Below, in pieces: positions 1 through 64,000 of a stretch of DNA of 64,000 nt (positions within the stretch are counted from its first letter, which is position 1; each line of letters starts with the position of its first letter). Source of the stretch: Streptomyces diastaticus subsp. diastaticus (GTDB lineage: Bacteria; Actinomycetota; Actinomycetes; Streptomycetales; Streptomycetaceae); the NCBI RefSeq assembly GCF_011170125.1, contig NZ_BLLN01000002.1:124001-188000 (forward strand). The letters run 5' to 3'. A model generated the notes under the pieces. It was given only the letters and a program-made list of their open reading frames with translations, did no database searches and was not told the origin of the DNA. The translations under genes and the position numbers were made by a program.

Positions 1-456
1 GGCGCCGGGATCGAGCGGGCCGAGCAGCGGCACTCCGGCGTCGGCCATGAGTCTCTTGGCGCGCGTCTTGGAGGCCATCGCCTCGATCGCCTCGGGGTCG
101 GGGCCGATCCAGATGAGCCCGGCGTCCCGCACGGCGCGGGCGAAGGCGGCGTTCTCGGAGAGGAAGCCGTAGCCGGGGTGGACGGCGTCGGCTCCGGCGG
201 CGCGGGCGGCGGCGATGACGAGGTCGCCGCGCAGGTAGGTGTCGGCGGGGGCGTCGCCGGGGAGCCGCACGGCGGCGCCGGCCTCGCGGACGTGGGCGGC
301 CGAGGCGTCGGGGTCGGCGTAGACGGCGACGGTGGTCAGGCCCAGGTGGTGGCAAGTGCGCAGGACACGGCGGGCTATCTCGCCCCGGTTGGCGACCAGG
401 ACGCGGGTCAGGGGCCGGTCCGGCGTGGCGGGATGGCGGGAGGGGGTGGTGGTCAT
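1..456 (-). CDS. Acetyl/propionyl-CoA carboxylase, biotin carboxylase subunit (N-terminal part)
   Basis: Biotin carboxylase half of an acyl-CoA carboxylase, which uses ATP and bicarbonate to carboxylate biotin for the partner carboxyltransferase. Only the first 152 codons lie in the window; the gene runs off the left edge. The N-terminal fold is diagnostic: [13 protein letters not shown] near residue 19, then [12 protein letters not shown] and a [13 protein letters not shown] segment. ATG at 456-454 follows a TGAGG ribosome site that includes the stop of the upstream carboxyltransferase gene, 10 bp away, so the two are one operon. Whether the missing part carries a biotinyl domain (as in methylcrotonyl- or geranyl-CoA carboxylase alpha chains) cannot be seen. 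Confidence 0.93.
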
Positions 457-466
457 GGTGTGGGCC

Positions 467-2065
467 TCACATCCGGAAGACGCCGAAGCCGCCACGGGCG
501 CCCTCGACGGGGGCGGTGTGGACGGCGGACAGGCACAGGCCGAGGACGGTGCGGGTGTCGCGGGGGTCGATGACGCCGTCGTCGTAGAGCCGCCCGGAGA
601 GGAACGCCGGCAGGGACTCGGCCTCGATCTGCTGCTCGACCATGGCGCGCAGCGCGGCGTCCGCCTCGTCGTCGTAGGGGCGCCCCTTGGCGGCGGCGGA
701 CTGGCGGGCGACGATGGAGAGGACTCCGGCGAGCTGCTGCGGGCCCATGACGGCGGACTTGGCGCTGGGCCAGGCGAAGAGGAAGCGGGGCTCGTAGGCG
801 CGGCCGCACATGCCGTAGTGCCCGGCGCCGTAGGAGGCGCCCATGAGGACCGAGAGGTGCGGGACGCGTGAGTTGGAGACGGCGTTGATCATCATGGCGC
901 CGTGTTTGATGATGCCGCCCTGCTCGTACTCCTTGCCGACCATGTAGCCGGTGGTGTTGTGCAGGAAGACCAGCGGGACGTCGCGCTGGTTGGCGAGCTG
1001 GATGAACTGGGCGGCCTTCTGCGACTCCTCGCTGAACAGCACGCCCCGCGCGTTGGCGAGGACGCCGACCGGATAGCCGTGCAGCGTGGCCCAGCCGGTG
1101 ACGAGGCTCGGTCCGTACAGCGGCTTGAACGCGTCGAAGTCCGAGCCGTCGACGATGCGGGCGATGACCTCGTGCGGGTCGAACGGCGTCCTCAGGTCCT
1201 CGGGCACGATGCCGAGGAGTTCCTCCGGGTCGTACCTCGGTTCCCGGGCCGGTGCCGGGTCGGGGTGCGCCTTGCGCCAGTTGAGGCGGGCGACGACGCG
1301 GCGGGCGCGGAGCAGCGCCTCGGGTTCGTCCTCGGCGAGGTGGTCGGCGAGGCCGGAGACGCGGGCGTGCATCTCGGCGCCGCCCAGCGATTCGTCGTCG
1401 CTCTCCTCGCCGGTGGCCATCCTGACCAGCGGCGGCCCGCCGAGGAACACCTTGGAACGCTCCTTGACCATGATCACGTGGTCGGACATGCCGGGGATGT
1501 ACGCGCCTCCGGCCGTCGAGTTGCCGAAGACCACGGCGACGGTGGGGACGCCGGCGGCGGAGAGTCGGGTCAGGTCGCGGAAGAGGGCCCCGCCGGGGAT
1601 GAAGATCTCCTTCTGCGAGGGCAGGTCGGCGCCGCCGGACTCGACGAGGCTGATGCAGGGCAGCCGGTTGGCGAAGGCGATCTCGTTGGCGCGCGCGGCC
1701 TTCCTCAGCGTCCACGGGTTGGAGGCTCCGCCGCGCACGGTCGGGTCGTTGGCGGTGATGAGGCATTCGACGCCGCTGACCGTGCCGATGCCGGTGATCA
1801 GCGAGGCGCCCACCGCGTAGTCGCTGCCCCAGGCGGCGAGCGGCGACAGCTCCAGGAACGGGGTGTCCTCGTCCAGCAGGAGTTCGACGCGTTCGCGGGC
1901 GAGGAGTTTGCCGCGCTTCCGGTGGCGTTCGACGTACTTCTCGCCGCCGCCCGCGAGGGCCTTGGCGTGCTCGGCCGCCAGCGCGTCGAGCTTGCCGAGC
2001 AGGGCTTCGCGGTGGGCCGCGTACTCGGCGGAGGCGGGGTCCAGCGCGGTGGGCAGGACGGTCAC
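467..2065 (-). CDS. Acyl-CoA carboxylase carboxyltransferase (beta) subunit
   Basis: Carboxyltransferase subunit, 532 residues, moving the carboxyl group from biotin to an acyl-CoA. Crotonase-fold motifs of the family are clear: [45 protein letters not shown] and, in the second half, [11 protein letters not shown] and [16 protein letters not shown]. These resemble methylcrotonyl/geranyl-CoA carboxylase beta chains more than propionyl-CoA carboxylases. GTG at 2065 overlaps the stop of the upstream AtuA-family gene by 4 bases (GTGA), and the biotin carboxylase follows 10 bp downstream. Substrate is inferred to be a branched or unsaturated acyl-CoA from the AtuA neighbour; the exact one is unknown. 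Confidence 0.92.
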
Positions 2066-3807
2066 TGCGGTACCTCCGTGGTCGGGGCCCGCGGGGCCAG
2101 GAGCGTTTCGGGGAGGTCGACGTGGCGGGCGCGCAGCCACTCGCCGAGCCCCTTGGCCTGCGGGTCGAAGCGGTCCTGCGCGGCGGCGCCCTCCCCGAGC
2201 AGCCCCTCGATGTGGAAGTTGACGGCGTTCAGCGCGGGCAGCGCGTACCGCGTGAGGGGCAGACCGGCGGTCTCCGGCAGGAGTTCGCGCAGCCGCTCGA
2301 CGGTGAGTGTGTGCACCAGCCAGCGGTACGCCCGCTGGTCGCGGACCCACACGCCGATGTTGGCGCTGCCGCCCTTGTCGCCGCTGCGGGCCCCGGCGAC
2401 GGTGCCGAGGGGCAGCCGGCGGGTCGCTCCCGGGGGCAGCGGCGCGGGCGGCGCCGGCTCCCGGGCCGGGGCGAGGGCGCGGGTGCGGGCGGGGTCGGTG
2501 ACGGTCAGGCGGGTGCCGTCGGGCAGCACGGCGGTGTGGCTGACCTGGTCGCGCTCGACGGGGACGGCCTCGAAGACGCCGTACGGGGACCCCTTGCCGG
2601 GCGGCGCGGTCAGGTGGAACCCCGGATACCCGGCGAGGGCCAGTTCGACGGCGGCACCGCTGACGGCCCGCCCCGCCTTCTCCGGCTCGGGGTCGCGGAC
2701 GACCAGGCGGAGCAGCGCGCTGGCGGTCTCCTCGGTGGCGGCGTCCGCGTGGTCGGTGCGGGCCAGTTCCCAGCGGACCTCCCTCGGCCCGGCGGCCGCG
2801 AGCGCGTCGCCCATCTGCGCCTGGACGAGGTCCGCCTTGGCCTCGATGTCGAGCCCGGTCAGCACGAAGACGACCTCGTTGCGCCACCCGCCGAGCCGGG
2901 TCAGGCCCGCCTTGAGGGTGGGCGGCGGGGCCTCGCCGCGTACGCCCTCGACGCGGACCCGGTCGGGGCCCTCCTGGCGGAGCCGGACGGTGTCGAGGCG
3001 GGCGGTGACGTCGGGGCCCGCGTACCGGGGGCCGGTCGTCTCGTAGAGGAGCTGGGCGGTGGCGGTGCCGACGGTGACGGTGCCGCCGGTGCCGGGGTGT
3101 TTGGTGAGGACGCTGCTGCCGTCGGCGTGGATCTCGGCGAGCGGGAAGCCGGGGCGGCGCAGGAGGGCCGGGTCGTGGTCGGTGAAGAAGGCGTAGTTGC
3201 CGCCGGTGGCCTGGGTGCCGCACTCCAGCAGGTGCCCGGCGACGACGGCCCCGGCGAGCTGGTCGTGGTCGTCCGGCGTCCACCCGAAGTGGGCGGCGGC
3301 GGGCCCGGAGACGAGGGCGGCGTCGGTGACGCGGCCGGTGACGACCACGTCGGCGTCCGCCTGCAGGCAGGCGGCGATGCCGAACCCCCCGAGGTAGGCG
3401 TTGGCGGTGAGCACACCCTCGCCCCAGCCGCCGGGCCGGTGCGACAGATCGTCCCCCTCGACGTGCGCGACGCGCGTGGGCAGGCCCAGCCTCCCCGCCA
3501 GCTGACGTATGCGCTCGGCCAGTCCGGCCGGGTTCAGCCCGCCCGCGTTGGTGACGATCCGCACGCCGCGCTCGTGGGCGAGGCCGAGGCACTGCTCCAG
3601 TTGGCGCAGGTGGGTACGGGCGTAACCGCGCCCCGGGTCGGCGAGGCGGTCGCGGCCGAGGATGAGCAGGGTGAGTTCGGCGAGGTAGTCGCCGGTCAGC
3701 ACGTCGAGGGGGCCGCCGGTGAGCATCTCCCGCAGGGCCTCGAACCGGTCGCCGTAGAACCCGGAGGCGTTGCCGATCCGCAGCGGCGCGGGCGGCGGGG
3801 CGCTCAC
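2062..3807 (-). CDS. AtuA-family (DUF1446) acyclic terpene utilization protein
   Basis: 581-residue protein of the AtuA/DUF1446 family. Family features are visible: RIGNASGFYGDR at the N-terminus, VTNAGGLNPAGLAERI, the LTANAYLGGFGIAACL stretch, TGRVTDAALVSGPAAAHFGW, and a C-terminal domain with AGARSGDKGGSANIGVW. AtuA is required for acyclic terpene (citronellol/geraniol) catabolism in Pseudomonas, but its reaction is unsettled and actinomycete homologues sit beside carboxylases for branched-chain acyl-CoA. GTG at 3807 overlaps the preceding gene's TGA and the gene's own TGA overlaps the next GTG, so translation is coupled on both sides. The role in this operon is inferred from context. Confidence 0.9.
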   Translation of the reverse strand: MSAPPPAPLRIGNASGFYGDRFEALREMLTGGPLDVLTGDYLAELTLLILGRDRLADPGRGYARTHLRQLEQCLGLAHERGVRIVTNAGGLNPAGLAERIRQLAGRLGLPTRVAHVEGDDLSHRPGGWGEGVLTANAYLGGFGIAACLQADADVVVTGRVTDAALVSGPAAAHFGWTPDDHDQLAGAVVAGHLLECGTQATGGNYAFFTDHDPALLRRPGFPLAEIHADGSSVLTKHPGTGGTVTVGTATAQLLYETTGPRYAGPDVTARLDTVRLRQEGPDRVRVEGVRGEAPPPTLKAGLTRLGGWRNEVVFVLTGLDIEAKADLVQAQMGDALAAAGPREVRWELARTDHADAATEETASALLRLVVRDPEPEKAGRAVSGAAVELALAGYPGFHLTAPPGKGSPYGVFEAVPVERDQVSHTAVLPDGTRLTVTDPARTRALAPAREPAPPAPLPPGATRRLPLGTVAGARSGDKGGSANIGVWVRDQRAYRWLVHTLTVERLRELLPETAGLPLTRYALPALNAVNFHIEGLLGEGAAAQDRFDPQAKGLGEWLRARHVDLPETLLAPRAPTTEVPQ

Positions 3808-4601
3808 GCCGTCTCCCCGCGCGGCGGCCGGGGCGTGCCGGGTGGCCCGGCGAACGCCTGGGCGAGGCCCAGCCAGCGCTCCGCGTCCGGCCCCTCGGCG
3901 CGCACGGCGAGGTCGTCGCGGTGCGCGCGGCGCGTGACGAGCAGGCAGAAGTCGAGCGCCGGACCGGTCACCCGCTGGGGCGCGTCCTCCGGACCGTACG
4001 TCCAGCGGCCCTCCCCTTGCGGAGGCGTCAGCTCGATCCGGAACGGCGCCTCGGGCGGCGTCAGCCCGTTCATCGCGTAGGCGAAGTCCCGGGTGCGCCA
4101 GCCCAGCCGGGCGATGTGCCGGAGCCGGCCGGTGGGCGCACGCCGCACGCCGAGGGCGTCGGCCACGTCCTGCCCGTGCGCCCAGGTCTCCATCAGCCGG
4201 GCGGTGGCCATCGACGGCACGCTCATCGGCGGCCCGTACCAGGGCACCCGCGTCCCCGGCTCCGCCGCCCGCAGGGCCGCGTCGAGCGCGGCCCGGCCGG
4301 CGCGCCACCCGGTGAGCGACTCGGCGGGCGGCAGGGCGGCCCGGGCCTCGGCCGCCTCGTCGACGAAGGTGAACGGCCGTGCGCTCGCCTCGGCCACATG
4401 CGCGGCGAAGGCCTCCGGATCGGTGACGGCGGTCAGCGCCACCCGGTCGGTCCAGGCGAGATGGGCTACCTGGTGCGCGACGGTCCACCCTTCGGCGGGC
4501 GTCGCCACCTTCCACTCGGCGTCACTCAACCCGGCCACCAACGCGTCGAGTTCGTCACTCTCGGCGACCAGGTCGTCCAGTACGGGCAAGGGATCGGACA
4601 C
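3804..4601 (-). CDS. TIGR03084-type metal-binding protein (DinB/maleylpyruvate isomerase superfamily)
   Basis: 265-residue first gene of the carboxylase operon. It resembles the TIGR03084 group within the DinB-like, mycothiol-dependent maleylpyruvate isomerase superfamily: N-terminal EGWTVAHQVAHLAWTD with metal-ligand histidines and a later MATARLMETWAHGQDVADALG segment with another histidine. The C-terminal part is an SCP2-like extension. GTG at 4601 is chosen because GGGAGGAACGAGTC lies just before it, whereas the longer frame to 4673 has no ribosome site. This family commonly accompanies acyl-CoA carboxylase/AtuA genes in actinomycetes; its reaction is unknown. The palindrome at 4665-4688 lies upstream. 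Confidence 0.82.
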   Translation of the reverse strand: MSDPLPVLDDLVAESDELDALVAGLSDAEWKVATPAEGWTVAHQVAHLAWTDRVALTAVTDPEAFAAHVAEASARPFTFVDEAAEARAALPPAESLTGWRAGRAALDAALRAAEPGTRVPWYGPPMSVPSMATARLMETWAHGQDVADALGVRRAPTGRLRHIARLGWRTRDFAYAMNGLTPPEAPFRIELTPPQGEGRWTYGPEDAPQRVTGPALDFCLLVTRRAHRDDLAVRAEGPDAERWLGLAQAFAGPPGTPRPPRGETA

Positions 4602-4664
4602 GACTCGTTCCTCCCGGGCACGGCGGGCACTGCGGCGTGCTGGGAGCATGGCAGCGCGAAAAGG

Positions 4665-4688
4665 AACAAGCAAGCGTGCTTGCAGGTT
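4665..4688. promoter_or_regulatory. Imperfect palindrome, candidate TetR-type operator for the carboxylase operon
   Basis: Two 11-base arms, AACAAGCAAGC and GCTTGCAGGTT, flank a GT centre; 9 of 11 positions pair. It lies 64 bp upstream of the operon's first start codon and about 160 bp from the divergent secreted-protein gene. Palindromes with CAAGC/GCTTG cores are typical TetR-family operators in Streptomyces acyl-CoA operons. No regulator gene lies next to it in this window, so the binding protein is unknown. Confidence 0.55.
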
Positions 4689-4847
4689 TCTCCGGTCGGC
4701 GACAAGGGGGCCCTCACGGCCGCACCGCCTTCACCTTCTCTCCACTGATGGAACATCTCGCGGGGGTAACGAAAAAATCAACCGCTCGCCATGCAGTCAG
4801 GTAGCTGACGCTCTGTCAGTATCGACACTCGGGAGGGATCAGGGGTT

Positions 4848-5288
4848 ATGACATCCGGAGCCAACAGAGGACTCAGGCGGGCAGGCGTCATCGCGGCAGC
4901 AGCGCTCGTGCCGTTCGCCGTCGTGAACAACGCCTGGGCAGGGGAGTACGAGAGCTACATCGTTCAGGCCCTTCCAGGTTTCGAGTCCAGCCGATGGACG
5001 GACGACGGTGGTACCGGGGTGACCAAGGTCGAGTTCACCAAATGCAAGGTGAACAGCGGCTACACCGCGTTCACCAGCACACATGTTCAAATGTGGGAGC
5101 ACATAAAGGCCTGGCCGGACGAGCAGCGCGGGTCCACACGCAAGTACACCGCCTGCAAGACCGGCACGTCCGTGGGGGAGTTCCCGGCCATGACCAAGGG
5201 TGACGTCTCCTACTTCAAGGTTTCCAAGATCAACGGGGGCACAGGGACGATCCACCTGGATGTGAGCAAGGTCCGCGTCGCCCACTGA
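4848..5288 (+). CDS. Small secreted two-cysteine protein, unknown function
   Basis: 146-residue protein not recognised by family. It has a classical Sec signal peptide: RRAG after a short N-region, a hydrophobic core, and a probable cleavage after NAWA at residue 31. The mature part is about 115 residues with exactly two cysteines (66 and 103), likely a disulfide, and ends in a beta-rich IHLDVSKVRVAH. ATG at 4848 follows GGGAGG with an 11-base gap. Downstream, a strong hairpin separates it from an ABC transporter operon on the same strand, an arrangement common when the first, secreted product is needed in excess. Function is unknown; a bacteriocin-like or signalling role is only inference. 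Confidence 0.78.
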   Translation: MTSGANRGLRRAGVIAAAALVPFAVVNNAWAGEYESYIVQALPGFESSRWTDDGGTGVTKVEFTKCKVNSGYTAFTSTHVQMWEHIKAWPDEQRGSTRKYTACKTGTSVGEFPAMTKGDVSYFKVSKINGGTGTIHLDVSKVRVAH

Positions 5289-5293
5289 TTCCC

Positions 5294-5328
5294 ACCCGGA
5301 GGGGGCCCCTCAGCAGCCCCCTCCGGGT
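5294..5328 (+). terminator. Hairpin between the secreted-protein gene and the ABC operon
   Basis: A perfect 13-bp stem (5294-5306 with 5316-5328) with a 9-nt loop, centred on GGAGGGGGC/GCCCCCTCC, starting 6 bp after the stop codon. There is no T-tract, as is usual in Streptomyces. It probably ends most transcripts after the first gene while allowing some read-through. Confidence 0.75.
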
Positions 5329-5349
5329 CCCTCCGGAAAGAACCCCTGT

Positions 5350-6108
5350 ATGCCCATCGCGTTCGACCGATGCACCTTCGCCTACCGGCGCCGCCGATAC
5401 GTCATCGACCGCCTGAATCTGACCTTCTCGACAGGCCGCACGGTCCTGCTCGGCCCTAACGGAGCCGGGAAGTCCACGCTCCTCGCCCTCGCCGCCTCCG
5501 CTTTGCGTCCGGGTGCGGGAACAGTGCGTCACGAATCGACGCGAACCACGGCCAAGCGCGCCCAGTTGGCCGCGTACCGGCGCAACGTGGCCTGGATGCC
5601 TCAGGAGTTGTCGGTGGTTCCGGGTCTGACCGCCCGCGAGCAGGTGGCCTACGCGGGATGGCTGAAGGGCCTGAGCCGTCGCGAGGCCTGGGAGAGAGCC
5701 CTTGGTGCGCTGCGCCAGGTGGAGCTGGGCAACCGGGCGGACGAGAAGGTCAGCTCCCTCTCCGGCGGCCAGCAGCGCCGGGTGGGTGTCGCTCAGGCGC
5801 TCGTCCACGAAGCGCGCGTGCTCCTCCTGGACGAGCCGACGGCCGGCATGGACCCTCGTCAGCGCACCGTCTTCCACGAGGCGCTGGCGGGACTACCACC
5901 ATCGGTCCACGTCATTCTCTCCACCCACGACACGGCGGACCTGGAGGCGGTCTATGACCAGGTGGTCGTGGTGGACGAGGGCCGCGTCGCCTTCCAGGGG
6001 CCGGTTCGCGCGTTCCTGGGCCACGCCGACCCTGCCGCCGTTCCCGGCCGCAAGGCTGATTCCGCCTACCACACGCTGACGGGCGGGAACCGCACATGGG
6101 ATTCCTGA
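5350..6108 (+). CDS. ABC transporter ATP-binding protein
   Basis: 252-residue ATPase of an ABC exporter-type system. Walker A GPNGAGKST is at residues 35-43, the Q-loop MPQEL follows, the signature SLSGGQQRRVGVAQAL and Walker B VLLLDEPTAGMD are in the second half, and the H-loop is LSTHDTAD. It resembles CcmA/NatA-like ATPases that pair with ABC-2-type membrane proteins. The membrane partner at 6096 overlaps its end by 13 bp. ATG at 5350 has only a weak GGAAAG site. Substrate unknown; the secreted protein at 4848 is a candidate. Confidence 0.93.
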   Translation: MPIAFDRCTFAYRRRRYVIDRLNLTFSTGRTVLLGPNGAGKSTLLALAASALRPGAGTVRHESTRTTAKRAQLAAYRRNVAWMPQELSVVPGLTAREQVAYAGWLKGLSRREAWERALGALRQVELGNRADEKVSSLSGGQQRRVGVAQALVHEARVLLLDEPTAGMDPRQRTVFHEALAGLPPSVHVILSTHDTADLEAVYDQVVVVDEGRVAFQGPVRAFLGHADPAAVPGRKADSAYHTLTGGNRTWDS

Positions 6109-7361
6109 CCATCCTTCGCCGCTCTTCCCTGCGTTGGTCGGGTACGGCGATGCTCGGCCTCACCCTCTACTACTCACTGATCTGGCAGTCGGCCCCCTCC
6201 GGCTTCGGGGGCGACAGTGCGTTCACCGCCGCCCGGGCGCTCGCGCCCCTGCCGGGTCTGATCGCGGCGACCGCGGCCTGGGAGGCGGGCCGACTGCGGG
6301 TGGGCGGCGTCTGGCGGGGAACATCCGCACGGGGGCGCTACCGCGTCGCAGGCGACGCACTGACCGGCCTCGCCTGCACAGTACTTCTCGCGGATCTCCT
6401 GGCCGTCGGCCTTGCCTCTCACCACGTGGGCGCCTGGCCGCGCTGGGAGGACGTGCCGCTCCTGGCGGCGATGGTGGCTGCACAGTCCGCCGCCACGGCC
6501 GTCGGTTTCGGCATGGGGTGCGCGCTGCCGCGCTTCGTGGCCGTACCGCTCTGCGCCACCGTCTTCACGCTGTGGACCATGATTCCCGCGACGCTGGAGA
6601 CACCCTGGGTCCGTTACCTCACCGGACTGCCGACGGACGCCGCCACCGTCACCGACAGCCTCGCGCCCGCCGTGATGCTCGCCCCGGTACTGGTCGCCGC
6701 CGGTCTGACCACGGCCGTTCTGGCTGCCTCCGCCCCGTTGCGCCTCGCCGGAGTACGGGCGGTCGCGGCGGCCTGCTGCCTCGTCGCCGCCGCCATGCCC
6801 GCGTGGGCGCTGGTGGCCGAAGCGGGATACGAGATGCCCACGGTGCCACGGGCGGGCGCCGAGGTCTGCTCCGGCGACAGCCCCACAATCTGCGTTCCCA
6901 GGGAGTACGAGGAATCGCTGCCGAGGCTGCGCGCCGCTGCGGGCAAGGCACTGCCCCGGATGGCGGCTGCGGGCGTGGACACCCCTGCCTCGCTCCGCCT
7001 GGTCTCCATGGACGCCGAACTGGCCCCGGGCACCTGGCGGTTGCGTAACCAGGAGCCGCACACCGACTTGAGCGCGACGGACCTGGTTGCCACCGCGCCT
7101 GTGCCGATCCAGCGTTACGACGACTGCCCCAGCCTGCCGGACGACCAGCCCCGCACATCCCCGGGGCCTGCGACCGCGTGGCTGCGACTCGCCGCCGGCA
7201 TCCCCGAGAACACCGTACGGACGTGGCACGGCACGAGCACCCTGCGCCAGGTCGACCAGGTCCGCAGCCGTTCGAGCGCGGCCCAGCTCACCTGGCTGGA
7301 GCGGCAGTTGCGTGCCGTCAGCAGCTGCGACCCGCGCGTGCACGCCGAGGCACGCCGATGA
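6096..7361 (+). CDS. Membrane protein of ABC system with extracytoplasmic C-terminal domain
   Basis: 421 residues. The first 240 or so hold about six hydrophobic segments (for example MLGLTLYYSLIW, LTGLACTVLLADLLAVGLA, LAPVLVAAGLTTAVLAA), as in an ABC-2-like permease. The remaining 180 residues form a soluble domain beginning near EVCSGDSPTICVPREYEES and carrying several cysteines. I believe similar C-terminal domains are found in other actinomycete ABC membrane proteins (possibly DUF7224), but this was not checked. ATG overlaps the ATPase gene, and its stop overlaps the next ATG (ATGA), so the three are co-translated. It is called transporter subunit from context and topology, not from a catalytic motif. 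Confidence 0.75.
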   Translation: MGFLTILRRSSLRWSGTAMLGLTLYYSLIWQSAPSGFGGDSAFTAARALAPLPGLIAATAAWEAGRLRVGGVWRGTSARGRYRVAGDALTGLACTVLLADLLAVGLASHHVGAWPRWEDVPLLAAMVAAQSAATAVGFGMGCALPRFVAVPLCATVFTLWTMIPATLETPWVRYLTGLPTDAATVTDSLAPAVMLAPVLVAAGLTTAVLAASAPLRLAGVRAVAAACCLVAAAMPAWALVAEAGYEMPTVPRAGAEVCSGDSPTICVPREYEESLPRLRAAAGKALPRMAAAGVDTPASLRLVSMDAELAPGTWRLRNQEPHTDLSATDLVATAPVPIQRYDDCPSLPDDQPRTSPGPATAWLRLAAGIPENTVRTWHGTSTLRQVDQVRSRSSAAQLTWLERQLRAVSSCDPRVHAEARR

Positions 7362-7978
7362 GCGGCGGGCCGGGCCGCCCCTGGGGACACCCGTGGGCAG
7401 TGGCACGCCGGCCGTGGATCGTCGCCGCCGGCCTCGGCCTCTACGCGGTACTGCTGCTGGTGCGCGAGAGCGTCCTGCGTGTGCCCTCCCTGACGGTCTT
7501 CGGCAGCCCCGGGGTGAAGGCGATGAACTTCCTGCCCCTGATCGTGTGCGTCTGTCTGCTCCACTGCCTGGAGCGCCGCCTGCCGCCGGCCGAGGCCACC
7601 GCCGTCCGGGGGGTGGGGAACGCCGACCGCCTCCTGGTCGCCACCACTCTCGGCACGGTGGTACTGATCGGCACGGTGTTCCACCTGACCTTCGCCATGC
7701 CCTCGGCGACAGCGTGTGCCCGCAACACCATCGTCCTGACCGGCATCGCCCTGGCTGCCCGCGCCTGGCGTGGCGCGGCCCTGGCTGCCGTCGTCACCGT
7801 CGGCTGGCTGCTCCTGACCCTGGCCTGCGGCTTGCGCACCCCGGCCGACCCGTACCCGTGGGCAGTGCTCCTGGAGCCCGCGGGCCGGCCCGAGGCTGCT
7901 CTGGCCGCCTTGCTGGCCCTGGCGGCCGGACTCTACGCCGTGGGTCACCAGCCAGGCCGCGGTCGCACCCTCCGCTGA
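7358..7978 (+). CDS. Integral membrane protein, probable second subunit of the ABC system
   Basis: 206 residues with about five hydrophobic segments (WIVAAGLGLYAVLLLV, LLVATTLGTVVLIGTVF, TIVLTGIALAARAW, LAAVVTVGWLLLTLACG, ALAALLALAAGLYAVG). The family is not recognised. ATG at 7358 overlaps the preceding stop as ATGA, so it is translated with the upstream membrane protein and is likely part of the same complex. The next gene lies on the opposite strand, so this ends the operon. Confidence 0.72.
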   Translation: MSGGPGRPWGHPWAVARRPWIVAAGLGLYAVLLLVRESVLRVPSLTVFGSPGVKAMNFLPLIVCVCLLHCLERRLPPAEATAVRGVGNADRLLVATTLGTVVLIGTVFHLTFAMPSATACARNTIVLTGIALAARAWRGAALAAVVTVGWLLLTLACGLRTPADPYPWAVLLEPAGRPEAALAALLALAAGLYAVGHQPGRGRTLR

Positions 7979-8012
7979 CGTGGTGTCCGTGCCCCGGCCG
8001 CCCGGGGCCGCC

Positions 8013-8609
8013 TCAGGGCGTCCACGCCGGGTCGCGTCCGCTCAGGCCGACCACCTGGTCCAGCAGGGACGCGTTCTCGTCCACCGGCACCGGCGGGCCG
8101 AACATGCCGGCGCCGCCCGCGCCGGACTCGGTGGCCGCCGACAGCATGGTGTACGCGACCTCCAGGTCCGCCGGTTCGGGGGCGTACGGCTGACCGGTGG
8201 CGCGGGCCAGGTCCCAGCCGTGGACGACCAGTTCGTTGAGGGCGACCACTCCCGCGTCGGCGGCCGGGAAGGTCACACCGCCGGCCTGGGTCATGCCCTC
8301 CCAGGCGCCGGGGCTGCGCCAGGCGGCGGGAAGCTCGGTGAGCCGGGCGGCCAGCACCGCACGCCAGTCGTCGCCGAGGTCGGGGAGGGTGGCGCCCGGG
8401 TCGGTGTCCGTGGTGGGGCCCGCGTTCTTCAGGGCCGCGTCCCGGAAGGCGAGGCTGAGCCCGCTGAGGTGGCCGAGCAGGTTCCGCACCGCGTAGTCGG
8501 GGCAGGGCGTCGGGTCCTCGAACTGCTCCGGGGTCACACCGTCGACCAGGGCGGCGACCGCCATGGCGGCGGGGCCGAGGTCGGGGTGGCTGTCGTCGGA
8601 CGGGGTCAT
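8013..8609 (-). CDS. TIGR03086-type protein (mycothiol-dependent maleylpyruvate isomerase superfamily)
   Basis: 198 residues of the TIGR03086 group in the DinB/maleylpyruvate-isomerase superfamily, four-helix proteins that use mycothiol or bind a metal. Visible features are the N-terminal DPTPCPDYAVRNLLGHLSG, with a histidine ligand, and the later ALNELVVHGWDLARATG, with its HGWDLA motif. ATG at 8609 follows GAGGAAG with a good gap; longer upstream frames lack a ribosome site. It is monocistronic as far as can be seen. Substrate unknown. Confidence 0.85.
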   Translation of the reverse strand: MTPSDDSHPDLGPAAMAVAALVDGVTPEQFEDPTPCPDYAVRNLLGHLSGLSLAFRDAALKNAGPTTDTDPGATLPDLGDDWRAVLAARLTELPAAWRSPGAWEGMTQAGGVTFPAADAGVVALNELVVHGWDLARATGQPYAPEPADLEVAYTMLSAATESGAGGAGMFGPPVPVDENASLLDQVVGLSGRDPAWTP

Positions 8610-8784
8610 GGCGCACTTCCTCTCTCTCCTCACCATGGTGACCGCCCGGTGTCCGGAACTCGTCGGTGACGCGCGGGTGGGGTGCGGCAACGGCGTGAGC
8701 CCGCACGACGGCGGGCCCACCGCGGGCGCGACGCGTCCGCGGCCTCCCGCACGGCTGGGCACCCGCGGCGGACGGGAGTGACGG

Positions 8785-8940
8785 CTACGGCTGACCCGCC
8801 CGCCACCGCCGCTTGCGGGGTACGCCGTTCCGCACGGCGCCGGAGAGGGTGCCCACGCCGGTGCGCAGCGTGAGGTGGTCGAAGGCCGCCCCCACCCCGC
8901 GCGCGATCCATCCGCAGGCCCTGATCAGGTGCTCGGCCAT
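8785..8940 (-). CDS. Small basic hypothetical protein (51 aa)
   Basis: A 51-codon frame not recognised by family. It starts with ATG at 8940 after a GGGGAGAGGAC ribosome site, reads MAEHLIRACGWIARGVGAAF, and ends in a strongly basic tail (VPRKRRWRAGQP). Support comes from the ribosome site and the plausible amphipathic N-terminal half. There is no partner gene; function unknown. Confidence 0.5.
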   Translation of the reverse strand: MAEHLIRACGWIARGVGAAFDHLTLRTGVGTLSGAVRNGVPRKRRWRAGQP

Positions 8941-9050
8941 GACGTCCTCTCCCCACTCGTGCCGCGCGCTTGCGCGTACTCCGCAGGGACAGACGGGCCG
9001 GCAGGGCGGGAGGTTCCGTGGCGCCCGCGCCCGCCCGGCCGCGCGGGCGG

Positions 9051-10055
9051 CTACGCGCCGGGACCGCCGGAGGCCACCGGCGCCCCCTCGGCGCCCTTCG
9101 GCCGCCTCCCCACCTGGGTGCGGACCGCGCCGAAACTTGCACCGATGACCAGGGCGACCGCGACGGCCTGGACGGCGGTGAGGGCCTGGCTGAGGACGAG
9201 GAAGCCGGCGAGGGAGGCGATGGCCGGTTCCAGGCTCATCATGACGGCGAAGGTGGAGGCGGGCAGCCTGCGCAGGGCGATCAGCTCCAGCGTGTACGGC
9301 ACCACCGAGGAGAGCAGGGCGACGCCCGCGCCCAGAGCGAGGGTCACCGGGTCGAGCAGGGCCGCGCCCGCCTCGGCCACGCCGAACGGCAGCACCAGCA
9401 CGGCGGCGACGACCAACGCCAGCGCCAGCCCGTCGGCCTGCGGGAAACGACGGCCCGTACCGGCGCTGAACAGGATGTACGCCGCCCAGCAGGCGCCCGC
9501 GCCGAGGGCGAAGGCGACGCCCGCCAGGTCCAGGCCGCCGAAACCGCTGCCGCCGAGCAGGAAGACTCCGGAGAGGGCGAGCAGCGCCCACAGGACGTTG
9601 ATCAGGCGGCGGGAGGCGAGGACGGAGAGGGCGAGCGGGCCCAGCACCTCCAGGGTGACGGCGGGGCCGAGCGGAATGCGGTCGACGGACTGGTAGAAGA
9701 GGGCGTTCATGCCGCCCATGGCCGCGCCGAAGGCGAGGACGGTGCCCCAGTCGGCGCGCGTGTAGCCGCGCACCGAGGGGCGGCAGACCGCCATCATGAC
9801 CAGGGCGGCGACGACGAGCCGGATCGAGACCACGCCGAGCGCGCCCGCCTTCGGCATCAGCGTCACCGCCAGCGCCCCGCCGAACTGCACCGAGAGCCCG
9901 CCCGCGAGGACCAGCCCGACCGGGCCGAGGGAACCCCGGCCCCGGACGCGCGGACCGCGTTCACCGCCGACGGCGCCCGCCGCCTCCGGTGTGCTGACCG
10001 CGGCTCCCGCCGCCACCGTCCCGGCCGCCACCGCGTCCGTCCCCTGCCCGCTCAC
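9051..10055 (-). CDS. EamA-family (DMT superfamily) transporter
   Basis: 334-residue integral membrane protein of the drug/metabolite transporter superfamily (EamA/RhaT type) with about ten helices in two repeats. The first repeat contains MGGMNALFYQSVDRIPLGPA with the conserved proline-rich helix; the second contains VVPYTLELIALRRLPASTFAV and SLEPAIASLAGFL. Such proteins export amino acids or metabolites (RhtA-like). GTG at 10055 is chosen because GGAG sits 6 bases upstream. Divergent from a LysR-family gene at 10291, which probably regulates it. Substrate unknown. Confidence 0.85.
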   Translation of the reverse strand: MSGQGTDAVAAGTVAAGAAVSTPEAAGAVGGERGPRVRGRGSLGPVGLVLAGGLSVQFGGALAVTLMPKAGALGVVSIRLVVAALVMMAVCRPSVRGYTRADWGTVLAFGAAMGGMNALFYQSVDRIPLGPAVTLEVLGPLALSVLASRRLINVLWALLALSGVFLLGGSGFGGLDLAGVAFALGAGACWAAYILFSAGTGRRFPQADGLALALVVAAVLVLPFGVAEAGAALLDPVTLALGAGVALLSSVVPYTLELIALRRLPASTFAVMMSLEPAIASLAGFLVLSQALTAVQAVAVALVIGASFGAVRTQVGRRPKGAEGAPVASGGPGA

Positions 10056-10261
10056 CGGCTGCTCCGCCCTTCGTCCGACCCCGGCGAGCCCGTCCGGCCC
10101 CGCCCGGTTCCTTCTCGTTCCCGTCGTCCCGGCCGCGTGCCGGTCACTCCCGGGCACCTCCCACGCCTCGCCGCCCGCCGGGCGCCGGAGCGTGTCGCCG
10201 CGCAGCCGCGACCCGCGCACGCCGTTCCACGCTACGCACCTCCGCACGCCCCGTGAAATGC

Positions 10262-10275
10262 CTGCTGCACAGCAG
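10262..10275. promoter_or_regulatory. Short palindrome before the LysR gene
   Basis: CTGCTG-CA-CAGCAG, a symmetric 6-2-6 repeat 15 bp upstream of the LysR start codon. It is a candidate autoregulatory site, but LysR sites usually contain T-N11-A, so this is weak. Confidence 0.3.
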
Positions 10276-10290
10276 TTATGCTCCACAGAC

Positions 10291-11169
10291 ATGAGCCCTG
10301 CGCGTACCCCTCGCGACCTGGAACTCCGCCACCTCCGCTGCTTCCTCGCCATCGCGGAGGAGCGCAACATCACCCGGGCCGCCGCCCGCCTCGGCCTCAC
10401 CCAGCCGGCCGCCTCGCGCACCCTCGCGACCCTGGAGGGAACGCTCGGCGTACGCCTCGTCGACCGCTCCACCCACCATCTGACGCTCACCCCGGAGGGC
10501 GACACCTTCCGCGTACGGGCCGCCGCCGCCGTCACCGCCTTCGAGGACGCCCTCGACGTCGGCCGCGCCGGGAGCCGCCCGCTGCGGCTGGGCCACTCCT
10601 GGTCGGCGGCCGGACGCTTCACCACCCCGCTGCTGCGCCGCTGGCGCCGCGACCACCCCGGCGTCCCGCTGGAGCTGCTGCGCCACGACGACCGCACCGC
10701 CGGACTGGCCGACGGCTCGACCGACGCGGCGCTGCTGCGCGGCCCGGTCGAGGCACCCGGCCTGGTCGCGGTCACCCTCTTCACCGAGCACCGGGTGGCG
10801 GCCGTCCCCTCCGACAGCCCGCTCGCCGAGCGGACCGGGCTGAGCCTGGCCGACCTCGCCCCGCACCCGGTCGCCCTCAACCCGGTCGCCGGCACCACCA
10901 CCCTGACGCTCTGGCCCGCCGCCGCCCGCCCCACCCGCGCCCTGACCGTCGCCAACACCGACGACTGGCTGGCCGTCATCGCCGCCGACCGCGCCGTGGG
11001 TGTCACCAGCGCCGCCACCCCCGGAATGCACCCGCACCCCGGCGTCGCCTTCGTCCCCCTGACCGACGCGCCCCCTCTCCCGGTCAGCCTCGCCTGGCCC
11101 GACCGCACCACCCACCCGGCGCTCCCGGCCCTGGTCAGGCTGGCGCAGGAGATCACGGCGGAGGCGTGA
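10291..11169 (+). CDS. LysR-family transcriptional regulator
   Basis: 292 residues. The N-terminal winged helix is typical: LELRHLRCFLAIAEERNITRAAARLGLTQPAASRTLATLEG (residues 8-48), followed by VRLVDRSTHHLTLTPEG. The rest is a periplasmic-binding-type effector domain. ATG at 10291 begins directly ahead of the helix domain but has no clear ribosome site; an upstream in-frame ATG at 10258 is less likely. It is divergent from the EamA exporter, the usual arrangement for a LysR regulator and its target. Effector unknown. Confidence 0.9.
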   Translation: MSPARTPRDLELRHLRCFLAIAEERNITRAAARLGLTQPAASRTLATLEGTLGVRLVDRSTHHLTLTPEGDTFRVRAAAAVTAFEDALDVGRAGSRPLRLGHSWSAAGRFTTPLLRRWRRDHPGVPLELLRHDDRTAGLADGSTDAALLRGPVEAPGLVAVTLFTEHRVAAVPSDSPLAERTGLSLADLAPHPVALNPVAGTTTLTLWPAAARPTRALTVANTDDWLAVIAADRAVGVTSAATPGMHPHPGVAFVPLTDAPPLPVSLAWPDRTTHPALPALVRLAQEITAEA

Positions 11170-11421
11170 CCGGGCAGCGCGGGTGTCGCCGGACGAGCCG
11201 GCCCCAGGCTCCGGCCACGCCCCGCGTACGGCCGGCCGCCGCCGGCGCGAGGCAGCCGGCAGCGCCGCCCCCGGTCAGGCGCTGCGGCGGCTCGGCGCCC
11301 TGCCGCGCGGCGTGAGCGGCGCCTCGGCGTCACCCTGTCGCGCCCGTCCCGCCGGCTGCTGTCGGGCTGAGCACTCACGGCCGGCCCGGCAGCACCGGGT
11401 GCCACCGCGCGGCGGCTCCGC

Positions 11422-14253
11422 TCAGGTGCCGCTCTCCAGCCCTTCCGCCAGTACCTCCGCCAGGTGCCTGGGCCGGGCGTCGCTGAGCTGGGTGAGCTGG
11501 GTGCGGCAGGAGTAGCCGTCGGTGAGGACGGCGGCGCCGGTGGGGGCGGCGGCCACGGCGGGGAGGAGCTGGTCCTCGGCGCAGGCGACGGAGACCTCGT
11601 AATGGCCCGGTTCGTAGCCGAAGTTGCCGGCGAGGCCGCAGCAGCCGCCGGTGAGGGTGCCGGTGAGGCCGGCGCGTTCGCGAAGGGTGCGGTCGGCGTC
11701 GGTGTCGAGGACGGCGTGCTGGTGGCAGTGGGTCTGGCCGGTGACGGGGCGGTCCAGGCGGGGCGGCTGGTAGTCGGCGGCGACGAGGGTCTGGGCGAAG
11801 GTGCGGACGCGGGCGGCGAGGCGGTGGGCGCGCGGGTCGCCCGGGTGGAGTTCGGGCAGGTCGGTGGCGAGGGCGGCGGCGCAGCTCGGTTCGAGGACGG
11901 TGAGCGGGGTGGTGTCGTCGGCGTCGAGGAGCCCTTCGCGTTCCAGGGTGTCGAGGGTGGCGCGCTGGACCTTTCGGGCGGCGTCGAGCTGGCCGGTGGA
12001 GACGTAGGTGAGGCCGCAGCAGACGCGGCCCTCCGGGGTGCGGGGGGTCAGTCCGGCGTCGTCCAGGACGCGACGGGCGGCGGCCTCGACGGAGGGGGTG
12101 AGGTGGGTGGTGAAGGTGTCGGGGAAGAGGAGGACGGGGCTGCCGTCGCGGCGGCCGGGGGTGGTGCGGGCACGGCGGCGCTCGGCCGGTGTGGCGAGCG
12201 GCGGGACGGGGCGTTCGGGGGCGATCCCGGCGAGGCGTTTGGCCACGGCGGCGAGCGGGCCGATCCGGGCGGCGGCGTTGAGCAGCGGGGTGACCGGTGC
12301 GGCGAGGCGCAGCCAGCGGGGCAGGCGGCCCAGCGCGTAGTGGGCGCGGGGGCGGAGGCGGCCGTCGTAGTGGTGGTGGAGGAACTCGGCCTTGTACGTG
12401 GCCATGTCGACGCCGACCGGGCAGTCGCTGCGGCAGCCCTTGCAGGAGAGGCAGAGGTCGAGGGCGCCGCGGACCTCCGCCGACCGCCAGCCGTCGGTGA
12501 CCAGGCCGCCGCGGTCTCCGGCGAGCATCTCGTGGAGGAGGCGGGCGCGGCCCCGGGTGGAGTGCTCCTCCTCGCCGGTCGCACGGTAGGAGGGGCACAT
12601 CACGGCGGTGCCGGAGACCGTCTCCGTACGGCACTTGGCGACGCCGACGCAGCGGCGGACGGCGGCCGAGAAGTCGCCGTCGTCGTGCGGGTAGGCGAAG
12701 GCGGTCCGGACGGGGGCCTCGGGGAGGACGGCGAAGCGCAGGTCGGCGTCGAGAGGGGCGGGGCGGACGAGGACCCCGGGGTTGAGGGCGCCGTCGGGGT
12801 CCCAGACGTCCTTGGCGTCGCCGAAGAGGCGTACCAGGTCGTCGCCGTAGAGGGCGGGGAGGAGTTCGGCGCGGGCCATGCCGTCGCCGTGCTCGCCGGA
12901 GAGCGAGCCGCCGTGCCGGACGACGAGCGCGGCCAGTTCCTCGGAGAAGCGCCGGAAGCGGCCGACTCCGTCGGGGGTGAGCAGGTCGAAGTCGATCCGG
13001 ACGTGGATGCAGCCGTCGCCGAAGTGCCCGTACGGGGTGCCGCGCAGGCCGTGCTCGGCGAGCAGGGCGCGGAAGTCGCGCAGGTACGCGCCGAGCCGGG
13101 CGGGCGGGACCGCGCAGTCCTCCCAGCCGGGCCACGCCTCGGAGCCGTCGGGCATCCGGGTGGCGGTGCCCGAGGCGTCCTCGCGGACCCGCCACAGGGC
13201 GCGCTGTCCGGCCGGGTCGTCGACGACGAGGCTGTCCGCGGCGTCGGCGGCCCGCGCGAGCGCCTCCGCGTGGTGGCGGGCCTCGGCGCGGGTGGCGCCA
13301 CCAGTCTCCACGAAGAGCCAGGCACCGCCCCGGGGCAGGCCGCGCGGGTCGGGGACGAGGTCGGCGGCCATCCCCTCGACGGTGAGCGGGGCGTACGGGA
13401 GCAGGCCGGGGGCGGCCTCGGCGGCGGCGGACTCGTCGGCGTAGCCGAGGACGGCCAGCGCGCGGGCGGGCGGGGCCTCGACGAGGCGGACGGTGGCCTC
13501 GGTCAGCAGGCCGAGGGTGCCCTCGGTGCCGCAGAAGAAGCGGGGCAGGTCGGGGCCGCGTTCGGGGAGCAGGGCGTCCAGGGCGTAGCCGGAGATGCGG
13601 CGGGGCAGTTCGGGGTAGCCGGTGCGCAGCAGGGCGAGGTGGCCGTCGACGAGGTCGCGCAGGCCCGTGGGGGCGCCGGCCCAGTCGCCGGGGGTGAGGT
13701 GGTGGGCGGTGCCGCGGTAGGTGCGGACGTCGAGGGTGTGGACGTTGTCGGCGGTGGTGCCCCAGGCGACGGAGTGGGAGCCGCAGGAGTTGTTGCCGAT
13801 CATGCCGCCGAGGGTGCAGCGGCTGTGTGTGGAGGGGTCGGGGCCGAAGGTGAGGCCGTGCGGGGCGGCGGCGTCGCGGAGCCGGTCGAGGATCAGGCCG
13901 GGCTGGACGCGGGCGGTGCGGGTCCCGGGGTCGAGGGCGAGCAGGCCGTTCATGTGCCGGGTGAAGTCGAGGACGACGCCGGTACCGGTGGCCTGCCCGG
14001 CGATCGAGGTGCCCGCGCCCCGGGCGACCACGGGCACGCCGTACGCGCGGCACACCGCGAGGGCGGCGGCCACGTCGTCGGCGTCGCGCGGGGCGACCGT
14101 ACCCAGCGGCACGCGCCGGTAGTTGGAGGCGTCCATCGTGTTCAGCGCGCGGGCGGTGGCCGAGAAGTCGCTCTCGCCCGCGACCTCGGCGGCCAGGGCA
14201 CGGGCCAGGTCGGCGCGGAGGACCTGCTCGGGGGCGGGGACGGAGTGCGGCAT
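11422..14253 (-). CDS. FAD-linked D-2-hydroxyacid dehydrogenase with 4Fe-4S and CCG domains
   Basis: 943-residue fusion enzyme oxidising a D-2-hydroxy acid (D-lactate, glycolate or D-2-hydroxyglutarate type). The N-terminal half is a PCMH-type FAD domain (VVARGAGTSIAGQATG, GNNSCGSHSVAWG) and FAD-oxidase C domain (PYGHFGDGCIHVRIDFD, SGEHGDGMARAELL). The second half has an iron-sulfur domain (CVGVAKCR...MCPSY and CLSCKGCRSDCPVG), then two CCG repeats (RVCCGLTYVSTG and GGCCGLAGNFG). This matches a GlcD-GlcF-type fusion as in Ydi J-like proteins. ATG at 14253 follows GAGGA. It stands alone, so the physiological substrate cannot be told. Confidence 0.88.
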   Translation of the reverse strand: MPHSVPAPEQVLRADLARALAAEVAGESDFSATARALNTMDASNYRRVPLGTVAPRDADDVAAALAVCRAYGVPVVARGAGTSIAGQATGTGVVLDFTRHMNGLLALDPGTRTARVQPGLILDRLRDAAAPHGLTFGPDPSTHSRCTLGGMIGNNSCGSHSVAWGTTADNVHTLDVRTYRGTAHHLTPGDWAGAPTGLRDLVDGHLALLRTGYPELPRRISGYALDALLPERGPDLPRFFCGTEGTLGLLTEATVRLVEAPPARALAVLGYADESAAAEAAPGLLPYAPLTVEGMAADLVPDPRGLPRGGAWLFVETGGATRAEARHHAEALARAADAADSLVVDDPAGQRALWRVREDASGTATRMPDGSEAWPGWEDCAVPPARLGAYLRDFRALLAEHGLRGTPYGHFGDGCIHVRIDFDLLTPDGVGRFRRFSEELAALVVRHGGSLSGEHGDGMARAELLPALYGDDLVRLFGDAKDVWDPDGALNPGVLVRPAPLDADLRFAVLPEAPVRTAFAYPHDDGDFSAAVRRCVGVAKCRTETVSGTAVMCPSYRATGEEEHSTRGRARLLHEMLAGDRGGLVTDGWRSAEVRGALDLCLSCKGCRSDCPVGVDMATYKAEFLHHHYDGRLRPRAHYALGRLPRWLRLAAPVTPLLNAAARIGPLAAVAKRLAGIAPERPVPPLATPAERRRARTTPGRRDGSPVLLFPDTFTTHLTPSVEAAARRVLDDAGLTPRTPEGRVCCGLTYVSTGQLDAARKVQRATLDTLEREGLLDADDTTPLTVLEPSCAAALATDLPELHPGDPRAHRLAARVRTFAQTLVAADYQPPRLDRPVTGQTHCHQHAVLDTDADRTLRERAGLTGTLTGGCCGLAGNFGYEPGHYEVSVACAEDQLLPAVAAAPTGAAVLTDGYSCRTQLTQLSDARPRHLAEVLAEGLESGT

Positions 14254-14825
14254 GGGCGGTCCTCGGTCGGCACGGCCTGGTCGGGCACGGGCGGGGCGGC
14301 CCACCAGAGGACCGTCACCCCCTGCCCACGGTACGCACCGGGCCGCCGCGCGGCCGGACGGCGTGACGCGCCGTCAGCGCGCGTCGCGGGTACGCGGCCC
14401 GTCGCCCTCGGGGTTCCGTGCTGCCCCGGCGGCTCCCACCGGACCCGCCCGCCGCCCGTCACCGGCGCCCCGGGAGCGGCGACGGCGCGCCCCCGGCGGG
14501 CCGGGACGCCACCCCTCGCGTGACCGACGTCACATCACGGAGCGCGTACGGAACCCCGCCCCACGGTCCGAAAAACCGCCATACAGCGGAATTGATCATT
14601 CGCGAACCGTTACCGCCGCGATCCCCGTCGCTCAAGATCTTCCCAAATCGCACACGAAGCCTCTTATAGTTGCCGCGAGTTACGGGGAGTCAGCCATTCC
14701 GGGCAGCGTCGGACGCTGTCCGGCAGCGGTCACGCCCCGCAGCCGTACAGCTCTGTTCCGCATCGGCCCCGGGCGCTGACCACGTCCCCGGCCGCCGCCC
14801 CCACGCGTCCATGAGGACCCGATTG
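14254..14825. other. 572-bp intergenic region between divergent genes, no gene seen
   Basis: Separates the FAD dehydrogenase (minus) from the conservon (plus). The right half is distinctly richer in A+T (about 14525-14700) and contains a TATAGT box at 14665-14670, a plausible -10 for the conservon with a 5' leader of about 150 nt. No open frame with a ribosome site or known protein was found. Confidence 0.6.
14665..14670 (+). promoter_or_regulatory. Candidate -10 box (TATAGT) for the conservon operon
   Basis: TATAGT fits the HrdB-type -10 consensus and lies in the A+T-rich part of the intergenic region. No convincing -35 was found at 16-18 bp, so the call is tentative. Confidence 0.4.
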
Positions 14826-16487
14826 ATGACAGCGACCACCCCCCTCACGCGTTCGGGGACGGAGCGGTTGCCGCTTCGTCCCGCCGTGCGGGCCCTGCTC
14901 GTCTCCGTACTCGTCACCGGGGTGCTCGGCACCGCCTTCGTCCTCTCCGCGCCGCCGTCCATGCGCGTACCGCTGGCCTGGTGCACCGCGGCCGGGGCCC
15001 TGCTGCTCTGCGTGGCCGCCGTGACCGTGGCCCGGTACGTCCAGCTCGACGAGGCCCTGCGCGCGCGGCTCGACTCGCTCGGCGAGGAGGTGGCCCGGGG
15101 CGACAAGGAAAGAGTCCGCCTGACCGGGGAGAACACCCGCCTGGCCGAGGAGAAGCGGGGCGCGCTCGCCGAACGGGACGCCGCACTCGCCTCGTTCGCC
15201 AACGCCGCCGGACGCATGCAGGCCCTCGCCACCGGGATGCTCGCCGACCTGCGGGCCATGCAGGAGCGCCACAGCGACGAGGACTTCCTCGCCGACCTCT
15301 TCCACCTCGACCACCGCACCGCGCAGGCCGGCCGGCTCGCCGACTCGGTCGCCGTGCTCTCCGGAGCCCGCTCGGGCCGCCGCTGGGCCCGCCCGATCGT
15401 CATGGAGTCCATCCTGCGCGGCGCGCTGGGCCGCGTCAGCGGCTATCAGCGGGTGCGCACCCACGCCGCCACCGAGGTCTACGTCGCCGGGCACGCCGCC
15501 GAGGGCGTCATGCACGCGCTCGCCGAACTCCTCGACAACGCCACCACGTTCTCGCCGCCCAACGCCGAGGTCCACGTCTACGTGGAGGAGGTCCCGGCCG
15601 GGCTCATCGTCTCGGTCGAGGACGCCGGCCTGGTCATGAGCGACGTGCAGCTGCGCCGCGCCGAGGCCGCCGTCTCCGGCACCACCGACCTCGCCGGGCT
15701 CTCCGGCACCCGCCTGGGCCTCGCCGTCGTCGGCCGCCTCGCCCGCAAGCACGGGCTGAAGGTCTCCTTCCGGCCCTCGGCGCGCGGCGGCACCGGTGTG
15801 CTGGTGCTGCTCCCCCAGGACCTCCTGTCGCGCCCCTCGCGTCCGGCAGGCCCCACGGCTCCCGCGACCGCCGCCTCCCCGGAGGCCCGCGAGCACCCGT
15901 TCGCCGGACTCCTGTCCGCCCCCGCGGCGGATCCGGCCCCCACGGCCTCGCCCGCCCCCGCCACCGAGGCCGACACGACGGTCCTCCCGGCCACCTCCGA
16001 GGCGGACGGGGCGGACGAGGACGACGCGGCGGCCGGCCCCGTCGCGGCCCCGGCCGCCGATCCCGACCCGTACGACTCCGGTGCCTTCCGGACCGTGCCG
16101 TACGACCCGGCGGCGTACCGGGAGAACCGCGAGGACGAGCCCGGGGCGCACACCCGCCCGGCCGCCGACGCGCCGCCCGCCGAGACGCCCGACGGGCACG
16201 CCCGTACCCCGCTTCCCTCGCGCCGCGCCGCCCAGGCGCCGCCCCGTACCGAATCCCCCTCACCGGCCACCGGCACCACCCCGGGGGCCACCGGGTCCGG
16301 CACCACCGGACTCCCCAAGCGGCGGCGCGGCCAGACCCTGGCGGCGGCCCACCCCGACGGAGCTCCCGCCTCCCCGGGCGCGGCCCCCGACCCGGTCGAC
16401 GCCCGACTGCGGGCTGCCCGGTTCAGCAGCTTCCGCAACGCCGTCCGCCCGACCGAACCGACCCCGGAAGGCAATGAGTCCCCATGA
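14826..16487 (+). CDS. cvnA: Conservon sensor-kinase-like protein CvnA
   Basis: 553 residues. Two N-terminal membrane helices (LLVSVLVTGVLGTAFVLSA and AGALLLCVAAVTVARYV) are followed by a coiled-coil linker rich in E/R, then a HATPase domain with N-box ELLDNATTFSPP near residue 234 and G-rich SGTRLGLAVVGRLARKHG. The last 190 residues are a proline/alanine-rich, probably disordered tail. In conservons CvnA is thought to act as the membrane sensor of a G-protein-like system with CvnB, CvnC and CvnD. ATG at 14826 is chosen because GAGGA lies 8 bases upstream. The stop overlaps the next ATG (ATGA). Confidence 0.92.
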   Translation: MTATTPLTRSGTERLPLRPAVRALLVSVLVTGVLGTAFVLSAPPSMRVPLAWCTAAGALLLCVAAVTVARYVQLDEALRARLDSLGEEVARGDKERVRLTGENTRLAEEKRGALAERDAALASFANAAGRMQALATGMLADLRAMQERHSDEDFLADLFHLDHRTAQAGRLADSVAVLSGARSGRRWARPIVMESILRGALGRVSGYQRVRTHAATEVYVAGHAAEGVMHALAELLDNATTFSPPNAEVHVYVEEVPAGLIVSVEDAGLVMSDVQLRRAEAAVSGTTDLAGLSGTRLGLAVVGRLARKHGLKVSFRPSARGGTGVLVLLPQDLLSRPSRPAGPTAPATAASPEAREHPFAGLLSAPAADPAPTASPAPATEADTTVLPATSEADGADEDDAAAGPVAAPAADPDPYDSGAFRTVPYDPAAYRENREDEPGAHTRPAADAPPAETPDGHARTPLPSRRAAQAPPRTESPSPATGTTPGATGSGTTGLPKRRRGQTLAAAHPDGAPASPGAAPDPVDARLRAARFSSFRNAVRPTEPTPEGNESP

Positions 16488-16900
16488 CCGGCACCACCAC
16501 CGACGAGAAGCTCAACTGGCTGCTGGAGAAGCTCCTTGAGCGCACTCCCGGCGCCCGCCACGCCCTCGTCCTCTCCCGCGACGGCCTGAAGCTGTGCCGT
16601 ACGCCCGAACTCTCCGTCGACCAGGCCGACCAGCTCGCCGCCATCGCCGCGGGCATCCAGAGCCTGTCGCACGGCGCCTCGGTGGAGTTCGGCGACGGCT
16701 CCGGCGGAGTCCGGTCGGCGATGGCCGAGTTCTACGGCGGGGTGCTGTTCATCGTGGAGGCCGGTGACGGCGCGCACCTCGCGGTCGTCGCCGACGAGGA
16801 CGGCGACCCCGGCCTGGTCGGGCACAACATGAGCGAACTGGTGGAGCAGCTCGGCGAGCACCTGGCCGCCGAGCCCCGCGCCACCGAGGCCACCACCTGA
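16484..16900 (+). CDS. cvnB: Conservon roadblock/LC7 protein CvnB
   Basis: 138 residues of the roadblock/LC7 family, small proteins that regulate Ras-like GTPases. It begins KLNWLLEKLLERTPGARHALVLSRDGL and contains the typical QADQLAAIAAGIQSLS and the central beta strands with FYGGVLFIVEAG. ATG overlaps the cvnA stop, and its own TGA overlaps the cvnC ATG by one base (TGATG). In the conservon model it regulates the GTPase CvnD. Confidence 0.93.
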   Translation: MTGTTTDEKLNWLLEKLLERTPGARHALVLSRDGLKLCRTPELSVDQADQLAAIAAGIQSLSHGASVEFGDGSGGVRSAMAEFYGGVLFIVEAGDGAHLAVVADEDGDPGLVGHNMSELVEQLGEHLAAEPRATEATT

Positions 16901-17253
16901 TGGGCAGGCCGGGCCGCGACGACGCCCCCGACCGGCTGTTCACCCTGACGGGCGGCCGCAGCCGCGCCGACAGCGACGCCTTCGACCTGGTGACGCTGGT
17001 GGTGACGGAGACCGAGCCGACCGCGGGCATGCAGTCCGAGCATGTGGCGATCCTCTCCACCTGCCGCCGTCCCACGGCGGTGGTCGAGCTCGCGGCCGAC
17101 CTGAAACTGCCCGTCTCCATCGTGCGGGTGCTGCTGACGGACCTGCTGGACCAGGGCCGGATCAGCGCCCGCCACCCCCGGTCCGCCCCGGCTTCCGGCG
17201 CGGTGGACCCCGAACTTCTGGAGCAGGTGCTCGTTGGACTCCGCAATCTCTGA
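16900..17253 (+). CDS. cvnC: Conservon DUF742 protein CvnC
   Basis: 117 residues of the DUF742 family, with a winged-helix-like C-terminal half (ILSTCRRPTAVVELAADLKLPVSIVRVLLTDLLDQG). The N-terminus (PDRLFTLTGGR) matches the family's conserved YxxTxGR-like start. Its role is unknown beyond membership of the CvnA-D complex. It starts in a TGATG overlap with cvnB and overlaps cvnD by 20 bp. Confidence 0.92.
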   Translation: MGRPGRDDAPDRLFTLTGGRSRADSDAFDLVTLVVTETEPTAGMQSEHVAILSTCRRPTAVVELAADLKLPVSIVRVLLTDLLDQGRISARHPRSAPASGAVDPELLEQVLVGLRNL

Positions 17254-17893
17254 AGCGACCGCGGACCCGGCCGCCTCCGCTCAGCCCGAGCGCGCGGCCC
17301 TGGCCCGCACCGCCGACAACGGCCTGAAGATCGTCGTCGTCGGCGGGTTCGGCGTCGGCAAGACCACGCTGGTCCGCTCGGTCAGCGAGATCCGTCCCCT
17401 CAACACCGAGGAGACGATGACCCGCGCGGGCGAGGACGTCGACGACACGGCCGGCGTCTCGGCCAAGACGGCCACCACCGTCGCCTTCGACTTCGGCCGC
17501 ATCACCCTGGACGCCCGCAACGTCCTCTACCTCTTCGGCGCCCCCGGCCAGGAGCGGTTCTGGTTCCTGTGGGACCGGCTGTTCGCCGGCACCCTGGGCG
17601 CCGTCGTCCTCGTCGACACCCGGCGCATCGCCGACTCCTGGTACGCCATCGACCGGCTGGAGCACCACGGCACGCCGTTCATCGTGGCCTGCAACGACTT
17701 CGGCGGCCCCCGGCACACCGACGCCGAGGTCCGCGACGCCCTCGACCTGGGACCGCACGTCCCCCTCGTCCACTGCGACGCCCGCTCCCGCGACTCCGCC
17801 CGGGACGTGCTGATCACCCTGGTCGAGCACCTGCGGACGCTGTACGCCCCCGGCGCGCGCCCCACCGCCCCGGCTCAGGAGGCCCTGTCGTGA
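17234..17893 (+). CDS. cvnD: Conservon Ras/MglA-like GTPase CvnD
   Basis: 219-residue small GTPase. The P-loop is GGFGVGKTT near residue 37, followed by EIRPLNTEETMT and the G3-like LFGAPGQERFWFLWDRL. The usual NKxD motif is replaced by CNDFGG, as in other conservon GTPases where it is divergent. The start appears to be TTG at 17234, inside cvnC, behind GGAG with a gap of about 10 bases; no ATG or GTG lies before the P-loop in a better position. The stop overlaps the P450 gene's GTG (GTGA). Confidence 0.9.
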   Translation: MDSAISEATADPAASAQPERAALARTADNGLKIVVVGGFGVGKTTLVRSVSEIRPLNTEETMTRAGEDVDDTAGVSAKTATTVAFDFGRITLDARNVLYLFGAPGQERFWFLWDRLFAGTLGAVVLVDTRRIADSWYAIDRLEHHGTPFIVACNDFGGPRHTDAEVRDALDLGPHVPLVHCDARSRDSARDVLITLVEHLRTLYAPGARPTAPAQEALS

Positions 17894-19248
17894 CTTCCTC
17901 CCCCACCCCGTCGGCCGCCACCGGCGCGCCCGCCCCGGCCGCGTCCGCCACCGGGGGCTGCCCCGTCGCCCACGGCGCCGGCGGCCCGGCCGCCACCGGG
18001 CCCGGCGGCGAGCCCGCGCCCCTGCTGCTGGGCGGCGACCGCTTCCAGTCCGACCCGATCGGGCTCTACCGCGACCTGCGCCGCGACCACGGCCCCGTCG
18101 CCCCCGTCGTCCTGCCGGGGCGGCTCCCCGCCTGGCTGGTCATCGGCTACCGCGAACTGCACCAGGTCACCAGCGACCCGGTGCTCTACAGCCGCGACTC
18201 CGACCTGTGGAACCAGTGGGACCGCGTCCCGGAGAACTGGCCCCTGCGCCCGATGATCGGCAAGGAGGAGTCGATCCTCTACACCGTCGGCGAACGCCAC
18301 CGGCGTCGCGCCGCCGTCATGGAGGGCGGCCTGGAGGCGGTCGAGGCGCATCACCTGCGCGCCACCACCGAACGGCTGGCCGACTCCCTCATCGACGACT
18401 TCTGCGGCAGCGGCGAGGCCGACGTCATCGCCGACTACGCGATGATGCTGCCCGCCCTCGTCCTCTTCCAGCTCTTCGGTCTGCCCGAGAGCGAGGGCCG
18501 GGGCCTCGCCCACGCGATCAACGACATGATCAACGGCGGTGAGCGCGCCCTCGCCGGGCAGCAGCACATCCGCGCGTGCGTCGGCCGGATGGTCGCCGAC
18601 CTGCACGTGCACCCCCGCGACCACGTCACCAGCCGGATGCTGCGGCTGGGCGGGCACCTGCCCGGCGAGGACCGGGCCGTGATCACCGACGAGTTCAGCG
18701 CCACCGAGATCATCCAGGACGTCCTGGTGATGGTGGTCGCCGGCCACCAGCCGACCGCCGACTGGATCGGCAACACGCTGCGGCTGATGCTGACCGACGA
18801 CCGGTTCGCCGCCTCCCTCTTCGGCGGCCGCCACTCCATCGCCGAGGCGATGAACGAGGTCCTGTGGGAGGACACCCCGAGCCAGAACATCGCCGGCCGC
18901 TGGGCCACCCGCGACACCCACATAGGCGGACGCCGCATCCGCGAGGGCGACCTGCTGATCCTCAGCTTCGCCGGCGCCAACTACGACCCGCTGGTCCGCA
19001 CCGACCAGTCGGCGCTGACCGGCGGCAACAACGCCTTCTTCTCCTTCGGCCACGGCGAGCACCGCTGCCCCTTCCCGGCCCGGGAGATCGCCGAGATCGT
19101 CGCCCGCACCGCCATCGAGGTCATCCTCGACCGGCTGCCCGACATCGACCTGGCCGTCCCCGCCGCGGAACTGACCCGCCGCCCCTCGCCGTGGCTGCGC
19201 GGCCTGACCCGGCTCCCGGTGCGCTTCACGCCCGTGCCCGCCGGCTGA
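17890..19248 (+). CDS. CYP157-like cytochrome P450 (conservon CvnE) lacking the ExxR motif
   Basis: 452-residue P450-fold protein. The heme-thiolate loop FGHGEHRC places the cysteine at residue 393. The K-helix, normally ExxR, reads E323-V-L-W326, so the otherwise invariant arginine is tryptophan. The I-helix oxygen-activation motif is also atypical: AGHQPTAD (284-291) instead of AGxET. Both features match the CYP157 family, described as P450s lacking ExxR and encoded with conservons next to CYP154 genes. It may be a non-catalytic or specialised partner. GTG overlaps the cvnD stop. A long Ala/Pro/Gly-rich N-terminus precedes the P450 domain. Confidence 0.9.
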   Translation: MTSSPTPSAATGAPAPAASATGGCPVAHGAGGPAATGPGGEPAPLLLGGDRFQSDPIGLYRDLRRDHGPVAPVVLPGRLPAWLVIGYRELHQVTSDPVLYSRDSDLWNQWDRVPENWPLRPMIGKEESILYTVGERHRRRAAVMEGGLEAVEAHHLRATTERLADSLIDDFCGSGEADVIADYAMMLPALVLFQLFGLPESEGRGLAHAINDMINGGERALAGQQHIRACVGRMVADLHVHPRDHVTSRMLRLGGHLPGEDRAVITDEFSATEIIQDVLVMVVAGHQPTADWIGNTLRLMLTDDRFAASLFGGRHSIAEAMNEVLWEDTPSQNIAGRWATRDTHIGGRRIREGDLLILSFAGANYDPLVRTDQSALTGGNNAFFSFGHGEHRCPFPAREIAEIVARTAIEVILDRLPDIDLAVPAAELTRRPSPWLRGLTRLPVRFTPVPAG

Positions 19249-19345
19249 CCGGCCGGGCCCCGGGCCGTTCGGCGCCGCGGGGGCCGGCCCCCTCAGACCC
19301 CACCCCCCGCGACGCCGACCGACCCAGCCCACCTGGAGGCACCGC

Positions 19346-20644
19346 ATGTCCCTGTCCGAGACGTCCGCCACCGAGACGCCCGTCACGCCGCCTCCCGGCT
19401 GCCCGGCCCACGCCCACGCCGCCGCCCCCGAGGCGTACGTCGCGCTGGACCCGCTCGTCCGCGACCTCGACGGGGAGAGCGCGAAGCTGCGGGCGGCCGG
19501 CCCCCTGGCCAAGGTCATGCTGATCGGGGGCATCCCGGTCTACTCCGTGACCCACCACGCCGAGGCCCGCAAGCTGCTCACCGACAGCCGGCTGGTCAAG
19601 GACATCAACCACTGGAACGCCTGGAACAACGGCGAGATCCCCGCCGACTGGCCGCTGATGGGCTTCGCCAACCCGGGCCGCTCCATGCTCACCGCCGACG
19701 GCCCCGAGCACCGGCGGCTGCGCAACTTCGTCGCCCAGGCGCTCACCGTGCGCCGGGTGCAGAAGCTCCGCCCGGGCATCGAGGCGCTCTGCGCGCGGAT
19801 GCTCGACGGGATGGAGCGGGCCGCGGACGAGGACGGCGTGGTCGACCTCAAGGCCCACTACGCCCACCCGGTGCCGATGACGGTCATCACCCAGCTGTTC
19901 GGCATGCCCGCGCACCACATCCCGCGGCTGAAGGAACTCTTCGACATCTTCCTCTCGACGGTGGTGCCCCGCGAGCAGGTGCCGCCGATGATGGCCGAAC
20001 TGGACGACATCTTCCAGGCGTTCGTCCAGTCGAAACGCGACAACCCGGGCGACGACCTGACCAGCGGCCTGCTGGAGGCGGCGGCCGACGGCGACACCCT
20101 CACCAACGAGGAGATCGTCAACACCCTGAAGATCATCGTCACCGCCGGCCACGAGACGACGATCAGCCTCATCGTCAACGCCGTCCGCGCCCTCTCCGCC
20201 CACCCCGAACAGCGGGCCCGGGTACTCGCCGGCGAGATCCCCTGGTCCCAGGTGATCGAGGAGACCCTGCGCCACAACACCCCGACCTCGCACCTGCTGA
20301 TCCGCTTCCCCACCGAGGACATCGAGGTCGGCGACCAGATCCTGCCCAAGGGTGAGGGGCTGATCGTCTCGTTCTCCGCCATCGGCCGCGACGAGAAGCA
20401 GCACGGCCCGACCGCCGGGGAGTTCGACGTCACCCGCGACCCGATCCGCCACATCGCCTTCGGCCACGGACCGCACGTCTGCCCCGGCGCCTCCCTCTCC
20501 CGCGTCGAGGCCGAGGTCGCCCTTCCGGCCCTCTACGCCCGCTTCCCCGACCTGACCCTCGCCGTCGACGACTCCGAGCTGCGCAACAAGCCGATCCTCA
20601 CCCAGAACGACCTCTTCGACCTCCCGGTCCGCCTGCACGGCTGA
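19346..20644 (+). CDS. CYP154-like cytochrome P450
   Basis: 432-residue P450 with all canonical motifs: I-helix TAGHETT, K-helix E306-T-L-R309, and heme loop FGHGPHVCPGA with Cys379. The start context is strong (GGAGG 7 bases before ATG). It lies 97 bp after the CYP157-like gene, the familiar CYP157-CYP154 pairing that ends some Streptomyces conservons. CYP154 enzymes hydroxylate polyketides or steroids in vitro; the natural substrate is unknown. A strong terminator follows. Confidence 0.92.
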   Translation: MSLSETSATETPVTPPPGCPAHAHAAAPEAYVALDPLVRDLDGESAKLRAAGPLAKVMLIGGIPVYSVTHHAEARKLLTDSRLVKDINHWNAWNNGEIPADWPLMGFANPGRSMLTADGPEHRRLRNFVAQALTVRRVQKLRPGIEALCARMLDGMERAADEDGVVDLKAHYAHPVPMTVITQLFGMPAHHIPRLKELFDIFLSTVVPREQVPPMMAELDDIFQAFVQSKRDNPGDDLTSGLLEAAADGDTLTNEEIVNTLKIIVTAGHETTISLIVNAVRALSAHPEQRARVLAGEIPWSQVIEETLRHNTPTSHLLIRFPTEDIEVGDQILPKGEGLIVSFSAIGRDEKQHGPTAGEFDVTRDPIRHIAFGHGPHVCPGASLSRVEAEVALPALYARFPDLTLAVDDSELRNKPILTQNDLFDLPVRLHG

Positions 20645-20661
20645 CCCGCGCGGACGCGCCT

Positions 20662-20690
20662 GGGACCGGCCCCACGCCGGGGCCGGTCCC
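20662..20690 (+). terminator. Terminator of the conservon-P450 operon
   Basis: Perfect 12-bp stem (20662-20673 with 20679-20690, GGGACCGGCCCC and its complement) with a 5-nt loop, 17 bp after the second P450 gene and before the leaderless serC promoter. Confidence 0.8.
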
Positions 20691-20768
20691 CCGCACCCCC
20701 CCGCGGGTCCACACCCCGGATACCCGTCTCAGTCTCCGGACATTTCGCCGAGGCCCCGGCCGACGGGC

Positions 20769-21899
<1,131 letters not shown>

Positions 21900-21925
21900 G
21901 TTGTGCGGGGCGGCCCGCGCCGTCC

Positions 21926-21973
21926 CACGCCCCGAGGCCCGCACCGGTTTCCCGGTGCGGGCCTCGGGGCGTG
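21926..21973. terminator. Bidirectional terminator with a 22-bp perfect stem
   Basis: 21926-21947 pairs perfectly with 21952-21973 around a TTTC loop. It sits between the convergent serC and dehydratase genes and can serve both. Confidence 0.85.
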
Positions 21974-21984
21974 CGCGGACCGGC

Positions 21985-22953
21985 TCAGCCTCCGCACAGC
22001 TCCGTGAACCGCTCCACCGAGACGTTCCCGCCGGAGAGGATCACGCCGACGCGGGGCGGCAGCGGGCCGATCCGTCCGGCCAGCAGCGCCGCCAGCCCCG
22101 TGGCGCCGCTCGGCTCCAGGACGGTCTTCAGGCGTTCGAAGGCGAAGACCATGGCCGCGCGGATCTCGTCGTCGGTGACGGTCTCCACGGCGTCGGCGAG
22201 GAGGCGGTTGACCTCGAAGGTCAGGGCGCCGGGGGTGGTGAGGGCCTGGCCGTCGGCGATGGTGCGCGGAACCGGGACGCCGACCCGCTCGCCCGCCGCC
22301 AGCGAGCGGCGCGTGTCGTCGCCGGCCTCGGGCTCCACGCCGACGATCCGGGTGGCCGGGTACAGGCCCTTGGCCGCCGTCGCCGACCCGGCCATCAGCC
22401 CGCCGCCGCCCACCGGCATCACCAGTGCGTCCAACTCCCCCACCTCCTCGACGAGTTCCAGCGCGGCTGTGCCCTGCCCCGCCATCACGTCCGGGTGGTC
22501 GTACGGCGGGATCACCGGCAGCCCCCGCTCGGCCGCCAGGGCCGAGCCGATCGCCGCGCGGTCCCCGGTGTACCGGTCGTAGGTGACGACCTCGGCGCCG
22601 TACGCCTCGGTCGCCGCCCGCTTGGAGGCGGGGGCGTCCTCGGGCATGAGGATGACGGCGGAGGTGCCGAGTTCCCGGGCGGCCAGGGCGACGGCCTGGG
22701 CGTGGTTCCCCGAGGAGTAGGCGGCGATCCCCCGTTCCCGCGCCTCCGGGTCGAGGCGCGAGGCCGCGTGGTAGGCCCCGCGGAACTTGAAGGCACCGAC
22801 CCGCTGGAGGTTCTCGGCCTTGAGGTGCACCTCGGCGCCGACCAGCGTGTCCAGGGTGCGGGAGCGCAGCACGGGGGTGCGGTGCACCACGCCCCTGACG
22901 CGGTCGGCGGCGGCGCGCACGTCGTCCAGGGTGATGGGAAGCGAGGGGGTCAC
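21985..22953 (-). CDS. PLP-dependent threonine/serine dehydratase-family enzyme
   Basis: 322 residues of fold type II PLP enzymes. LKAENLQRVGAFKFRGA contains the Schiff-base lysine, AAYSSGNHAQAVALAA is the SSGNHAQ phosphate-side motif, and VGGGGLMAGSA is the tetraglycine loop. It lacks a C-terminal ACT regulatory domain, so it is a catabolic threonine dehydratase or serine racemase-like enzyme rather than biosynthetic IlvA. GTG at 22953 follows GAGGAGAGCC. Threonine to 2-oxobutyrate is the most likely reaction; hydroxyaspartate or serine are alternatives. Confidence 0.88.
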   Translation of the reverse strand: MTPSLPITLDDVRAAADRVRGVVHRTPVLRSRTLDTLVGAEVHLKAENLQRVGAFKFRGAYHAASRLDPEARERGIAAYSSGNHAQAVALAARELGTSAVILMPEDAPASKRAATEAYGAEVVTYDRYTGDRAAIGSALAAERGLPVIPPYDHPDVMAGQGTAALELVEEVGELDALVMPVGGGGLMAGSATAAKGLYPATRIVGVEPEAGDDTRRSLAAGERVGVPVPRTIADGQALTTPGALTFEVNRLLADAVETVTDDEIRAAMVFAFERLKTVLEPSGATGLAALLAGRIGPLPPRVGVILSGGNVSVERFTELCGG

Positions 22954-23293
22954 GGCTCTCCTCGGTGACGGGGACTGCGAGCGGTGGAGCGGCGGGGCGA
23001 CCGGCCCTCCTGTAGGGATCGATCAGACCGATCAACCCTTACCCTAGGCAGTCCGGCGCCTCGCTCGCACGCCTTTTCCCGCCAACCCGCCTCGGCCGTC
23101 ACCGTGGACCGCCGCGTCGGGAACCTGACGCGGAGGCGCATCCGCGAGGCGGCACCGCCCGCACCTCCACGACGGCCGCGCTCTCCGAGGACACCCTCGG
23201 CGCCCGCCCGCCGCACCTCCGGCCCGGAACGCCTCGCCGCCGGCTCGGAGGCCCTGGCGGCGGCCGGCCGCGCCGGGAAGTGACGGTGGGCGG
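22954..23293. other. 340-bp intergenic region, no gene seen
   Basis: Upstream of the dehydratase and downstream of the secreted protein gene (both minus). A GATC-rich, less GC-rich patch at 23015-23050 holds TAGGGT on the minus strand, a possible -10 for the dehydratase. Open frames across the rest have no ribosome site and the composition of random GC-rich sequence. Confidence 0.55.
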
Positions 23294-24346
23294 CTACTTC
23301 TCCCCGCGCCGCCCCTTGCGCAGCCCGAGCCACGCCAGCACCACCGCGCCGACCGCCACCAGGCCGAGCGTGCCGGCCGGCTGCTCGCCACCCCCGTCGG
23401 CCTCGCCGCCGCCTCCGGCCCCGTCCGGGTGCTCGGCCCCGGGGGACTTCGTCCCCTCCGGCGCCCCGCCCTCCCCGTCCCGCTTCTCCACGTCGACCCG
23501 GACGACCCGGCTCCGTGCGCCCTCGGCCCCGTACATGAGCCCGGTCCCGTCGGCGGTGTACGTCACCGACTCCGACTGGCCGAGCAGCGGCGCCGAGAGC
23601 CGCCGGGGCTCGCCGAGACTCCCGTCGCCCTTCCAGTCGTACGCCTTGGCGCCCAGGTACGAGCGGAGGACCAGCTCGGAGCCGTCCGGGGAGAAGGCCC
23701 CGTCGGTCACCCAGTCGACCTCGGCGCCGGTCGGGCGGAAGACGTTGACGCCCTGGGCGGACAGCTCCTCCGGACCCGCGTAGAGGCGGCCGCCGGACTG
23801 CTTCTTCGAGGCGATGTAGGCCCGTCCGGTCCCCGGGTGCACCATCAGCGCCTCGGCGTCGCGCGGACCGTCCTCGTACTGGACGGTGAACTGAGTGGCG
23901 GCCACCGCCTGGTCCCGCAGTTCGGCGGGCTCCGGCAGGCGGTAGATCCAGACGTGGTCCCAGGTGCCGCCGAGGTTGTCGCCGATGTCGCCGACGTAGA
24001 GGTTGCCGTCGGGGCCGAGCGAGACGGCCTCCACGTCGCGCGGCTCGCCGACGCCCGTCATCGTCACCGTGGCGACGGTCCTGCCGGTGCGTGAGTCGAC
24101 GGCGTAGAGGTAGGCGCCGTCGTCGCTGTCGTTGTGCGTCCAGTACACGCCCGGGTGCCGTCTGCTCGCCGCCAGCCCGCTGGACTCGGTGATCCGGGGG
24201 TCCTCGACGGTGAAGTCCTGGTCAGCGCCGGAGGCCGCCGCGGCGGGGGCGACGGGCGCCAGGAGCAGCGCCCCGGCGGCGAGGACGGCGGCGGCCCGCC
24301 CGGGGCGGACCGGCCGGCGGCGGGCGGTGCTGGAACGGCGGCTCAT
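23294..24346 (-). CDS. Secreted, C-terminally anchored beta-propeller-like protein
   Basis: 350 residues. A signal peptide (AAAVLAAGALLLAPVAPAAAA) is followed by a domain of repeated strands with SSGLAASRRHPGVYWTHNDS, YAVDSRTGRTVATV, DVEAVSLGPDGNLYVGDIGDN, ERDAEALMVHP-like and TDGAFSPDGSELVLRSY motifs, as in WD40/NHL- or esterase-like propellers of secreted actinomycete proteins. After a Gly/Glu-rich linker there is one membrane helix (TLGLVAVGAVVLAWLG) and a basic tail, so it is displayed outside the membrane. Function unknown. Divergent from the SGNH hydrolase gene, 100 bp away. Confidence 0.8.
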   Translation of the reverse strand: MSRRSSTARRRPVRPGRAAAVLAAGALLLAPVAPAAAASGADQDFTVEDPRITESSGLAASRRHPGVYWTHNDSDDGAYLYAVDSRTGRTVATVTMTGVGEPRDVEAVSLGPDGNLYVGDIGDNLGGTWDHVWIYRLPEPAELRDQAVAATQFTVQYEDGPRDAEALMVHPGTGRAYIASKKQSGGRLYAGPEELSAQGVNVFRPTGAEVDWVTDGAFSPDGSELVLRSYLGAKAYDWKGDGSLGEPRRLSAPLLGQSESVTYTADGTGLMYGAEGARSRVVRVDVEKRDGEGGAPEGTKSPGAEHPDGAGGGGEADGGGEQPAGTLGLVAVGAVVLAWLGLRKGRRGEK

Positions 24347-24446
24347 GGCCCCAGTCTGCTACGCCGCCGTCGCCTCGCGGCGCCGGGAGCCGGTCGTGGC
24401 CGGGCTCACGTCCTCGGTGCCGCGCCGCTGGGAGATGATGCTGCCC

Positions 24447-25136
24447 ATGCGCTTCCTCTTCGTCGGCGACTCCATGACGGTCGGCCGGGCCGGGGACTTC
24501 ACCTGGCGCCACCGCATGTGGCAGCACCTGGAGACGACCCTCGGCCCCGGCGCGTACACCATCACAGGCCCCCGCACCGGCCTGTACGCGGGCGACGGCG
24601 CCGAGGCCTCCGAGGCGTACGCGGACCCCGCCTTCCCGCCCGCCGCGCGCCGCCACCTCGCGGGCTGGGGCGAGGGGTGGCGGCACATGGCCCCGCTGAT
24701 CCAGCCGGTCGTCGCCACCACCCGCGCCGACGTGCTGCTGGTCGCCCTCGGCCTGATCGACCTCGGCTTCTACGCGCACGCCGAGGAGACCGCCGAGCAC
24801 GCCCGGACCTTCCTGTCCCGGGCCCGCGCCGCCAAGCCGGACGTACGCGCCGTCATCCTCCCGGTCGTCCCCAACGTCCGCGCCCGCACCGACCCCTTCT
24901 TCGCCGACGACTGCGCCCGCTTCAACACGCTCCTCGCCAAGACCGTCGCCGAGCTGGACCGCCCCGGCTCCCCGCTCCTGCTCGCCTCCCACCCGCCCGG
25001 CTACACCCTGGACGCCGACACCTACGACGGCACCCATCCCGGCCCCTCCGGCGAACACCGCATCGCCGCCGCCTTCGCCGACGCGCTGCACCAGGGCTGG
25101 GGCGTCGGCGGGCCGTACCGGAGCCTGCCGGAATGA
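24447..25136 (+). CDS. SGNH/GDSL-family hydrolase
   Basis: 229-residue esterase/lipase-like hydrolase without a signal peptide, so cytoplasmic. Block I is FVGDSMTVG with the nucleophilic serine at residue 9; block V is DGTHPGPSGEH with the Asp-His pair near residue 199. ATG at 24447 is chosen as it begins right at the first strand and lies 12 bases after GGGAG; in-frame ATGs at 24435 and 24438 are alternatives. Substrate unknown. Confidence 0.85.
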   Translation: MRFLFVGDSMTVGRAGDFTWRHRMWQHLETTLGPGAYTITGPRTGLYAGDGAEASEAYADPAFPPAARRHLAGWGEGWRHMAPLIQPVVATTRADVLLVALGLIDLGFYAHAEETAEHARTFLSRARAAKPDVRAVILPVVPNVRARTDPFFADDCARFNTLLAKTVAELDRPGSPLLLASHPPGYTLDADTYDGTHPGPSGEHRIAAAFADALHQGWGVGGPYRSLPE

Positions 25137-25178
25137 CACCTTCCGCCACAACTCGGGCGGGAGGTCCGGGACTTGGGT

Positions 25179-25184
25179 TAGGCT
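25179..25184 (+). promoter_or_regulatory. -10 box of a leaderless transcript
   Basis: TAGGCT, 6 nt before the ATG of the 18-codon frame at 25191. No ribosome site lies between them. Confidence 0.5.
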
Positions 25185-25190
25185 GACGCC

Positions 25191-25247
25191 ATGACTGCCG
25201 GGTCGGCCTCGCGCCGTTCACGAGTAGGGCACCCGGCCTCCGCCTGA
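25191..25247 (+). CDS. Possible 18-residue leader peptide
   Basis: Short frame reading MTAGSASRRSRVGHPASA, started as a leaderless ATG behind TAGGCT. Its TGA stop (25245-25247) falls in the loop of the first of two overlapping hairpins. The peptide has three arginines and three to four serines close together but no long run of one amino acid. Function, if any, would be cis-acting control of the nitroreductase-hemerythrin gene that begins 78 bp downstream. Real translation is not proven. Confidence 0.4.
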   Translation: MTAGSASRRSRVGHPASA

Positions 25248-25275
25248 CGCGGAGGCGGGGACGAGCCCCGCCTTT
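25236..25275 (+). promoter_or_regulatory. Candidate attenuator: two mutually exclusive hairpins
   Basis: Stem 1 is GCCTCCGC (25236-25243) with GCGGAGGC (25249-25256), loop CTGAC holding the leader stop codon. Stem 2 is AGGCGGGG (25253-25260) with CCCCGCCT (25266-25273), followed by TT and TTTC-rich sequence as in a terminator. Four bases are shared, so only one can form at a time. A ribosome stopping at the TGA would block stem 1 and favour stem 2. Confidence 0.4.
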
Positions 25276-25325
25276 CACCTTTCTCCACCCCACCCCGCCG
25301 CCGCGCACTCCCGCGCCGCGTGCCG

Positions 25326-26228
25326 ATGGCCCCGGAGAAAGGCTCACTCTTCTTGACCACCACCGCGACACCCTCTTCCGCGACGCCCGAACCGCACCCG
25401 GTCCACGCCTTCAACCAGGCGGTGATCGAGGAGTTCCGCGCCAACCGGGGAAGGGTCGGGGGCCCCTTCGAAGGCGGCCGCCTGCTCCTGATCACCACCA
25501 CCGGCGCCCGCTCGGGCCGCCCGCACACCAACCCGGTCGGCTACCTCCCCGACGGCGACCGCGTCCTGATCATCGCCTCGGCGGGCGGCGGTCCGCACCA
25601 CCCCGCCTGGTACCACAACCTCGTCGCCCACCCCGTCCTCACCGTCGAGGACGGCACCTTCACCTACGAGGCCCGCGCCGAGATCCTCACCGGCGAGGAG
25701 CGCGACCTCCTCTTCGCCCGGGCCGCCGAGGCCGACCAGGGGTGGGCCGAGTACCAGCGCGGGACCACCCGCGCCATCCCGGTGGTCGCCCTCACCCAGA
25801 TCGGCGCCGGCCCGCCCGCCGGCGGCGACCCGGCAGCCCTGCTGCTCGGCGTCCACGACGCCTTCCGCCGCGAACTGAGCACCGTCCGCGAGGAGTTCGC
25901 CGCATCCGGGCCCACCCTCATGGCGCAGCTGAAGGTCAACTGCCTGACCGTCTGCGACAACCTCCACGCCCACCACACCATGGAGGACCGCGGTCTGTTC
26001 CCCGCCATGGGCCGGCAGCACCCTCAGCTGGCCCCGCAGCTCGACCGGCTGCGCGCCGAGCACGAGACCGTCGCCACCCTCCTGGCCGAGCTGCGCGCCA
26101 CCCTCGGCCGCACCGACGCCACCCCGGCCGGCCTCCTCCCGGACGTCGACCGCCTCATCGCCGAACTGGAGGCCCACCTGACCTACGAGGAGGAGATCCT
26201 GCTGCCTCTCCTCGAGCAAGCCGCCTGA
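25326..26228 (+). CDS. F420-dependent nitroreductase-like protein fused to a hemerythrin domain
   Basis: 300 residues with two domains. Residues about 20-145 form a deazaflavin (F420)-dependent nitroreductase-family domain: FEGGRLLLITTTGARSGRPH, NPVGYLPDGDRVLIIAS, HPAWYHNLVAHP. Residues about 165-298 are a hemerythrin HHE domain with iron-ligand histidines and glutamates: LHAHHTMEDRGLFP, RAEHETVATLL, HLTYEEEILLPLL. The combination suggests redox or oxygen sensing chemistry but the substrate is unknown. The start is uncertain: ATG 25326 is used, GTG 25320 lies in frame, and TTG 25353 lies behind GGAGAAAGG. A leaderless reading frame and hairpins lie upstream. Confidence 0.85.
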   Translation: MAPEKGSLFLTTTATPSSATPEPHPVHAFNQAVIEEFRANRGRVGGPFEGGRLLLITTTGARSGRPHTNPVGYLPDGDRVLIIASAGGGPHHPAWYHNLVAHPVLTVEDGTFTYEARAEILTGEERDLLFARAAEADQGWAEYQRGTTRAIPVVALTQIGAGPPAGGDPAALLLGVHDAFRRELSTVREEFAASGPTLMAQLKVNCLTVCDNLHAHHTMEDRGLFPAMGRQHPQLAPQLDRLRAEHETVATLLAELRATLGRTDATPAGLLPDVDRLIAELEAHLTYEEEILLPLLEQAA

Positions 26229-26365
26229 CCGCACCACCGCCTCACCGCCATCCCCGCGCCCGGGCGCTCTCACGGCCGCGTGCGGGGAGGCGGCGGGGTG
26301 TGTGCCGATTGTGTGTCCTCCGTAGAGACGGCCGCCGCTCCGTAGGAGGCGGTGGCGGCCACCCG

Positions 26366-26371
26366 TATGCT
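26366..26371 (+). promoter_or_regulatory. Candidate -10 box (TATGCT) for the calpain operon
   Basis: TATGCT about 80 bp upstream of the WXG100-like gene, in a 224-bp gap. It fits TANNNT, but no good -35 was found. Confidence 0.35.
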
Positions 26372-26452
26372 GCACCAGCGGTGCTCCCGGTCCGCGACGG
26401 CGGACCCGGCGGGCACGGCACGCAACGGGCCGACGGGGGAGAGGAACGGCGC

Positions 26453-26794
26453 ATGGGTCCCAAGGACGCCGACAGTGAAGCCGAGTTGAAGAAACGCGCC
26501 GAGCGGTTGCGGGAGTGCGCCCGCCAGGCCCGTACCCTCGCCCGCGGCCTCGGTCCCTACCTGGACGACGCGGTGAAGAAGGCCACCCCGCGCGCCGCCG
26601 CGGGAGACGGCAAGGGCGCGATATGGCAGGGCCCGTTCGCCGACGAGTGCACCACCAAGCTCCAGCAGCGCAAGCGCACCCTCAACAACATGGGCACGGC
26701 GCTGATGGCGGACGCCACCCGCTGGGAGAGCCAGGCCGAGGAACTCGACCGGCAGGCCGAGAAGACGGCCAAGGCCGAAGCGGGCGGCGGCTGA
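26453..26794 (+). CDS. WXG100-like small helical protein
   Basis: 113 residues, almost wholly charged amphipathic helix, with a central IWQGPFADEC turn (WQG at residues 58-60) splitting two helices, as in ESAT-6/WXG100 proteins. The C-terminal helix is LQQRKRTLNNMGTALMADATRWESQAEELDRQAEK. WXG100 proteins are partners or carriers for type VII secretion; no ESX machinery gene is in the window. ATG at 26453 follows AGAGGAAC. Its TGA overlaps the ATG of the calpain-like gene by one base, so the two are translated together and may form a complex. Confidence 0.75.
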   Translation: MGPKDADSEAELKKRAERLRECARQARTLARGLGPYLDDAVKKATPRAAAGDGKGAIWQGPFADECTTKLQQRKRTLNNMGTALMADATRWESQAEELDRQAEKTAKAEAGGG

Positions 26795-28290
26795 TGGCCT
26801 TCCGCGGATTCGACGCCGCCAAGCTGCGGGCGCTCGCCGGCGACCTGGACCGGAAGGCCGGGGACTCGGCCGGCCTCCACTCCAGACTGGCGACGCTCCT
26901 CACCACCGCCCAGCAGAACCTGCCGCCGGGCCAGGCCGCCTCCCGCGACCCCGACCTCCAGGGCCTCGTCGGCGACCTGGTGCCGATGCCGTCCTTCTTC
27001 GGCGGACGCCGCCGCCTGCCCGGCTCCCTGCAGAGCGAACTCGGGGACATGCAGGGCTCCATGAAGCGCCGGGTACGCCAGATGGAGGGCCTCCAGGAGC
27101 TGGAGAAGCTCGGCTACCCGGTCAGTGACGGCAGCGTCTTCCTGGACGAGAAGCCGCCCGACCCGAAGAAGATCGACGACGCCCTGCGCAACTTCCAGGG
27201 CCTGCGCGGCACCGACTTCGGCACCAACGGCAACCGGGACGACCTGGAGAGGATCGCCGCCGAACTGGACGGGCTGAGCGGCGCCGAGCTGGACGTCTTC
27301 ATGTCGAAGGCGTCCCCCGACGACCTCGCCTTCTACAACGAGTTGCTCTCCGACACCTCGGACTCCGGCTGGAACCCGTTCGACGAGAACGGCCTGCCCG
27401 AGGACCAGCGCCGCGACACGCTCAGCCTGATGCTGTCCAGGATCAGCCCGCAGAACGTCGCCAAGTTCCAGACGGCCTTCCCGGACATGCAGCCCACCTT
27501 CACCAACACGGGCGCCTACGAGAGCGGCGGCAACGACCAGAACGGCCTGACCAACAACGGCATCCACTGGGCACCCCCCTCGGACCCGCTGTTCCGCGAC
27601 GGCGTCTCCGCCGACGACGTCAGCCAGAACCAGTTCGGCGACTGCTGGTACGTGGCCTCGCTGGCCGGGCTCTCCCAGCAGAACCCGAAGTTCATCGAGG
27701 AGGGCATCAAGGAGAACCCGAACGGCACGGTCAGCGTCCGCGTCTGGGACAAGGAGGGCAACCACCACTGGGTCACCATGACCGCCGACCTGCCCACCGA
27801 CCAGAACGGCGACCCGATCAGCACGTACGGCAACGGCGAGACCTGGCCCGCGTACTACGAGAAGGCCTTCGCGATGGTCTACTCGGAGGACGGCGAGGGC
27901 GAACGCGGCTACGGCGGCATCGAGGGCGACGACCCCAAGAAGTCCGCGCCCTACCTGACCGGCCAGGAGGGTGAGGACCTGCGCACCGGCGGCTTCCTCG
28001 GCATCGGCTCGGGCCAGGACAAGGACATCGACCGGCTGCGCGAGGCCTACGAGTCGGGCCAGGTCGTCACCGTCTCCACCCCTGACGACGAGAGCCTCGA
28101 CAAGGACCACCCCAAGGAGTGGGGCAGCACCTACCACACCAACCACGCCTACTACGTGCGGGGTTTCACCGACGACGGCAAGGTCGTCCTCGGCAACCCC
28201 TGGGGCACCCAGGGCTATCCGCCGATCACCGTCAGCCAGGACCAGCTCGACAAGTACTTCCACTACCCCGAGGCCTTCGATGTCCCGTGA
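26794..28290 (+). CDS. Calpain-family (C2) cysteine protease
   Basis: 498 residues. The C-terminal half is a calpain catalytic domain: NQFGDCWYVASLAGL with Cys284, TNHAYYVRGF with His451 and VLGNPWGTQ with Asn468, which gives the full Cys-His-Asn triad and the family's GDCW and NPWG signatures. The TWPAYYEKAFAMVY segment also fits. The N-terminal 260 residues are helical and start like a WXG100-type protein (FDAAKLRALAGDLDRKAGDSAGLHSRL), suggesting a secreted or complexed prodomain; there is no signal peptide. It overlaps the WXG100-like gene before it (TGATG) and the small gene after it by 11 bp. Target proteins are unknown. Calpains usually need calcium; no EF-hand is obvious. Confidence 0.9.
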   Translation: MAFRGFDAAKLRALAGDLDRKAGDSAGLHSRLATLLTTAQQNLPPGQAASRDPDLQGLVGDLVPMPSFFGGRRRLPGSLQSELGDMQGSMKRRVRQMEGLQELEKLGYPVSDGSVFLDEKPPDPKKIDDALRNFQGLRGTDFGTNGNRDDLERIAAELDGLSGAELDVFMSKASPDDLAFYNELLSDTSDSGWNPFDENGLPEDQRRDTLSLMLSRISPQNVAKFQTAFPDMQPTFTNTGAYESGGNDQNGLTNNGIHWAPPSDPLFRDGVSADDVSQNQFGDCWYVASLAGLSQQNPKFIEEGIKENPNGTVSVRVWDKEGNHHWVTMTADLPTDQNGDPISTYGNGETWPAYYEKAFAMVYSEDGEGERGYGGIEGDDPKKSAPYLTGQEGEDLRTGGFLGIGSGQDKDIDRLREAYESGQVVTVSTPDDESLDKDHPKEWGSTYHTNHAYYVRGFTDDGKVVLGNPWGTQGYPPITVSQDQLDKYFHYPEAFDVP

Positions 28291-28615
28291 CGACGACGCC
28301 CCTCGCGTCAAGTACCCCTTCGCGTTCGACGGCCGGTGGGTGCTGCGCCACCACGTGCCGTACTCCGTCGAGCACGAGGGCCGCACCCACCGGATCGTGG
28401 CGACCGTCTTCTCGCAGCCCTCGGTGCACGGCCGCGTCCAGATCAGTTGCGAGGGACTGCCCCCCGTCGAGCACGACGGACTGACCCCGGGCGACACGGT
28501 GGAGGTCACCGGCGACACCTGGCGGGTGGCCGAGGTCGACTACCGCACCCGTGTCGTCCTCGAAGGCCCGGCGGACACCCACGGGGAGGACTCCGGTGAC
28601 CAGGCGGACGCGTAA
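28280..28615 (+). CDS. Small protein with a beta-rich repeat, unknown function
   Basis: 111 residues, no signal peptide or membrane helix, family not recognised with confidence (possibly DUF6406-like). It starts inside the last codons of the calpain-like gene (11-bp overlap) and ends 20 bp inside the next gene, so it is tightly coupled. Its C-terminal part LTPGDTVEVTGDTWRVAEVD then YRTRVVLEG is the same pattern found twice in the adjacent lipoprotein. This suggests shared ancestry and a cytoplasmic/exported pair. It could modulate or be a substrate of the protease; that is inference only. Confidence 0.7.
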   Translation: MSRDDDAPRVKYPFAFDGRWVLRHHVPYSVEHEGRTHRIVATVFSQPSVHGRVQISCEGLPPVEHDGLTPGDTVEVTGDTWRVAEVDYRTRVVLEGPADTHGEDSGDQADA

Positions 28616-29396
28616 GCACGGCTACGGCACGGCAGCGGCCGCCGCGCTGGCCCTGCTGTCCCTGGCGGGTTGCGGCTCGTCACCCGAGGCGGGCGGGGAA
28701 GGCGGCGGTGGGGGCGAGGCGACCCCGGCCGCCCGCGACAAGGGCCCCGCGTGCGTCGGCGAGGCCCCCGGTGAGGGCGGCGTCCACGTCCTGCGGGGCG
28801 GCGGCTTCAAGTTGCCCGGCGGAGGCGGCGTGCAGTACGCCGGGGCCTCCGCGGACGGCACGACGCGGACGGCCACCCTGCGCGACGGCGCCACCTACGC
28901 CTCCGGCCAGGAGCAGTGGAAGGTCACCCCCGGGGCGGAGGTCACCGTCTCCGGTCACGGCTACACGGTGCGGCAACTCTGCGCCCACCGCGTGGTCCTG
29001 GAGCCGCGGGCCGCCGAGGACAGGGCCGCCCTCGCCACCGGGCCGAAGTCGCTCGAACCCCGCCAGGGCGCCGCCGACGCCCCCCTCTGCTTCACCACCA
29101 ACCCCACCGTCCTGGCGGCCGCCGCCAAGGGCTTCCCGCCCGAGGGCGAGACCCTCTCCCTGCTCGGCAACGGCGGGGTACGGCGCTTCCCCACGGGCCT
29201 GTCCGTCACGGTCGCCTACGTCCACAAGGAGACCGGAACCGCCGGCCTCGACGCCAACTGCGCCGGTGTCCAGGTCGCCGGCTACGAGGACGTCCGGCCC
29301 GGGGACACCGTGGAGTTCGCCGGGGTGCGGTTCGAGGTGTCGGCGCTGACCCCACAGGCGGTACGGCTCACCCGCCTGGGCGGGGGGAAGAGCTAG
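28596..29396 (+). CDS. Lipoprotein with two copies of the same beta-rich repeat
   Basis: 266 residues. After TRRTRKHGYG and a hydrophobic stretch comes a lipobox LSLAGCGS, so it is an anchored lipoprotein. A Gly-rich linker follows, then two similar modules of about 100 residues, each ending in a repeat: VTPGAEVTVSGHGYTVRQL and VRPGDTVEFAGVRFEVSAL, each closed by a V-x-L strand. Several cysteines (for example QLCAHRVV, PLCFTTN, DANCAGVQ) could pair. GTG at 28596 is chosen for the GGGGAGGA site; a longer frame from 28551 is less likely. Last gene of the calpain operon; function unknown. Confidence 0.75.
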   Translation: MTRRTRKHGYGTAAAAALALLSLAGCGSSPEAGGEGGGGGEATPAARDKGPACVGEAPGEGGVHVLRGGGFKLPGGGGVQYAGASADGTTRTATLRDGATYASGQEQWKVTPGAEVTVSGHGYTVRQLCAHRVVLEPRAAEDRAALATGPKSLEPRQGAADAPLCFTTNPTVLAAAAKGFPPEGETLSLLGNGGVRRFPTGLSVTVAYVHKETGTAGLDANCAGVQVAGYEDVRPGDTVEFAGVRFEVSALTPQAVRLTRLGGGKS

Positions 29397-29604
29397 GCCT
29401 GCGCCGTGTCCGCCGGTGTCCGCCGGTGTCCGGTGCCGTGCTCTCGGCACGCCTGGCACAAGCTCTCGTACCGGACGTACCCGGGCTTTCGCCCGGTGCG
29501 GCGAGCGTGTGTGCCGGGCACCGTGGGCGCCGTGCGGGATGTGAGGACGTCCCCCAGGGGAAGCGGGGGGCCGGCCGGTGGCCCGCGCCCCCCTCCCCGC
29601 CGGG
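29397..29604. repeat. Intergenic element also found near 49.95 kb
   Basis: This convergent gap holds GTGTCCGCCG repeated in tandem two and a half times (29406-29432), and at 29489-29557 a block that reads almost like 49951-50022: TTCG-CCGGTGCGG, GTGCCGGGCACCG and GCCGTGC-GGA with TGTGA-GAC. A second shared block, GCCTGGCACAAGCTCTCG at 29451, matches GCCTGGCACGCGCTCTCG at 50055. The order of the blocks differs. No coding function is evident. Confidence 0.5.
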
Positions 29605-30639
29605 TCAGCGGTTGATCGACTGGATCTCCTCGACCTCGACCGCCTGCTCGTTCCCGAACGTCCCGTCCGGCAGCGCCTGCGCGGCCGCCACCCCGGTCCC
29701 GGTCCAGCTGATCTCCCAGGTCACCGTCGCCTCCATGGCGTACGACCCGCCGCCGGAGGACCGCAGGTAGGTCACGCCGCACGGCGGCTCCTGGTTCGCC
29801 TTCCCCTTGGCGTACGGTTCCCCGATCGACCCGTCCCCGTTGAGCGCGCACTCCCCCGACGCCGGATGCAACCGCGCGTCCTTCGTCCCCGGCTCGATCG
29901 TCAACGACTTGGGTGTGGCCGTGGTCGTGGCGGACATGTCCAGCCCGCCCACCGCCAACGAGGCCGTCACCGAGACCGGTTTGAACTCCCCACCGTCCAA
30001 CCAGGCCCAGGTCGGCAGATTCACCTTGCTCCTGCCCCCGGGGGCGAGCGTGACCTCCGTCCCGGGCACCTTTATCTGTTCGTAGGCGAGCCCGGCGAGG
30101 ATTTCGGGCGTGATGACGTTCTCGACCTCGGGGGTCTCACCGTTGTCGGCCCAGAAGGGGATCCGGTCGCAGGCGAACTGTTCCTCGAAGGGTGCGTTGG
30201 GATTCTGCACTGCTCCCCACCACATCCCCTCGCCCTCCTTCTCCTCGTTGAAGTTCTCGTATTCCCCGTCGATGTAGTTGTGCCGCTCCTCGTTCCACTT
30301 GTTGCGAGCGTCGGGCGGCAGACCTGGATCGTGAAGTATCGCCTGATAGGTCAACTGGTAGTAGTCGCGAAGCTCGTCCGGGGTCCATTTCGGCGCGTAC
30401 CAGCAGGGCGGCGGCGACCAGTCGGTCTGCGCCGCGGCGACCGGGCCGGCCGCCGGTCCTGAACCATTCTTCGAGGTGTCGTACTTGATCACCTCGACCT
30501 GGGCGTTCAGGTTTCCGTTCTGCTGCCCACCGGAGGGGACCAGCGATTCACCACGGTCCGCCATAGCCGGAGTGCTCGCCACCAGCAGCAGGATGGTCCC
30601 TGCTCCGAGGACCGGACCTCGACGGCTCAGGCGGCGCAC
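29605..30639 (-). CDS. Secreted protein of unknown function
   Basis: 344 residues with a signal peptide (GAGTILLLVASTPAMA, cleavage before DRGES) and no anchor. The mature part is polar, with SPPPCWYAPKWTPDELRDYYQ and FACDRIPFWADN sections and a C-terminal beta-rich region (VTWEISWTGTGVAAAQ). Five or so cysteines probably form disulfides. The family is not recognised, though such ~340-residue secreted proteins with PPPCWY occur in Streptomyces beside small lipoproteins. GTG at 30639 lies 13 bp inside the upstream lipoprotein gene, so the two are co-expressed. Convergent with the calpain operon. Confidence 0.75.
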   Translation of the reverse strand: MRRLSRRGPVLGAGTILLLVASTPAMADRGESLVPSGGQQNGNLNAQVEVIKYDTSKNGSGPAAGPVAAAQTDWSPPPCWYAPKWTPDELRDYYQLTYQAILHDPGLPPDARNKWNEERHNYIDGEYENFNEEKEGEGMWWGAVQNPNAPFEEQFACDRIPFWADNGETPEVENVITPEILAGLAYEQIKVPGTEVTLAPGGRSKVNLPTWAWLDGGEFKPVSVTASLAVGGLDMSATTTATPKSLTIEPGTKDARLHPASGECALNGDGSIGEPYAKGKANQEPPCGVTYLRSSGGGSYAMEATVTWEISWTGTGVAAAQALPDGTFGNEQAVEVEEIQSINR

Positions 30640-31292
30640 TCGGCCACCCCCTGCTTTCCGGTAATGGCCTTAGCGCGCCACGGCCCCTTCCCCGATGTAG
30701 GAGCCTCCAGGACCAGGGTGAAGGAGTAGTAGCTGTTTTCGCTGGGCTCAGTGACCTTCACCTTTCCCCCCTTCACGTTCTTGCTGTAGAACTTCGACTC
30801 GTCCTGGCAATAGGTGACCGACGCGGTCCTGGTCCCGGACAGCTTCACCTGAGCAGAGGGAAATTGCTGCACACCGCTGACAGTGTGCCCCGCTTCCTTG
30901 GCCTGCTTGATCTGATCCTCGGCATAGGTGGCTGCCTGGCTGAGCGGGACCGTGTAGAACTTGTACGGCGAGCTGCGCGGGTCCTGCTCGGTGATGCCGT
31001 AAATGATCGACCTCAGATACTGCTCCGTGTCGTCAAGTACTGCAGCCTCTTTGGCTTCTGAGGGCTTCTGCCAGGCGAACTTGAACTCGACGTCACCCGG
31101 AAACTCCATCTCGGGCCGGTCGATCCCATCCCCCGCTCCCTTCTCGCCAGGCGAAGCCGAAGCCTCGGCGGAGTTCTCCCCCGCGCCTGCGATCTTGTCG
31201 TCCGGGTCGGACGACTCCCCGCCGCAGCCGGTCAGCAGGAGGGCGGTCGCCGTGGCGAGTGCGGTGAGGGCGGGCAACGTTCGGCGGTTCAC
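30627..31292 (-). CDS. Lipoprotein of unknown function
   Basis: 221 residues with a clear lipobox LLLTGCGG at residues 19-25. The mature part starts with an acidic linker, then a compact domain: FPGDVEFKFAWQKPSEAK, VLDDTEQYLRSIIYGI, and strands with TASVTYCQDESKFYSKN. The shape recalls the SnoaL/NTF2-like lipoproteins of actinomycetes, but no firm assignment is possible. GTG at 31292 follows GGGAG. It overlaps the secreted-protein gene downstream. Function unknown; likely surface partner of that protein. Confidence 0.75.
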   Translation of the reverse strand: MNRRTLPALTALATATALLLTGCGGESSDPDDKIAGAGENSAEASASPGEKGAGDGIDRPEMEFPGDVEFKFAWQKPSEAKEAAVLDDTEQYLRSIIYGITEQDPRSSPYKFYTVPLSQAATYAEDQIKQAKEAGHTVSGVQQFPSAQVKLSGTRTASVTYCQDESKFYSKNVKGGKVKVTEPSENSYYSFTLVLEAPTSGKGPWRAKAITGKQGVAECAA

Positions 31293-31404
31293 GTGACGAC
31301 TCCCGGTGCGGGCGAAAGTTCGGACTGGGGAACTGACGCTATCGCCGGGGTATTTGGTTACGCCAGGCGGCTCGGGTGCCCGGCGGGCGAGGGGCCGGAA
31401 AGGG

Positions 31405-31842
31405 TCAGGTGGTGCGCTCGTACGTGCCCGGGCCCCGCTTCCCCTCGCCGGTGACCGTGAGGGTCTCGGCGGGGTCGGCGTCGGGCAGGGTCAGCGTGAG
31501 GGTGCGGTCGGGGCCCGAGGTGCAGGTCAGCGACGCCGTGTAGGCGGTGCGTCCGGCCCGCTGTGCCTCTCCGTTGCACGTGGCGTCCTCGGCCGTGAGC
31601 GTGACCGCCCCGTCGTCACTCACCGTGAGTGTGGCGGGCGCCTCCGGGTCGGCCTTGTCCCAGACACCGGTGAGCGGCCCGGCCGGCCCGGTGGTGGCGG
31701 GGCTGGGCGCGGGTGCGGCGTAGCTGGCGGTGGACTGCGGGGCCGGGGCGTCGTCGCCGGAACCGCAGGCGGCGGTGAGGGCGAGCAGAGGGCCGCACAG
31801 GAGGGCGGCGGCGGTCCGGCCTCGCGGTGTTCGCTTGGGCAC
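31405..31842 (-). CDS. Small lipoprotein
   Basis: 145 residues with lipobox LTAACGS after a basic, hydrophobic leader. A Pro/Ala/Ser-rich linker leads to a small beta domain (LTGVWDKADPEAPATLTVS, TYTASLTCTSG-like, TLTLTLPDADPAETLTVTG) with two cysteines that may pair. GTG at 31842 follows GGGGGAA. Function unknown. Confidence 0.7.
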   Translation of the reverse strand: MPKRTPRGRTAAALLCGPLLALTAACGSGDDAPAPQSTASYAAPAPSPATTGPAGPLTGVWDKADPEAPATLTVSDDGAVTLTAEDATCNGEAQRAGRTAYTASLTCTSGPDRTLTLTLPDADPAETLTVTGEGKRGPGTYERTT

Positions 31843-32322
31843 GGGTTCCCCCGATGGTCTGCGGCGACGGCGACGGTTGTCGCTGGGCACGCTGCCAGCA
31901 GCCTCGCCCCGCGTCAAGCACGCCCCGGCCGCACGTCGGGCAGCCTCCTCACCGCACGGCGGGGCTTTCGTGAGCGGGGGCCGGTCCGGTCGAGGTGGCG
32001 GGACGGCGCGCCGCTCGGCCGTACCTCCCCCGCCCTCGCGCGGCCGGACGGTCCGAACCCGGCCAACTCCCGCGTCTCCAGCGCCGGGACCGGCACAGGA
32101 ACGCTGGTCCAGCGGGCCCGCAGCCCCACGGAATCCACGTCCCCGTGGCGGGAGCCGGAGGGCGTGGGCGTCGCCTACCGGACGGCGGCGGGCGGTGTCC
32201 GTCTCCGCCTCGGCGTCTCCTCCTCGGCTTCGCCCCGGGCGTGGCGGGCGGCCACCGCAGCAATCCGTTCGGATGTCTTGATCAAATCCGGCGACTGTCG
32301 ACAACGCTCGTGGTCAATACAG
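31843..32322. other. 480-bp intergenic region, no gene seen
   Basis: Lies between two minus-strand genes. Frames running through it are uninterrupted only because of the high GC content; none has a ribosome site or known domain. The left-most 100 bases may hold the promoter of the lipoprotein gene; the last 50 bases before 32322 are less GC-rich. Confidence 0.5.
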
Positions 32323-32688
32323 CTAGCGGTCCTTCGTCAGGGACGCCCGCCGCGGTCCCGGCCCCTCAGCCGTTCCCGTGCCCGTCTCCGCACCGCCCGC
32401 GCGCTTCTCACGGCGGGCGGCGACGGCGTGGGCGCCGGCTGAGTGCAGGGAGCGCAGCGCCAGCAGGAGAAAGCCGATGTCGTCGAGGTAGACGGGGTCG
32501 GGCAGCAGGTCGACCGGCGAGACGGTGTAGACCACCGCGGTCCAGAACAGGGCCTTGTTCTGGAGCGGGACGCCGGCGTCCACCAGAAGTCTGCGGGCCC
32601 GGAAGACGCGTACCAGCAGGACGAGGACGGCCGCCAGTCCCGCCAGGGCGAGGACCACGGCGAGGGCGATCCATTGACCGGTGCTCAT
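32323..32688 (-). CDS. YkvA-family (DUF1232) membrane protein
   Basis: 121 residues. One N-terminal membrane helix (WIALAVVLALAGLAAVLVLLV) is followed by a DUF1232 core with its diagnostic ALFWTAVVYTVSPVDLLPDPV and LDDIGFLLLALRSL segments. The tail is Arg/Gly-rich. Function of the family is unknown. ATG at 32688 precedes the first helix directly. Confidence 0.85.
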   Translation of the reverse strand: MSTGQWIALAVVLALAGLAAVLVLLVRVFRARRLLVDAGVPLQNKALFWTAVVYTVSPVDLLPDPVYLDDIGFLLLALRSLHSAGAHAVAARREKRAGGAETGTGTAEGPGPRRASLTKDR

Positions 32689-32755
32689 GGGGCCACGTCT
32701 ACCCCGGCGGGCCGGGGCGCACCGCGCCGGCCCGGTCGCGGGGCGGGCGGCGGCT

Positions 32756-33259
32756 TCACGCGAACCGCTCGCCGCAGCGCGAGCAGTACACCGGCGCCGG
32801 GTCGTCGGAGACGCGGCCGCAGCCGGGGCAGACCCGGTCCATGAAGCAGGGGGCCTCACCGCCGGGGGGCTCGGCCGCGTGGACGGTGCCGGGCGGCGCG
32901 GAACCGATGGACAGGCCGGGGCGGCGGCGGTGGACGGTGAGGTAGGCGAGGCCGTGCGGGCCCGCGGTGAACGCGCGCCGGGAGCCGCGCGGCAGCCACA
33001 GCACGGCGGACTCCTCCAGCGCCGGCCCGTCCGGCTCGACCCGTCCGCTTCCGGCCACGACCACCAGCAGCACGTCGAGGACGGATTCGCGGTGCTCGCC
33101 GACCACCGCGCCGGGCGCCAGCCGCACCAGGTTGGCGTCCAGTTCCCGCCCGTCCTCGGCCAGCCGCCACAGGGCGCCCCGCTCCTCGTCACCGGCCGAC
33201 GCCAGTCGCTCCCGCACCACCGCCAGCAGCTGGGGCCGGGCCCCGGTCGTCTCAGTCAT
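32756..33259 (-). CDS. Cupin-like protein with C-terminal zinc ribbon
   Basis: 167 residues. The N-terminal 110 residues have a cupin-like strand pattern (LVRLAPGAVVGEHRESVLDVLLVVVAG, VLWLPRGSRRAFTAGPHG), with one HRES histidine rather than a full metal triad. The C-terminus is a zinc ribbon: CPGCGRVSDDPAPVYCSRCGERF, two CxxC pairs 13 residues apart. The combination of a sensor-like cupin with a zinc ribbon is unusual. ATG at 33259. Function unknown. Confidence 0.7.
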   Translation of the reverse strand: MTETTGARPQLLAVVRERLASAGDEERGALWRLAEDGRELDANLVRLAPGAVVGEHRESVLDVLLVVVAGSGRVEPDGPALEESAVLWLPRGSRRAFTAGPHGLAYLTVHRRRPGLSIGSAPPGTVHAAEPPGGEAPCFMDRVCPGCGRVSDDPAPVYCSRCGERFA

Positions 33260-33339
33260 GGCTCCGAGCCTGCCACAGGGCACCGGCGGAGCCACGCCGC
33301 CCCGCACCCTTGCCTGGAGCACACCCGAAGGGCTTGGCT

Positions 33340-34341
33340 GTGGACATGAAGTACACGCAGCTCGGACGTACGGGTCTCAAGGTCAGCCGTCTCGTGCTCG
33401 GCACGATGAACTTCGGGCCGAAGACCGGCGAGGCCGAGAGCCACGCCCTCATGGACGCGGCCCTCGACGACGGCATCAACTTCTTCGACACGGCCAACGT
33501 GTACGGCTGGGGGGAGAACAAGGGACGCACCGAGGAGATCCTCGGCACCTGGTTCGCCCAGGGCGCAGGCCGCCGCGACAAGGTGGTCCTGGCCACCAAG
33601 GTGTACGGCAACATGGGTGCCGACGGCGACGTGTGGCCCAACCACGACCGGCTCTCCGCCCTCAACATCCGCCGCGCGGTGGACGCCAGCCTGCGCCGGC
33701 TCCAGACCGACCACATCGACCTCTACCAGTTCCACCACGTCGACCGGCGCACCCCGTTCGACGAGATCTGGCAGGCCATGGACACCCTGGTCCAGCAGGG
33801 CAAGATCCTGTACGCCGGTTCCTCCAACTTCCCCGGTTACAAGATCGCCCAGGCCAACGAGGTGGCCGCCCGCCGCGGCGGCCTCGGCCTGGTCAGCGAG
33901 CAGTGCCTCTACAACCTCGCGGAGCGCCGCGCGGAGATGGAGGTCATCCCGGCCGCCCAGGAGTACGGCCTCGGTGTCATCGCCTGGTCGCCGCTGCACG
34001 GCGGGCTGCTCGGCGGCGCCATCCGCAAGGAGCGCGAGGGCGGCGGGTCGCGCACGAAGGACGGCCGCTCGGGCGACGCGCTGGCCAACTCCACGATCCG
34101 CGCGCAGGTCCAGGCGTACGAGGACCTGCTGGAGAAGCACGGTCTGGAGCCGGGCGAGGTGGCGCTGGCCTGGCTGCTGACGCGGCCCGGGGTGACCGGG
34201 CCGATCGTCGGGCCGCGCACCGACGAGCAGCTCGCCTCGGCGGTCCGGGCCGTGGAGCTGGAGCTGCCGCGGGAGCTGCTCAGCTCGCTCGACGAGATCT
34301 TCCCCGGCCCGGGGCCGTCCCCGGAGGCGTTCGCCTGGTAG
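33340..34341 (+). CDS. Aldo/keto reductase
   Basis: 333 residues, NADPH-dependent aldo/keto reductase of the YhdN/AKR11-13 type. Motifs: YTQLGRTGLKVSRLVLGTMNFG at the start, FDTANVYGWGENK with the catalytic Asp and Tyr, DHIDLYQFHHVDRRTP with the catalytic His, AGSSNFPGYKI and PIVGPRTDEQLASAV for the NADPH-binding end. GTG at 33340 is favoured because GAAGGG lies 7 bases upstream; the in-frame ATG at 33346 is the alternative. Substrate unknown. Followed by a terminator. Confidence 0.92.
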   Translation: MDMKYTQLGRTGLKVSRLVLGTMNFGPKTGEAESHALMDAALDDGINFFDTANVYGWGENKGRTEEILGTWFAQGAGRRDKVVLATKVYGNMGADGDVWPNHDRLSALNIRRAVDASLRRLQTDHIDLYQFHHVDRRTPFDEIWQAMDTLVQQGKILYAGSSNFPGYKIAQANEVAARRGGLGLVSEQCLYNLAERRAEMEVIPAAQEYGLGVIAWSPLHGGLLGGAIRKEREGGGSRTKDGRSGDALANSTIRAQVQAYEDLLEKHGLEPGEVALAWLLTRPGVTGPIVGPRTDEQLASAVRAVELELPRELLSSLDEIFPGPGPSPEAFAW

Positions 34342-34359
34342 GGGCCGCCGAAGCGGCGG

Positions 34360-34389
34360 GCGCCCCCGGAGCCACGGTTCCGGGGGCGC
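34360..34389 (+). terminator. Terminator of the aldo/keto reductase gene
   Basis: Perfect 11-bp stem (GCGCCCCCGGA with its complement) and 8-nt loop, 18 bp after the stop codon; may also serve the 29-residue gene opposite. Confidence 0.75.
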
Positions 34390-34404
34390 TTCCCCGCGTA
34401 CGTG

Positions 34405-34494
34405 TCAGGCGCCGACGGCCGCCGAGACGGCGATGACGGCGAACATCAGTACGAGCACACCGGCCATGATCCGGTTCCTGGTCTTGGGGTCCAC
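34405..34494 (-). CDS. Small single-pass membrane peptide (29 aa)
   Basis: Reads MDPKTRNRIMAGVLVLMFA and then VIAVSAAVGA: a short basic N-terminus and one membrane helix. It starts with GTG at 34494 behind TAACCT (34502-34507) at 7 nt, the spacing of a leaderless transcript. Small proteins with this MDPKTRNRIMAG-like start occur near MFS transporters in Streptomyces; one such family is named transporter-associated, though I am not sure this is the same one. An MFS gene lies 760 bp away. Confidence 0.65.
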   Translation of the reverse strand: MDPKTRNRIMAGVLVLMFAVIAVSAAVGA

Positions 34495-34501
34495 GCCTAC
34501 G

Positions 34502-34507
34502 AGGTTA
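34502..34507 (-). promoter_or_regulatory. -10 box of leaderless membrane-peptide gene
   Basis: TAACCT on the minus strand, 7 nt before the GTG of the 29-residue frame. Confidence 0.5.
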
Positions 34508-34581
34508 ACGGCCTGGTGGCGCGGTCCGGGCCCGGGGTGACGGACCCCACGGCCCCCACGGACCCGACGCGCCCCCCGCGG

Positions 34582-35172
34582 TCACCCGCCGAGCGGCCAG
34601 CGCCCGACCGTCTCATGGCGGGGACGGGCCCCCGGCACGCCGCCAGGCGGCGGCACGCTGCGGATCAGCCGCACCTCGGTCACCCGCCAGGGGCCGGCCG
34701 CCAGTCCCGCCAGTGCCTCGGTGTACGGGGCGAGCCGGACGCGCTGTCCGGGCCGGACGCGGGCCAGCGTCAGGTGCGGCCGGAAGGCGTGCTCCGCGTC
34801 GGGCGGCAGCCCCGCCCGGGAGGCGGCGGCGCGTACGCGGTCGGCGAGGCGGCCGAGCGCGGTGAGGCCGCCCTCGGGCCGCGCCCACAGCACGCGGTCG
34901 CCGAAGTGGCCGGCGCCGCGCAGGGCGAGCGGGAAGGGCGCGGTGCGGTGTGCGGCCCGGGCCAGGCGCGCGGTGAGCCCGTCCAGGCGCCCGGGGTCGC
35001 AGGGCCCGAGGAAGGCGAGGGTGAAGTGGCGCCCGGCCGCCTCGGTGCGACGCAGCCGATCGGTGCCGGGCAGGGCCTCCAGGGCGGCGGTGGCGCGGTC
35101 CAGCTCGGCGAGGACCTCCTGCGGCGGGACGACGGCGACGAAGAGGCGGGGACGGGGCGCGGGAGTGGCCAT
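34582..35172 (-). CDS. thpR: RNA 2',3'-cyclic phosphodiesterase (LigT-like)
   Basis: 196 residues of the 2H phosphoesterase family. The two HxT motifs HFTLAFLG (about residue 49) and HLTLARVRPG (about residue 133) form the catalytic pair; the N-terminus LFVAVVPPQEVLAELDRA is typical of ThpR/LigT. The enzyme opens 2',3'-cyclic phosphates of RNA, though its physiological role in bacteria is unclear. ATG at 35172. Confidence 0.88.
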   Translation of the reverse strand: MATPAPRPRLFVAVVPPQEVLAELDRATAALEALPGTDRLRRTEAAGRHFTLAFLGPCDPGRLDGLTARLARAAHRTAPFPLALRGAGHFGDRVLWARPEGGLTALGRLADRVRAAASRAGLPPDAEHAFRPHLTLARVRPGQRVRLAPYTEALAGLAAGPWRVTEVRLIRSVPPPGGVPGARPRHETVGRWPLGG

Positions 35173-35200
35173 GGCAGCAGTCTGCCGGGCCGGTACGGCG

Positions 35201-35232
35201 ACGGCCGCTCCCCCGGCCCGGGGAGCGGCCGT
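35201..35232 (-). terminator. Terminator of the MarR-MFS operon
   Basis: Perfect 13-bp stem (ACGGCCGCTCCCC at 35201-35213 with 35220-35232) and 6-nt loop, just past the stop of the MFS gene. Confidence 0.78.
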
Positions 35233-35251
35233 GTGCGGGTCGGTGGTGCCC

Positions 35252-36598
35252 TCAGGCGGCGGCCGTCAGCCGCTTCTCGTCCGGCACGAACCTGATGTGC
35301 TTGCGGCCGCGGCGCAGGTCGACCTTGACCTTCAGCCCGCCGACGCGGGCCAGCACCAGGCCGACGCCGACGGCGGCCAGCAGCGAGATCGCGCCGCCGA
35401 CGGCGAAGCCGGTCCGGGCGCCGTACGCGTCGGTGATCCAGCCGAGCAGGGGCGCGCCCAGCGGCGTACCGCCGGTGAAGACCATCATGAAGAGGGCCAT
35501 GACGCGTCCGCGCATCTGCGGTTCGGTGGCCATCTGCACGTAGGAGTTGGCCGTGACGTTGACGGTCAGGCCGAACATGCCGGTCAGCACCATGAGGACG
35601 GCGAAGATCCAGACGGACGGCGCGAAGGCGGCGACCAGCTCCAGGATGCCGAAGCCCGCGGCGGCGGCGACCAGCAGCCTGAGCCGTCCCGCGCCCCGCC
35701 GGGCGGCGAGCAGGGCACCGGCCAGCGAGCCGGCGGCCATCAGCGTGTTGAGCGTGCCGTACATGCCGGGGCCGCCGTCGAAGACCTTGTCGGCGAAGGC
35801 GGAGAGCCAGATCGGGAAGTTGAACCCGAAGGTGCCGATGAAGCCGACCAGCACGATCGGCCAGATCAGGTCGGGCCGCCCGGCGACGTACTTCAGCCCC
35901 TCGCGGAGCTGGCCCTTGCCGCGCGGGGCGCGGGGGGCCTTGTGCAGCTCGCCCATGCGCATCATCAGCAGCCCGGCGATGGGCGCCGCGAAGGAGAGGC
36001 CGTTGATGAGGAAGGCGTAGCCGGAGCCGACGGCGCTGATCAGCACGGCGGCGACGGCCGGACCGACGAGGCGGGCGGACTGGAAGTTGGCCGAGTTCAG
36101 GGAGACGGCGTTGGCGAGCTGGCGGGGCCCGACCATCTCGCTGACGAAGGTCTGCCGCGCGGGGTTGTCGACGACGGTGACGAGGCCGAGGACGAACGCG
36201 GTGACGTAGACGTGCCAGACCTGGACCTGGCCCGAGAGGGTGAGCACCGCGAGCGCGAGGCCGGTGAGGCCCATGGCGCCCTGGGTGAACAGGAGCAGCG
36301 GCCGCTTGGGCAGCCGGTCGACGAGGACACCGCCGTAGAGCCCGAAGAGGAGCATCGGCAGGAACTGGAGGGCGGTGGTGACACCGACGGCCGCGGACGA
36401 CCCGGTGAGGGTGAGGACCAGCCAGTCCTGGGCGATGCGCTGCATCCAGGTACCGGTGTTGGAGATGACCTGCCCGGTGAAGAAGAGCCGGTAGTTGCGG
36501 ATCCTCAACGAGCTGAACATGGACTGCTTGGGGGTGGGCGGGGTGGTGTCGTGGGTCGCTGGTGCGGGGGCGGAGTCTGCTCCGGGTCCCGTACTCAA
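35252..36598 (-). CDS. MFS efflux transporter
   Basis: 448 residues, 12 predicted helices, of the MFS_3/enterobactin-exporter-like group: FRIRNYRLFFTGQVISNTGTW-like start, TGSSAAVGVTTALQFLPMLLFGLYGGVLVDRLPKR with the loop 2-3 signature, and VVDNPARQTFVSEMVG. It likely exports a drug or metabolite. The start is TTG at 36598, supported by AAGGAGG 8 bases upstream, while the ATG/GTG starts of the longer frame have no ribosome site. It follows marR by 101 bp in the same operon, so MarR probably controls it. Confidence 0.9.
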   Translation of the reverse strand: MSTGPGADSAPAPATHDTTPPTPKQSMFSSLRIRNYRLFFTGQVISNTGTWMQRIAQDWLVLTLTGSSAAVGVTTALQFLPMLLFGLYGGVLVDRLPKRPLLLFTQGAMGLTGLALAVLTLSGQVQVWHVYVTAFVLGLVTVVDNPARQTFVSEMVGPRQLANAVSLNSANFQSARLVGPAVAAVLISAVGSGYAFLINGLSFAAPIAGLLMMRMGELHKAPRAPRGKGQLREGLKYVAGRPDLIWPIVLVGFIGTFGFNFPIWLSAFADKVFDGGPGMYGTLNTLMAAGSLAGALLAARRGAGRLRLLVAAAAGFGILELVAAFAPSVWIFAVLMVLTGMFGLTVNVTANSYVQMATEPQMRGRVMALFMMVFTGGTPLGAPLLGWITDAYGARTGFAVGGAISLLAAVGVGLVLARVGGLKVKVDLRRGRKHIRFVPDEKRLTAAA

Positions 36599-36699
36599 AG
36601 GACGTCGCCTCCTTGTGGCGGGGCTGTCGTTCGTCTTCGTCGATCGGTGCTGCTGGTACTGCTGGTACTTCCGGTGCTGCCACCCGGGAGGGGTACGGG

Positions 36700-37137
36700 T
36701 CAGAGGTGGGCGAGCTTCTCCAGGACGGGGGCGGCGGAACGGATCCGGGCCCACTCGTCCTCGTCCAGTTCGGCGGCGAGGGAGGCGAGCCAGGCGTTCC
36801 GCCTGCTGCGGCTCTCCTCCAGCATCGCCTCGGCCTCCTCGGTCTGGGTGACCACCTTCTGGCGGCGGTCCTCGGGGTGCGGTTCGAGCCGCACCAGGCC
36901 CTTGGCCTCCAGGAGGGCCACGATCCGCGTCATGGACGGCGGCTGCACGTGCTCCTTGCGGGCCAGTTCGCCCGGGGTGGCGGTACCGCAGCGGGCGAGG
37001 GTGCCCAGTACCGACATCTCGGTGGGGCTCAGCGACTCGTCGACCCGCTGGTGCTTGAGTCGGCGGGAGAGGCGCATGACGGAGGAGCGCAGTGCGTTCA
37101 CGGCGTCGGCGTCTTCGCCATGGGTGAGATCCGGCAT
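36700..37137 (-). CDS. MarR-family transcriptional regulator
   Basis: 145 residues. The winged helix is LSPTEMSVLGTLARCGTATPGELARKEHVQPPSMTRIVALLEAKGLVRLEPHPEDRRQKVV with the family's D-R-R-Q wing. It starts at ATG 37137 and has a palindrome right at its start codon, so it probably represses itself and the MFS gene that follows. Ligand unknown. Confidence 0.93.
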   Translation of the reverse strand: MPDLTHGEDADAVNALRSSVMRLSRRLKHQRVDESLSPTEMSVLGTLARCGTATPGELARKEHVQPPSMTRIVALLEAKGLVRLEPHPEDRRQKVVTQTEEAEAMLEESRSRRNAWLASLAAELDEDEWARIRSAAPVLEKLAHL

Positions 37138-37140
37138 ACT

Positions 37141-37153
37141 AGTTAGCGTAACT
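37141..37153. promoter_or_regulatory. MarR operator candidate overlapping a leaderless -10 box
   Basis: AGTTA-GCG-TAACT, a perfect 5-3-5 palindrome 4 bp upstream of the marR start. On the minus strand it contains TACGCT (37150-37145), 7 nt before the ATG, fitting a leaderless promoter. Binding here would block transcription of marR and the MFS gene. Confidence 0.6.
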
Positions 37154-37345
37154 TATTACTGTGTCTAAATACCACCGTGGGGACCCCGCGGTGGCGGGGG
37201 TCACGGCCACCGGCCGGACACCCTCCGCAGGAGTGACCAGCGTCGCCCGGGACCTGCCGGACGGGCACCTGGTCGTCACCCGAAAGAGTGAGGGTGGCGC
37301 GAAAAGCGGCACGATCGCGCCAGACGTGCGGGGACCCTGACAGGT

Positions 37346-37600
37346 ATGGACACCCACGTACTCAGCCTGCGCATGGACTCAGAGCTGTTCGAACGTCTTC
37401 GGGGTCACGCGGCCAGGCGCGGCATGAGCGTCCAGGACTATGTCGTGCGGACGATGATCCGGGACGACTTCGACCAGCGGTTCCAGACGGCGGTGGAGGA
37501 GACCGAGAAGTTCTACGGGGACGAGTCCGGGGAGAGCCGTGACCCGCGTGACGGGAGCGTCCAGGACGAGGCGGTGAACGGCGCGACCCGGCCCACCTGA
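37346..37600 (+). CDS. Ribbon-helix-helix-like small protein
   Basis: 84 residues. The N-terminal half, VLSLRMDSELFERLRGHAARRGMSVQDYVVRTMIRDDF, has the strand-helix-helix pattern of CopG/Arc-type DNA-binding proteins, with the alternating basic strand and the GMSVQDYV turn. The C-terminal half is acidic and probably disordered. No toxin gene is adjacent, so it is probably a small regulator rather than an antitoxin. Divergent from marR. Confidence 0.72.
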   Translation: MDTHVLSLRMDSELFERLRGHAARRGMSVQDYVVRTMIRDDFDQRFQTAVEETEKFYGDESGESRDPRDGSVQDEAVNGATRPT

Positions 37601-37621
37601 CCCCCGCGGCGAGCGGGGGTC
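37599..37621 (+). terminator. Terminator after the ribbon-helix-helix gene
   Basis: Perfect 9-bp stem GACCCCCGC/GCGGGGGTC overlapping the stop codon, with a 5-nt loop; lies between convergent genes. Confidence 0.65.
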
Positions 37622-37681
37622 GGGCGGACCGGGCCGGGGCCGTCCCGCAGCGGACCGCGCCGGGGCGCGGGCCGGGCCGGG

Positions 37682-39127
37682 TCAGGTGAGACCGAGTGCC
37701 GGCATCAGGTAGTAGAAGGCGAAGACCGCCGAGACCGCGTACATCGCCGCGGGCACCGAGCGGCCTCGGCCGGCGGCGAGGCGCAGCACGCAGAAGCTGA
37801 CGAAGCCCATGCCGATGCCGTTGGTGATGGAGTACGTGAACGGCATCATCATGAAGGTGATGAAGGCCGGGATCGCGATGGTGAAGTCCGTCCAGTCGAT
37901 CGCGCCGATCGAGCCGGAGAGGATCAGGAAGCCGACCGCGACCAGGGCCGGGGTGGCGGCCTGCGAGGGGACCATCGTCACGATCGGCGTCAGGAAGAGG
38001 CCGACGGCGAAGAGGCCGCCGGTGACGATGTTGGCGAAGCCGGTGCGGGCCCCCTCGCCGACACCGGCGGTGGACTCCACGAAGCAGGTGGTGGCGGAGG
38101 AGGACGAGGCGCCACCCGCCGCGACGGCGATGCCGTCGACGAAGAGGACCTTGTTGATGCCGGGCATGTTGCCCTTGTCGTCGGTGAGGTGAGCCTCGTC
38201 GCCGACCGCCATGATCGTGCCCATCGCGTCGAAGAAGCACGACAGCAGCACGGTGAAGACGAAGAGGATGCCGGTCAGCAGCCCCACCTTGGCGAACCCG
38301 CCGAAGAGGCTGACCTGGCCGATCAGCCCGAAGTCCGGGGTGGCCACCGGGTTGCCGGGCCACTCGGGCGTGGTCAGGCCCCAGGACGGGATGTCGGCGA
38401 CCGCGTTGACCACCAGCGCCAGCACGGTCATCGCGACGATGGAGATGAGGATGGCGCCGGGCACCTTGCGCACCAGGAGGGCCAGCGTCAGCAGCACACC
38501 GAGGACGAAGACCAGCACGGTCCAGCCGTTGAGGTGGCCGTCGGCGCCGAGCTGGAGCGGAACGGTGGTCTGCGCGGCGTCCGGCATACGGGAGACGAAC
38601 CCGGAGTCGACCAGGCCGATCAGCATGATGAACAGGCCGATACCGATGGCGATGCCCTTGCGCAGGCCGAGCGGCACCGCGCTCATGACCCGCTCGCGCA
38701 GGCCGGTGGCGACCAGCAGCATGACGACGAAACCGGCGAGCACCACCATGCCCATCGCGTCCGGCCAGCTCATCCGGGGAGCGAGCTGGAGGGCGACGAC
38801 CGTGTTCACGCCGAGTCCGGCGGCGAGGGCCACCGGCACGTTGCCGACGACGCCCATGAGCAGCGTGGTCAGCGCCGCGGTCAGCACGGTGGCGGTGACG
38901 AGCTGGCCGTTGTCCAGCTGGTTCCCGTACATGTCCTTGGCACTGCCGAGGATGATCGGGTTCAGCACGATGATGTAGGCCATCGCGAAGAACGTGGCGA
39001 AGCCGCCGCGCACCTCGCGGGCGATCGTCGAACCGCGCTCGGTGATCTTGAAGTAGCGGTCGAGCGCGCCGGACGGCGGGTTCGGCTGCTCGGACGTGGC
39101 GTCCTGGGCTGGGGCCGAGGTGGGCAT
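37682..39127 (-). CDS. NCS2-family purine permease (AzgA/GhxP-type)
   Basis: 481 residues, about 13-14 helices, of the AzgA-like guanine/hypoxanthine permease group: RGGFATFFAMAYIIVLNPIILG near the start, AAGLGVNTVVAL, FFDAMGTIMAVGDEAHLTD (the conserved DxxGT loop) and ATTCFVESTAGVGEGARTGFAN. It takes up guanine, hypoxanthine or adenine by proton symport. ATG at 39127 follows GAGG. The leader holds an 18-base direct repeat and a separate promoter-like pair. Confidence 0.9.
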   Translation of the reverse strand: MPTSAPAQDATSEQPNPPSGALDRYFKITERGSTIAREVRGGFATFFAMAYIIVLNPIILGSAKDMYGNQLDNGQLVTATVLTAALTTLLMGVVGNVPVALAAGLGVNTVVALQLAPRMSWPDAMGMVVLAGFVVMLLVATGLRERVMSAVPLGLRKGIAIGIGLFIMLIGLVDSGFVSRMPDAAQTTVPLQLGADGHLNGWTVLVFVLGVLLTLALLVRKVPGAILISIVAMTVLALVVNAVADIPSWGLTTPEWPGNPVATPDFGLIGQVSLFGGFAKVGLLTGILFVFTVLLSCFFDAMGTIMAVGDEAHLTDDKGNMPGINKVLFVDGIAVAAGGASSSSATTCFVESTAGVGEGARTGFANIVTGGLFAVGLFLTPIVTMVPSQAATPALVAVGFLILSGSIGAIDWTDFTIAIPAFITFMMMPFTYSITNGIGMGFVSFCVLRLAAGRGRSVPAAMYAVSAVFAFYYLMPALGLT

Positions 39128-39217
39128 GGAAACCTCAGGGGTGCGAGGCGTACGGGCTCTTTGGCGGGAGGTCCGTACGACGGGACGGGGGTACGGGTCA
39201 CCGCACAGAATCAGCCA

Positions 39218-39257
39218 GGTGTGACCCCCGGATCACGGCGGTGTGACCGGTGGATCA
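39218..39257. repeat. Tandem 18-base direct repeat in the purine permease leader
   Basis: GGTGTGACCCCCGGATCA at 39218-39235 and GGTGTGACCGGTGGATCA at 39240-39257: 15 of 18 positions match, with start-to-start distance 22 bp, two turns of the helix. The pair lies downstream of the predicted permease start site and may bind a dimeric regulator twice. Confidence 0.6.
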
Positions 39258-39302
39258 ATCGGGCCGGGGCGGAAACCTGCCGATACTTGCGGCCCTTGTG
39301 TC

Positions 39303-39331
39303 TTCTTACGAAAGAAAACGGTCAGCCTCAA
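39303..39331 (-). promoter_or_regulatory. Predicted promoter of the purine permease gene
   Basis: On the minus strand TTGAGG (39331-39326), a 17-bp spacer and TAAGAA (39308-39303). Transcription would start near 39296 and give a leader of about 170 nt containing the direct repeats. Confidence 0.5.
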
Positions 39332-39469
39332 GCTGTTTCAGTATGAATACATGAACCCGAAATTGCTATCTCCGCGCGTAGAGGCATAAGCCACAAGGCC
39401 GGAGGGGCGTACCGGGACGGGCCGGGCGGGTGGGCGCGGGCGCGGCGCGGAGGCCGGGCGGCCCGGTCG

Positions 39470-39475
39470 TAAGCT
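39470..39475 (+). promoter_or_regulatory. -10 box of leaderless DUF2530 gene
   Basis: TAAGCT, 6 nt before the ATG at 39482. Confidence 0.6.
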
Positions 39476-39481
39476 GGGGGC

Positions 39482-39757
39482 ATGAAGAAGTGGACGCCCC
39501 GGCACGAGGCACCGGAACCCCTGGAAGGGCCCGTGGTGGCCACCATCACCGGCGGCACGATCCTCTGGTTCGTCCTCTTCCTCGTACAGCTCCCCTTCTA
39601 CGGCTGGTTCTCCGACCACGGCCACACCTGGTGGGTCTGGACCTGCCTGGCCGGCGCCGGCCTCGGCTGCCTCGGCATCTGGTACGTCCGGCGCCGCGAC
39701 GCCGCACTGAGGCGCGCGGCCGCCTCGGAGGCGTCCTCGGCCTCGTCGCAGGGCTGA
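39482..39757 (+). CDS. DUF2530 membrane protein
   Basis: 91 residues with two membrane helices (TILWFVLFLVQLPFYGWF and WWVWTCLAGAGLGCLGIWYV) followed by RRRDAALRRA; this matches DUF2530, a family found in actinobacteria with unknown function. It begins as a leaderless ATG. A hairpin follows before the P-type ATPase gene. Confidence 0.85.
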   Translation: MKKWTPRHEAPEPLEGPVVATITGGTILWFVLFLVQLPFYGWFSDHGHTWWVWTCLAGAGLGCLGIWYVRRRDAALRRAAASEASSASSQG

Positions 39758-39827
39758 GCCGCCCGCCCCCCCCTCCCGGCGAGCCCTGGCCCCGGGAGCG
39801 CCGGCTGGGTCGCGGCAGCTTCTGTAG

Positions 39828-39848
39828 CACCCCTCCCGTAGGGGGGTG
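39828..39848 (+). terminator. Terminator after the DUF2530 gene
   Basis: CACCCC...GGGGTG stem of 8 bp, including one G-T pair, with a 5-nt loop. Confidence 0.5.
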
Positions 39849-39960
39849 GGGCTACCTCGGTGGGGGTTCCGGCGGCCGGACCCCTACGCCGGTCCCACCC
39901 CGATCTCGTACCCGGGACGGATCTTCGGACCCTCCGGCGGTGAAGTGGGGGCGGGGGCCT

Positions 39961-39966
39961 TAACGT
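39961..39966 (+). promoter_or_regulatory. -10 box of leaderless P-type ATPase gene
   Basis: TAACGT, 7 nt before the ATG at 39974, with no ribosome site in between. Confidence 0.6.
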
Positions 39967-39973
39967 CTGTGTC

Positions 39974-42412
39974 ATGACGCAGCGGGGACAGGTGCACACC
40001 GGGGGTCCGGACTCCGGGAACGGTCGGATCGACACGGGGACGGAACCGGACGCCGCCACGCCCGCCGTGCCACCCGAGACAGGGCTGTCCTCGGCGCAGG
40101 TGGCCGAGGCGGTCGCGCGCGGCGAGGTCAACGACGTCCCCGTGCGCAGCTCCCGCTCGCTGGCGGAGATCGCCCGGGCCAACGTCTTCACCCGGTTCAA
40201 CGCCATCATCGGCGTCCTCTGGGTGATCATGCTCTTCGTCGCGCCGATCCAGGACAGCCTCTTCGGCTTCGTCATCGTCGCCAACACCGGCATCGGCATC
40301 TTCCAGGAGTGGCGCGCCAAGCGCACCCTGGACGGACTCGCGGTGATCGGCGAGGCCAAGCCGACCGTGCGCCGGGACGGCAGATCCGGCGAGGTCTCCA
40401 CCTCGGAGATCGTCCTCGGCGACCTCATCGAGATCGGCCCCGGTGACAAGATCGTGGTCGACGGCGAGGTCCGCGAGGCGGACGGCCTGGAAGTCGACGA
40501 GTCCCTGCTGACCGGCGAGGCCGACCCGGTCGTCAAGCGCCCCGGCGACGAGGTGATGTCCGGTTCCTTCGTGACCGCCGGCGGCGGCGCCTTCCGCGCC
40601 ACCAAGGTCGGCCGCGAGGCGTACGCGGCACAGCTCGCCGAGGAGGCCTCCCGCTTCACCCTGGTCCACTCCGAGCTGCGCTCGGGGATCAGCACCATCC
40701 TCAAGTACGTGACGTGGATGATGGTGCCGACCGCGGTCGGCCTCGTCATCAGCCAGCTCGTCGTCCGGGACAACGACTTCAAGAACTCGGTGGCCCGCAC
40801 CGTCGGCGGCATCGTCCCCATGGTCCCCGAGGGCCTGGTGCTGCTCACCTCGGTCGCCTTCGCCATAGGCGTGATCCGGCTCGGCCGCAAGCAGTGCCTG
40901 GTGCAGGAGCTGCCCGCCATCGAGGGGCTGGCCCGCGTCGACACGGTCTGCCTCGACAAGACCGGCACCCTCACCGAGGGCGGCATGGACGTCCAGTCGA
41001 TCCGCCCGCTCGGCGGCGCCGACGAGGCGTACGTACGGCAGGTGCTCGGCGCGCTCGGCGCCGGCGACCCGCGGCCCAACGCCAGCCTCCAGGCCGTCAT
41101 CGACGCCTGCCCGGCCCCCGACGGGTGGCGGACCACCGGCACGCTCCCGTTCTCCTCCGCCCGCAAGTACAGCGGCGCCTCCTTCGACGAGGGCGGCACC
41201 ACCGCCCGCACCTGGCTGCTCGGCGCCCCGGACGTGCTGCTGGCCCCCGGCGCCGAGGCGCTCGCGGAGACCGACGCGCTCAACGAACGCGGCCTGCGCG
41301 TCCTGCTGCTCTCCCGCGCCGAGGCCGGCCTGGACGCCGCCGATCCGGGCGCGGGGGCCACACCGACCGCCCTCGTCGTGCTGGAGCAGCGACTGCGGCC
41401 GGACGCCGCCGACACCCTGCGCTACTTCGAGGAGCAGCACGTCGCGGCCAAGGTCATCTCCGGGGACAACGCCGTCTCGGTCGGCGCGGTCGCCGGGAAG
41501 CTGGGGCTGCCCGGGGCCGAGCGGACCTACGACGCGCGCAAGCTCCCGAAGGAACCGGCGGCCCTCGCCGACACGCTGGACGAGAACACCGTCTTCGGCC
41601 GGGTCACTCCGCAGCAGAAGCGGGACATGGTCGGCGCCCTCCAGTCGCACGGCCACACGGTCGCCATGACCGGCGACGGGGTCAACGACGTCCTCGCCCT
41701 CAAGGACGCCGACATCGGCGTGAGCATGGGTTCGGGATCGGAGGCCACCCGGGCCGTCGCCCAGATCGTGCTGCTGAACAACAGCTTCTCGACGCTGCCG
41801 TCGGTGGTCGCCGAGGGCCGCCGGGTCATCGGCAACATCACCCGGGTCGCGACACTCTTCCTGGTCAAGACGGTCTACTCCGTGCTGCTCGCCGTCCTGG
41901 TCGTCCTCTCCCAGACCGAGTACCCCTTCCTCCCCCGGCACCTGACGCTGCTCTCCACCCTGACCATCGGCGTCCCCGCCTTCTTCCTCGCCCTCGCCCC
42001 CAACAAGGAACGGGCCCAGCCGCACTTCGTGAAGCGCGTGATGCGGTACGCGATCCCCGGCGGCGTCATCGCCGCACTCGCCACCTTCACCACGTACATG
42101 ACGGCGCGGGCGTACTACACCGGCCCCGACTCGCTCCCGGCGGAGACGAGCGCGGCGACACTGACCCTCTTCCTGGTCTCCATCTGGGTACTGGCGATCA
42201 TCGCCCGGCCCTACACCTGGTGGCGGATCGGCCTGGTCGCGACGATGGCCGGCGCCTTCGTGGTGGTGCTCCTGGTCCCCTGGCTCCAGGACTTCTTCGC
42301 CCTGCGGCTGGTGGGCTCCGTCATGCCGTGGGCGGCGGTCGGCATCGCGGTGGTCGCGGCGGGGCTGGTCGAGGTGGTGTGGCGGATCGTCGACCGCCGG
42401 TTGCCGGTGTGA
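39974..42412 (+). CDS. Cation-translocating P-type ATPase (CtpE-like)
   Basis: 812 residues. The actuator TGE is in DESLLTGEADPV; phosphorylation motif VCLDKTGTLTEGG follows IVPMVPEGLVLLTSVAFAIGV (conserved PEGL); the hinge is MTGDGVNDVLALKDADIGV. About ten membrane helices. The sequence around QCLVQELPAIEGLARVDTVC is close to mycobacterial CtpE, which has been reported to import calcium, so calcium or another divalent cation is the likely substrate. Leaderless start at 39974. Confidence 0.9.
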   Translation: MTQRGQVHTGGPDSGNGRIDTGTEPDAATPAVPPETGLSSAQVAEAVARGEVNDVPVRSSRSLAEIARANVFTRFNAIIGVLWVIMLFVAPIQDSLFGFVIVANTGIGIFQEWRAKRTLDGLAVIGEAKPTVRRDGRSGEVSTSEIVLGDLIEIGPGDKIVVDGEVREADGLEVDESLLTGEADPVVKRPGDEVMSGSFVTAGGGAFRATKVGREAYAAQLAEEASRFTLVHSELRSGISTILKYVTWMMVPTAVGLVISQLVVRDNDFKNSVARTVGGIVPMVPEGLVLLTSVAFAIGVIRLGRKQCLVQELPAIEGLARVDTVCLDKTGTLTEGGMDVQSIRPLGGADEAYVRQVLGALGAGDPRPNASLQAVIDACPAPDGWRTTGTLPFSSARKYSGASFDEGGTTARTWLLGAPDVLLAPGAEALAETDALNERGLRVLLLSRAEAGLDAADPGAGATPTALVVLEQRLRPDAADTLRYFEEQHVAAKVISGDNAVSVGAVAGKLGLPGAERTYDARKLPKEPAALADTLDENTVFGRVTPQQKRDMVGALQSHGHTVAMTGDGVNDVLALKDADIGVSMGSGSEATRAVAQIVLLNNSFSTLPSVVAEGRRVIGNITRVATLFLVKTVYSVLLAVLVVLSQTEYPFLPRHLTLLSTLTIGVPAFFLALAPNKERAQPHFVKRVMRYAIPGGVIAALATFTTYMTARAYYTGPDSLPAETSAATLTLFLVSIWVLAIIARPYTWWRIGLVATMAGAFVVVLLVPWLQDFFALRLVGSVMPWAAVGIAVVAAGLVEVVWRIVDRRLPV

Positions 42413-42931
42413 GCCGCTGACGGTGGAACTCGCCCGGCGGGCCCGGCGGGGACCGGGCAGCACCGGCCGGCCGCGCGGGGCGGCGGGCCGGGCGCACGCC
42501 CCACCCCGCCACCCGTGAGACGTGGGCGCCGCCGGGGGCCACCCGCCCGGAATCCCGCGCCCAGGTACCGGGGGCCGGGCGGGCGGGCCTCCGCCCCCCC
42601 CTACCGGCCACCCCGCCCGCACCGAGACCCGCACCGCCGGACCGGGGGCCGGCCCCCACACACCTCGGTGTGGGCCCGCGGTCACCAGGGGTACGTCGTC
42701 GAGCCGGGCCCGCACGGCACGAGCACCGGGGCCGGGGCCGGGACGGACACAACGACGAGCAGGGACGGGGCACCGAGGGCACCGGGGCGCGCGTCGCCAC
42801 CGGGTCGGCGACGCGGCAGCGATGCGCCGTGGCGCCGGGGGCAGGCCCTGTGGTGAGCCGCGCCCGGACACGGCCGAGGGCCGCTCCCCCTGGCTGTGGC
42901 GATGGGGGAGCGGCCCTCGGGGCGGTGGGGG
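42413..42931. other. 519-bp intergenic region between convergent genes
   Basis: Extremely GC-rich, with simple runs of G and C. No reading frame has a ribosome site or known domain. It ends in a strong hairpin at 42874-42920. Confidence 0.55.
42874..42920. terminator. Terminator between convergent genes
   Basis: Perfect 17-bp stem (42874-42890 with 42904-42920) and 13-nt loop, 12 bp from the stop of the minus-strand secreted protein gene. Confidence 0.82.
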
Positions 42932-43792
42932 CTACTTCACGTCCACGAAGTCGGCCTTGGAGTTGATGGCCGGCGTGGTGGAGGTCCCCGCGAAACTCCA
43001 GCGCCAGTAGCCGTCCGAGGCGGCCTTGACGGTGGTCTTCAGCGCGCCCTTGGTGCCGCTCTTGACCGTCTTCACGGTCGAGTAGCTCGCGGCGCCCTTC
43101 TTCTTGAACTGGAGCTTCACCGACTGCTTGGTGTAGCCGGCGTACTTCCAGGTGTCCCAGTTGGCACGGGAGAGGGTGCCCTTGACCGTGAGGGTCTTGC
43201 CCTTCTTGACCGGCTCCGGCGTGGCGTTCACGTCCAGCCGGGAGGCGCGCTGGACGCGCGTCTTGGCGCCCTTGTCGTTCCAGACGAAGTCCGACTCGTC
43301 GGCGGCCTGCGCCGCGGTGACCACGTTCCAGCTTCCGGCCAGGTCGTTCACGAGGTCCCACTGCGGGTCGATCGTGACGGTCAGCTTGCAGGTCGAGGTG
43401 GTCGCGCTGGACGCCTTGCAGCTCGCGTACTCCTCGTTCGGCACGATGAGCCAGTCGGCCGTCTCGGGCGTCGAGCCGTGCCAGAGGTAGGTGTAGGCGT
43501 CACCGATGCCGCTGGCGTGCGAGGCGGTGATGCTGACGGTGACGGTCTTCAGCTTGGTGGTGCCGAGGACGATGTCCTTGCCGCCGTTGACGGTGACCTT
43601 GGAGATCTTCGGGGCGGCGGCGGCCTTGAAGCCCTGCCCCTTGACGGTCGCCTTCCCGCCGAACACCGACTGGGCGGTGGGCGGTGCGGGCCGCTCACGG
43701 TCGGGTCCCGGAGCTGCCTGGGCGGCGGCGCCGGTGAGAGCGGACAGGGCCAGGGCGCCGCTGACGACGGCGACGGTGGCACGAATACGCAT
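42932..43792 (-). CDS. Secreted Ig-like/beta-sandwich protein
   Basis: 286 residues with a signal peptide (AVVSGALALSALTGAAAQA). The mature part consists of beta modules, the second resembling bacterial Ig-like repeats: PEPVKKGKTLTVKGTLSRA, KQSVKLQFKKKGAASYSTVKTVKSG and WSFAGTSTTPAINSKADFV. This KGKTLTVKGTL pattern is common in Streptomyces secreted proteins annotated as calcium-binding or hypothetical; no metal site is evident. A pair of cysteines (CKAS...CKLT) may pair. ATG at 43792 follows GGGGAAAG. Confidence 0.78.
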   Translation of the reverse strand: MRIRATVAVVSGALALSALTGAAAQAAPGPDRERPAPPTAQSVFGGKATVKGQGFKAAAAPKISKVTVNGGKDIVLGTTKLKTVTVSITASHASGIGDAYTYLWHGSTPETADWLIVPNEEYASCKASSATTSTCKLTVTIDPQWDLVNDLAGSWNVVTAAQAADESDFVWNDKGAKTRVQRASRLDVNATPEPVKKGKTLTVKGTLSRANWDTWKYAGYTKQSVKLQFKKKGAASYSTVKTVKSGTKGALKTTVKAASDGYWRWSFAGTSTTPAINSKADFVDVK

Positions 43793-43870
43793 GTGTCTTT
43801 CCCCAGGTGGAGAAGGGCCCCCGTGGAGGCCGTCCCCAGACCGCGGCGGCACGAGGCCACCGCGAGGTCT

Positions 43871-43890
43871 GTCGAGTCCCATGACTCGAC
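43871..43890. promoter_or_regulatory. Inverted repeat upstream of the secreted-protein gene
   Basis: GTCGAGT-CCCATG-ACTCGAC, 7-bp arms, about 80 bp upstream of the start at 43792; could be an operator or a leader hairpin. The surrounding 43793-44074 gap shows no gene. Confidence 0.4.
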
Positions 43891-44024
43891 TCGATAGACC
43901 CGGGGGACATGTGAAGGGTTGTAGGACACTGCGACCTTTCTGTGAACAGAGCGGGCCGCGTCCCACCCCGGCCGCACGCGGGCCGGACCTACCCGGCCGG
44001 GCCACGGCGCACCCGCGCCCCGAA

Positions 44025-44070
44025 GCCGCCCGGCCGGTCCTCGCCCCGGGGCGAGGACCGGCCGGGCGGC
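44025..44070. terminator. 46-bp perfect palindrome, terminator
   Basis: 44025-44047 is the exact reverse complement of 44048-44070, 23 bp with no spacer. It begins 4 bp past the stop of the sacsin-like gene, so it is probably its terminator. Confidence 0.7.
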
Positions 44071-44074
44071 GGCG

Positions 44075-47000
44075 TCAGTCGAACCAGCGGTCGCGGGCCA
44101 GTTCGGCGGTGCGGGACAGGTCCTCCAGCAGGGCGGCCACCTCGAAGCGGCGCGGCCACTGGCCCGCCGCCCAGGCGAGGCCGGCGGCGACGCCTTCCAG
44201 GGTGGCGGCGTGCAGGACACCGGACGGGGTGAGGTGCCAGTCCAGTTCGACGCCGTCGGCGAGGAGTTCCTCGTGCTCCCGGTACGAGGCGGGTACGCCG
44301 TCGCCGAGGAGTTCGCGTACGGCGTCCGGCACCGGGTGCTCCACGCCCTCCCCCTCGGGCGACACCCGCACCGACTCCGAGAGCCGCCCCACCTGGAGCA
44401 GCTCGGCGAGGCGGGCGGCCAGCGCCGGGGCCACCGGCAGCAGGGGGCGTCCGGTGGCGAAGGGCAGCAGGTCGGGGGCGTCCGCGACCAGGGCGTCACG
44501 GGCGTCCACCACCTCCACCATCCCGTCGGTCACGGCCCGCAGCTCGTCCGGCAGCGTCACCTCGTCCGGGTCCAGCCCGGCCAGCAGGCCGTACAGCGCG
44601 TGCAGGTGACGGGTGGAGACCTCACGGTCCGGGTCGGCCAGGCGGTCCAGGAGTTCGGCGGCGCCGCCCGGCTCGTCGAGCAGGGCGGCGGCGGTGGTGC
44701 GCACCCCGAGGGCGCGCAGCACCAGCGCGTCGTCGAAACCGGCCGCGTCCACCTCGTCGTACAACCCGGCCAGCAGCGCGTCGCCCGAGGCGGCGCGCAG
44801 ACCTGCCGGGCGGCGGCCGTCGAGGACGGGGTGTCCGCGCAGCCACCACGCGGTGTAGGGGCGGACCGACTCGGTGGTGCCGTCGGGCAGCAGCACGCGT
44901 ACCGGCTGGGTGAGGGCGTCGCGCAGCGGCGGCCGGGAGAGCAGGGCGAGCGCCTCGGGCCAGCGGTCGTCGTCGACCAGGTCGAGATCGCGGACGGCGG
45001 TGATCTCGGTGGCGACCGGCGGCACGGGCCCCTCGGGGAGGCGGTCCAGCACGTCCTCGCACCACACGTCGACGGCGTCGAGCAGCCCCGCGTCGTCCGG
45101 CTCGGCGAAGTCGCTGTCACGCGGCTCCAGTTCATCGGGGTCGAGGACGACGTCCGTGGCGCGTACGAGCGTGAAGCGGGCCAGCACGCCGCAGGCGGCC
45201 AGCGGCTGCTCGCCCCACCGCCCGGCCCACTCCTCGTCCACCGCGGCGAGTTCGCCCTCCCGCATGACGGAGGCGAACTCTCCGCCGGGCAGAACCAGTT
45301 CGCCGGCGGGCGACAGTTCGCCGTCCTCGTCGGGCAGGGCGAGGGCGCCGAGCCAGGGCTCATCGCCGGGGGCCAGGTCGGCGTCCCGGACCAACGTCAG
45401 GACCAGCTCGGCCAGTTCCTCGGCGTCGGGGGCGTCGTCGCGCAGCGCGTACCCGTCGCCCTCCAGCGACTCGGCGACGGCCGCGCGCACCTGCGGCGTA
45501 CGGAGCACGGCGCGGGGCGTGGCCGGGAGCGCGCCCAGCTTCTCCAGGAGCGGGTGGGCGGCCTCGGGGTGGGCGACCTTCAGGCCGAGACGGGCCAGCG
45601 CCGAGGGCCGCGGCCCGTCCTCGGCCGGGCCCGGCAGCAGCACCTGCCGCGGGCTGCCGGCCGTCGCCCCGGCCGCCAGCGGCACCGGCAGCCCCTGGAG
45701 GCGGTCGGGGTCGACCCCGGCGAGGCTGTCGTACAGGCGGTACCACCACGCCGGGGAGCGCTCGACCCCGGCCAGCCGGTCGATCGCCTCGCCCAGCGAC
45801 AGACGGCCGACGCCCAGGGTGCGCAGCTCGGGACGGCGCTCCAGCCCGGCGGGCAGCAGCGTCGGCAGGACCTCGGCGAGGACGCGTACGGTCGCCTCCC
45901 CGGCCCCCTCCACCAGTTCGGCCTCGATCGGCCGCAGCGCCTCCGGCCGGTCGGCCCGCAGCAGCGGGACGTCGGTGTCGTCGGTGTCGGCCTCCTCCCG
46001 CGGCCCGGCCGGCGGCAGCGCGGGCGCCAGGAAGGCGGTGCGCGGCAGCAGCTCCAGTACGGCGGCGCGTACGGCACCGTCCACGGCGGCCTGACCCAGC
46101 GGGCCCGGCACCAGGCCCACGACGTCCGGGCTCACCGGGCGCCACGCGCCGAGCAGCCCGGCGTACGCCTCGGCGGCGCGCGCCACCAGGAAGTCGGTGA
46201 GCGGGCCGGGAGCGACGTGGCGGCGGGCGGTGTCCAGCGGGAAGGAGGCGATGAGCAGGGCGGGCACGCCCAGCGGCTCGTCGCTGGGCGTCGGGGCGTG
46301 GACGACGGGGGCGGTCGCCGGTCGGGCCGGGGCCCCCTCGGCGTCCACCGGCACCGCCCACACCACCGACCAGAACGGCCGCAGCCGCTCCTCGACGGGG
46401 CGGTCGGCCAGCAGGGCCGCGTCGAGCGGCCCGTCGGCGGCGGCGGTGCGCCAGCGACGCGTCTCGCCGGGGGTCCCGGCGCTCGTGGCGTCCCCCGCCG
46501 TCTCCTCGATCACGACGTACGGCGGCTCGTCGCGGCGGCGCAGCACGCGCGTCCCCCCGGGCGTCTCCACCGCGATCTCGCTCAGGCCCGGCAGGGCGAG
46601 CAGCAGCGAGTCGTCCACGGCGGCGAGCAGCCGTTCGGCCAGGTCGTGGGCGGCCGCGTCCCGCAGCGGAAGCACCACCACCGTGTCGTACCCCTCGGGC
46701 GGGCCGCCCTCGGCGGCGAAGGGGAGCCGGAGCAGCGGGACGTGGTCGTCGCGCCGGATCAGTTCGTCGCCGAGGCCGGGACTGTGCCGGGCCACCTCGC
46801 GGGCCGCCTCACGCGCCTGCGCCAGGTCCCAGCGGACGCCGCCGGTGCGGCTGAGGACCGCCGGTTCGTCGCTCACCGCGAGGACGGCGGCGAACCCGAC
46901 GCCGAACCGGCCGACGCTCGGCCGCGCCTCGGCGCCCGGGCGCTTGGCGGAGGCGCGGAGCGTCGACAGGGACTCGACGCCGGTGGCGTCGAGGGGGGCG

Positions 47001-47278
47001 CCCGTGTTGGCCGCCGCCAGGACGTGCGTGTCCGCGCTCTCGTGGAGGGTCAGGCGCAGCCGGCCCGCCACGCCCGCGCGGGCTGCCGCGTCCGCGGCGT
47101 TCTGGGCCAGTTCCACGACGAGGCGGTCACGGTAGCCGCCGAGGACCAGGTCCTCCTCGGCGTTGGCGTCCTCGCGGAACCTGGCCGGGGAGGCGGCCCA
47201 CGAGTCCAGCACGGTCCGCCGGCGGCGGGCGGTACCGAAGGGGTCCGTGCCCTCCTGGGCGGGGGTGGGGTGGGTCAC
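44075..47278 (-). CDS. Large sacsin/Hsp90-like ATPase-domain protein
   Basis: 1067 residues. The N-terminal 300 residues carry a GHKL-type (Hsp90/histidine kinase) ATP site: VVELAQNAADAAARAG with the N-box asparagine, PLDATGVESLSTLRASAK, and GRFGVGFAAVLAVSDE as the G-box. This matches the sacsin N-terminal ATP-binding-like domain. The remaining 750 residues are leucine- and acid-rich and have no recognised domain. GTG at 47278 follows GAGGAGCGACC. Single gene with a terminator after it. It may be a chaperone-like protein; role unknown. Confidence 0.85.
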   Translation of the reverse strand: MTHPTPAQEGTDPFGTARRRRTVLDSWAASPARFREDANAEEDLVLGGYRDRLVVELAQNAADAAARAGVAGRLRLTLHESADTHVLAAANTGAPLDATGVESLSTLRASAKRPGAEARPSVGRFGVGFAAVLAVSDEPAVLSRTGGVRWDLAQAREAAREVARHSPGLGDELIRRDDHVPLLRLPFAAEGGPPEGYDTVVVLPLRDAAAHDLAERLLAAVDDSLLLALPGLSEIAVETPGGTRVLRRRDEPPYVVIEETAGDATSAGTPGETRRWRTAAADGPLDAALLADRPVEERLRPFWSVVWAVPVDAEGAPARPATAPVVHAPTPSDEPLGVPALLIASFPLDTARRHVAPGPLTDFLVARAAEAYAGLLGAWRPVSPDVVGLVPGPLGQAAVDGAVRAAVLELLPRTAFLAPALPPAGPREEADTDDTDVPLLRADRPEALRPIEAELVEGAGEATVRVLAEVLPTLLPAGLERRPELRTLGVGRLSLGEAIDRLAGVERSPAWWYRLYDSLAGVDPDRLQGLPVPLAAGATAGSPRQVLLPGPAEDGPRPSALARLGLKVAHPEAAHPLLEKLGALPATPRAVLRTPQVRAAVAESLEGDGYALRDDAPDAEELAELVLTLVRDADLAPGDEPWLGALALPDEDGELSPAGELVLPGGEFASVMREGELAAVDEEWAGRWGEQPLAACGVLARFTLVRATDVVLDPDELEPRDSDFAEPDDAGLLDAVDVWCEDVLDRLPEGPVPPVATEITAVRDLDLVDDDRWPEALALLSRPPLRDALTQPVRVLLPDGTTESVRPYTAWWLRGHPVLDGRRPAGLRAASGDALLAGLYDEVDAAGFDDALVLRALGVRTTAAALLDEPGGAAELLDRLADPDREVSTRHLHALYGLLAGLDPDEVTLPDELRAVTDGMVEVVDARDALVADAPDLLPFATGRPLLPVAPALAARLAELLQVGRLSESVRVSPEGEGVEHPVPDAVRELLGDGVPASYREHEELLADGVELDWHLTPSGVLHAATLEGVAAGLAWAAGQWPRRFEVAALLEDLSRTAELARDRWFD

Positions 47279-47475
47279 GGTCGCTCCTCGGGGACTGGGC
47301 TGCGCCTGCTGATCGGGGCAAGCGTGCCTCGGGAGCGGGGGGCGCTCCAAATGAGGGGGCGCTTTCCCCGTGGCCGTCCGGGTGACGGAATCCCGCCCGG
47401 CGCGGCCCGCTCGGCTCCCGGTTCACGCCGGCACCCGGTCACCGGGCGGGAGCCGCCGCACGGCCGGGCCGCTGC

Positions 47476-48687
47476 TCACCGCCCGCCGGCGCTGAGACCG
47501 TACGCGGGCAGGGCGACGTCTTCGGCCTTGCTGAACTGCGCGGCGAGCAGGTCACGCATCGGCCGGCGCTGCATCTGCCGCATGGAGAGGTCCCGCAGGC
47601 GGATGCCCAGCCGGGTCGAGGGCGCGTATCCCGAGGTGCCGCCCGGCGGGAGCCGCTGGGCCCGGCGCACGTAGGGGCGCATGACCTCGTCGTAGCGGCC
47701 GAAGGCCGTGCGGTGGTCGCCCCCGGCGGCGGCGAGTTCACCGGCGAGGACGTAGGCGCCGACCAGGGCCAGGCTGGTGCCGAGGCCGGTGAGCGGGGTC
47801 GCGCAGTAGCCGGCGTCGCCCAGGAGCGCCACACGCCCGCGCGACCAGCGGTCGAGGCGCACCTGGCCCATCGAGTCGAAGAAGAAGTCCGTGGCGCCAC
47901 GCATGGCGCGCAGCAGCCGTGGTGCCTCCCAGCCGACGCCGGCGAAGCGCTCGGCCACGAGTTCCCGCTGGGCGGCGGTGTCGCGGCGGTCGTAGCTGAG
48001 CGGAGGCGAGCGGAAACTGAGTCCGGCCTTGATCTCGCCGGGGATCCGGCCGGGCCGTGCGGAGGCGACCAGGCCGCCGGGGGCGTTGTGCATCCGGTAC
48101 CAGCCGTCGAGGTCCAGGTCGTCGACGGCGGTGAACCAGGTCGTGTACAGGCCGAGCGGGTGGACGGACTCCCGCTCCGGGCCGAAGGCCAGCGCGCGGA
48201 TCACGGAATGCGGTCCGTCCGCGCCGACCACCAGCCCGAACCGGCGCGCGGCGGCCTTCTCGAAGGTGACGGTGACCGCGTTCGCCTCCTGCTCGATCCC
48301 GGTGACGGTGTCGTCGAACAGGTACTCCGTCCCCGGCGAGGTGGCCTCGTACAGGAGACGGGCGAGATCGCCGCGGAGGATCTCGATCTCGGAGACGATG
48401 CCCTCGCCACCGAAGCTGTCGGCCGGCATCCGCGCGGTGATCCGGCCGGCCGCGTCGACCAGCGCGAAGCCGCGTTGGTCCACGCTCATCGCCCTGGCCC
48501 GGCCCATCAGGCCCATCCGCTCGATCACCGTGCGGCCGGCGCCGCGCAGGTCCACGGTCTGCCCGCCCGGCCGTGGCTCCGGCGCGCGCTCCACGAGCGT
48601 GACCGCGAAGCCCCCCTCGCGTAGCCAGTACGCCAGCGCCGGCCCCGCGATCCCGGCGCCGCAGATGAGTATCTCGTCGTTCCGCAT
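47476..48687 (-). CDS. FAD-dependent monooxygenase
   Basis: 403 residues of the class A flavoprotein monooxygenases (PHBH/TetX-like). The FAD Rossmann motif is ILICGAGIAGPALAYWLREGG at residue 6; the DG motif is LVVGADGPHSVIR and the ribityl-binding motif is GRVALLGDAGYCATPLTGLGTSLA. It is likely to hydroxylate an aromatic or polyketide-like compound or inactivate an antibiotic. ATG at 48687 is taken as a leaderless start: TACCTT lies 6 nt before it and TTGCGC a further 17 bp upstream. Divergent from the GntR-TetR regulator. Confidence 0.9.
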   Translation of the reverse strand: MRNDEILICGAGIAGPALAYWLREGGFAVTLVERAPEPRPGGQTVDLRGAGRTVIERMGLMGRARAMSVDQRGFALVDAAGRITARMPADSFGGEGIVSEIEILRGDLARLLYEATSPGTEYLFDDTVTGIEQEANAVTVTFEKAAARRFGLVVGADGPHSVIRALAFGPERESVHPLGLYTTWFTAVDDLDLDGWYRMHNAPGGLVASARPGRIPGEIKAGLSFRSPPLSYDRRDTAAQRELVAERFAGVGWEAPRLLRAMRGATDFFFDSMGQVRLDRWSRGRVALLGDAGYCATPLTGLGTSLALVGAYVLAGELAAAGGDHRTAFGRYDEVMRPYVRRAQRLPPGGTSGYAPSTRLGIRLRDLSMRQMQRRPMRDLLAAQFSKAEDVALPAYGLSAGGR

Positions 48688-48693
48688 GGCGCG

Positions 48694-48722
48694 AAGGTAC
48701 GCCGTACGCACCTAGTGCGCAA
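48694..48722 (-). promoter_or_regulatory. Leaderless promoter of the monooxygenase gene
   Basis: On the minus strand TTGCGC (48722-48717), 17-bp spacer, TACCTT (48699-48694), 6 nt, ATG. Operator copy a lies in the spacer and over the -35. Confidence 0.65.
48707..48719. promoter_or_regulatory. Operator copy a (CGCAC-CTA-GTGCG)
   Basis: Palindrome with 5-bp arms, between the -10 and -35 of the monooxygenase promoter. It is one base longer at the centre than the other copies. Confidence 0.6.
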
Positions 48723-48761
48723 GCCTCAACGGCCGCCCGCACGAGGCTTGTTGCGGTGTTA

Positions 48762-48773
48762 CGCACTAGTGCA
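48762..48773. promoter_or_regulatory. Operator copy b (CGCACTAGTGCA)
   Basis: One change from the perfect palindrome CGCACTAGTGCG, midway between the divergent genes. Confidence 0.6.
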
Positions 48774-48842
48774 CCGAGCCCACGTGGAGACCCCGCTCGT
48801 GAAGATCTCCCGACTCCGACCACTAGGATGAGGGCGGCCAAG

Positions 48843-48854
48843 CGCACTAGTACG
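48843..48854. promoter_or_regulatory. Operator copy c (CGCACTAGTACG)
   Basis: One change from the perfect palindrome; its end touches the ribosome site of the regulator gene, so binding could block the gene's own expression. Confidence 0.6.
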
Positions 48855-48865
48855 GAGGGGTGTCC

Positions 48866-49831
48866 GTGGGCGGACAGAGCGCGCCGCGTTACAGCGGGAT
48901 CGCCGCCGTGTTGCGGCGGCGGATCGAGACGGGTGAACTCGCGCCGGGCGATCGTGTGCCCTCGACCCGCGAGATCACCCGGCGGTGGGGCGTCGCGATG
49001 GCGACCGCGACCAAAGCACTCACCGAGCTGCGCCGCGAGGGCCTGGTCCGCGCCGTTCCCGGCGTCGGGACCGTCGTGGCGCCCCGGGACCGCCCGGCCC
49101 GTCCCGCCCGCCCCGCGGCCCCGCCCCACCGGGGCGGACCGTCCGGGGCGTCCTCCGACCCGGCGGCGCTCACGCTCGGACGGATCGTCGCCGCCGCTGT
49201 CACGGTCGCCGACGCGGAGGGGCTGGCCGCGGTCTCGATGCGCCGGGTGGCGGCCGAGCTCGGGGCGGCCACGATGTCGCTCTACCGGCACGTGGCCGAC
49301 AAGGACGACCTGCTGACGCGGATGATGGACAGGGTCGTCGCGGAACGTCCGTTGCCCTCCGACCGCCCGGAGAGCTGGCGGGAGGCGGTCGAGTTGGCGG
49401 TCCGGCAGTTCTGGGACCTGTTCCGCCGGCACCCGTGGCTCGCAGCGGCACTGTCGGTGACCCGCCCGCAGATGATCACCACGGCGCTGCCGTACAGCGA
49501 GTGGGTCCTCGCCACCCTGCACGAACAGGGGCTCGACCCTCGGACCGCCTTCACCGCGCACCTCATGCTGCTCAACCACGCCCGGGGCACCGCCATCCAC
49601 CTGGAGACGGAACGGGAGGCCGAGGCGGACAGCGGGCTCGGCAGCGAGGAGTGGATGGACACCCAGGAGCCCGCACTGATGGCGATTCTCGCCGGCGGCG
49701 GCTTCCCCGAGCTGTCCCGCCTCACCACGACCGGTTTCGAACTCGACCTCGACGCGCTCTTCGAGTTCGGCCTCCGCCGCCTCCTCGACGGCCTCGGCGT
49801 CCTCCTCGGGGAGACTCCTCAGCCGTCTTGA
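48866..49831 (+). CDS. GntR-TetR fusion transcriptional regulator
   Basis: 321 residues with two DNA-binding domains. Residues about 8-72 are a GntR winged helix (YSGIAAVLRRRIETGELAPGDRVPSTREITRRWGVAMATATKALTELRREGLVR). After a Pro/Arg-rich linker, residues about 98-150 are a TetR helix-turn-helix (ADAEGLAAVSMRRVAAELGAATMSLYRHVADKDDLL), followed by a TetR_C ligand domain. Start GTG 48866 is set by GGAGG 7 bases upstream; GTG 48860 is too close to it. Divergent from the monooxygenase, with three operators between them, so it likely controls both. Confidence 0.9.
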   Translation: MGGQSAPRYSGIAAVLRRRIETGELAPGDRVPSTREITRRWGVAMATATKALTELRREGLVRAVPGVGTVVAPRDRPARPARPAAPPHRGGPSGASSDPAALTLGRIVAAAVTVADAEGLAAVSMRRVAAELGAATMSLYRHVADKDDLLTRMMDRVVAERPLPSDRPESWREAVELAVRQFWDLFRRHPWLAAALSVTRPQMITTALPYSEWVLATLHEQGLDPRTAFTAHLMLLNHARGTAIHLETEREAEADSGLGSEEWMDTQEPALMAILAGGGFPELSRLTTTGFELDLDALFEFGLRRLLDGLGVLLGETPQPS

Positions 49832-50108
49832 CCCGTAGCGCCGCCGACGCGCCTGACCGGGCGGACGCCCCTCGTGCGCGGTGTCCACGACCTCGGTGCG
49901 TGACGTTCGACGCGGTGGCCGAAGGGCTTCGCGGCGGAGCCGCCCCGCCCTTCGGCCGGTGCGGTGCGTGCGTGCCGGGCACCGCGGGTGGCCGTGCCGG
50001 ACTGTGAAGACCCCCTGGCCAGGGCCTGCCGACGGATCTTCGCGGGCCCGCGACGCCTGGCACGCGCTCTCGCCGCAGGCTGTGCCACGAGGATCCGCCG
50101 GACAGGCC
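49832..50108. repeat. Intergenic element with a copy near 29.5 kb
   Basis: 277 bp between the convergent regulator and DUF3027 genes, holding the second copy of the element described at 29397-29604. The blocks at 49951-50022 and 50055-50072 match, in reverse order relative to the first copy. No gene is evident. Confidence 0.45.
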
Positions 50109-50969
50109 CTAGTCCAGCGGCAGCGCGTCGAGCCGGGTCTCGTCCAGGGCAGGAGCCGGCGGGCGGGGAGGAGTGGGCATGACGGCCGCCTCCGAGTGGC
50201 CCCCGCACCCGTAGGCGAGCGAGACGACGTGCCCGTCGGCGGGCGAGTAGGCGTTGGCGCAGATCCCGAAGGCCTGCCGGAGCGACCCGGCCAGCGGCAG
50301 CAGGAACCCGCAGCTCACGCAGGGTGCCGGCGCGGCCTGGGCCATCGCCGACTCGGCCCCGTACTCCGCGTCCCAGCGCTCGGCCGCCTCAAGGAGCCCG
50401 TAGCGCGAGAGGACGCGGGAGCGGCGCAGCCCCAGTTCCTCGGCGACGGAGGTGACGGTGCCGCGCTCGGGGGCGAGTGGCAGGTCGGCGGGCGGGCCGG
50501 CGGAGAGTGAGGCGTCCTCGGCCTCGGCCAGTTCGGCCATGTCGGCGGAGACGGCCGAGTTGGGCGGCGGCTCCTCGTCGGCGATCCAGCCGGGTTCGAG
50601 GCGCAGGTCGTCGGCCTCGGTGGGGAGCAGGTCGCCGGGGCCGAGGTCGCCGGGGCGCAGCCGCTCGCTCCACGGCACCCACTCGGGGGCGAGGAGGGCG
50701 TCGGGACCGGGCAGCAGCACGGACTCGTCGACGGTGACGTACCTGGCGCGGGAGGCCCGGGCGACGGTGACGGCCCAACGCCAGCCCCGGTAGCCGGGGT
50801 CGTGGCAGGCGAAGTAGTGGGTGGCGACGCGGTCCCCGTCGGCGGTGACCGCGAGGTGCTCGCCGACCACCCCGGGTGCGGCGGTCTCCTCGGCCACGGC
50901 CCGGGCGAGGTCGACCGCCTCGGCGCACAAGCGGTCGGGGGTGCGGCTTCGCGTTGTCGCTGCGCTCAC
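50109..50969 (-). CDS. DUF3027 protein
   Basis: 286 residues of the actinobacterial DUF3027 family: ADGDRVATHYFACHDPGYRGWRWAVTVARASRA, LLAPEWVPWSERLRPGDLGPGDLLPT, and the C-terminal CVSCGFLLPLAGSLRQAFGICANAYSPADG with a zinc-ribbon-like CxxC and another cysteine. Possibly DNA- or zinc-binding; function unknown. GTG at 50969 has only a distant GGAGAG site, so the start is uncertain. Confidence 0.85.
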   Translation of the reverse strand: MSAATTRSRTPDRLCAEAVDLARAVAEETAAPGVVGEHLAVTADGDRVATHYFACHDPGYRGWRWAVTVARASRARYVTVDESVLLPGPDALLAPEWVPWSERLRPGDLGPGDLLPTEADDLRLEPGWIADEEPPPNSAVSADMAELAEAEDASLSAGPPADLPLAPERGTVTSVAEELGLRRSRVLSRYGLLEAAERWDAEYGAESAMAQAAPAPCVSCGFLLPLAGSLRQAFGICANAYSPADGHVVSLAYGCGGHSEAAVMPTPPRPPAPALDETRLDALPLD

Positions 50970-51343
50970 AGGTATCGCTTCTCTCCTACGCCGTCTCACG
51001 AGTCGCATGCGGCGGGGACGGGGAGCGGACGGAGCGGACCGAGGGGCCGCGTCGACGTCCGCGCCCGGCCGTCCAGGGCACGCCCCCGCGATCCGTTCCG
51101 GGGGATCGCGAAGAGGCGCGCGGCCAGGAGCTACCGCCGCAGGCGCGTGAGTGCACGCTACCCTCTCGCGGCCTCGTCTCCCACACCGACGTGGGAAGCC
51201 GGGCCGCTCAGGGGCCTCGGCGGCGCGTCGCGAAGGCCCCGTGAGCTGCCCGTCGGGGCCCCGGTGCGGCCCGGCTTCCGCCACAGGGGTTGGCTCGGGA
51301 CGCATCGGGTCATACTCGGCCCACCAGGGGGCACTATGACCAC
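50970..51343. other. 374-bp divergent intergenic region, no gene seen
   Basis: Between DUF3027 (minus) and the MFS gene (plus). It should hold the promoters of both; TACTCGG and CTATGAC near 51313 and 51334 are weak candidates. No frame has a ribosome site. Confidence 0.5.
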
Positions 51344-52837
51344 GTGACCGCCTCAGGCTCGCCACGCGTGGAGCGCGGCCCGGTGCGCAGGGCCGCCCGG
51401 GTTGTGGGCCGCGCGCTGCGGACACCCGTGACGGGCCCGGCGCGCGGCATCCGCAAGGTGACGCACGCGCAGGGCGCGGGCGAGTCGGGGCTCGGGCGGC
51501 TGATCGAGCTGCACGGGGTGAACGGCGCCGGGGACGTGATGGTCACCGTGGCGCTGGCCTCGACGGTCTTCTTCTCGGTGCCGACGGACGAGGCGCGGGG
51601 CCGGGTGGCGCTGTACCTCGCGGTGACGATGCTGCCCTTCACGCTGCTGGCCCCGGTGGTGGGCCCGCTGCTGGACCGCCTGCCGCACGGGCGCCGGGCG
51701 GCGATGGCCGGCTCGATGCTGGCGCGGGCCGTGCTGGCGCTGGTGCTGTCGGGGGCGGTGGCGACCGGGAGCCTGGAGATGTATCCGGCGGCGCTCGGTG
51801 TGCTGGTGGCGTCGAAGGCGTACGGGGTGGTGCGCAGCGCGGTGGTGCCCCGGTTGCTGCCGCGGGGTTTCTCGCTGGTCAAGGCCAATTCGCGGGTGAC
51901 GCTGGGCGGGTTGCTGGCGACCGGGGTGGCGGCGCCGGCCGGGGCCGGGCTCCAGATGATCGGGCCGGGCTGGCCGCTGTACGGGGCGTGCGTCCTCTTC
52001 CTCTCCGGCGCCTTCCTGTCCTTCCGGCTGCCGCCGAAGGTCGACTCGGCGCGCGGCGAACGGCGGGCGCTGCTGGCGGCGGACGAGCAGCACCTGGCGG
52101 CGGCGGTGGACGCCCGCTGGGACACCGTGGCCGAGCCCGGGCCGGACGCGGCGCCCGGTCCGGTACGGCAGAGGCCGGCACCCGAGGCCGTACGGGAGGA
52201 GGGCGGCAAGGACGGCGGCGGGGAGAGGAGGCGGAAGGGGCCGGGGCTGCGGACCGTCGGCCCGGCGGTGACGCACGCGCTCGCCGCCAATGCCTGCGTG
52301 CGCGGTCTGAGCGGCTTCCTCATCTTCTTCCTGGCGTTCCTGCTGCGGGAGCATCCGCTGACGGGGCAGAGCGCGGCGGTGTCGCTGGCGGTGGTCGGCG
52401 TGGCGGCCGGGGCCGGCAACGCCCTGGGCACGGCGGTCGGCGCGTGGCTGCGGTCCCGGGCGCCGGAGGTGATCATCGTGACGGTGATGGGGGTGCTGGT
52501 GGCGGTGGCGGTGGCGGCCGCGGTGTTCTTCGGCGCGGCCGTGGTCGCGGTGCTGGGCGCGGTGGCCGGGTTCACGCAGGCGCTGGCCAAGCTGTCGCTG
52601 GACGCGCTGATCCAGCGCGATGTGCCGGAGCTGGTGCGGACCTCGGCGTTCGCCCGTTCGGAGACGTTGTTGCAGATGGCCTGGGTGGTGGGCGGCGCCG
52701 TCGGGATCGCGCTGCCGCTACGCGGGCCGCTGGGGCTGACGGTGGGCGCGCTGATCGTGGCACTCGGTTGGCTGGCGACCGTACGGGCGTTGCTGGCGTC
52801 GGCCAGACGCGGCGCGCCGCACCCCCGCGTGGCGTGA
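51344..52837 (+). CDS. MFS transporter
   Basis: 497 residues, about 12 helices. Characteristic segments are LIELHGVNGAGDVMVTVALASTVFFSV, TMLPFTLLAPVVGPLLDRLPHGRRAAMAG with the loop signature, and ALIQRDVPELVRTSAFARSETLLQMAWVVGGAVG. A 75-residue cytoplasmic insert after helix 6 is rich in Arg, Glu and Gly. It matches the MFS gene that in Streptomyces typically stands between DUF3027 and DUF2771 genes. Start taken as GTG 51344; an ATG at 51336 is out of frame. Substrate unknown. Confidence 0.85.
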   Translation: MTASGSPRVERGPVRRAARVVGRALRTPVTGPARGIRKVTHAQGAGESGLGRLIELHGVNGAGDVMVTVALASTVFFSVPTDEARGRVALYLAVTMLPFTLLAPVVGPLLDRLPHGRRAAMAGSMLARAVLALVLSGAVATGSLEMYPAALGVLVASKAYGVVRSAVVPRLLPRGFSLVKANSRVTLGGLLATGVAAPAGAGLQMIGPGWPLYGACVLFLSGAFLSFRLPPKVDSARGERRALLAADEQHLAAAVDARWDTVAEPGPDAAPGPVRQRPAPEAVREEGGKDGGGERRRKGPGLRTVGPAVTHALAANACVRGLSGFLIFFLAFLLREHPLTGQSAAVSLAVVGVAAGAGNALGTAVGAWLRSRAPEVIIVTVMGVLVAVAVAAAVFFGAAVVAVLGAVAGFTQALAKLSLDALIQRDVPELVRTSAFARSETLLQMAWVVGGAVGIALPLRGPLGLTVGALIVALGWLATVRALLASARRGAPHPRVA

Positions 52838-52854
52838 CCCTCCAACGGGCCCGA

Positions 52855-52860
52855 TAGCCT
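52855..52860 (+). promoter_or_regulatory. -10 box of leaderless DUF2771 gene
   Basis: TAGCCT, 6 nt before the ATG at 52867. Confidence 0.6.
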
Positions 52861-52866
52861 TCGCCC

Positions 52867-53391
52867 ATGACATCCCTGCCCCGCGGCGGAGCCGCACGTC
52901 AGTTCAGCCCGGCCACGCGCCGCGGGTTCGCCGTTCTCGGCGCGGTGTCCGCCGGCCTGCTCGTCCTGTCCGCCTGCGACAAGCCCACGGCGGTGGCCAC
53001 CGTCACCATCGGCACCGAGTCGGTGAACTCCGAGGCGACGTGCTGGAACGGCGGCTCCAAGATCGACGAGAAGAAGCTCCAGGAGTGCCTCCAGGACAAG
53101 GGCGACGGCGGCTCCGGTGACGACGCCGAGGTGAAGACCGTGAAGGTCGACACCGAGGCCGACGTCCACATCGGTGTCGAGCCGGAGATCGCCGACAAGG
53201 GCTGGACGATCCTGATGAACGGGCAGCCGCTGACCGACGCCTCCAACAAGACGTACCGCACCATCCCCGGCAGCGTCTTCTTCAACCAGCAGTACGGCGC
53301 GTCCGGCAACTCCACCGTGCTCTCCATCCTGGAGAACGACGGCAGCGCCGCGACCGGCCTGTGGTCGTTCAAGCTGGAGAAGGACTCCTGA
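52867..53391 (+). CDS. DUF2771 lipoprotein
   Basis: 174 residues with lipobox VLSACDK at residues 33-39 preceded by a basic and hydrophobic region. The mature part has VTIGTESVNSEATCWNGG and LQECLQDKG (paired cysteines) and an Ig-like C-terminal half (FFNQQYGASGNSTVLSI). This matches the actinobacterial DUF2771 family of unknown function. Start is a leaderless ATG. Its stop overlaps the mqnB start. Confidence 0.85.
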   Translation: MTSLPRGGAARQFSPATRRGFAVLGAVSAGLLVLSACDKPTAVATVTIGTESVNSEATCWNGGSKIDEKKLQECLQDKGDGGSGDDAEVKTVKVDTEADVHIGVEPEIADKGWTILMNGQPLTDASNKTYRTIPGSVFFNQQYGASGNSTVLSILENDGSAATGLWSFKLEKDS

Positions 53392-54137
53392 CCCGCCTGC
53401 CCACGCCCGCCGTGCGGCTCCTCGTCGCCACCGCTGTCCCGCCCGAGCGGGACGCGGTGGCGCGCGCGTTCGGGGCGTCCGGGACGCCGGAGGAGACGGC
53501 CCTGCCCGGCGTGGTGCTGCTGCGTACCCCGGGCGCCGACGTGCTGGCCGCCGGGGTCGGCCCGGCGGCCGCCGCGAGCGCCACCTCGGCGGCGCTGACG
53601 GCGGCCCGGCTCGCGGGCAACCCGTACGACCTCGTCGTCTCGGCCGGGATCGGCGGCGGCTTCGCGGAGCGGGCGCCACTGGGCGCCGTGGTGGTGGCGG
53701 ACCGGATCGTCGCCGCCGACCTGGGAGCCGAGACCCCGGACGGCTTCGTCCCGGTGACCGGCCTGGGCTTCGGTACGGACGTCCACCTGCCGCCCGCCGC
53801 GCTGGTCGGGGCGGCCCGCGAGGCGGGGCTCCTGCCGGGCGCGGTCCTCACCGTCTCCACGGTGACGGGCAGTGCCGCGCGCGCCGCCGAACTGCTGGCC
53901 CGCCACCCCTCGGCGGTGGCCGAGGCGATGGAGGGGTTCGGCGTCGCCGAGGCGGCCGCCGCGCACGGCGTGCCCGTGCTGGAGGTCCGCGCGGTCTCCA
54001 ACGCGATCGGCCCCCGCGACCGCGACGCCTGGCGGATTCCCGCCGCGCTGACCGCGTTGACCTCGGCCTTCGTCCGGCTCGCCCCGGCCGAGGCGGGGAG
54101 CCCCTTCGCGCTGGCCCGGGCCCGGCTCGTACCGTGA
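53388..54137 (+). CDS. mqnB: Futalosine hydrolase
   Basis: 249 residues of the nucleoside phosphorylase superfamily, MqnB branch, removing hypoxanthine from futalosine in the futalosine pathway to menaquinone. Motifs: RLLVATAVPPERDAVARAF at the start, DLVVSAGIGGGFAERAPLGAVVVADRIVAADLGAETPDGF and AVAEAMEGFGVAEAAAAHGVP with the catalytic loop, AVSNAIGPRDRDAWR. No ATG or GTG is well placed; CTG at 53388 follows GGAGAAGGA and overlaps the DUF2771 stop (CTGA). The first GTG (53412) is the alternative and would shorten it by 8 residues. mqnD follows. Confidence 0.85.
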   Translation: MTRLPTPAVRLLVATAVPPERDAVARAFGASGTPEETALPGVVLLRTPGADVLAAGVGPAAAASATSAALTAARLAGNPYDLVVSAGIGGGFAERAPLGAVVVADRIVAADLGAETPDGFVPVTGLGFGTDVHLPPAALVGAAREAGLLPGAVLTVSTVTGSAARAAELLARHPSAVAEAMEGFGVAEAAAAHGVPVLEVRAVSNAIGPRDRDAWRIPAALTALTSAFVRLAPAEAGSPFALARARLVP

Positions 54138-54199
54138 GCGGTGGCAGTACGCACACACGCGACACTCGAAGCGGTGGCAGGGAAGGCGAGGGCGGCGAC

Positions 54200-55096
54200 A
54201 TGGCGGAGAACGGCACGGACGGCGGGGCGGGGACCGGGGCGGGCGGCGCGGGACGGCTGAGCATCGCCTACTCCCCCTGCCCCAACGACACCTTCGTCTT
54301 CGACGCGGTGGCCCACGGCCGCGTCCCGGGCGCCCCTGCCCTGGACGTCACCTTCGCCGACATCGACCTGACCAACGGCATGGCCGAGCGCGGTGAGTAC
54401 GACGTCCTGAAGGTCTCCTACGCGGCGCTGCCCTGGCTGCTCGACGAGTACGCGCTGCTGCCGTGCGGCGGTGCGCTCGGCCGGGGCTGCGGTCCGCTGG
54501 TGCTGACCCGTGAGGCGGCCCTGCCGGGCGCGCTGGCGGGCGGGACGGTGGCGGTCCCGAGCGAGCGGTCGACGGCGTACCTGCTGTTCCGGCTCTGGGC
54601 GGCTGACCAGGTGCCGGGCGGCGTCGGGGAGACCGTGGTCATGCCCTTCCACGAGATCATGCCCGCGGTGCGGGACGGCAAGGTCGACGCGGGGCTGGTC
54701 ATCCACGAGGCGCGCTTCACCTACCGGAACCACGGCCTGCACAAGCTCGCCGACATGGGCGAGCACTGGGAGGCGACGACGGGCCTGCCGATCCCGCTCG
54801 GCGCGATCATCGCCCGCCGGTCGCTGGGCGCCGAGCGCCTGACCGCGCTGGCCGACGCCCTGCGCGCCTCGGTGCGGATGGCCTGGGACGACCCGGCGGC
54901 CTCCCGCCCCTACGTCCTGGCGCACGCGCAGGAGATGGACGCGGACGTCGCCGACCAGCACATCGGCCTGTACGTCAACGAGTTCACCGCCGACCTCGGC
55001 GAGGACGGCTACGCCGCCGTACGCGGTCTGCTGACCCGGGCGGCGGCCGAGGGCCTGGTCCCGCCGCCGGCCCCGGACGCGCTGCGTTTCCCGTAG
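54200..55096 (+). CDS. mqnD: 1,4-dihydroxy-6-naphthoate synthase
   Basis: 298 residues of the periplasmic-binding-like MqnA/MqnD fold, MqnD branch, converting cyclic dehypoxanthinyl futalosine to 1,4-dihydroxy-6-naphthoate. Diagnostic: SIAYSPCPNDTFVFDAVAHGRV at the N-terminus, GEYDVLKVSYAALPWLLDEYALL, and VHEARFTYRNHGLHKLADMG-type segment. ATG at 54200 follows GAGGGC; a GTG at 54134 overlapping the mqnB stop has no ribosome site and would add 22 residues. mqnA and mqnC are not in the window. Confidence 0.93.
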   Translation: MAENGTDGGAGTGAGGAGRLSIAYSPCPNDTFVFDAVAHGRVPGAPALDVTFADIDLTNGMAERGEYDVLKVSYAALPWLLDEYALLPCGGALGRGCGPLVLTREAALPGALAGGTVAVPSERSTAYLLFRLWAADQVPGGVGETVVMPFHEIMPAVRDGKVDAGLVIHEARFTYRNHGLHKLADMGEHWEATTGLPIPLGAIIARRSLGAERLTALADALRASVRMAWDDPAASRPYVLAHAQEMDADVADQHIGLYVNEFTADLGEDGYAAVRGLLTRAAAEGLVPPPAPDALRFP

Positions 55097-55106
55097 CGGC
55101 CGGAGT

Positions 55107-55145
55107 ACGACGAGACCGCCGGGCGGGACCCGGCGGTCTCGTCGT
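55107..55145. terminator. Bidirectional terminator after mqnD
   Basis: Perfect 17-bp stem (55107-55123 with 55129-55145) and 5-nt loop between the convergent mqnD and cold-shock genes. Confidence 0.85.
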
Positions 55146-55165
55146 CCACGGGCGGGGTGGGTCGC

Positions 55166-55549
55166 TCAGACGTCGAGCTGGTCGGCGACGGCGCGGAGCA
55201 TCCCGGCGACCTTGGCGCCGGAGGCCCGGTCCGGGTAGCGGCCGCGCTCCAACTGCCGGCTGACATTCTCCAGGACGGTGGTGAGGTCCTGGACGATGGA
55301 GGCCAGCTCGTCGGGTTTGCGGCGCTGCGCGGCGGCGACCGAGGGCGCCGGGTCGAGGAGCGTGACGGAGAGCGCCTGGTCGCCGCGCTGCCCGGCGACC
55401 ACCCCGAACTCCACCCGTTGGCCGGGCTTGAGGGCTTCGACGCCGGCGGGCAGCACGGACGAGTGCACGAAGACGTCGCCGCCGTCGTCGCGGGAGAGGA
55501 AGCCGAAGCCCTTCTCGCTGTTGAACCACTTGACCTTGCCAGTCGGCAA
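55166..55549 (-). CDS. Cold-shock-domain protein with C-terminal extension
   Basis: 127 residues. The cold-shock domain is complete: GKVKWFNSEKGFGFLSRDDGGDVFVHSSVL with both RNP-like motifs, to about residue 65. A 60-residue acidic, helical tail follows (KPDELASIVQDLTTVLENVSRQLERGR), longer than in typical CspA (about 67 residues). The start is TTG at 55549, giving MPTGKVKWFNSEKG, with a GAAGGGA site; a longer start at 55600 is less likely. Likely an RNA chaperone with a regulatory tail. Confidence 0.9.
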   Translation of the reverse strand: MPTGKVKWFNSEKGFGFLSRDDGGDVFVHSSVLPAGVEALKPGQRVEFGVVAGQRGDQALSVTLLDPAPSVAAAQRRKPDELASIVQDLTTVLENVSRQLERGRYPDRASGAKVAGMLRAVADQLDV

Positions 55550-55678
55550 AGCACTGTCCCTTCTCGCCCTGCCGCCCTTCGGCCGCAGTGTCCTGGTCAC
55601 ATATCAGGGGGGATGTACCCACGGCGAAGCTATCCCATCCGCTGAACCCCGGCGCGGAGATCGGGGACGCCGGGGAAC

Positions 55679-55684
55679 TACCCT
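55679..55684 (+). promoter_or_regulatory. -10 box of leaderless small membrane protein gene
   Basis: TACCCT, 6 nt before the GTG at 55691. Confidence 0.6.
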
Positions 55685-55690
55685 GGACCC

Positions 55691-55942
55691 GTGTCCGACA
55701 CCACCCAGCAGACCCCCGCCCCCGGCGACCGCCTCGTGAAGACCGGCGGCGTCGTCTTCATCATCGGCGCCCTGGCGACCCTCGTCACCGTCGCGCCGCT
55801 CTTCCTCGGCTCCGACCCGTTCCCGACCGCCGCCTATCTCGTCTCCATGCTGATGGGCGTCGGCTTCCTCATCGCCGGAGCCGGCCTCGTCCGCTCGGTC
55901 AGCGCGCAGCGGCGGGAGACGCGGGCGGCCGTGGAGGGCTGA
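55691..55942 (+). CDS. Small two-helix membrane protein
   Basis: 83 residues with two membrane helices (GGVVFIIGALATLVTVAPLFLG and AYLVSMLMGVGFLIAGAGLV) and a polar tail. GTG at 55691 is taken as leaderless. Family not recognised; similar short proteins are annotated only as membrane proteins in Streptomyces. Confidence 0.75.
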   Translation: MSDTTQQTPAPGDRLVKTGGVVFIIGALATLVTVAPLFLGSDPFPTAAYLVSMLMGVGFLIAGAGLVRSVSAQRRETRAAVEG

Positions 55943-56064
55943 GGACGGGCGCTCCCGGCGCGCGGCGCCCTGGACCGGCACGGGGTCGACGCGCGTCAAC
56001 CGGGTGCTCGCGATGGTCTCCCCCGGCTGAGCCGGCCGGGCCCGCGCCCGGCCGCGGGGCCCGC

Positions 56065-57024
56065 TCAGGCGGTCAGGGCCTCCTCCAGCTCGTCCAGGAT
56101 CTGCTGGGCGGCGGTGTAGCCGATGCCCTGGAGCCACAGTTCGTCCTCGACCCGGTGGACGGCACCGGACTTGACGGCGGTCAGCGAGCGCCAGAGGGCG
56201 GACTCGGTGGTCTCGGTCTCCTTGGCCTTCTCCGGATCGCCGTAGGTGGCGGTGAACAGGACGTCGGCGTCGGCCAGGTCGATCTTCTCGGGGCTGACGT
56301 CGTACGAGAAGCCGTCGGCGGCCTTGTCGGTGACGGCGGGGCGGCCGAGGCCGACGTCGGCGAGGATGGTGCCGATGTAGTTCTTCCTGCCGTAGATGCG
56401 GATGTCGGCGCCCTCGACGAAGCGGACCACGTTGACCTCGGTCTTCCGCGCCTTGGCCGGGCCGCCGGCCGCCTCGGTGACCTCGGCGGCCCGCTTCTCG
56501 TACGCGGCGATGGCGCGGTCGGCCTCCTTCTGCTTGCCGAGGGCTTCGGCGTGCAGCCGGAAGTTCTCCTTCCAGGGGTGACCGGTGTTCTCCGACATCA
56601 CGGTGGCGGCGATCTTGCTGAGCTGGGCGTAGCGGGCCTCGTCGCGGACCTTGGAGGTCAGGATCAGGTCGGGCTTGAGGGCGGCGACGGCCTCCAGGTT
56701 GGGCTGGGCGATGACGCCGACGTTCTCGATCCCGGCCACCTCGTCCTCGGGCAGGTAGCTCGCGAAGCCGCGGGCGGCGTCGGAGCGGACGGCACCGACC
56801 GGCGTGACGCCGAGGGTGAGGGCGGAGTCCAGTTCGCCGGTGTCGAGCACGACGACCCGCTTCGGCTCGGCCGGGACCTCCACCTCGCCCATCGCCGTCC
56901 TGACGGTGCGGGTGGCTCCGCCGTCCTTGCCGGAGGCGGCGGTGTCCTCGCCGGAGCCGCAGGCGGTGAGCAGGAGGGTGAGCGTGAGGGCGCCGGTGGC
57001 GGCGAGGAGGGGGCGACGCGTCAT
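56065..57024 (-). CDS. Iron-siderophore-binding lipoprotein
   Basis: 319 residues, FepB/FecB-type substrate-binding protein (PBP helical-backbone fold). Lipobox LLTACGS is at residues 19-25. Conserved features: [48 protein letters not shown], and [14 protein letters not shown]. It captures ferric siderophores for the two permeases and ATPase encoded upstream. ATG overlaps the ATPase gene's stop (ATGA). Siderophore specificity (hydroxamate is common) cannot be told. Confidence 0.9.
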
Positions 57025-57887
57025 GAGGTGGCCCTGCTTTCTTCTCGGGTGGGGACGGCGGGTACGGCGGATTCCGGCCCGGGCGGCGCCCCCCAGGGCG
57101 CGCCCGGGACGACCAGCGGGGAGCCGGTGACGGGGTCGGGGACGACGACGCACTCCAGGCCGAAGATGTCCCGGACCAGGCCGGCGGTGACCACGTCGGC
57201 GGGGGTGCCCTCGGCGACGACGCGGCCCTCGCGCAGCGCGACCAGGTGGTCGGCGTAGCGGGCGGCCTGGTTGAGGTCGTGCAGGACGAGGACGACGGTG
57301 CGGCCCTGCTCGCGGTTGAGGCGGCGGACCAGGTCGAGGACCTCGACCTGGTGGGCCAGGTCGAGGTAGGTGGTGGGCTCGTCGAGCAGCAGGAGTTCGG
57401 TCTCCTGGGCGAGGGCCATGGCGATCCAGACGCGCTGGCGCTGGCCGCCCGAGAGCGCGTCGACGGGCCGGCCGGCCAGCTCGGTGGTGGCGGTGCGGGC
57501 CATGGCGTCGGTCACCGCCCGCTCGTCCTCCTGGGACCACTGCTGCCACCACCGCTGGTGGGGCTGGCGGCCGCGGGCCACCAGGTCCGCCACGGTGATC
57601 GCCTCCGGTGCCACCGGCGTCTGCGGCAGCAGGCCGATGCGCTGGGCGATCCGCCGGGTGGGCAGCCGGGCCAGTTCGGTGCCGTCGAGGAGGACGGCGC
57701 CGCCGGCGGGGCGCAGCAGCCGGCCGAGCGCCCGCAGGGTGGTGGACTTGCCGCAGGCGTTGGGCCCGATGATGACGGTGACCCTGCCGTCGGGGATGTC
57801 CAGGTCGAGGCCGGGGACGACGGTGCGGTCCTCGTAGGCGAGGGTGAGGCCCCGGGCGGTGAGGCGGGCGGGAGCGGTGCGGGTCAT
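57021..57887 (-). CDS. Siderophore ABC transporter ATPase
   Basis: 288 residues, FepC/FecE type. Walker [17 protein letters not shown], signature [18 protein letters not shown], Walker [14 protein letters not shown]-loop [14 protein letters not shown]. The last 30 residues are a Pro/Ala-rich tail. ATG at 57887 overlaps the permease stop (ATGA). Confidence 0.95.
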
Positions 57888-58969
57888 GAGGTGCCTCCGG
57901 TGGCGCGGGGGCCGTGTCGGGTGGCGAGGAGCCAGATCAGGTACGGGGCGCCGACCGCCGCCGTGAGCACTCCCACCGGCAGTTCGGTGGGGGCGAACAG
58001 GCGGCGGGCCAGCAGGTCGGCGGCGACCACGGTCACGGCCCCCGTCAGGGCGGAGCAGACCAGCGGGATCTGCGCGGTGCGGGTCAGGCGCCGGGCGGTC
58101 TGCGGGGCGAGCAGGGCGACGAAGTCGACGGGTCCGGCGGCGCCGGTGGCGACCGAGGCGAGGACCACGCCGATCAGGACCAGGCCGAGGCGGGTGCGGC
58201 CCAGGCGGGCGCCGAGCCCGGTCGCGGTGGCGTCGTCCAGGGTGACGGTGCGCTGGGCGCGGGCGGCCCAGACGAGGGCGGGCAGGGCGGCGAGCAGGGT
58301 CCAGCCGACGAGGGCCGCCTCGGGCCAGGCGCGGCCGTTGAGCGAACCGCTCATCCACACCTGGGCCTGCTGGGCGACGGTCTGGTCGCCCTTGGTCAGG
58401 AAGAGGGTGGTGAGCGCGCGCAGGGCCACCGCGAAGCCGACGCCGACCAGCACGAACCGGGTGGCTTTGAGCCCGCCCCGCCAGGCGAAGACGTACACGA
58501 GCAGCGCCGCGAACAGGCCGCCACCCACCGAGATCCAGGGCAGCACGGTGTACGAGGTGACGCCGAAGGTCAGCGCGGCGACGGTGGCGGCGCTCGCGCC
58601 CTGGCTGACGCCGATCAGGTCGGGGCTGGCGAGCGGGTTGCGGGCGACCGTCTGGATGAGCGCGCCCGCGAGCCCGAACGCGGCCCCCACGGCCAGCCCC
58701 GCCACCAGCCGCGGCAGCCGCAGCTCCCCCACGACCAGGGCGTCCGGCGAGGGGCGGCCGAGGAGCACGTCGACCACCGACCCGGGAGCGACGAAAGCCT
58801 CCCCGAAGCTCAGGCAGGCGACGCAGGCGGCACCGAGCACGGCCACCAGGACGAGGGCGGTCGCGGCGGCCCGCACGGGTACGAGCAGGCTGACGGGTCC
58901 CAGGCGTACGGCGGCGTGGCCGGCGGGGCGTACCGGGGCGGCGACCGGCTCGGTGGCGGCGGTCCTCAC
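57884..58969 (-). CDS. FecCD-type siderophore permease (second)
   Basis: 361 residues of the FecCD family with about ten helices: [45 protein letters not shown] is the diagnostic sequence, and [19 protein letters not shown] is the loop that contacts the ATPase. GTG at 58969 overlaps the stop of the first permease (GTGA), so the two pore subunits are coupled. Together they form the heterodimeric permease. Confidence 0.93.
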
Positions 58970-60030
58970 GCGCTCACCGCCCTGCCCCGTACCAGCACGA
59001 CCAGGAACGGCACGCCGACCAGGGCCGTCATGACCCCGGCGGGGACCTCGCCCGGCGGGAAGAGGACGCGGCCGACGGTGTCGGAGGCGAGGAGCATGAC
59101 CGGACCGGTGAGGGCGGCCAGCGGCAGCACCCAGCGGTGGTCGCCGCCGACCAGGTGGCGGACGAGGTGCGGGACGGCGAGGCCGACGAAGGCGATCGGC
59201 CCGGCCGCGGCGACCCCGACCCCGGTCAGCACGGCCGCCCCCGCGCCCGCCGTGATCCGTACGGCCGCGACCCGCTGCCCGAGCCCCTTGGCCACGTCCT
59301 CCCCCAGCGCGAGGGCGTCCAGTCCCCGGGCCGCGGACGCCACCAGGAGCAGCCCGGCCAGCAGGAACGGCCACACCTGCGAGGCGACGGCGGCGTCCCG
59401 TCCCTGGAGGGCGCCGACGTTCCAGAAGCGGAACTCGTCGAGGGCGCCCGAGCTGGTCGTCAGCACGGCGGTGGTGACGGAGACCAGCAGCGCGTTGATC
59501 GCGGCGCCGCTCAGCGCCAGTTTGACCGGGGTCGCGCCGCCCCGGCCACCCGCCGCCACCGCGTAGACGGCGACCGCCGCGAGCCCCGCCCCCGCGAACG
59601 CGAACCAGACGTACCCGGCCAGCGTGTGCACGCCCGCGAAGGCGATGGCGAGGACCACGCCGACCGAGGCGCCCTGGCTGATGCCGAGGACACCGGGGTC
59701 GGCGATGGGGTTGCGGGTGATGCCCTGGAGCGCGGTACCGGCCACGGCGAGCGCGGCGCCGACCATGAGGCCGGTCAGGGTGCGCGGCAGCCGCATCTCC
59801 CGCACCACCTCCGCGTCCGGGCCGGTGGCGCCCTGGAACAGTGCCTCCAGGACGGTGCCGGGCGCGACCGTCCGGGCGCCCACGGCCAGGCTGAGGACGA
59901 CCGCGGCCAGCAGCGCCGCCAGCGTGACCACCGTCCAGCCCACCCGGCGTGCGGCCAGGTCCCGGCGGGGCCGGGGCGGGGCGGCCGGGGTCTTCTCCAG
60001 AGGTGGGGCGGCGGGTGGTGCGGGGGCCAT
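58966..60030 (-). CDS. FecCD-type siderophore permease (first)
   Basis: 354 residues of the same family: [45 protein letters not shown] and [23 protein letters not shown] (ATPase-contact loop). It starts the operon at ATG 60030 behind AAGGA. Transcription presumably depends on the iron box 110 bp upstream. Confidence 0.94.
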
Positions 60031-60139
60031 CGGGTCCTTCTCGCGTCGTCGGCCGGGGAGGGGCGTACGCCGGGGCACGACGCCATGGCGGCATGGCGAA
60101 ATGGGAGCCGAAGGCCCCAATGGCCCGCTCTGCGCCCGT

Positions 60140-60157
60140 ACTTAGGCTTGGCTAAGT
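60140..60157. promoter_or_regulatory. Iron box (DmdR/IdeR-type) of the siderophore operon
   Basis: ACTTAG-GCTTGG-CTAAGT: 6-bp arms, 6-nt centre. It keeps the TTAGGC...CTAA core of the DtxR/IdeR/DmdR1 iron box. It lies between the divergent siderophore permease and HAD genes, so iron-loaded DmdR would repress the uptake operon and may also affect the HAD gene. Confidence 0.7.
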
Positions 60158-60188
60158 GTACGGCCGCCCGGGGCGGCACAATGGGGGG

Positions 60189-60884
60189 ATGCCCGAGTAC
60201 CTCACCTCTCCCAGCGCCCCCGCCGCCTCCGGTCCCGCCGGGGCCGCCGTCCCGGCCGCCCGCCCGTCGCCCGGCACGTCCGGCCCCGTCGTCGGGTTCG
60301 ACCTGGACATGACGCTGATCGACTCCCGGCCGGGCATCGGCGCGGCCTACCGCGTCCTCGCCGCCGAGACCGGCGTCCCGATCGACGTCGACCTGGTCGT
60401 CTCCCGGCTCGGGCCGCCGCTGGAGACGGAGCTGGCCGCCTGGTACCCGGCGGACCAGGTGCCCGACGTCGCCGCCCGGTACCGCGAGCTGTACCCGGGC
60501 ACCGCGATCACCCCGTCGCTCGCCCTGCCCGGCGCGGCCGAGGCGCTGAAGGCGGTCCGGGCGCACGGCGGGCGCTCCCTCGTCGTCACCGCCAAGTACG
60601 AGGAGCACGCCCGGCTCCACCTCGACCACCTCGGCCTCCGCGCCGACCTCGTGGTGGGCGGCCTCTGGGCCGAGGCCAAGGGGGTGGCGCTGCGCGAGCA
60701 GGGCGCCTCCGTGTACGTGGGGGATCACCTCGGGGACGTGCGCGGGGCTCGGGCCGCCGGGGCCTTCTCCGTGGCGGTCGCCACCGGCGGGTGCACGCCC
60801 GCCGAACTCCGCGACGCCGGGGCCGACGTGGTCCTCGCCGGCCTGGCCGAGTTCCCCGCCTGGCTCACGGAGTTCGCCGGCTGA
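60189..60884 (+). CDS. HAD-superfamily hydrolase (phosphoglycolate phosphatase-like)
   Basis: 231 residues. Motif I is GFDLDMTLIDSRPG at residue 38 with both catalytic aspartates; motif II is SLVVTAKYEE (threonine); motif III and IV are AKGVALREQG and YVGDHLGDVRGARAAG. A Pro/Ala-rich, variable N-terminus precedes it. ATG 60189 is chosen, with a possible leaderless CACAAT box 6 nt upstream; there is no good ribosome site. Substrate unknown. Confidence 0.88.
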   Translation: MPEYLTSPSAPAASGPAGAAVPAARPSPGTSGPVVGFDLDMTLIDSRPGIGAAYRVLAAETGVPIDVDLVVSRLGPPLETELAAWYPADQVPDVAARYRELYPGTAITPSLALPGAAEALKAVRAHGGRSLVVTAKYEEHARLHLDHLGLRADLVVGGLWAEAKGVALREQGASVYVGDHLGDVRGARAAGAFSVAVATGGCTPAELRDAGADVVLAGLAEFPAWLTEFAG

Positions 60885-61056
60885 CGCGACTCGGCCACCC
60901 CCTGCCGGGGCACCGCCCCGCCGCGCGGTCCGTCGGGGGGCGCGGACCGTTCGCGGCCGGGCCGGGCGGGGCGCTGGTGCACGCACCGCGGGGGCCGCGA
61001 ACCCACAGCCCGGCCGGCGCTCGGCGCCATCGGCGTCCGGCAGGGGCAAGCGGTGC

Positions 61057-61611
61057 TCAGCCGGTGGCGGCGGACCGGTACTCGGGGGCCGTGATCCCGA
61101 GGAGGACCACGTCGTGGTGGGCGCCCGCGAGGAACTCGTGGTCGCGCAACCTGCCCTCCTCGACGAAGCCCACCCCGCGGAACAACGCGAGGGACGCCTC
61201 GTTGAAGGCGTACACCTCGACTTCGCACTTGTGGAGCCGCTCCTCGCCGAACTGGTACGCGAGGAGCAGGGAGACGGCCTCGGCCGCATACCCCCGGCGC
61301 CGGTGTCCCCGCCCGATCTCGACCCCGATCCGGAAGCGCCCGGCCCGCCGGTCGGTCTCCCCGACCGTCACGGCCCCGGCGAAGCTCCCGTCCGCCACCA
61401 CCTCGACGACGAGGCGGAACGCCTCGCCCCCGGGCGGCCGCCCGGCCCGCTCGGCCGTCCAGGCCCGGAAGCCCTCGTCGGAGCGCGGCGGCTGGACCAG
61501 GTCGGCGGCGCGGACCCCGTCGAGGTCCCGGGCCAGGTCACGGAAGCCCCGCCAGTCCTCGGGTTCGACCCCTCGCAGCCGCACCTTCTCCCCGGTCCAC
61601 GTGTCGCCCAC
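61057..61611 (-). CDS. GNAT-family N-acetyltransferase
   Basis: 184 residues. It begins KVRLRGVEPEDWRGFRDL, as in RimJ/RimL-type acetyltransferases; the acetyl-CoA loop is IGRGHRRRGYAAEAVSLLLAYQF (R/Q-x-x-G-x-G/A variant) and the end is NEASLALFRGVGFVEEGRLRD. GTG at 61611 follows GGAAGGGGG. Substrate unknown. Confidence 0.9.
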   Translation of the reverse strand: MGDTWTGEKVRLRGVEPEDWRGFRDLARDLDGVRAADLVQPPRSDEGFRAWTAERAGRPPGGEAFRLVVEVVADGSFAGAVTVGETDRRAGRFRIGVEIGRGHRRRGYAAEAVSLLLAYQFGEERLHKCEVEVYAFNEASLALFRGVGFVEEGRLRDHEFLAGAHHDVVLLGITAPEYRSAATG

Positions 61612-61779
61612 GGCGCCCCCTTCCGTAACTGTCGCGGGCCCCCGGGCCCGCTCACCGGCGACCACGGTAGCCCCGGCCCGCCGCACCGGGCCGGGGTACC
61701 GTGCCACTCCCCGCACGCACCGCCGGACGGGGCAGGCACCGGAACCCCGTACCGCCCCGGTACACCGCGAGGAGGAACG

Positions 61780-62751
61780 ATGGAGCACCCACCCCGTGCG
61801 GCGGGCGCGGCCGTGGCCGAGGACGGCCGGCCGGCGAAGACGGAGGCGGGCCGCCCGGCGGAGGGCACCGGGCCGAGGCGTCCGGCGGGCTGGTGGCAGG
61901 CGCTGCGGCGCACGCCCGGCGCGTTCTGGCGGGACGACGTCTCCGACTACGCGGCGGCGCTCACCTATTACGCGATCCTCGCCGTGCTGCCCGCGCTGCT
62001 GGTCGTGGTGATCGGTTTCGGCCTGGTCAGCCCGGACACGGCGGAGCGGTTCGTGGCACAGGTGACCGCGTGGGCGCCGGGCGACTCGGGGGCCCCGCTG
62101 CGCGACGTGCTGACCCGGGTGGTGCGGGTCGACTCGACGGCGTGGACGCTGCTGGTGACGGGCGGGGCGAGCGCCCTGTGGTCGGCCTCCAGCTATCTCG
62201 CCGTCTCCCGGCGGGCCCTGCACCGTATGCACGGGGTGCCGGACCGGCGTTCGCCGTGGCAGAAGGCGCACCGGATCGTGGCGACCGCGCTGGCCCTGCT
62301 GGCGCTGCTGGTCGTCAGCTCGCTGCTGCTGATGCTGACCGAGCCGGTGGCGGAGTCGTTCGGGCGGCTGCTCGGGCTGGACGCCGGGGTGGCGTGGGCG
62401 TGGAGCGTGCTGCGCTGGCCGCTGCTGCCCTGCCTGGTCGCCTGCCTGGTCGTGGTGGTCTTCCGGAACGGCCCACCGGCCGCCCGCCGCCGCGCGTACA
62501 GCCTCCCCGGCGGGGCCCTGGCCGCCACGCTGTGGCTGACCGCCTCGGCGGGGCTGGCCCTCTACGCCTCGGTGCTCAGCACGTACAGCCGTCTCTACGG
62601 TTCGCTGGCCGGCATCGTCGTCTTCCTGATCTGGCTGTGGCTCTCCAACGTGGCGCTGCTGCTGGGCGCGCAGTTCACGGCGGAGCTGAGCCGGGTGGAG
62701 CGGGAGGAGGACCCGGCGGACGGCGACCCCGCCGCCCCGCCCCCGCGCTGA
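61780..62751 (+). CDS. YihY/BrkB-family inner membrane protein
   Basis: 323 residues with about six membrane helices: DDVSDYAAALTYYAILAVLPALLVVVIGF (diagnostic), TLLVTGGASALWSASSYLAVSRRALHRMHGV, and YGSLAGIVVFLIWLWLSNVALLLGAQF. Formerly called ribonuclease BN by mistake; function unknown. N-terminal 35 residues and C-terminus are disordered. ATG at 61780 follows GGAGGAAC. Confidence 0.93.
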   Translation: MEHPPRAAGAAVAEDGRPAKTEAGRPAEGTGPRRPAGWWQALRRTPGAFWRDDVSDYAAALTYYAILAVLPALLVVVIGFGLVSPDTAERFVAQVTAWAPGDSGAPLRDVLTRVVRVDSTAWTLLVTGGASALWSASSYLAVSRRALHRMHGVPDRRSPWQKAHRIVATALALLALLVVSSLLLMLTEPVAESFGRLLGLDAGVAWAWSVLRWPLLPCLVACLVVVVFRNGPPAARRRAYSLPGGALAATLWLTASAGLALYASVLSTYSRLYGSLAGIVVFLIWLWLSNVALLLGAQFTAELSRVEREEDPADGDPAAPPPR

Positions 62752-62895
62752 CGGCGACATCGCGCCATCCTCGCGAGTATTCGCGACGTATTCCCCCACA
62801 TTGGGCATACGCCCTGTCAGCATACGGCCGGAACTGCCCACTTGACATATGACACATGATCAGTTGGGCCCTGGTCATAACTCCCTGACCACCGA

Positions 62896-62901
62896 TACTT
62901 T
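62896..62901 (+). promoter_or_regulatory. -10 box of leaderless acyl-CoA oxidase gene
   Basis: TACTTT, 7 nt before the GTG at 62909, in an A+T-rich gap; TTGACA at 62842 is too far for the same promoter. Confidence 0.5.
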
Positions 62902-62908
62902 ACGGGGT

Positions 62909-64000
62909 GTGATTACTGAACGAGAGATTCCGCTCCGCCGTTCCTCCGCTTCCGACGCCCTGCTGTTCGCGACACGGAGCGAGGACCACCGGCGCTGGCG
63001 CGAGCTATTCAGCACACAGGAATTCGGTCACCGGGACTTGGCCCATCACGAGCGGGTCGAGTTGTCCTATCGCCGCTTGCGTACCGTCGCCGAGGCGATA
63101 CCGGACGCCCGCGCGCTCTCCCGGAGCGCGTCGGCGCTGACCGCGCTCCACGAGTGGGCGGGCCCGGCCGACCCCGGCATGGCCACGCTGGCCTCCATCC
63201 ACTACAACCTCTTCCTGGGCAGCCTCCTCGACCACGACCACGAGGACCGCGACCTGGAGCCGTACGTCCGGATGGACAGGATCGGGACGTTCCTGTGCAC
63301 CGAGGCCGAGCACGGCAACGACGCCGTGAACATGGAGACGACGGCCGAGTACCACCGCGACTCGCGCCGGTTCGTCCTCGACACCCCGGGCCCGGGGGCG
63401 GCCAAGTGGATGCCCAACACCTCACTGACCGGCGGCCCGAAGGACGCCGTGGTCGCCGCCCGGCTGCTGGTGGACGGCCACGACCACGGTGTCTTCCTCT
63501 TCCTCACGCCGCTCAGCGACGAGCGGGGCCACCTGCCCGGCGTGCGCGTGGAGCGGCTGCCGCACACCTCCGGCGCCCCCGTGGACCACTGCGCGACCAC
63601 CTTCGAGCAGGTCTCGCTGCCGCACAGCGCGATGCTCCAGGGCGACCACGGGCGGCTCAGCCCGGACGGGGAGTTCACCAGTTCCCTGGGCAGCCCCCGG
63701 ATGCGGTTCCTGCGTTCCATCGGCCGGGTGGGCATGGGCAAGCTCTGCATGTCCGGGTACAGCCTGGGCGCGACCCGGCAGGCCGTCGCCGTCGCGGTGC
63801 GGCACGGCGCCGCGCGGCTGACCGCCGGCATGACCAGAGGCCAGCGGGTCCCGCTGATGGCCCACCGCAGCCACCACGAGCCGCTGCTCGACGCCCTCGC
63901 CACCACGTACGCGGCGACACTGCTGCACCGCTCGGTGGTACGCCAGTGGGAGGTGGCCGGGACCGCCGAACGCGAGGAGGTGGAGCGCCTCGTCGCCGTG
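62909..64000 (+). CDS. Acyl-CoA oxidase/dehydrogenase-like protein (N-terminal part)
   Basis: 364 codons are present; the gene runs off the right edge. It resembles acyl-CoA oxidases: LFLGSLLDHDHEDRDLEPYVRMDRIGTFLCTEAEHGNDAVNMETTAEY includes the FAD-binding IGTFLCTE-G/H-N motif, then WMPNTSLTGGPKDAVVAARL, followed by SPRMRFLRSIGRVGMG helical region. Such flavoenzymes oxidise acyl-CoA to enoyl-CoA with oxygen or an electron carrier. The start GTG 62909 is taken as leaderless; a GTG at 62907 is out of frame. The C-terminal catalytic base is beyond the window. Confidence 0.88.
   Translation, partial: MITEREIPLRRSSASDALLFATRSEDHRRWRELFSTQEFGHRDLAHHERVELSYRRLRTVAEAIPDARALSRSASALTALHEWAGPADPGMATLASIHYNLFLGSLLDHDHEDRDLEPYVRMDRIGTFLCTEAEHGNDAVNMETTAEYHRDSRRFVLDTPGPGAAKWMPNTSLTGGPKDAVVAARLLVDGHDHGVFLFLTPLSDERGHLPGVRVERLPHTSGAPVDHCATTFEQVSLPHSAMLQGDHGRLSPDGEFTSSLGSPRMRFLRSIGRVGMGKLCMSGYSLGATRQAVAVAVRHGAARLTAGMTRGQRVPLMAHRSHHEPLLDALATTYAATLLHRSVVRQWEVAGTAEREEVERLVAV

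Follow-up and report, generated by a model that had tools for sequence, protein, structure and literature searches.

The window, a stretch of 64,000 nucleotides from the genome of Streptomyces diastaticus subsp. diastaticus, contains four overlapping genes at positions 26453-29396. They encode a WXG100-like partner (G1), a C2 protease (G2), a DUF6406 protein (G3) and a lipoprotein (G4). Two genes of the opposite strand follow, named here after homologues that carry our own labels, sec361 and lip223.

26453..26794, + strand: G1, WXG100-like partner; 113 aa, with W58-x-G60
26794..28290, + strand: G2, C2 (calpain) cysteine protease, possibly with a WXG100-like N-terminal region; 498 aa, with Cys284, His451, Asn468 and Gln278
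28280..28615, + strand: G3, DUF6406 protein (PF19944), proposed cytosolic immunity protein; 111 aa
28596..29396, + strand: G4, lipoprotein whose two beta domains are DUF6406-like, proposed immunity protein of the cell surface; 266 aa, GTG start, lipobox LAGC
29605..30639, - strand: sec361 homologue; the family recurs at EssC-like loci and is found elsewhere beside Tad genes or an EssC-like gene
30627..31292, - strand: lip223 homologue, lipoprotein-like; another gene that recurs at EssC-like loci

G1 and G2 overlap in the motif TGATG (26792-26796), G2 and G3 by 11 bases, and G3 and G4 by 20 bases. These coordinates bear out the initial annotation, which had described a TGATG overlap of the partner and protease genes followed by two overlapping genes, one of them for a lipoprotein. 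All four frames were recovered by our own GC-frame gene caller, which misplaces starts and set that of G4 too late, at 28830. The calpain operon observed earlier is real. The sec361 homologue and the operon are probably parts of one displaced segment.

G2 is clearly related to calpains. The proposed HMM check of 26794-28290 against Pfam Peptidase_C2 (PF00648) gave a match above the cut-off (E=1e-12; 48.2 bits, cut-off 23.8), and the closest solved chain is calpain-5 (E=5.4e-6). The triad Cys284, His451 and Asn468, which had been called complete, is invariant together with Gln278 in 33/33 aligned G2 sequences, the window's included, and PF00648 is matched at E<=0.1 by all 33 aligned proteins of the family. 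No signal peptide is visible on G2 by eye. The WXG100-like N-terminus that had also been assigned to G2 finds weak support in the window protein, which has no WXG100 match in this region in a Pfam search and belongs to the main group, with a WXG100 profile probability of 61%. It is clearer in the Intrasporangiaceae homologues (89%), and the Pfam WXG100 model touches 3 of the 33 aligned proteins (best E 0.00099). A polymorphic-toxin reading of the N-terminus was considered and rejected. A search with residues 1-140, which reaches just the relatives within word-match sensitivity, returned 33 proteins, 32 with PF00648 and the remaining one the window's own entry. At that sensitivity this region is joined solely to calpain domains, unlike the N-termini of typical polymorphic toxins. 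Calpains of any type were found in 16 of the 295 genus genomes, and in 7 of those (our own genome included) they are of the G2 type, consistent with the earlier remark that calpains are rare in bacteria. The calpains of the other 9 genomes were left out of the G2-family count; they show at most 30% identity to G2 where labelled at all, and no G1, G3 or G4 label was found at their loci (3.3-3.7 kb), a check that covered all but a second locus (L065) of genome G064.

By its size of about 100 residues and its central W-x-G, G1 fits the WXG100 class. The motif is present in 33/33 distinct G1 sequences, including that of the window, and comparison of the G1 profile with the WXG100-type protein of an EssC-like locus gave 95.5% (E=1.5e-8). 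At a Pfam E<=0.1, T7SS_ESX_EspC was matched by 5 of 24 G1 members and WXG100 by 2 of 24 (best 0.0084); the window's G1 does not match the Pfam WXG100 model. In 34 of 39 related loci, G1 immediately precedes the protease gene; at L008, L018, L022, L030, L034 and L037 the gene caller missed G1 and a profile search recovered it. A gene for a DUF6406-type protein or a related lipoprotein was found in 38 of the 39 with profiles built partly from the same loci. The co-occurrence of the flanking genes, whose absence the initial annotation had named as refuting its reading, held. Since this arrangement is conserved across several families, a chance arrangement is untenable. One locus (L097) keeps G3 and G4 and has lost G1 and nearly all of G2; it is the one clear immunity-only genome seen. 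Two others (L098 and L099) carry a lone single G3-like domain.

G3 matches DUF6406 (PF19944) with 28.1 bits, above the cut-off of 26.9, and no signal peptide is visible on it. It is the one Pfam DUF6406 match above cut-off in its genome, where one weak match lies elsewhere. In the same genome the G3 profile matches domain 2 of G4 at E=1e-5, and profile comparison of the two gave 92.7%; the repeat that had been noticed in the two downstream proteins is real but remote. Domain 1 of G4 gave 62% against domain 2 and 24% against G3 directly. The AlphaFold2 model of G4 (mean pLDDT 85.9) has two beta domains, which in our reading of the model appear similar in strand order. Nothing convincing was found for G4 among known inhibitor folds by Foldseek or VIA-align, a result that does not imply a new fold. 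Profile searches of the PDB gave weak matches, for G3 to designed Ig-like chains (best E=0.00049, with no stretch passing alone) and for G4 at a best E of 0.61. Over 10 loci, mean pairwise identity is 69% for G3, 71% for G4 and 82% for the catalytic part of G2, and neither G3 nor G4 is hypervariable. The lipobox pattern occurs in 36 of 38 G4-type proteins, some of the matches being misplaced, and at least 31 of the 38 are sound by eye. In the genus, the G3 profile matches 9/295 genomes, including all 7 with G2, in a search that scored 16 candidates per genome and may have misses; in genomes G101 and G154 the match is a copy fused into a lipoprotein. Such a domain also lies inside a lipoprotein at loci L015-L020, L030 and L037, and a separate G3 was not found at L034-L036, L038 and L039; a cytosolic inhibitor is therefore not universal.

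The protease co-occurs with an EssC-like ATPase. A close subtype, delimited at E<1e-100 in a gap of the list between 4e-107 and 3e-66, was found in 7/7 genus genomes with G2 and 7/288 without it (Fisher p=9.6e-11, not corrected for relatedness), while any EssC-like match at a cut-off of 1e-20 occurs in 110 of the 295. Across the related loci, 24/24 genomes checked (for 24 of the 39 loci) have an EssC-like relative, with best E<=5.7e-165. The class-level background is 13 of 40 genomes, our own included, at E<=1e-150; up to 14 candidates per genome were scored in this class sample and up to 24 in the 24 protease genomes. A phylum sample of 198 genomes, with 11 EssC-like, gave too low a background because two candidates were scored per genome; it was set aside and the class sample used instead. 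In at least 12 distinct genomes the EssC-like gene and the protease gene are no more than 20 kb apart, a count that excludes L011, L018 and L037, where placement of both genes on one contig is uncertain; at 8/39 loci the EssC-like gene falls inside the 7-kb flanks. Both of the main clades that the protease forms in Streptomyces show this linkage. In our own genome the EssC-like gene is unlinked, 1.2 Mb from the window operon, and in genome G154 the distance is 2.4 Mb. The EssC-like loci contain WXG100 genes and frequently neighbour Tad pilus genes; Pfam gives a weak match for the FHA-like part of the ATPase. The classical T7SS component EccB was found in 262/295 genus genomes and in 5 of the 7 with the protease, so the classical system could still serve as exporter in those five. 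EccB was not found in our own genome or in genome G193, both of which have the protease and an EssC-like gene.

Several known systems resemble parts of this operon. In EsxE/EsxF-CpnT of mycobacteria, a WXG100-type domain is fused to an enzyme toxin and a WXG100 partner gene is present; the enzyme and the T7SS both differ from those considered here. The staphylococcal T7SSb cassette TslA/TilA/TlaA1-TlaA2 likewise encodes an enzyme effector together with its small helical partners and a lipoprotein that is exported and confers immunity, and TilA against TslA is a precedent for lipoprotein immunity (PMC10730906). However, TslA is a lipase targeted through a C-terminal domain (PMC10730906), whereas G2 is a calpain with an N-terminal targeting domain, if any, and the window operon adds a second copy of the proposed immunity domain, without a lipoprotein signal. 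WXG100-calpain fusions are known in Herpetosiphon and Segniliparus, and a reviewer comment in the same paper considers them likely secreted T7SS toxins (Rawlings 2015, PMC4631099). These share with G2 the C2 protease and, if G2 has one, the WXG100-type domain, but the parts of that paper available to us describe no operon, partner gene, DUF6406 candidate or EssC-like linkage. It also names a calpain of Streptomyces viridochromogenes, a species represented among our loci (L010). The Tox-PL1 toxins are papain-like-fold peptidases that frequently have a WXG N-terminus and are paired with a dedicated immunity protein, Imm35, but belong to another peptidase family, and the word calpain was not found in the accessible parts of the paper (Zhang 2012, PMC3482391). 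The subtypes T7SSc-T7SSj have an EssC/EccC ATPase and WXG100 proteins, some being Tad-adjacent and some having ATPases with FHA (Garrett 2024, PMC11217815). The Tad-adjacent T7SSg and T7SSh are described there, in the sections available, as without FHA, in contrast to the weak FHA-like match here; apart from T7SSd, the new subtypes all come from Bacillota, and the text does not mention Streptomyces (PMC11217815). The earlier statement that no operon of such make-up had been described holds for the literature searched, where nothing was found on the DUF6406 pair, the EssC-like locus or such an operon, but WXG100-calpain fusions and their possible T7SS export are already in print (PMC4631099).

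We lean towards reading the operon as a T7SS effector cassette made up of a partner, a protease and immunity genes. The sequence-based grounds for this are gene order, catalytic residues, the G3-G4 relation, the ATPase that co-occurs and is linked with the protease, and the allele with G3 and G4 only. For the remainder (G1-G2 pairing, secretion, proteolysis, an antibacterial target and direct inhibition) we infer the following. Helical G1 would pair with the N-terminus of G2, and the two together would form an export signal recognised by the EssC-like ATPase. Once exported, the calpain domain would cleave proteins of competitor cells. The DUF6406 domains may bind and block G2, with G3 guarding the producer cytosol before export and the lipoprotein G4 guarding its own surface. 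The initial annotation had offered a toxin-inhibitor pair, a signalling protease or a type VII effector; the first and the last are supported together, by the linkage and co-occurrence with the EssC-like ATPase and WXG100 genes and by the allele at L097. More tentatively, and with some doubt, an undescribed Actinomycetota T7SS subtype may export the calpain toxin, and DUF6406 may be a new family of calpain-specific inhibitors acting in the cytosol and at the surface. Such a subtype would have an EssC-like ATPase with an FHA-like N-terminus and WXG100 proteins, would often be Tad-adjacent and would be viable without the EccB system.

Export need not mean attack on competitors. G2 could leave by a T7SS-like route and remodel envelope or developmental proteins of the producer itself, with G3 and G4 keeping it inactive until needed. 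Its single fixed catalytic domain, with no swapped toxin domains, and the age and conservation of the operon across families agree with this, and a surface lipoprotein regulator would fit. However, the patchy presence in 7/295 genus genomes is ill-suited to a core developmental role, as is the retention of G3-G4 at L097 to regulators of a lost enzyme, and we consider this unlikely. The target could also be a eukaryote, such as an amoeba, a fungus or an invertebrate; G3 and G4 would then protect the producer from its own protease. The anatomy of the operon is silent on the target and calpains are best known from eukaryotes (PMC4631099). We regard such a role as quite improbable.

The close linkage to EssC-like genes and to other candidate substrates would also suit a maturation protease of the EssC-like machine, processing other T7SS substrates in a mycosin-like role. 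But of the 14 genus genomes that hold the close EssC-like subtype, 7 lack G2, so the machine can do without it, and G2 has a WXG-type partner of its own, like cargo; this role seems very improbable. We give equally little credence to a signalling protease that stays in the cytosol and uses a helical adaptor, for which the link to secretion loci would be hitch-hiking. The lack of a visible signal peptide on G2 and the unlinked window copy favour it, whereas the ATPase co-occurrence (complete in both genome sets), its linkage in both Streptomyces clades and the lipoprotein domains, which should face outwards, speak against it.

If the effector-cassette reading is true, DUF6406, a family of unknown function, would become a protease inhibitor. 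As a small natural inhibitor of an enzyme from the calpain family it would be of interest to research on human calpains, from which the bacterial enzyme is remote. Bacterial calpains would gain a concrete role as a secreted weapon, and Streptomyces would have a second export route resembling type VII secretion.

The protease operon proposed in the initial annotation, with a WXG100-like partner and two proteins sharing a repeat, has four genes running in the same direction, and neighbouring genes share overlaps of a few bases:

26453-26794, same direction as G2-G4: G1, WXG100-like partner
26794-28290, same direction as G1, G3 and G4: G2, predicted C2 (calpain) protease
28280-28615, same direction as G1, G2 and G4: G3, DUF6406 protein
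28596-29396, same direction as G1-G3: G4, lipoprotein with two DUF6406-like domains

G2 is predicted to be a calpain-family protease from its PF00648 match (E=1e-12), which exceeds the family cut-off; the closest solved chain is calpain-5. The catalytic Cys284, His451 and Asn468 are unchanged across a 33-sequence alignment that includes the window's copy, and Gln278, which precedes the catalytic Cys, is likewise invariant. At another locus (L008:7001-8497) the calpain was called as two pieces, possibly through an assembly frame error or gene decay. Pfam alone recognises G1 poorly. All 33 distinct G1 sequences compared carry W-x-G, and the G1 profile matches a WXG100-type protein of an EssC-like (T7SS-type ATPase) locus at 95.5% in profile comparison. 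The N-terminus of G2 is less clear, at 61% in the WXG100 profile comparison for the main group, and 3 of 33 G2 proteins touch the WXG100 model. The Intrasporangiaceae homologues, whose four loci all lack a separate partner gene, reach 89% at this N-terminus, and W-x-G is visible there.

The DUF6406 score of G3 is barely over the cut-off, and 16 of 22 aligned G3 sequences match at E<=0.01. No literature match to DUF6406 was found, a weak negative since most subscription papers fell outside the search. The G3 profile picks up the second domain of the G4 lipoprotein in the same genome (E=1e-5). In profile comparisons, G3 matches this second domain at 92.7%, the fused domain of a second Streptomyces group at 98.3% and, in other genera, the lipoprotein at 98.7%. 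The first lipoprotein domain matches the lipoprotein of other genera at 98.1%; its direct comparison is weak (62% against the second domain, 24% against G3). At the profile level, intermediates connect G3 and the lipoprotein domains. The AlphaFold2 model of G4 (mean pLDDT 85.9) is confident except in the signal region and contains two beta domains, whose predicted strand order we read as similar; no known fold was prominent in a fold comparison of this model.

One scan of a genome collection yielded 39 protease loci, in Streptomyces and relatives, Planotetraspora, Microbispora, Thermoactinospora, Kribbella, Cellulomonas, Haloactinopolyspora, Catenulispora, Janibacter, Intrasporangium, Humibacillus, an actinomycete bin and one distant Amycolatopsis bin. 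By profiles derived in part from these same loci, G1 lies immediately 5' of the protease gene in 34 of the 39; every operon except that of the distant L040 (38 of 39) includes a DUF6406-type or related lipoprotein gene. In our reading, G3 and G4 are separate in 25 loci (in L014 with the lipoprotein upstream), a single lipoprotein carries both domain types in eight (L015-L020, L030, L037), and five have the lipoprotein only. The protein tree places the window's Streptomyces group apart from the fused-lipoprotein group. One record, L022, is named Streptomyces sp. SID13031, yet its protease clusters with Kribbella; misnaming or gene transfer is possible.

A complete or partial EssC/EccC-like ATPase was found within the fetched flanks of 8 of the 39 loci, accompanied by WXG100 genes and frequently by Tad genes. 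The genome under study encodes an ATPase of the same type (1479 residues) about 1.2 Mb from the operon, beside two WXG100-type genes, one of them clear (44.6 bits) and one under the cut-off (21.0 bits). Against the PDB, this ATPase scores best with an FtsK/SpoIIIE-type chain, YukB and EccC5; its N-terminus matches PF16697, which we take to be an FHA-like family, weakly and under the cut-off. The distance between operon and ATPase gene is 2.4 Mb in G154 and at most 20 kb in L003-L008, L010, L015, L030, G101, G193 and G197. Among 295 genus genomes, our own included, 16 have a calpain, seven of them of the G2 type (including the genomes of L003 and L007). The close EssC-like subtype (query, first 400 residues; E<1e-100, a value that falls where the listed E-values jump from 4e-107 to 3e-66) occurs in 14, and a cut-off of 1e-20 gives a match in 110. 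All seven G2-type genomes fall within these 14 (p=9.6e-11, related genomes not being independent). An EssC-like relative is present in 24/24 locus genomes queried, against 13/40 in a class sample. EccB, a marker of classical type VII secretion, was found in 262 of the 295 genomes, five G2-type genomes among them, and was not found in our genome or G193. Thus, in this sample the protease is found without EccB, never without the EssC-like ATPase. Our genome, with no EccB detected, has the EssC-like ATPase and WXG100-type genes at L049 (G000:C2:1353000-1372900). EssC-like genes also have neighbours coding for proteins of 345-683 residues (L049:15880-17337, L083:11798-12835, L070:15303-17354) that gave no match over the cut-off in a Pfam search; these are possible further T7SS substrates.

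Two genes downstream of the operon are homologous to a pair that recurs in other genomes:

29605-30639, minus strand: homologue of one gene of a pair adjoining Tad and EssC-like genes
30627-31292, minus strand: homologue of the other gene of this pair

By this homology, part of a Tad/EssC-like locus appears to have been displaced into the window. Upstream, 25326-26228 (plus strand) encodes an F420H2-dependent quinone reductase domain fused to a hemerythrin domain.

We read the cassette as partner, protease and immunity, exported by the EssC-like machine: G1 would pair with the protease, the machine would secrete it at a putative target, and the immunity proteins would inhibit it. In gene order and in having a lipoprotein it resembles the T7SSb cassettes described in the available part of PMC10730906, and the accessible text of PMC11217815 has small WXG100-like partners commonly adjoining candidate substrates. 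In the portions available, Rawlings 2015 lists WXG100-calpains for Herpetosiphon and Segniliparus and mentions a calpain of Streptomyces viridochromogenes, the review published with it regards WXG100-calpain fusions as likely T7SS toxins, and Zhang 2012 covers papain-like toxins of other kinds. Garrett 2024 adds eight T7SS subtypes, none of which, as far as its available part describes them, fits an actinomycete locus that is linked to Tad genes and has an FHA-like ATPase.

The proposed immunity is doubled, with an export signal on only one of the two copies, which suggests that the producer would be guarded in each of the two compartments. Taken strictly, this reading is opposed by one Streptomyces lineage that has both domain types solely on the lipoprotein, and by the five loci with a lipoprotein alone. 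In G142 (L097), outside the 16 calpain-bearing genomes and with a distant EssC-like match (37% over residues 170-399), Tad, lip223 and sec361 genes are present as usual (the latter two being families recurring at EssC-like loci) and are followed by G3 and G4, while G1 is absent and G2 is reduced to a 3'-end remnant; in G259 a lone G3-like domain remains. That the protective genes persist once the weapon has gone is the outcome that immunity would predict.
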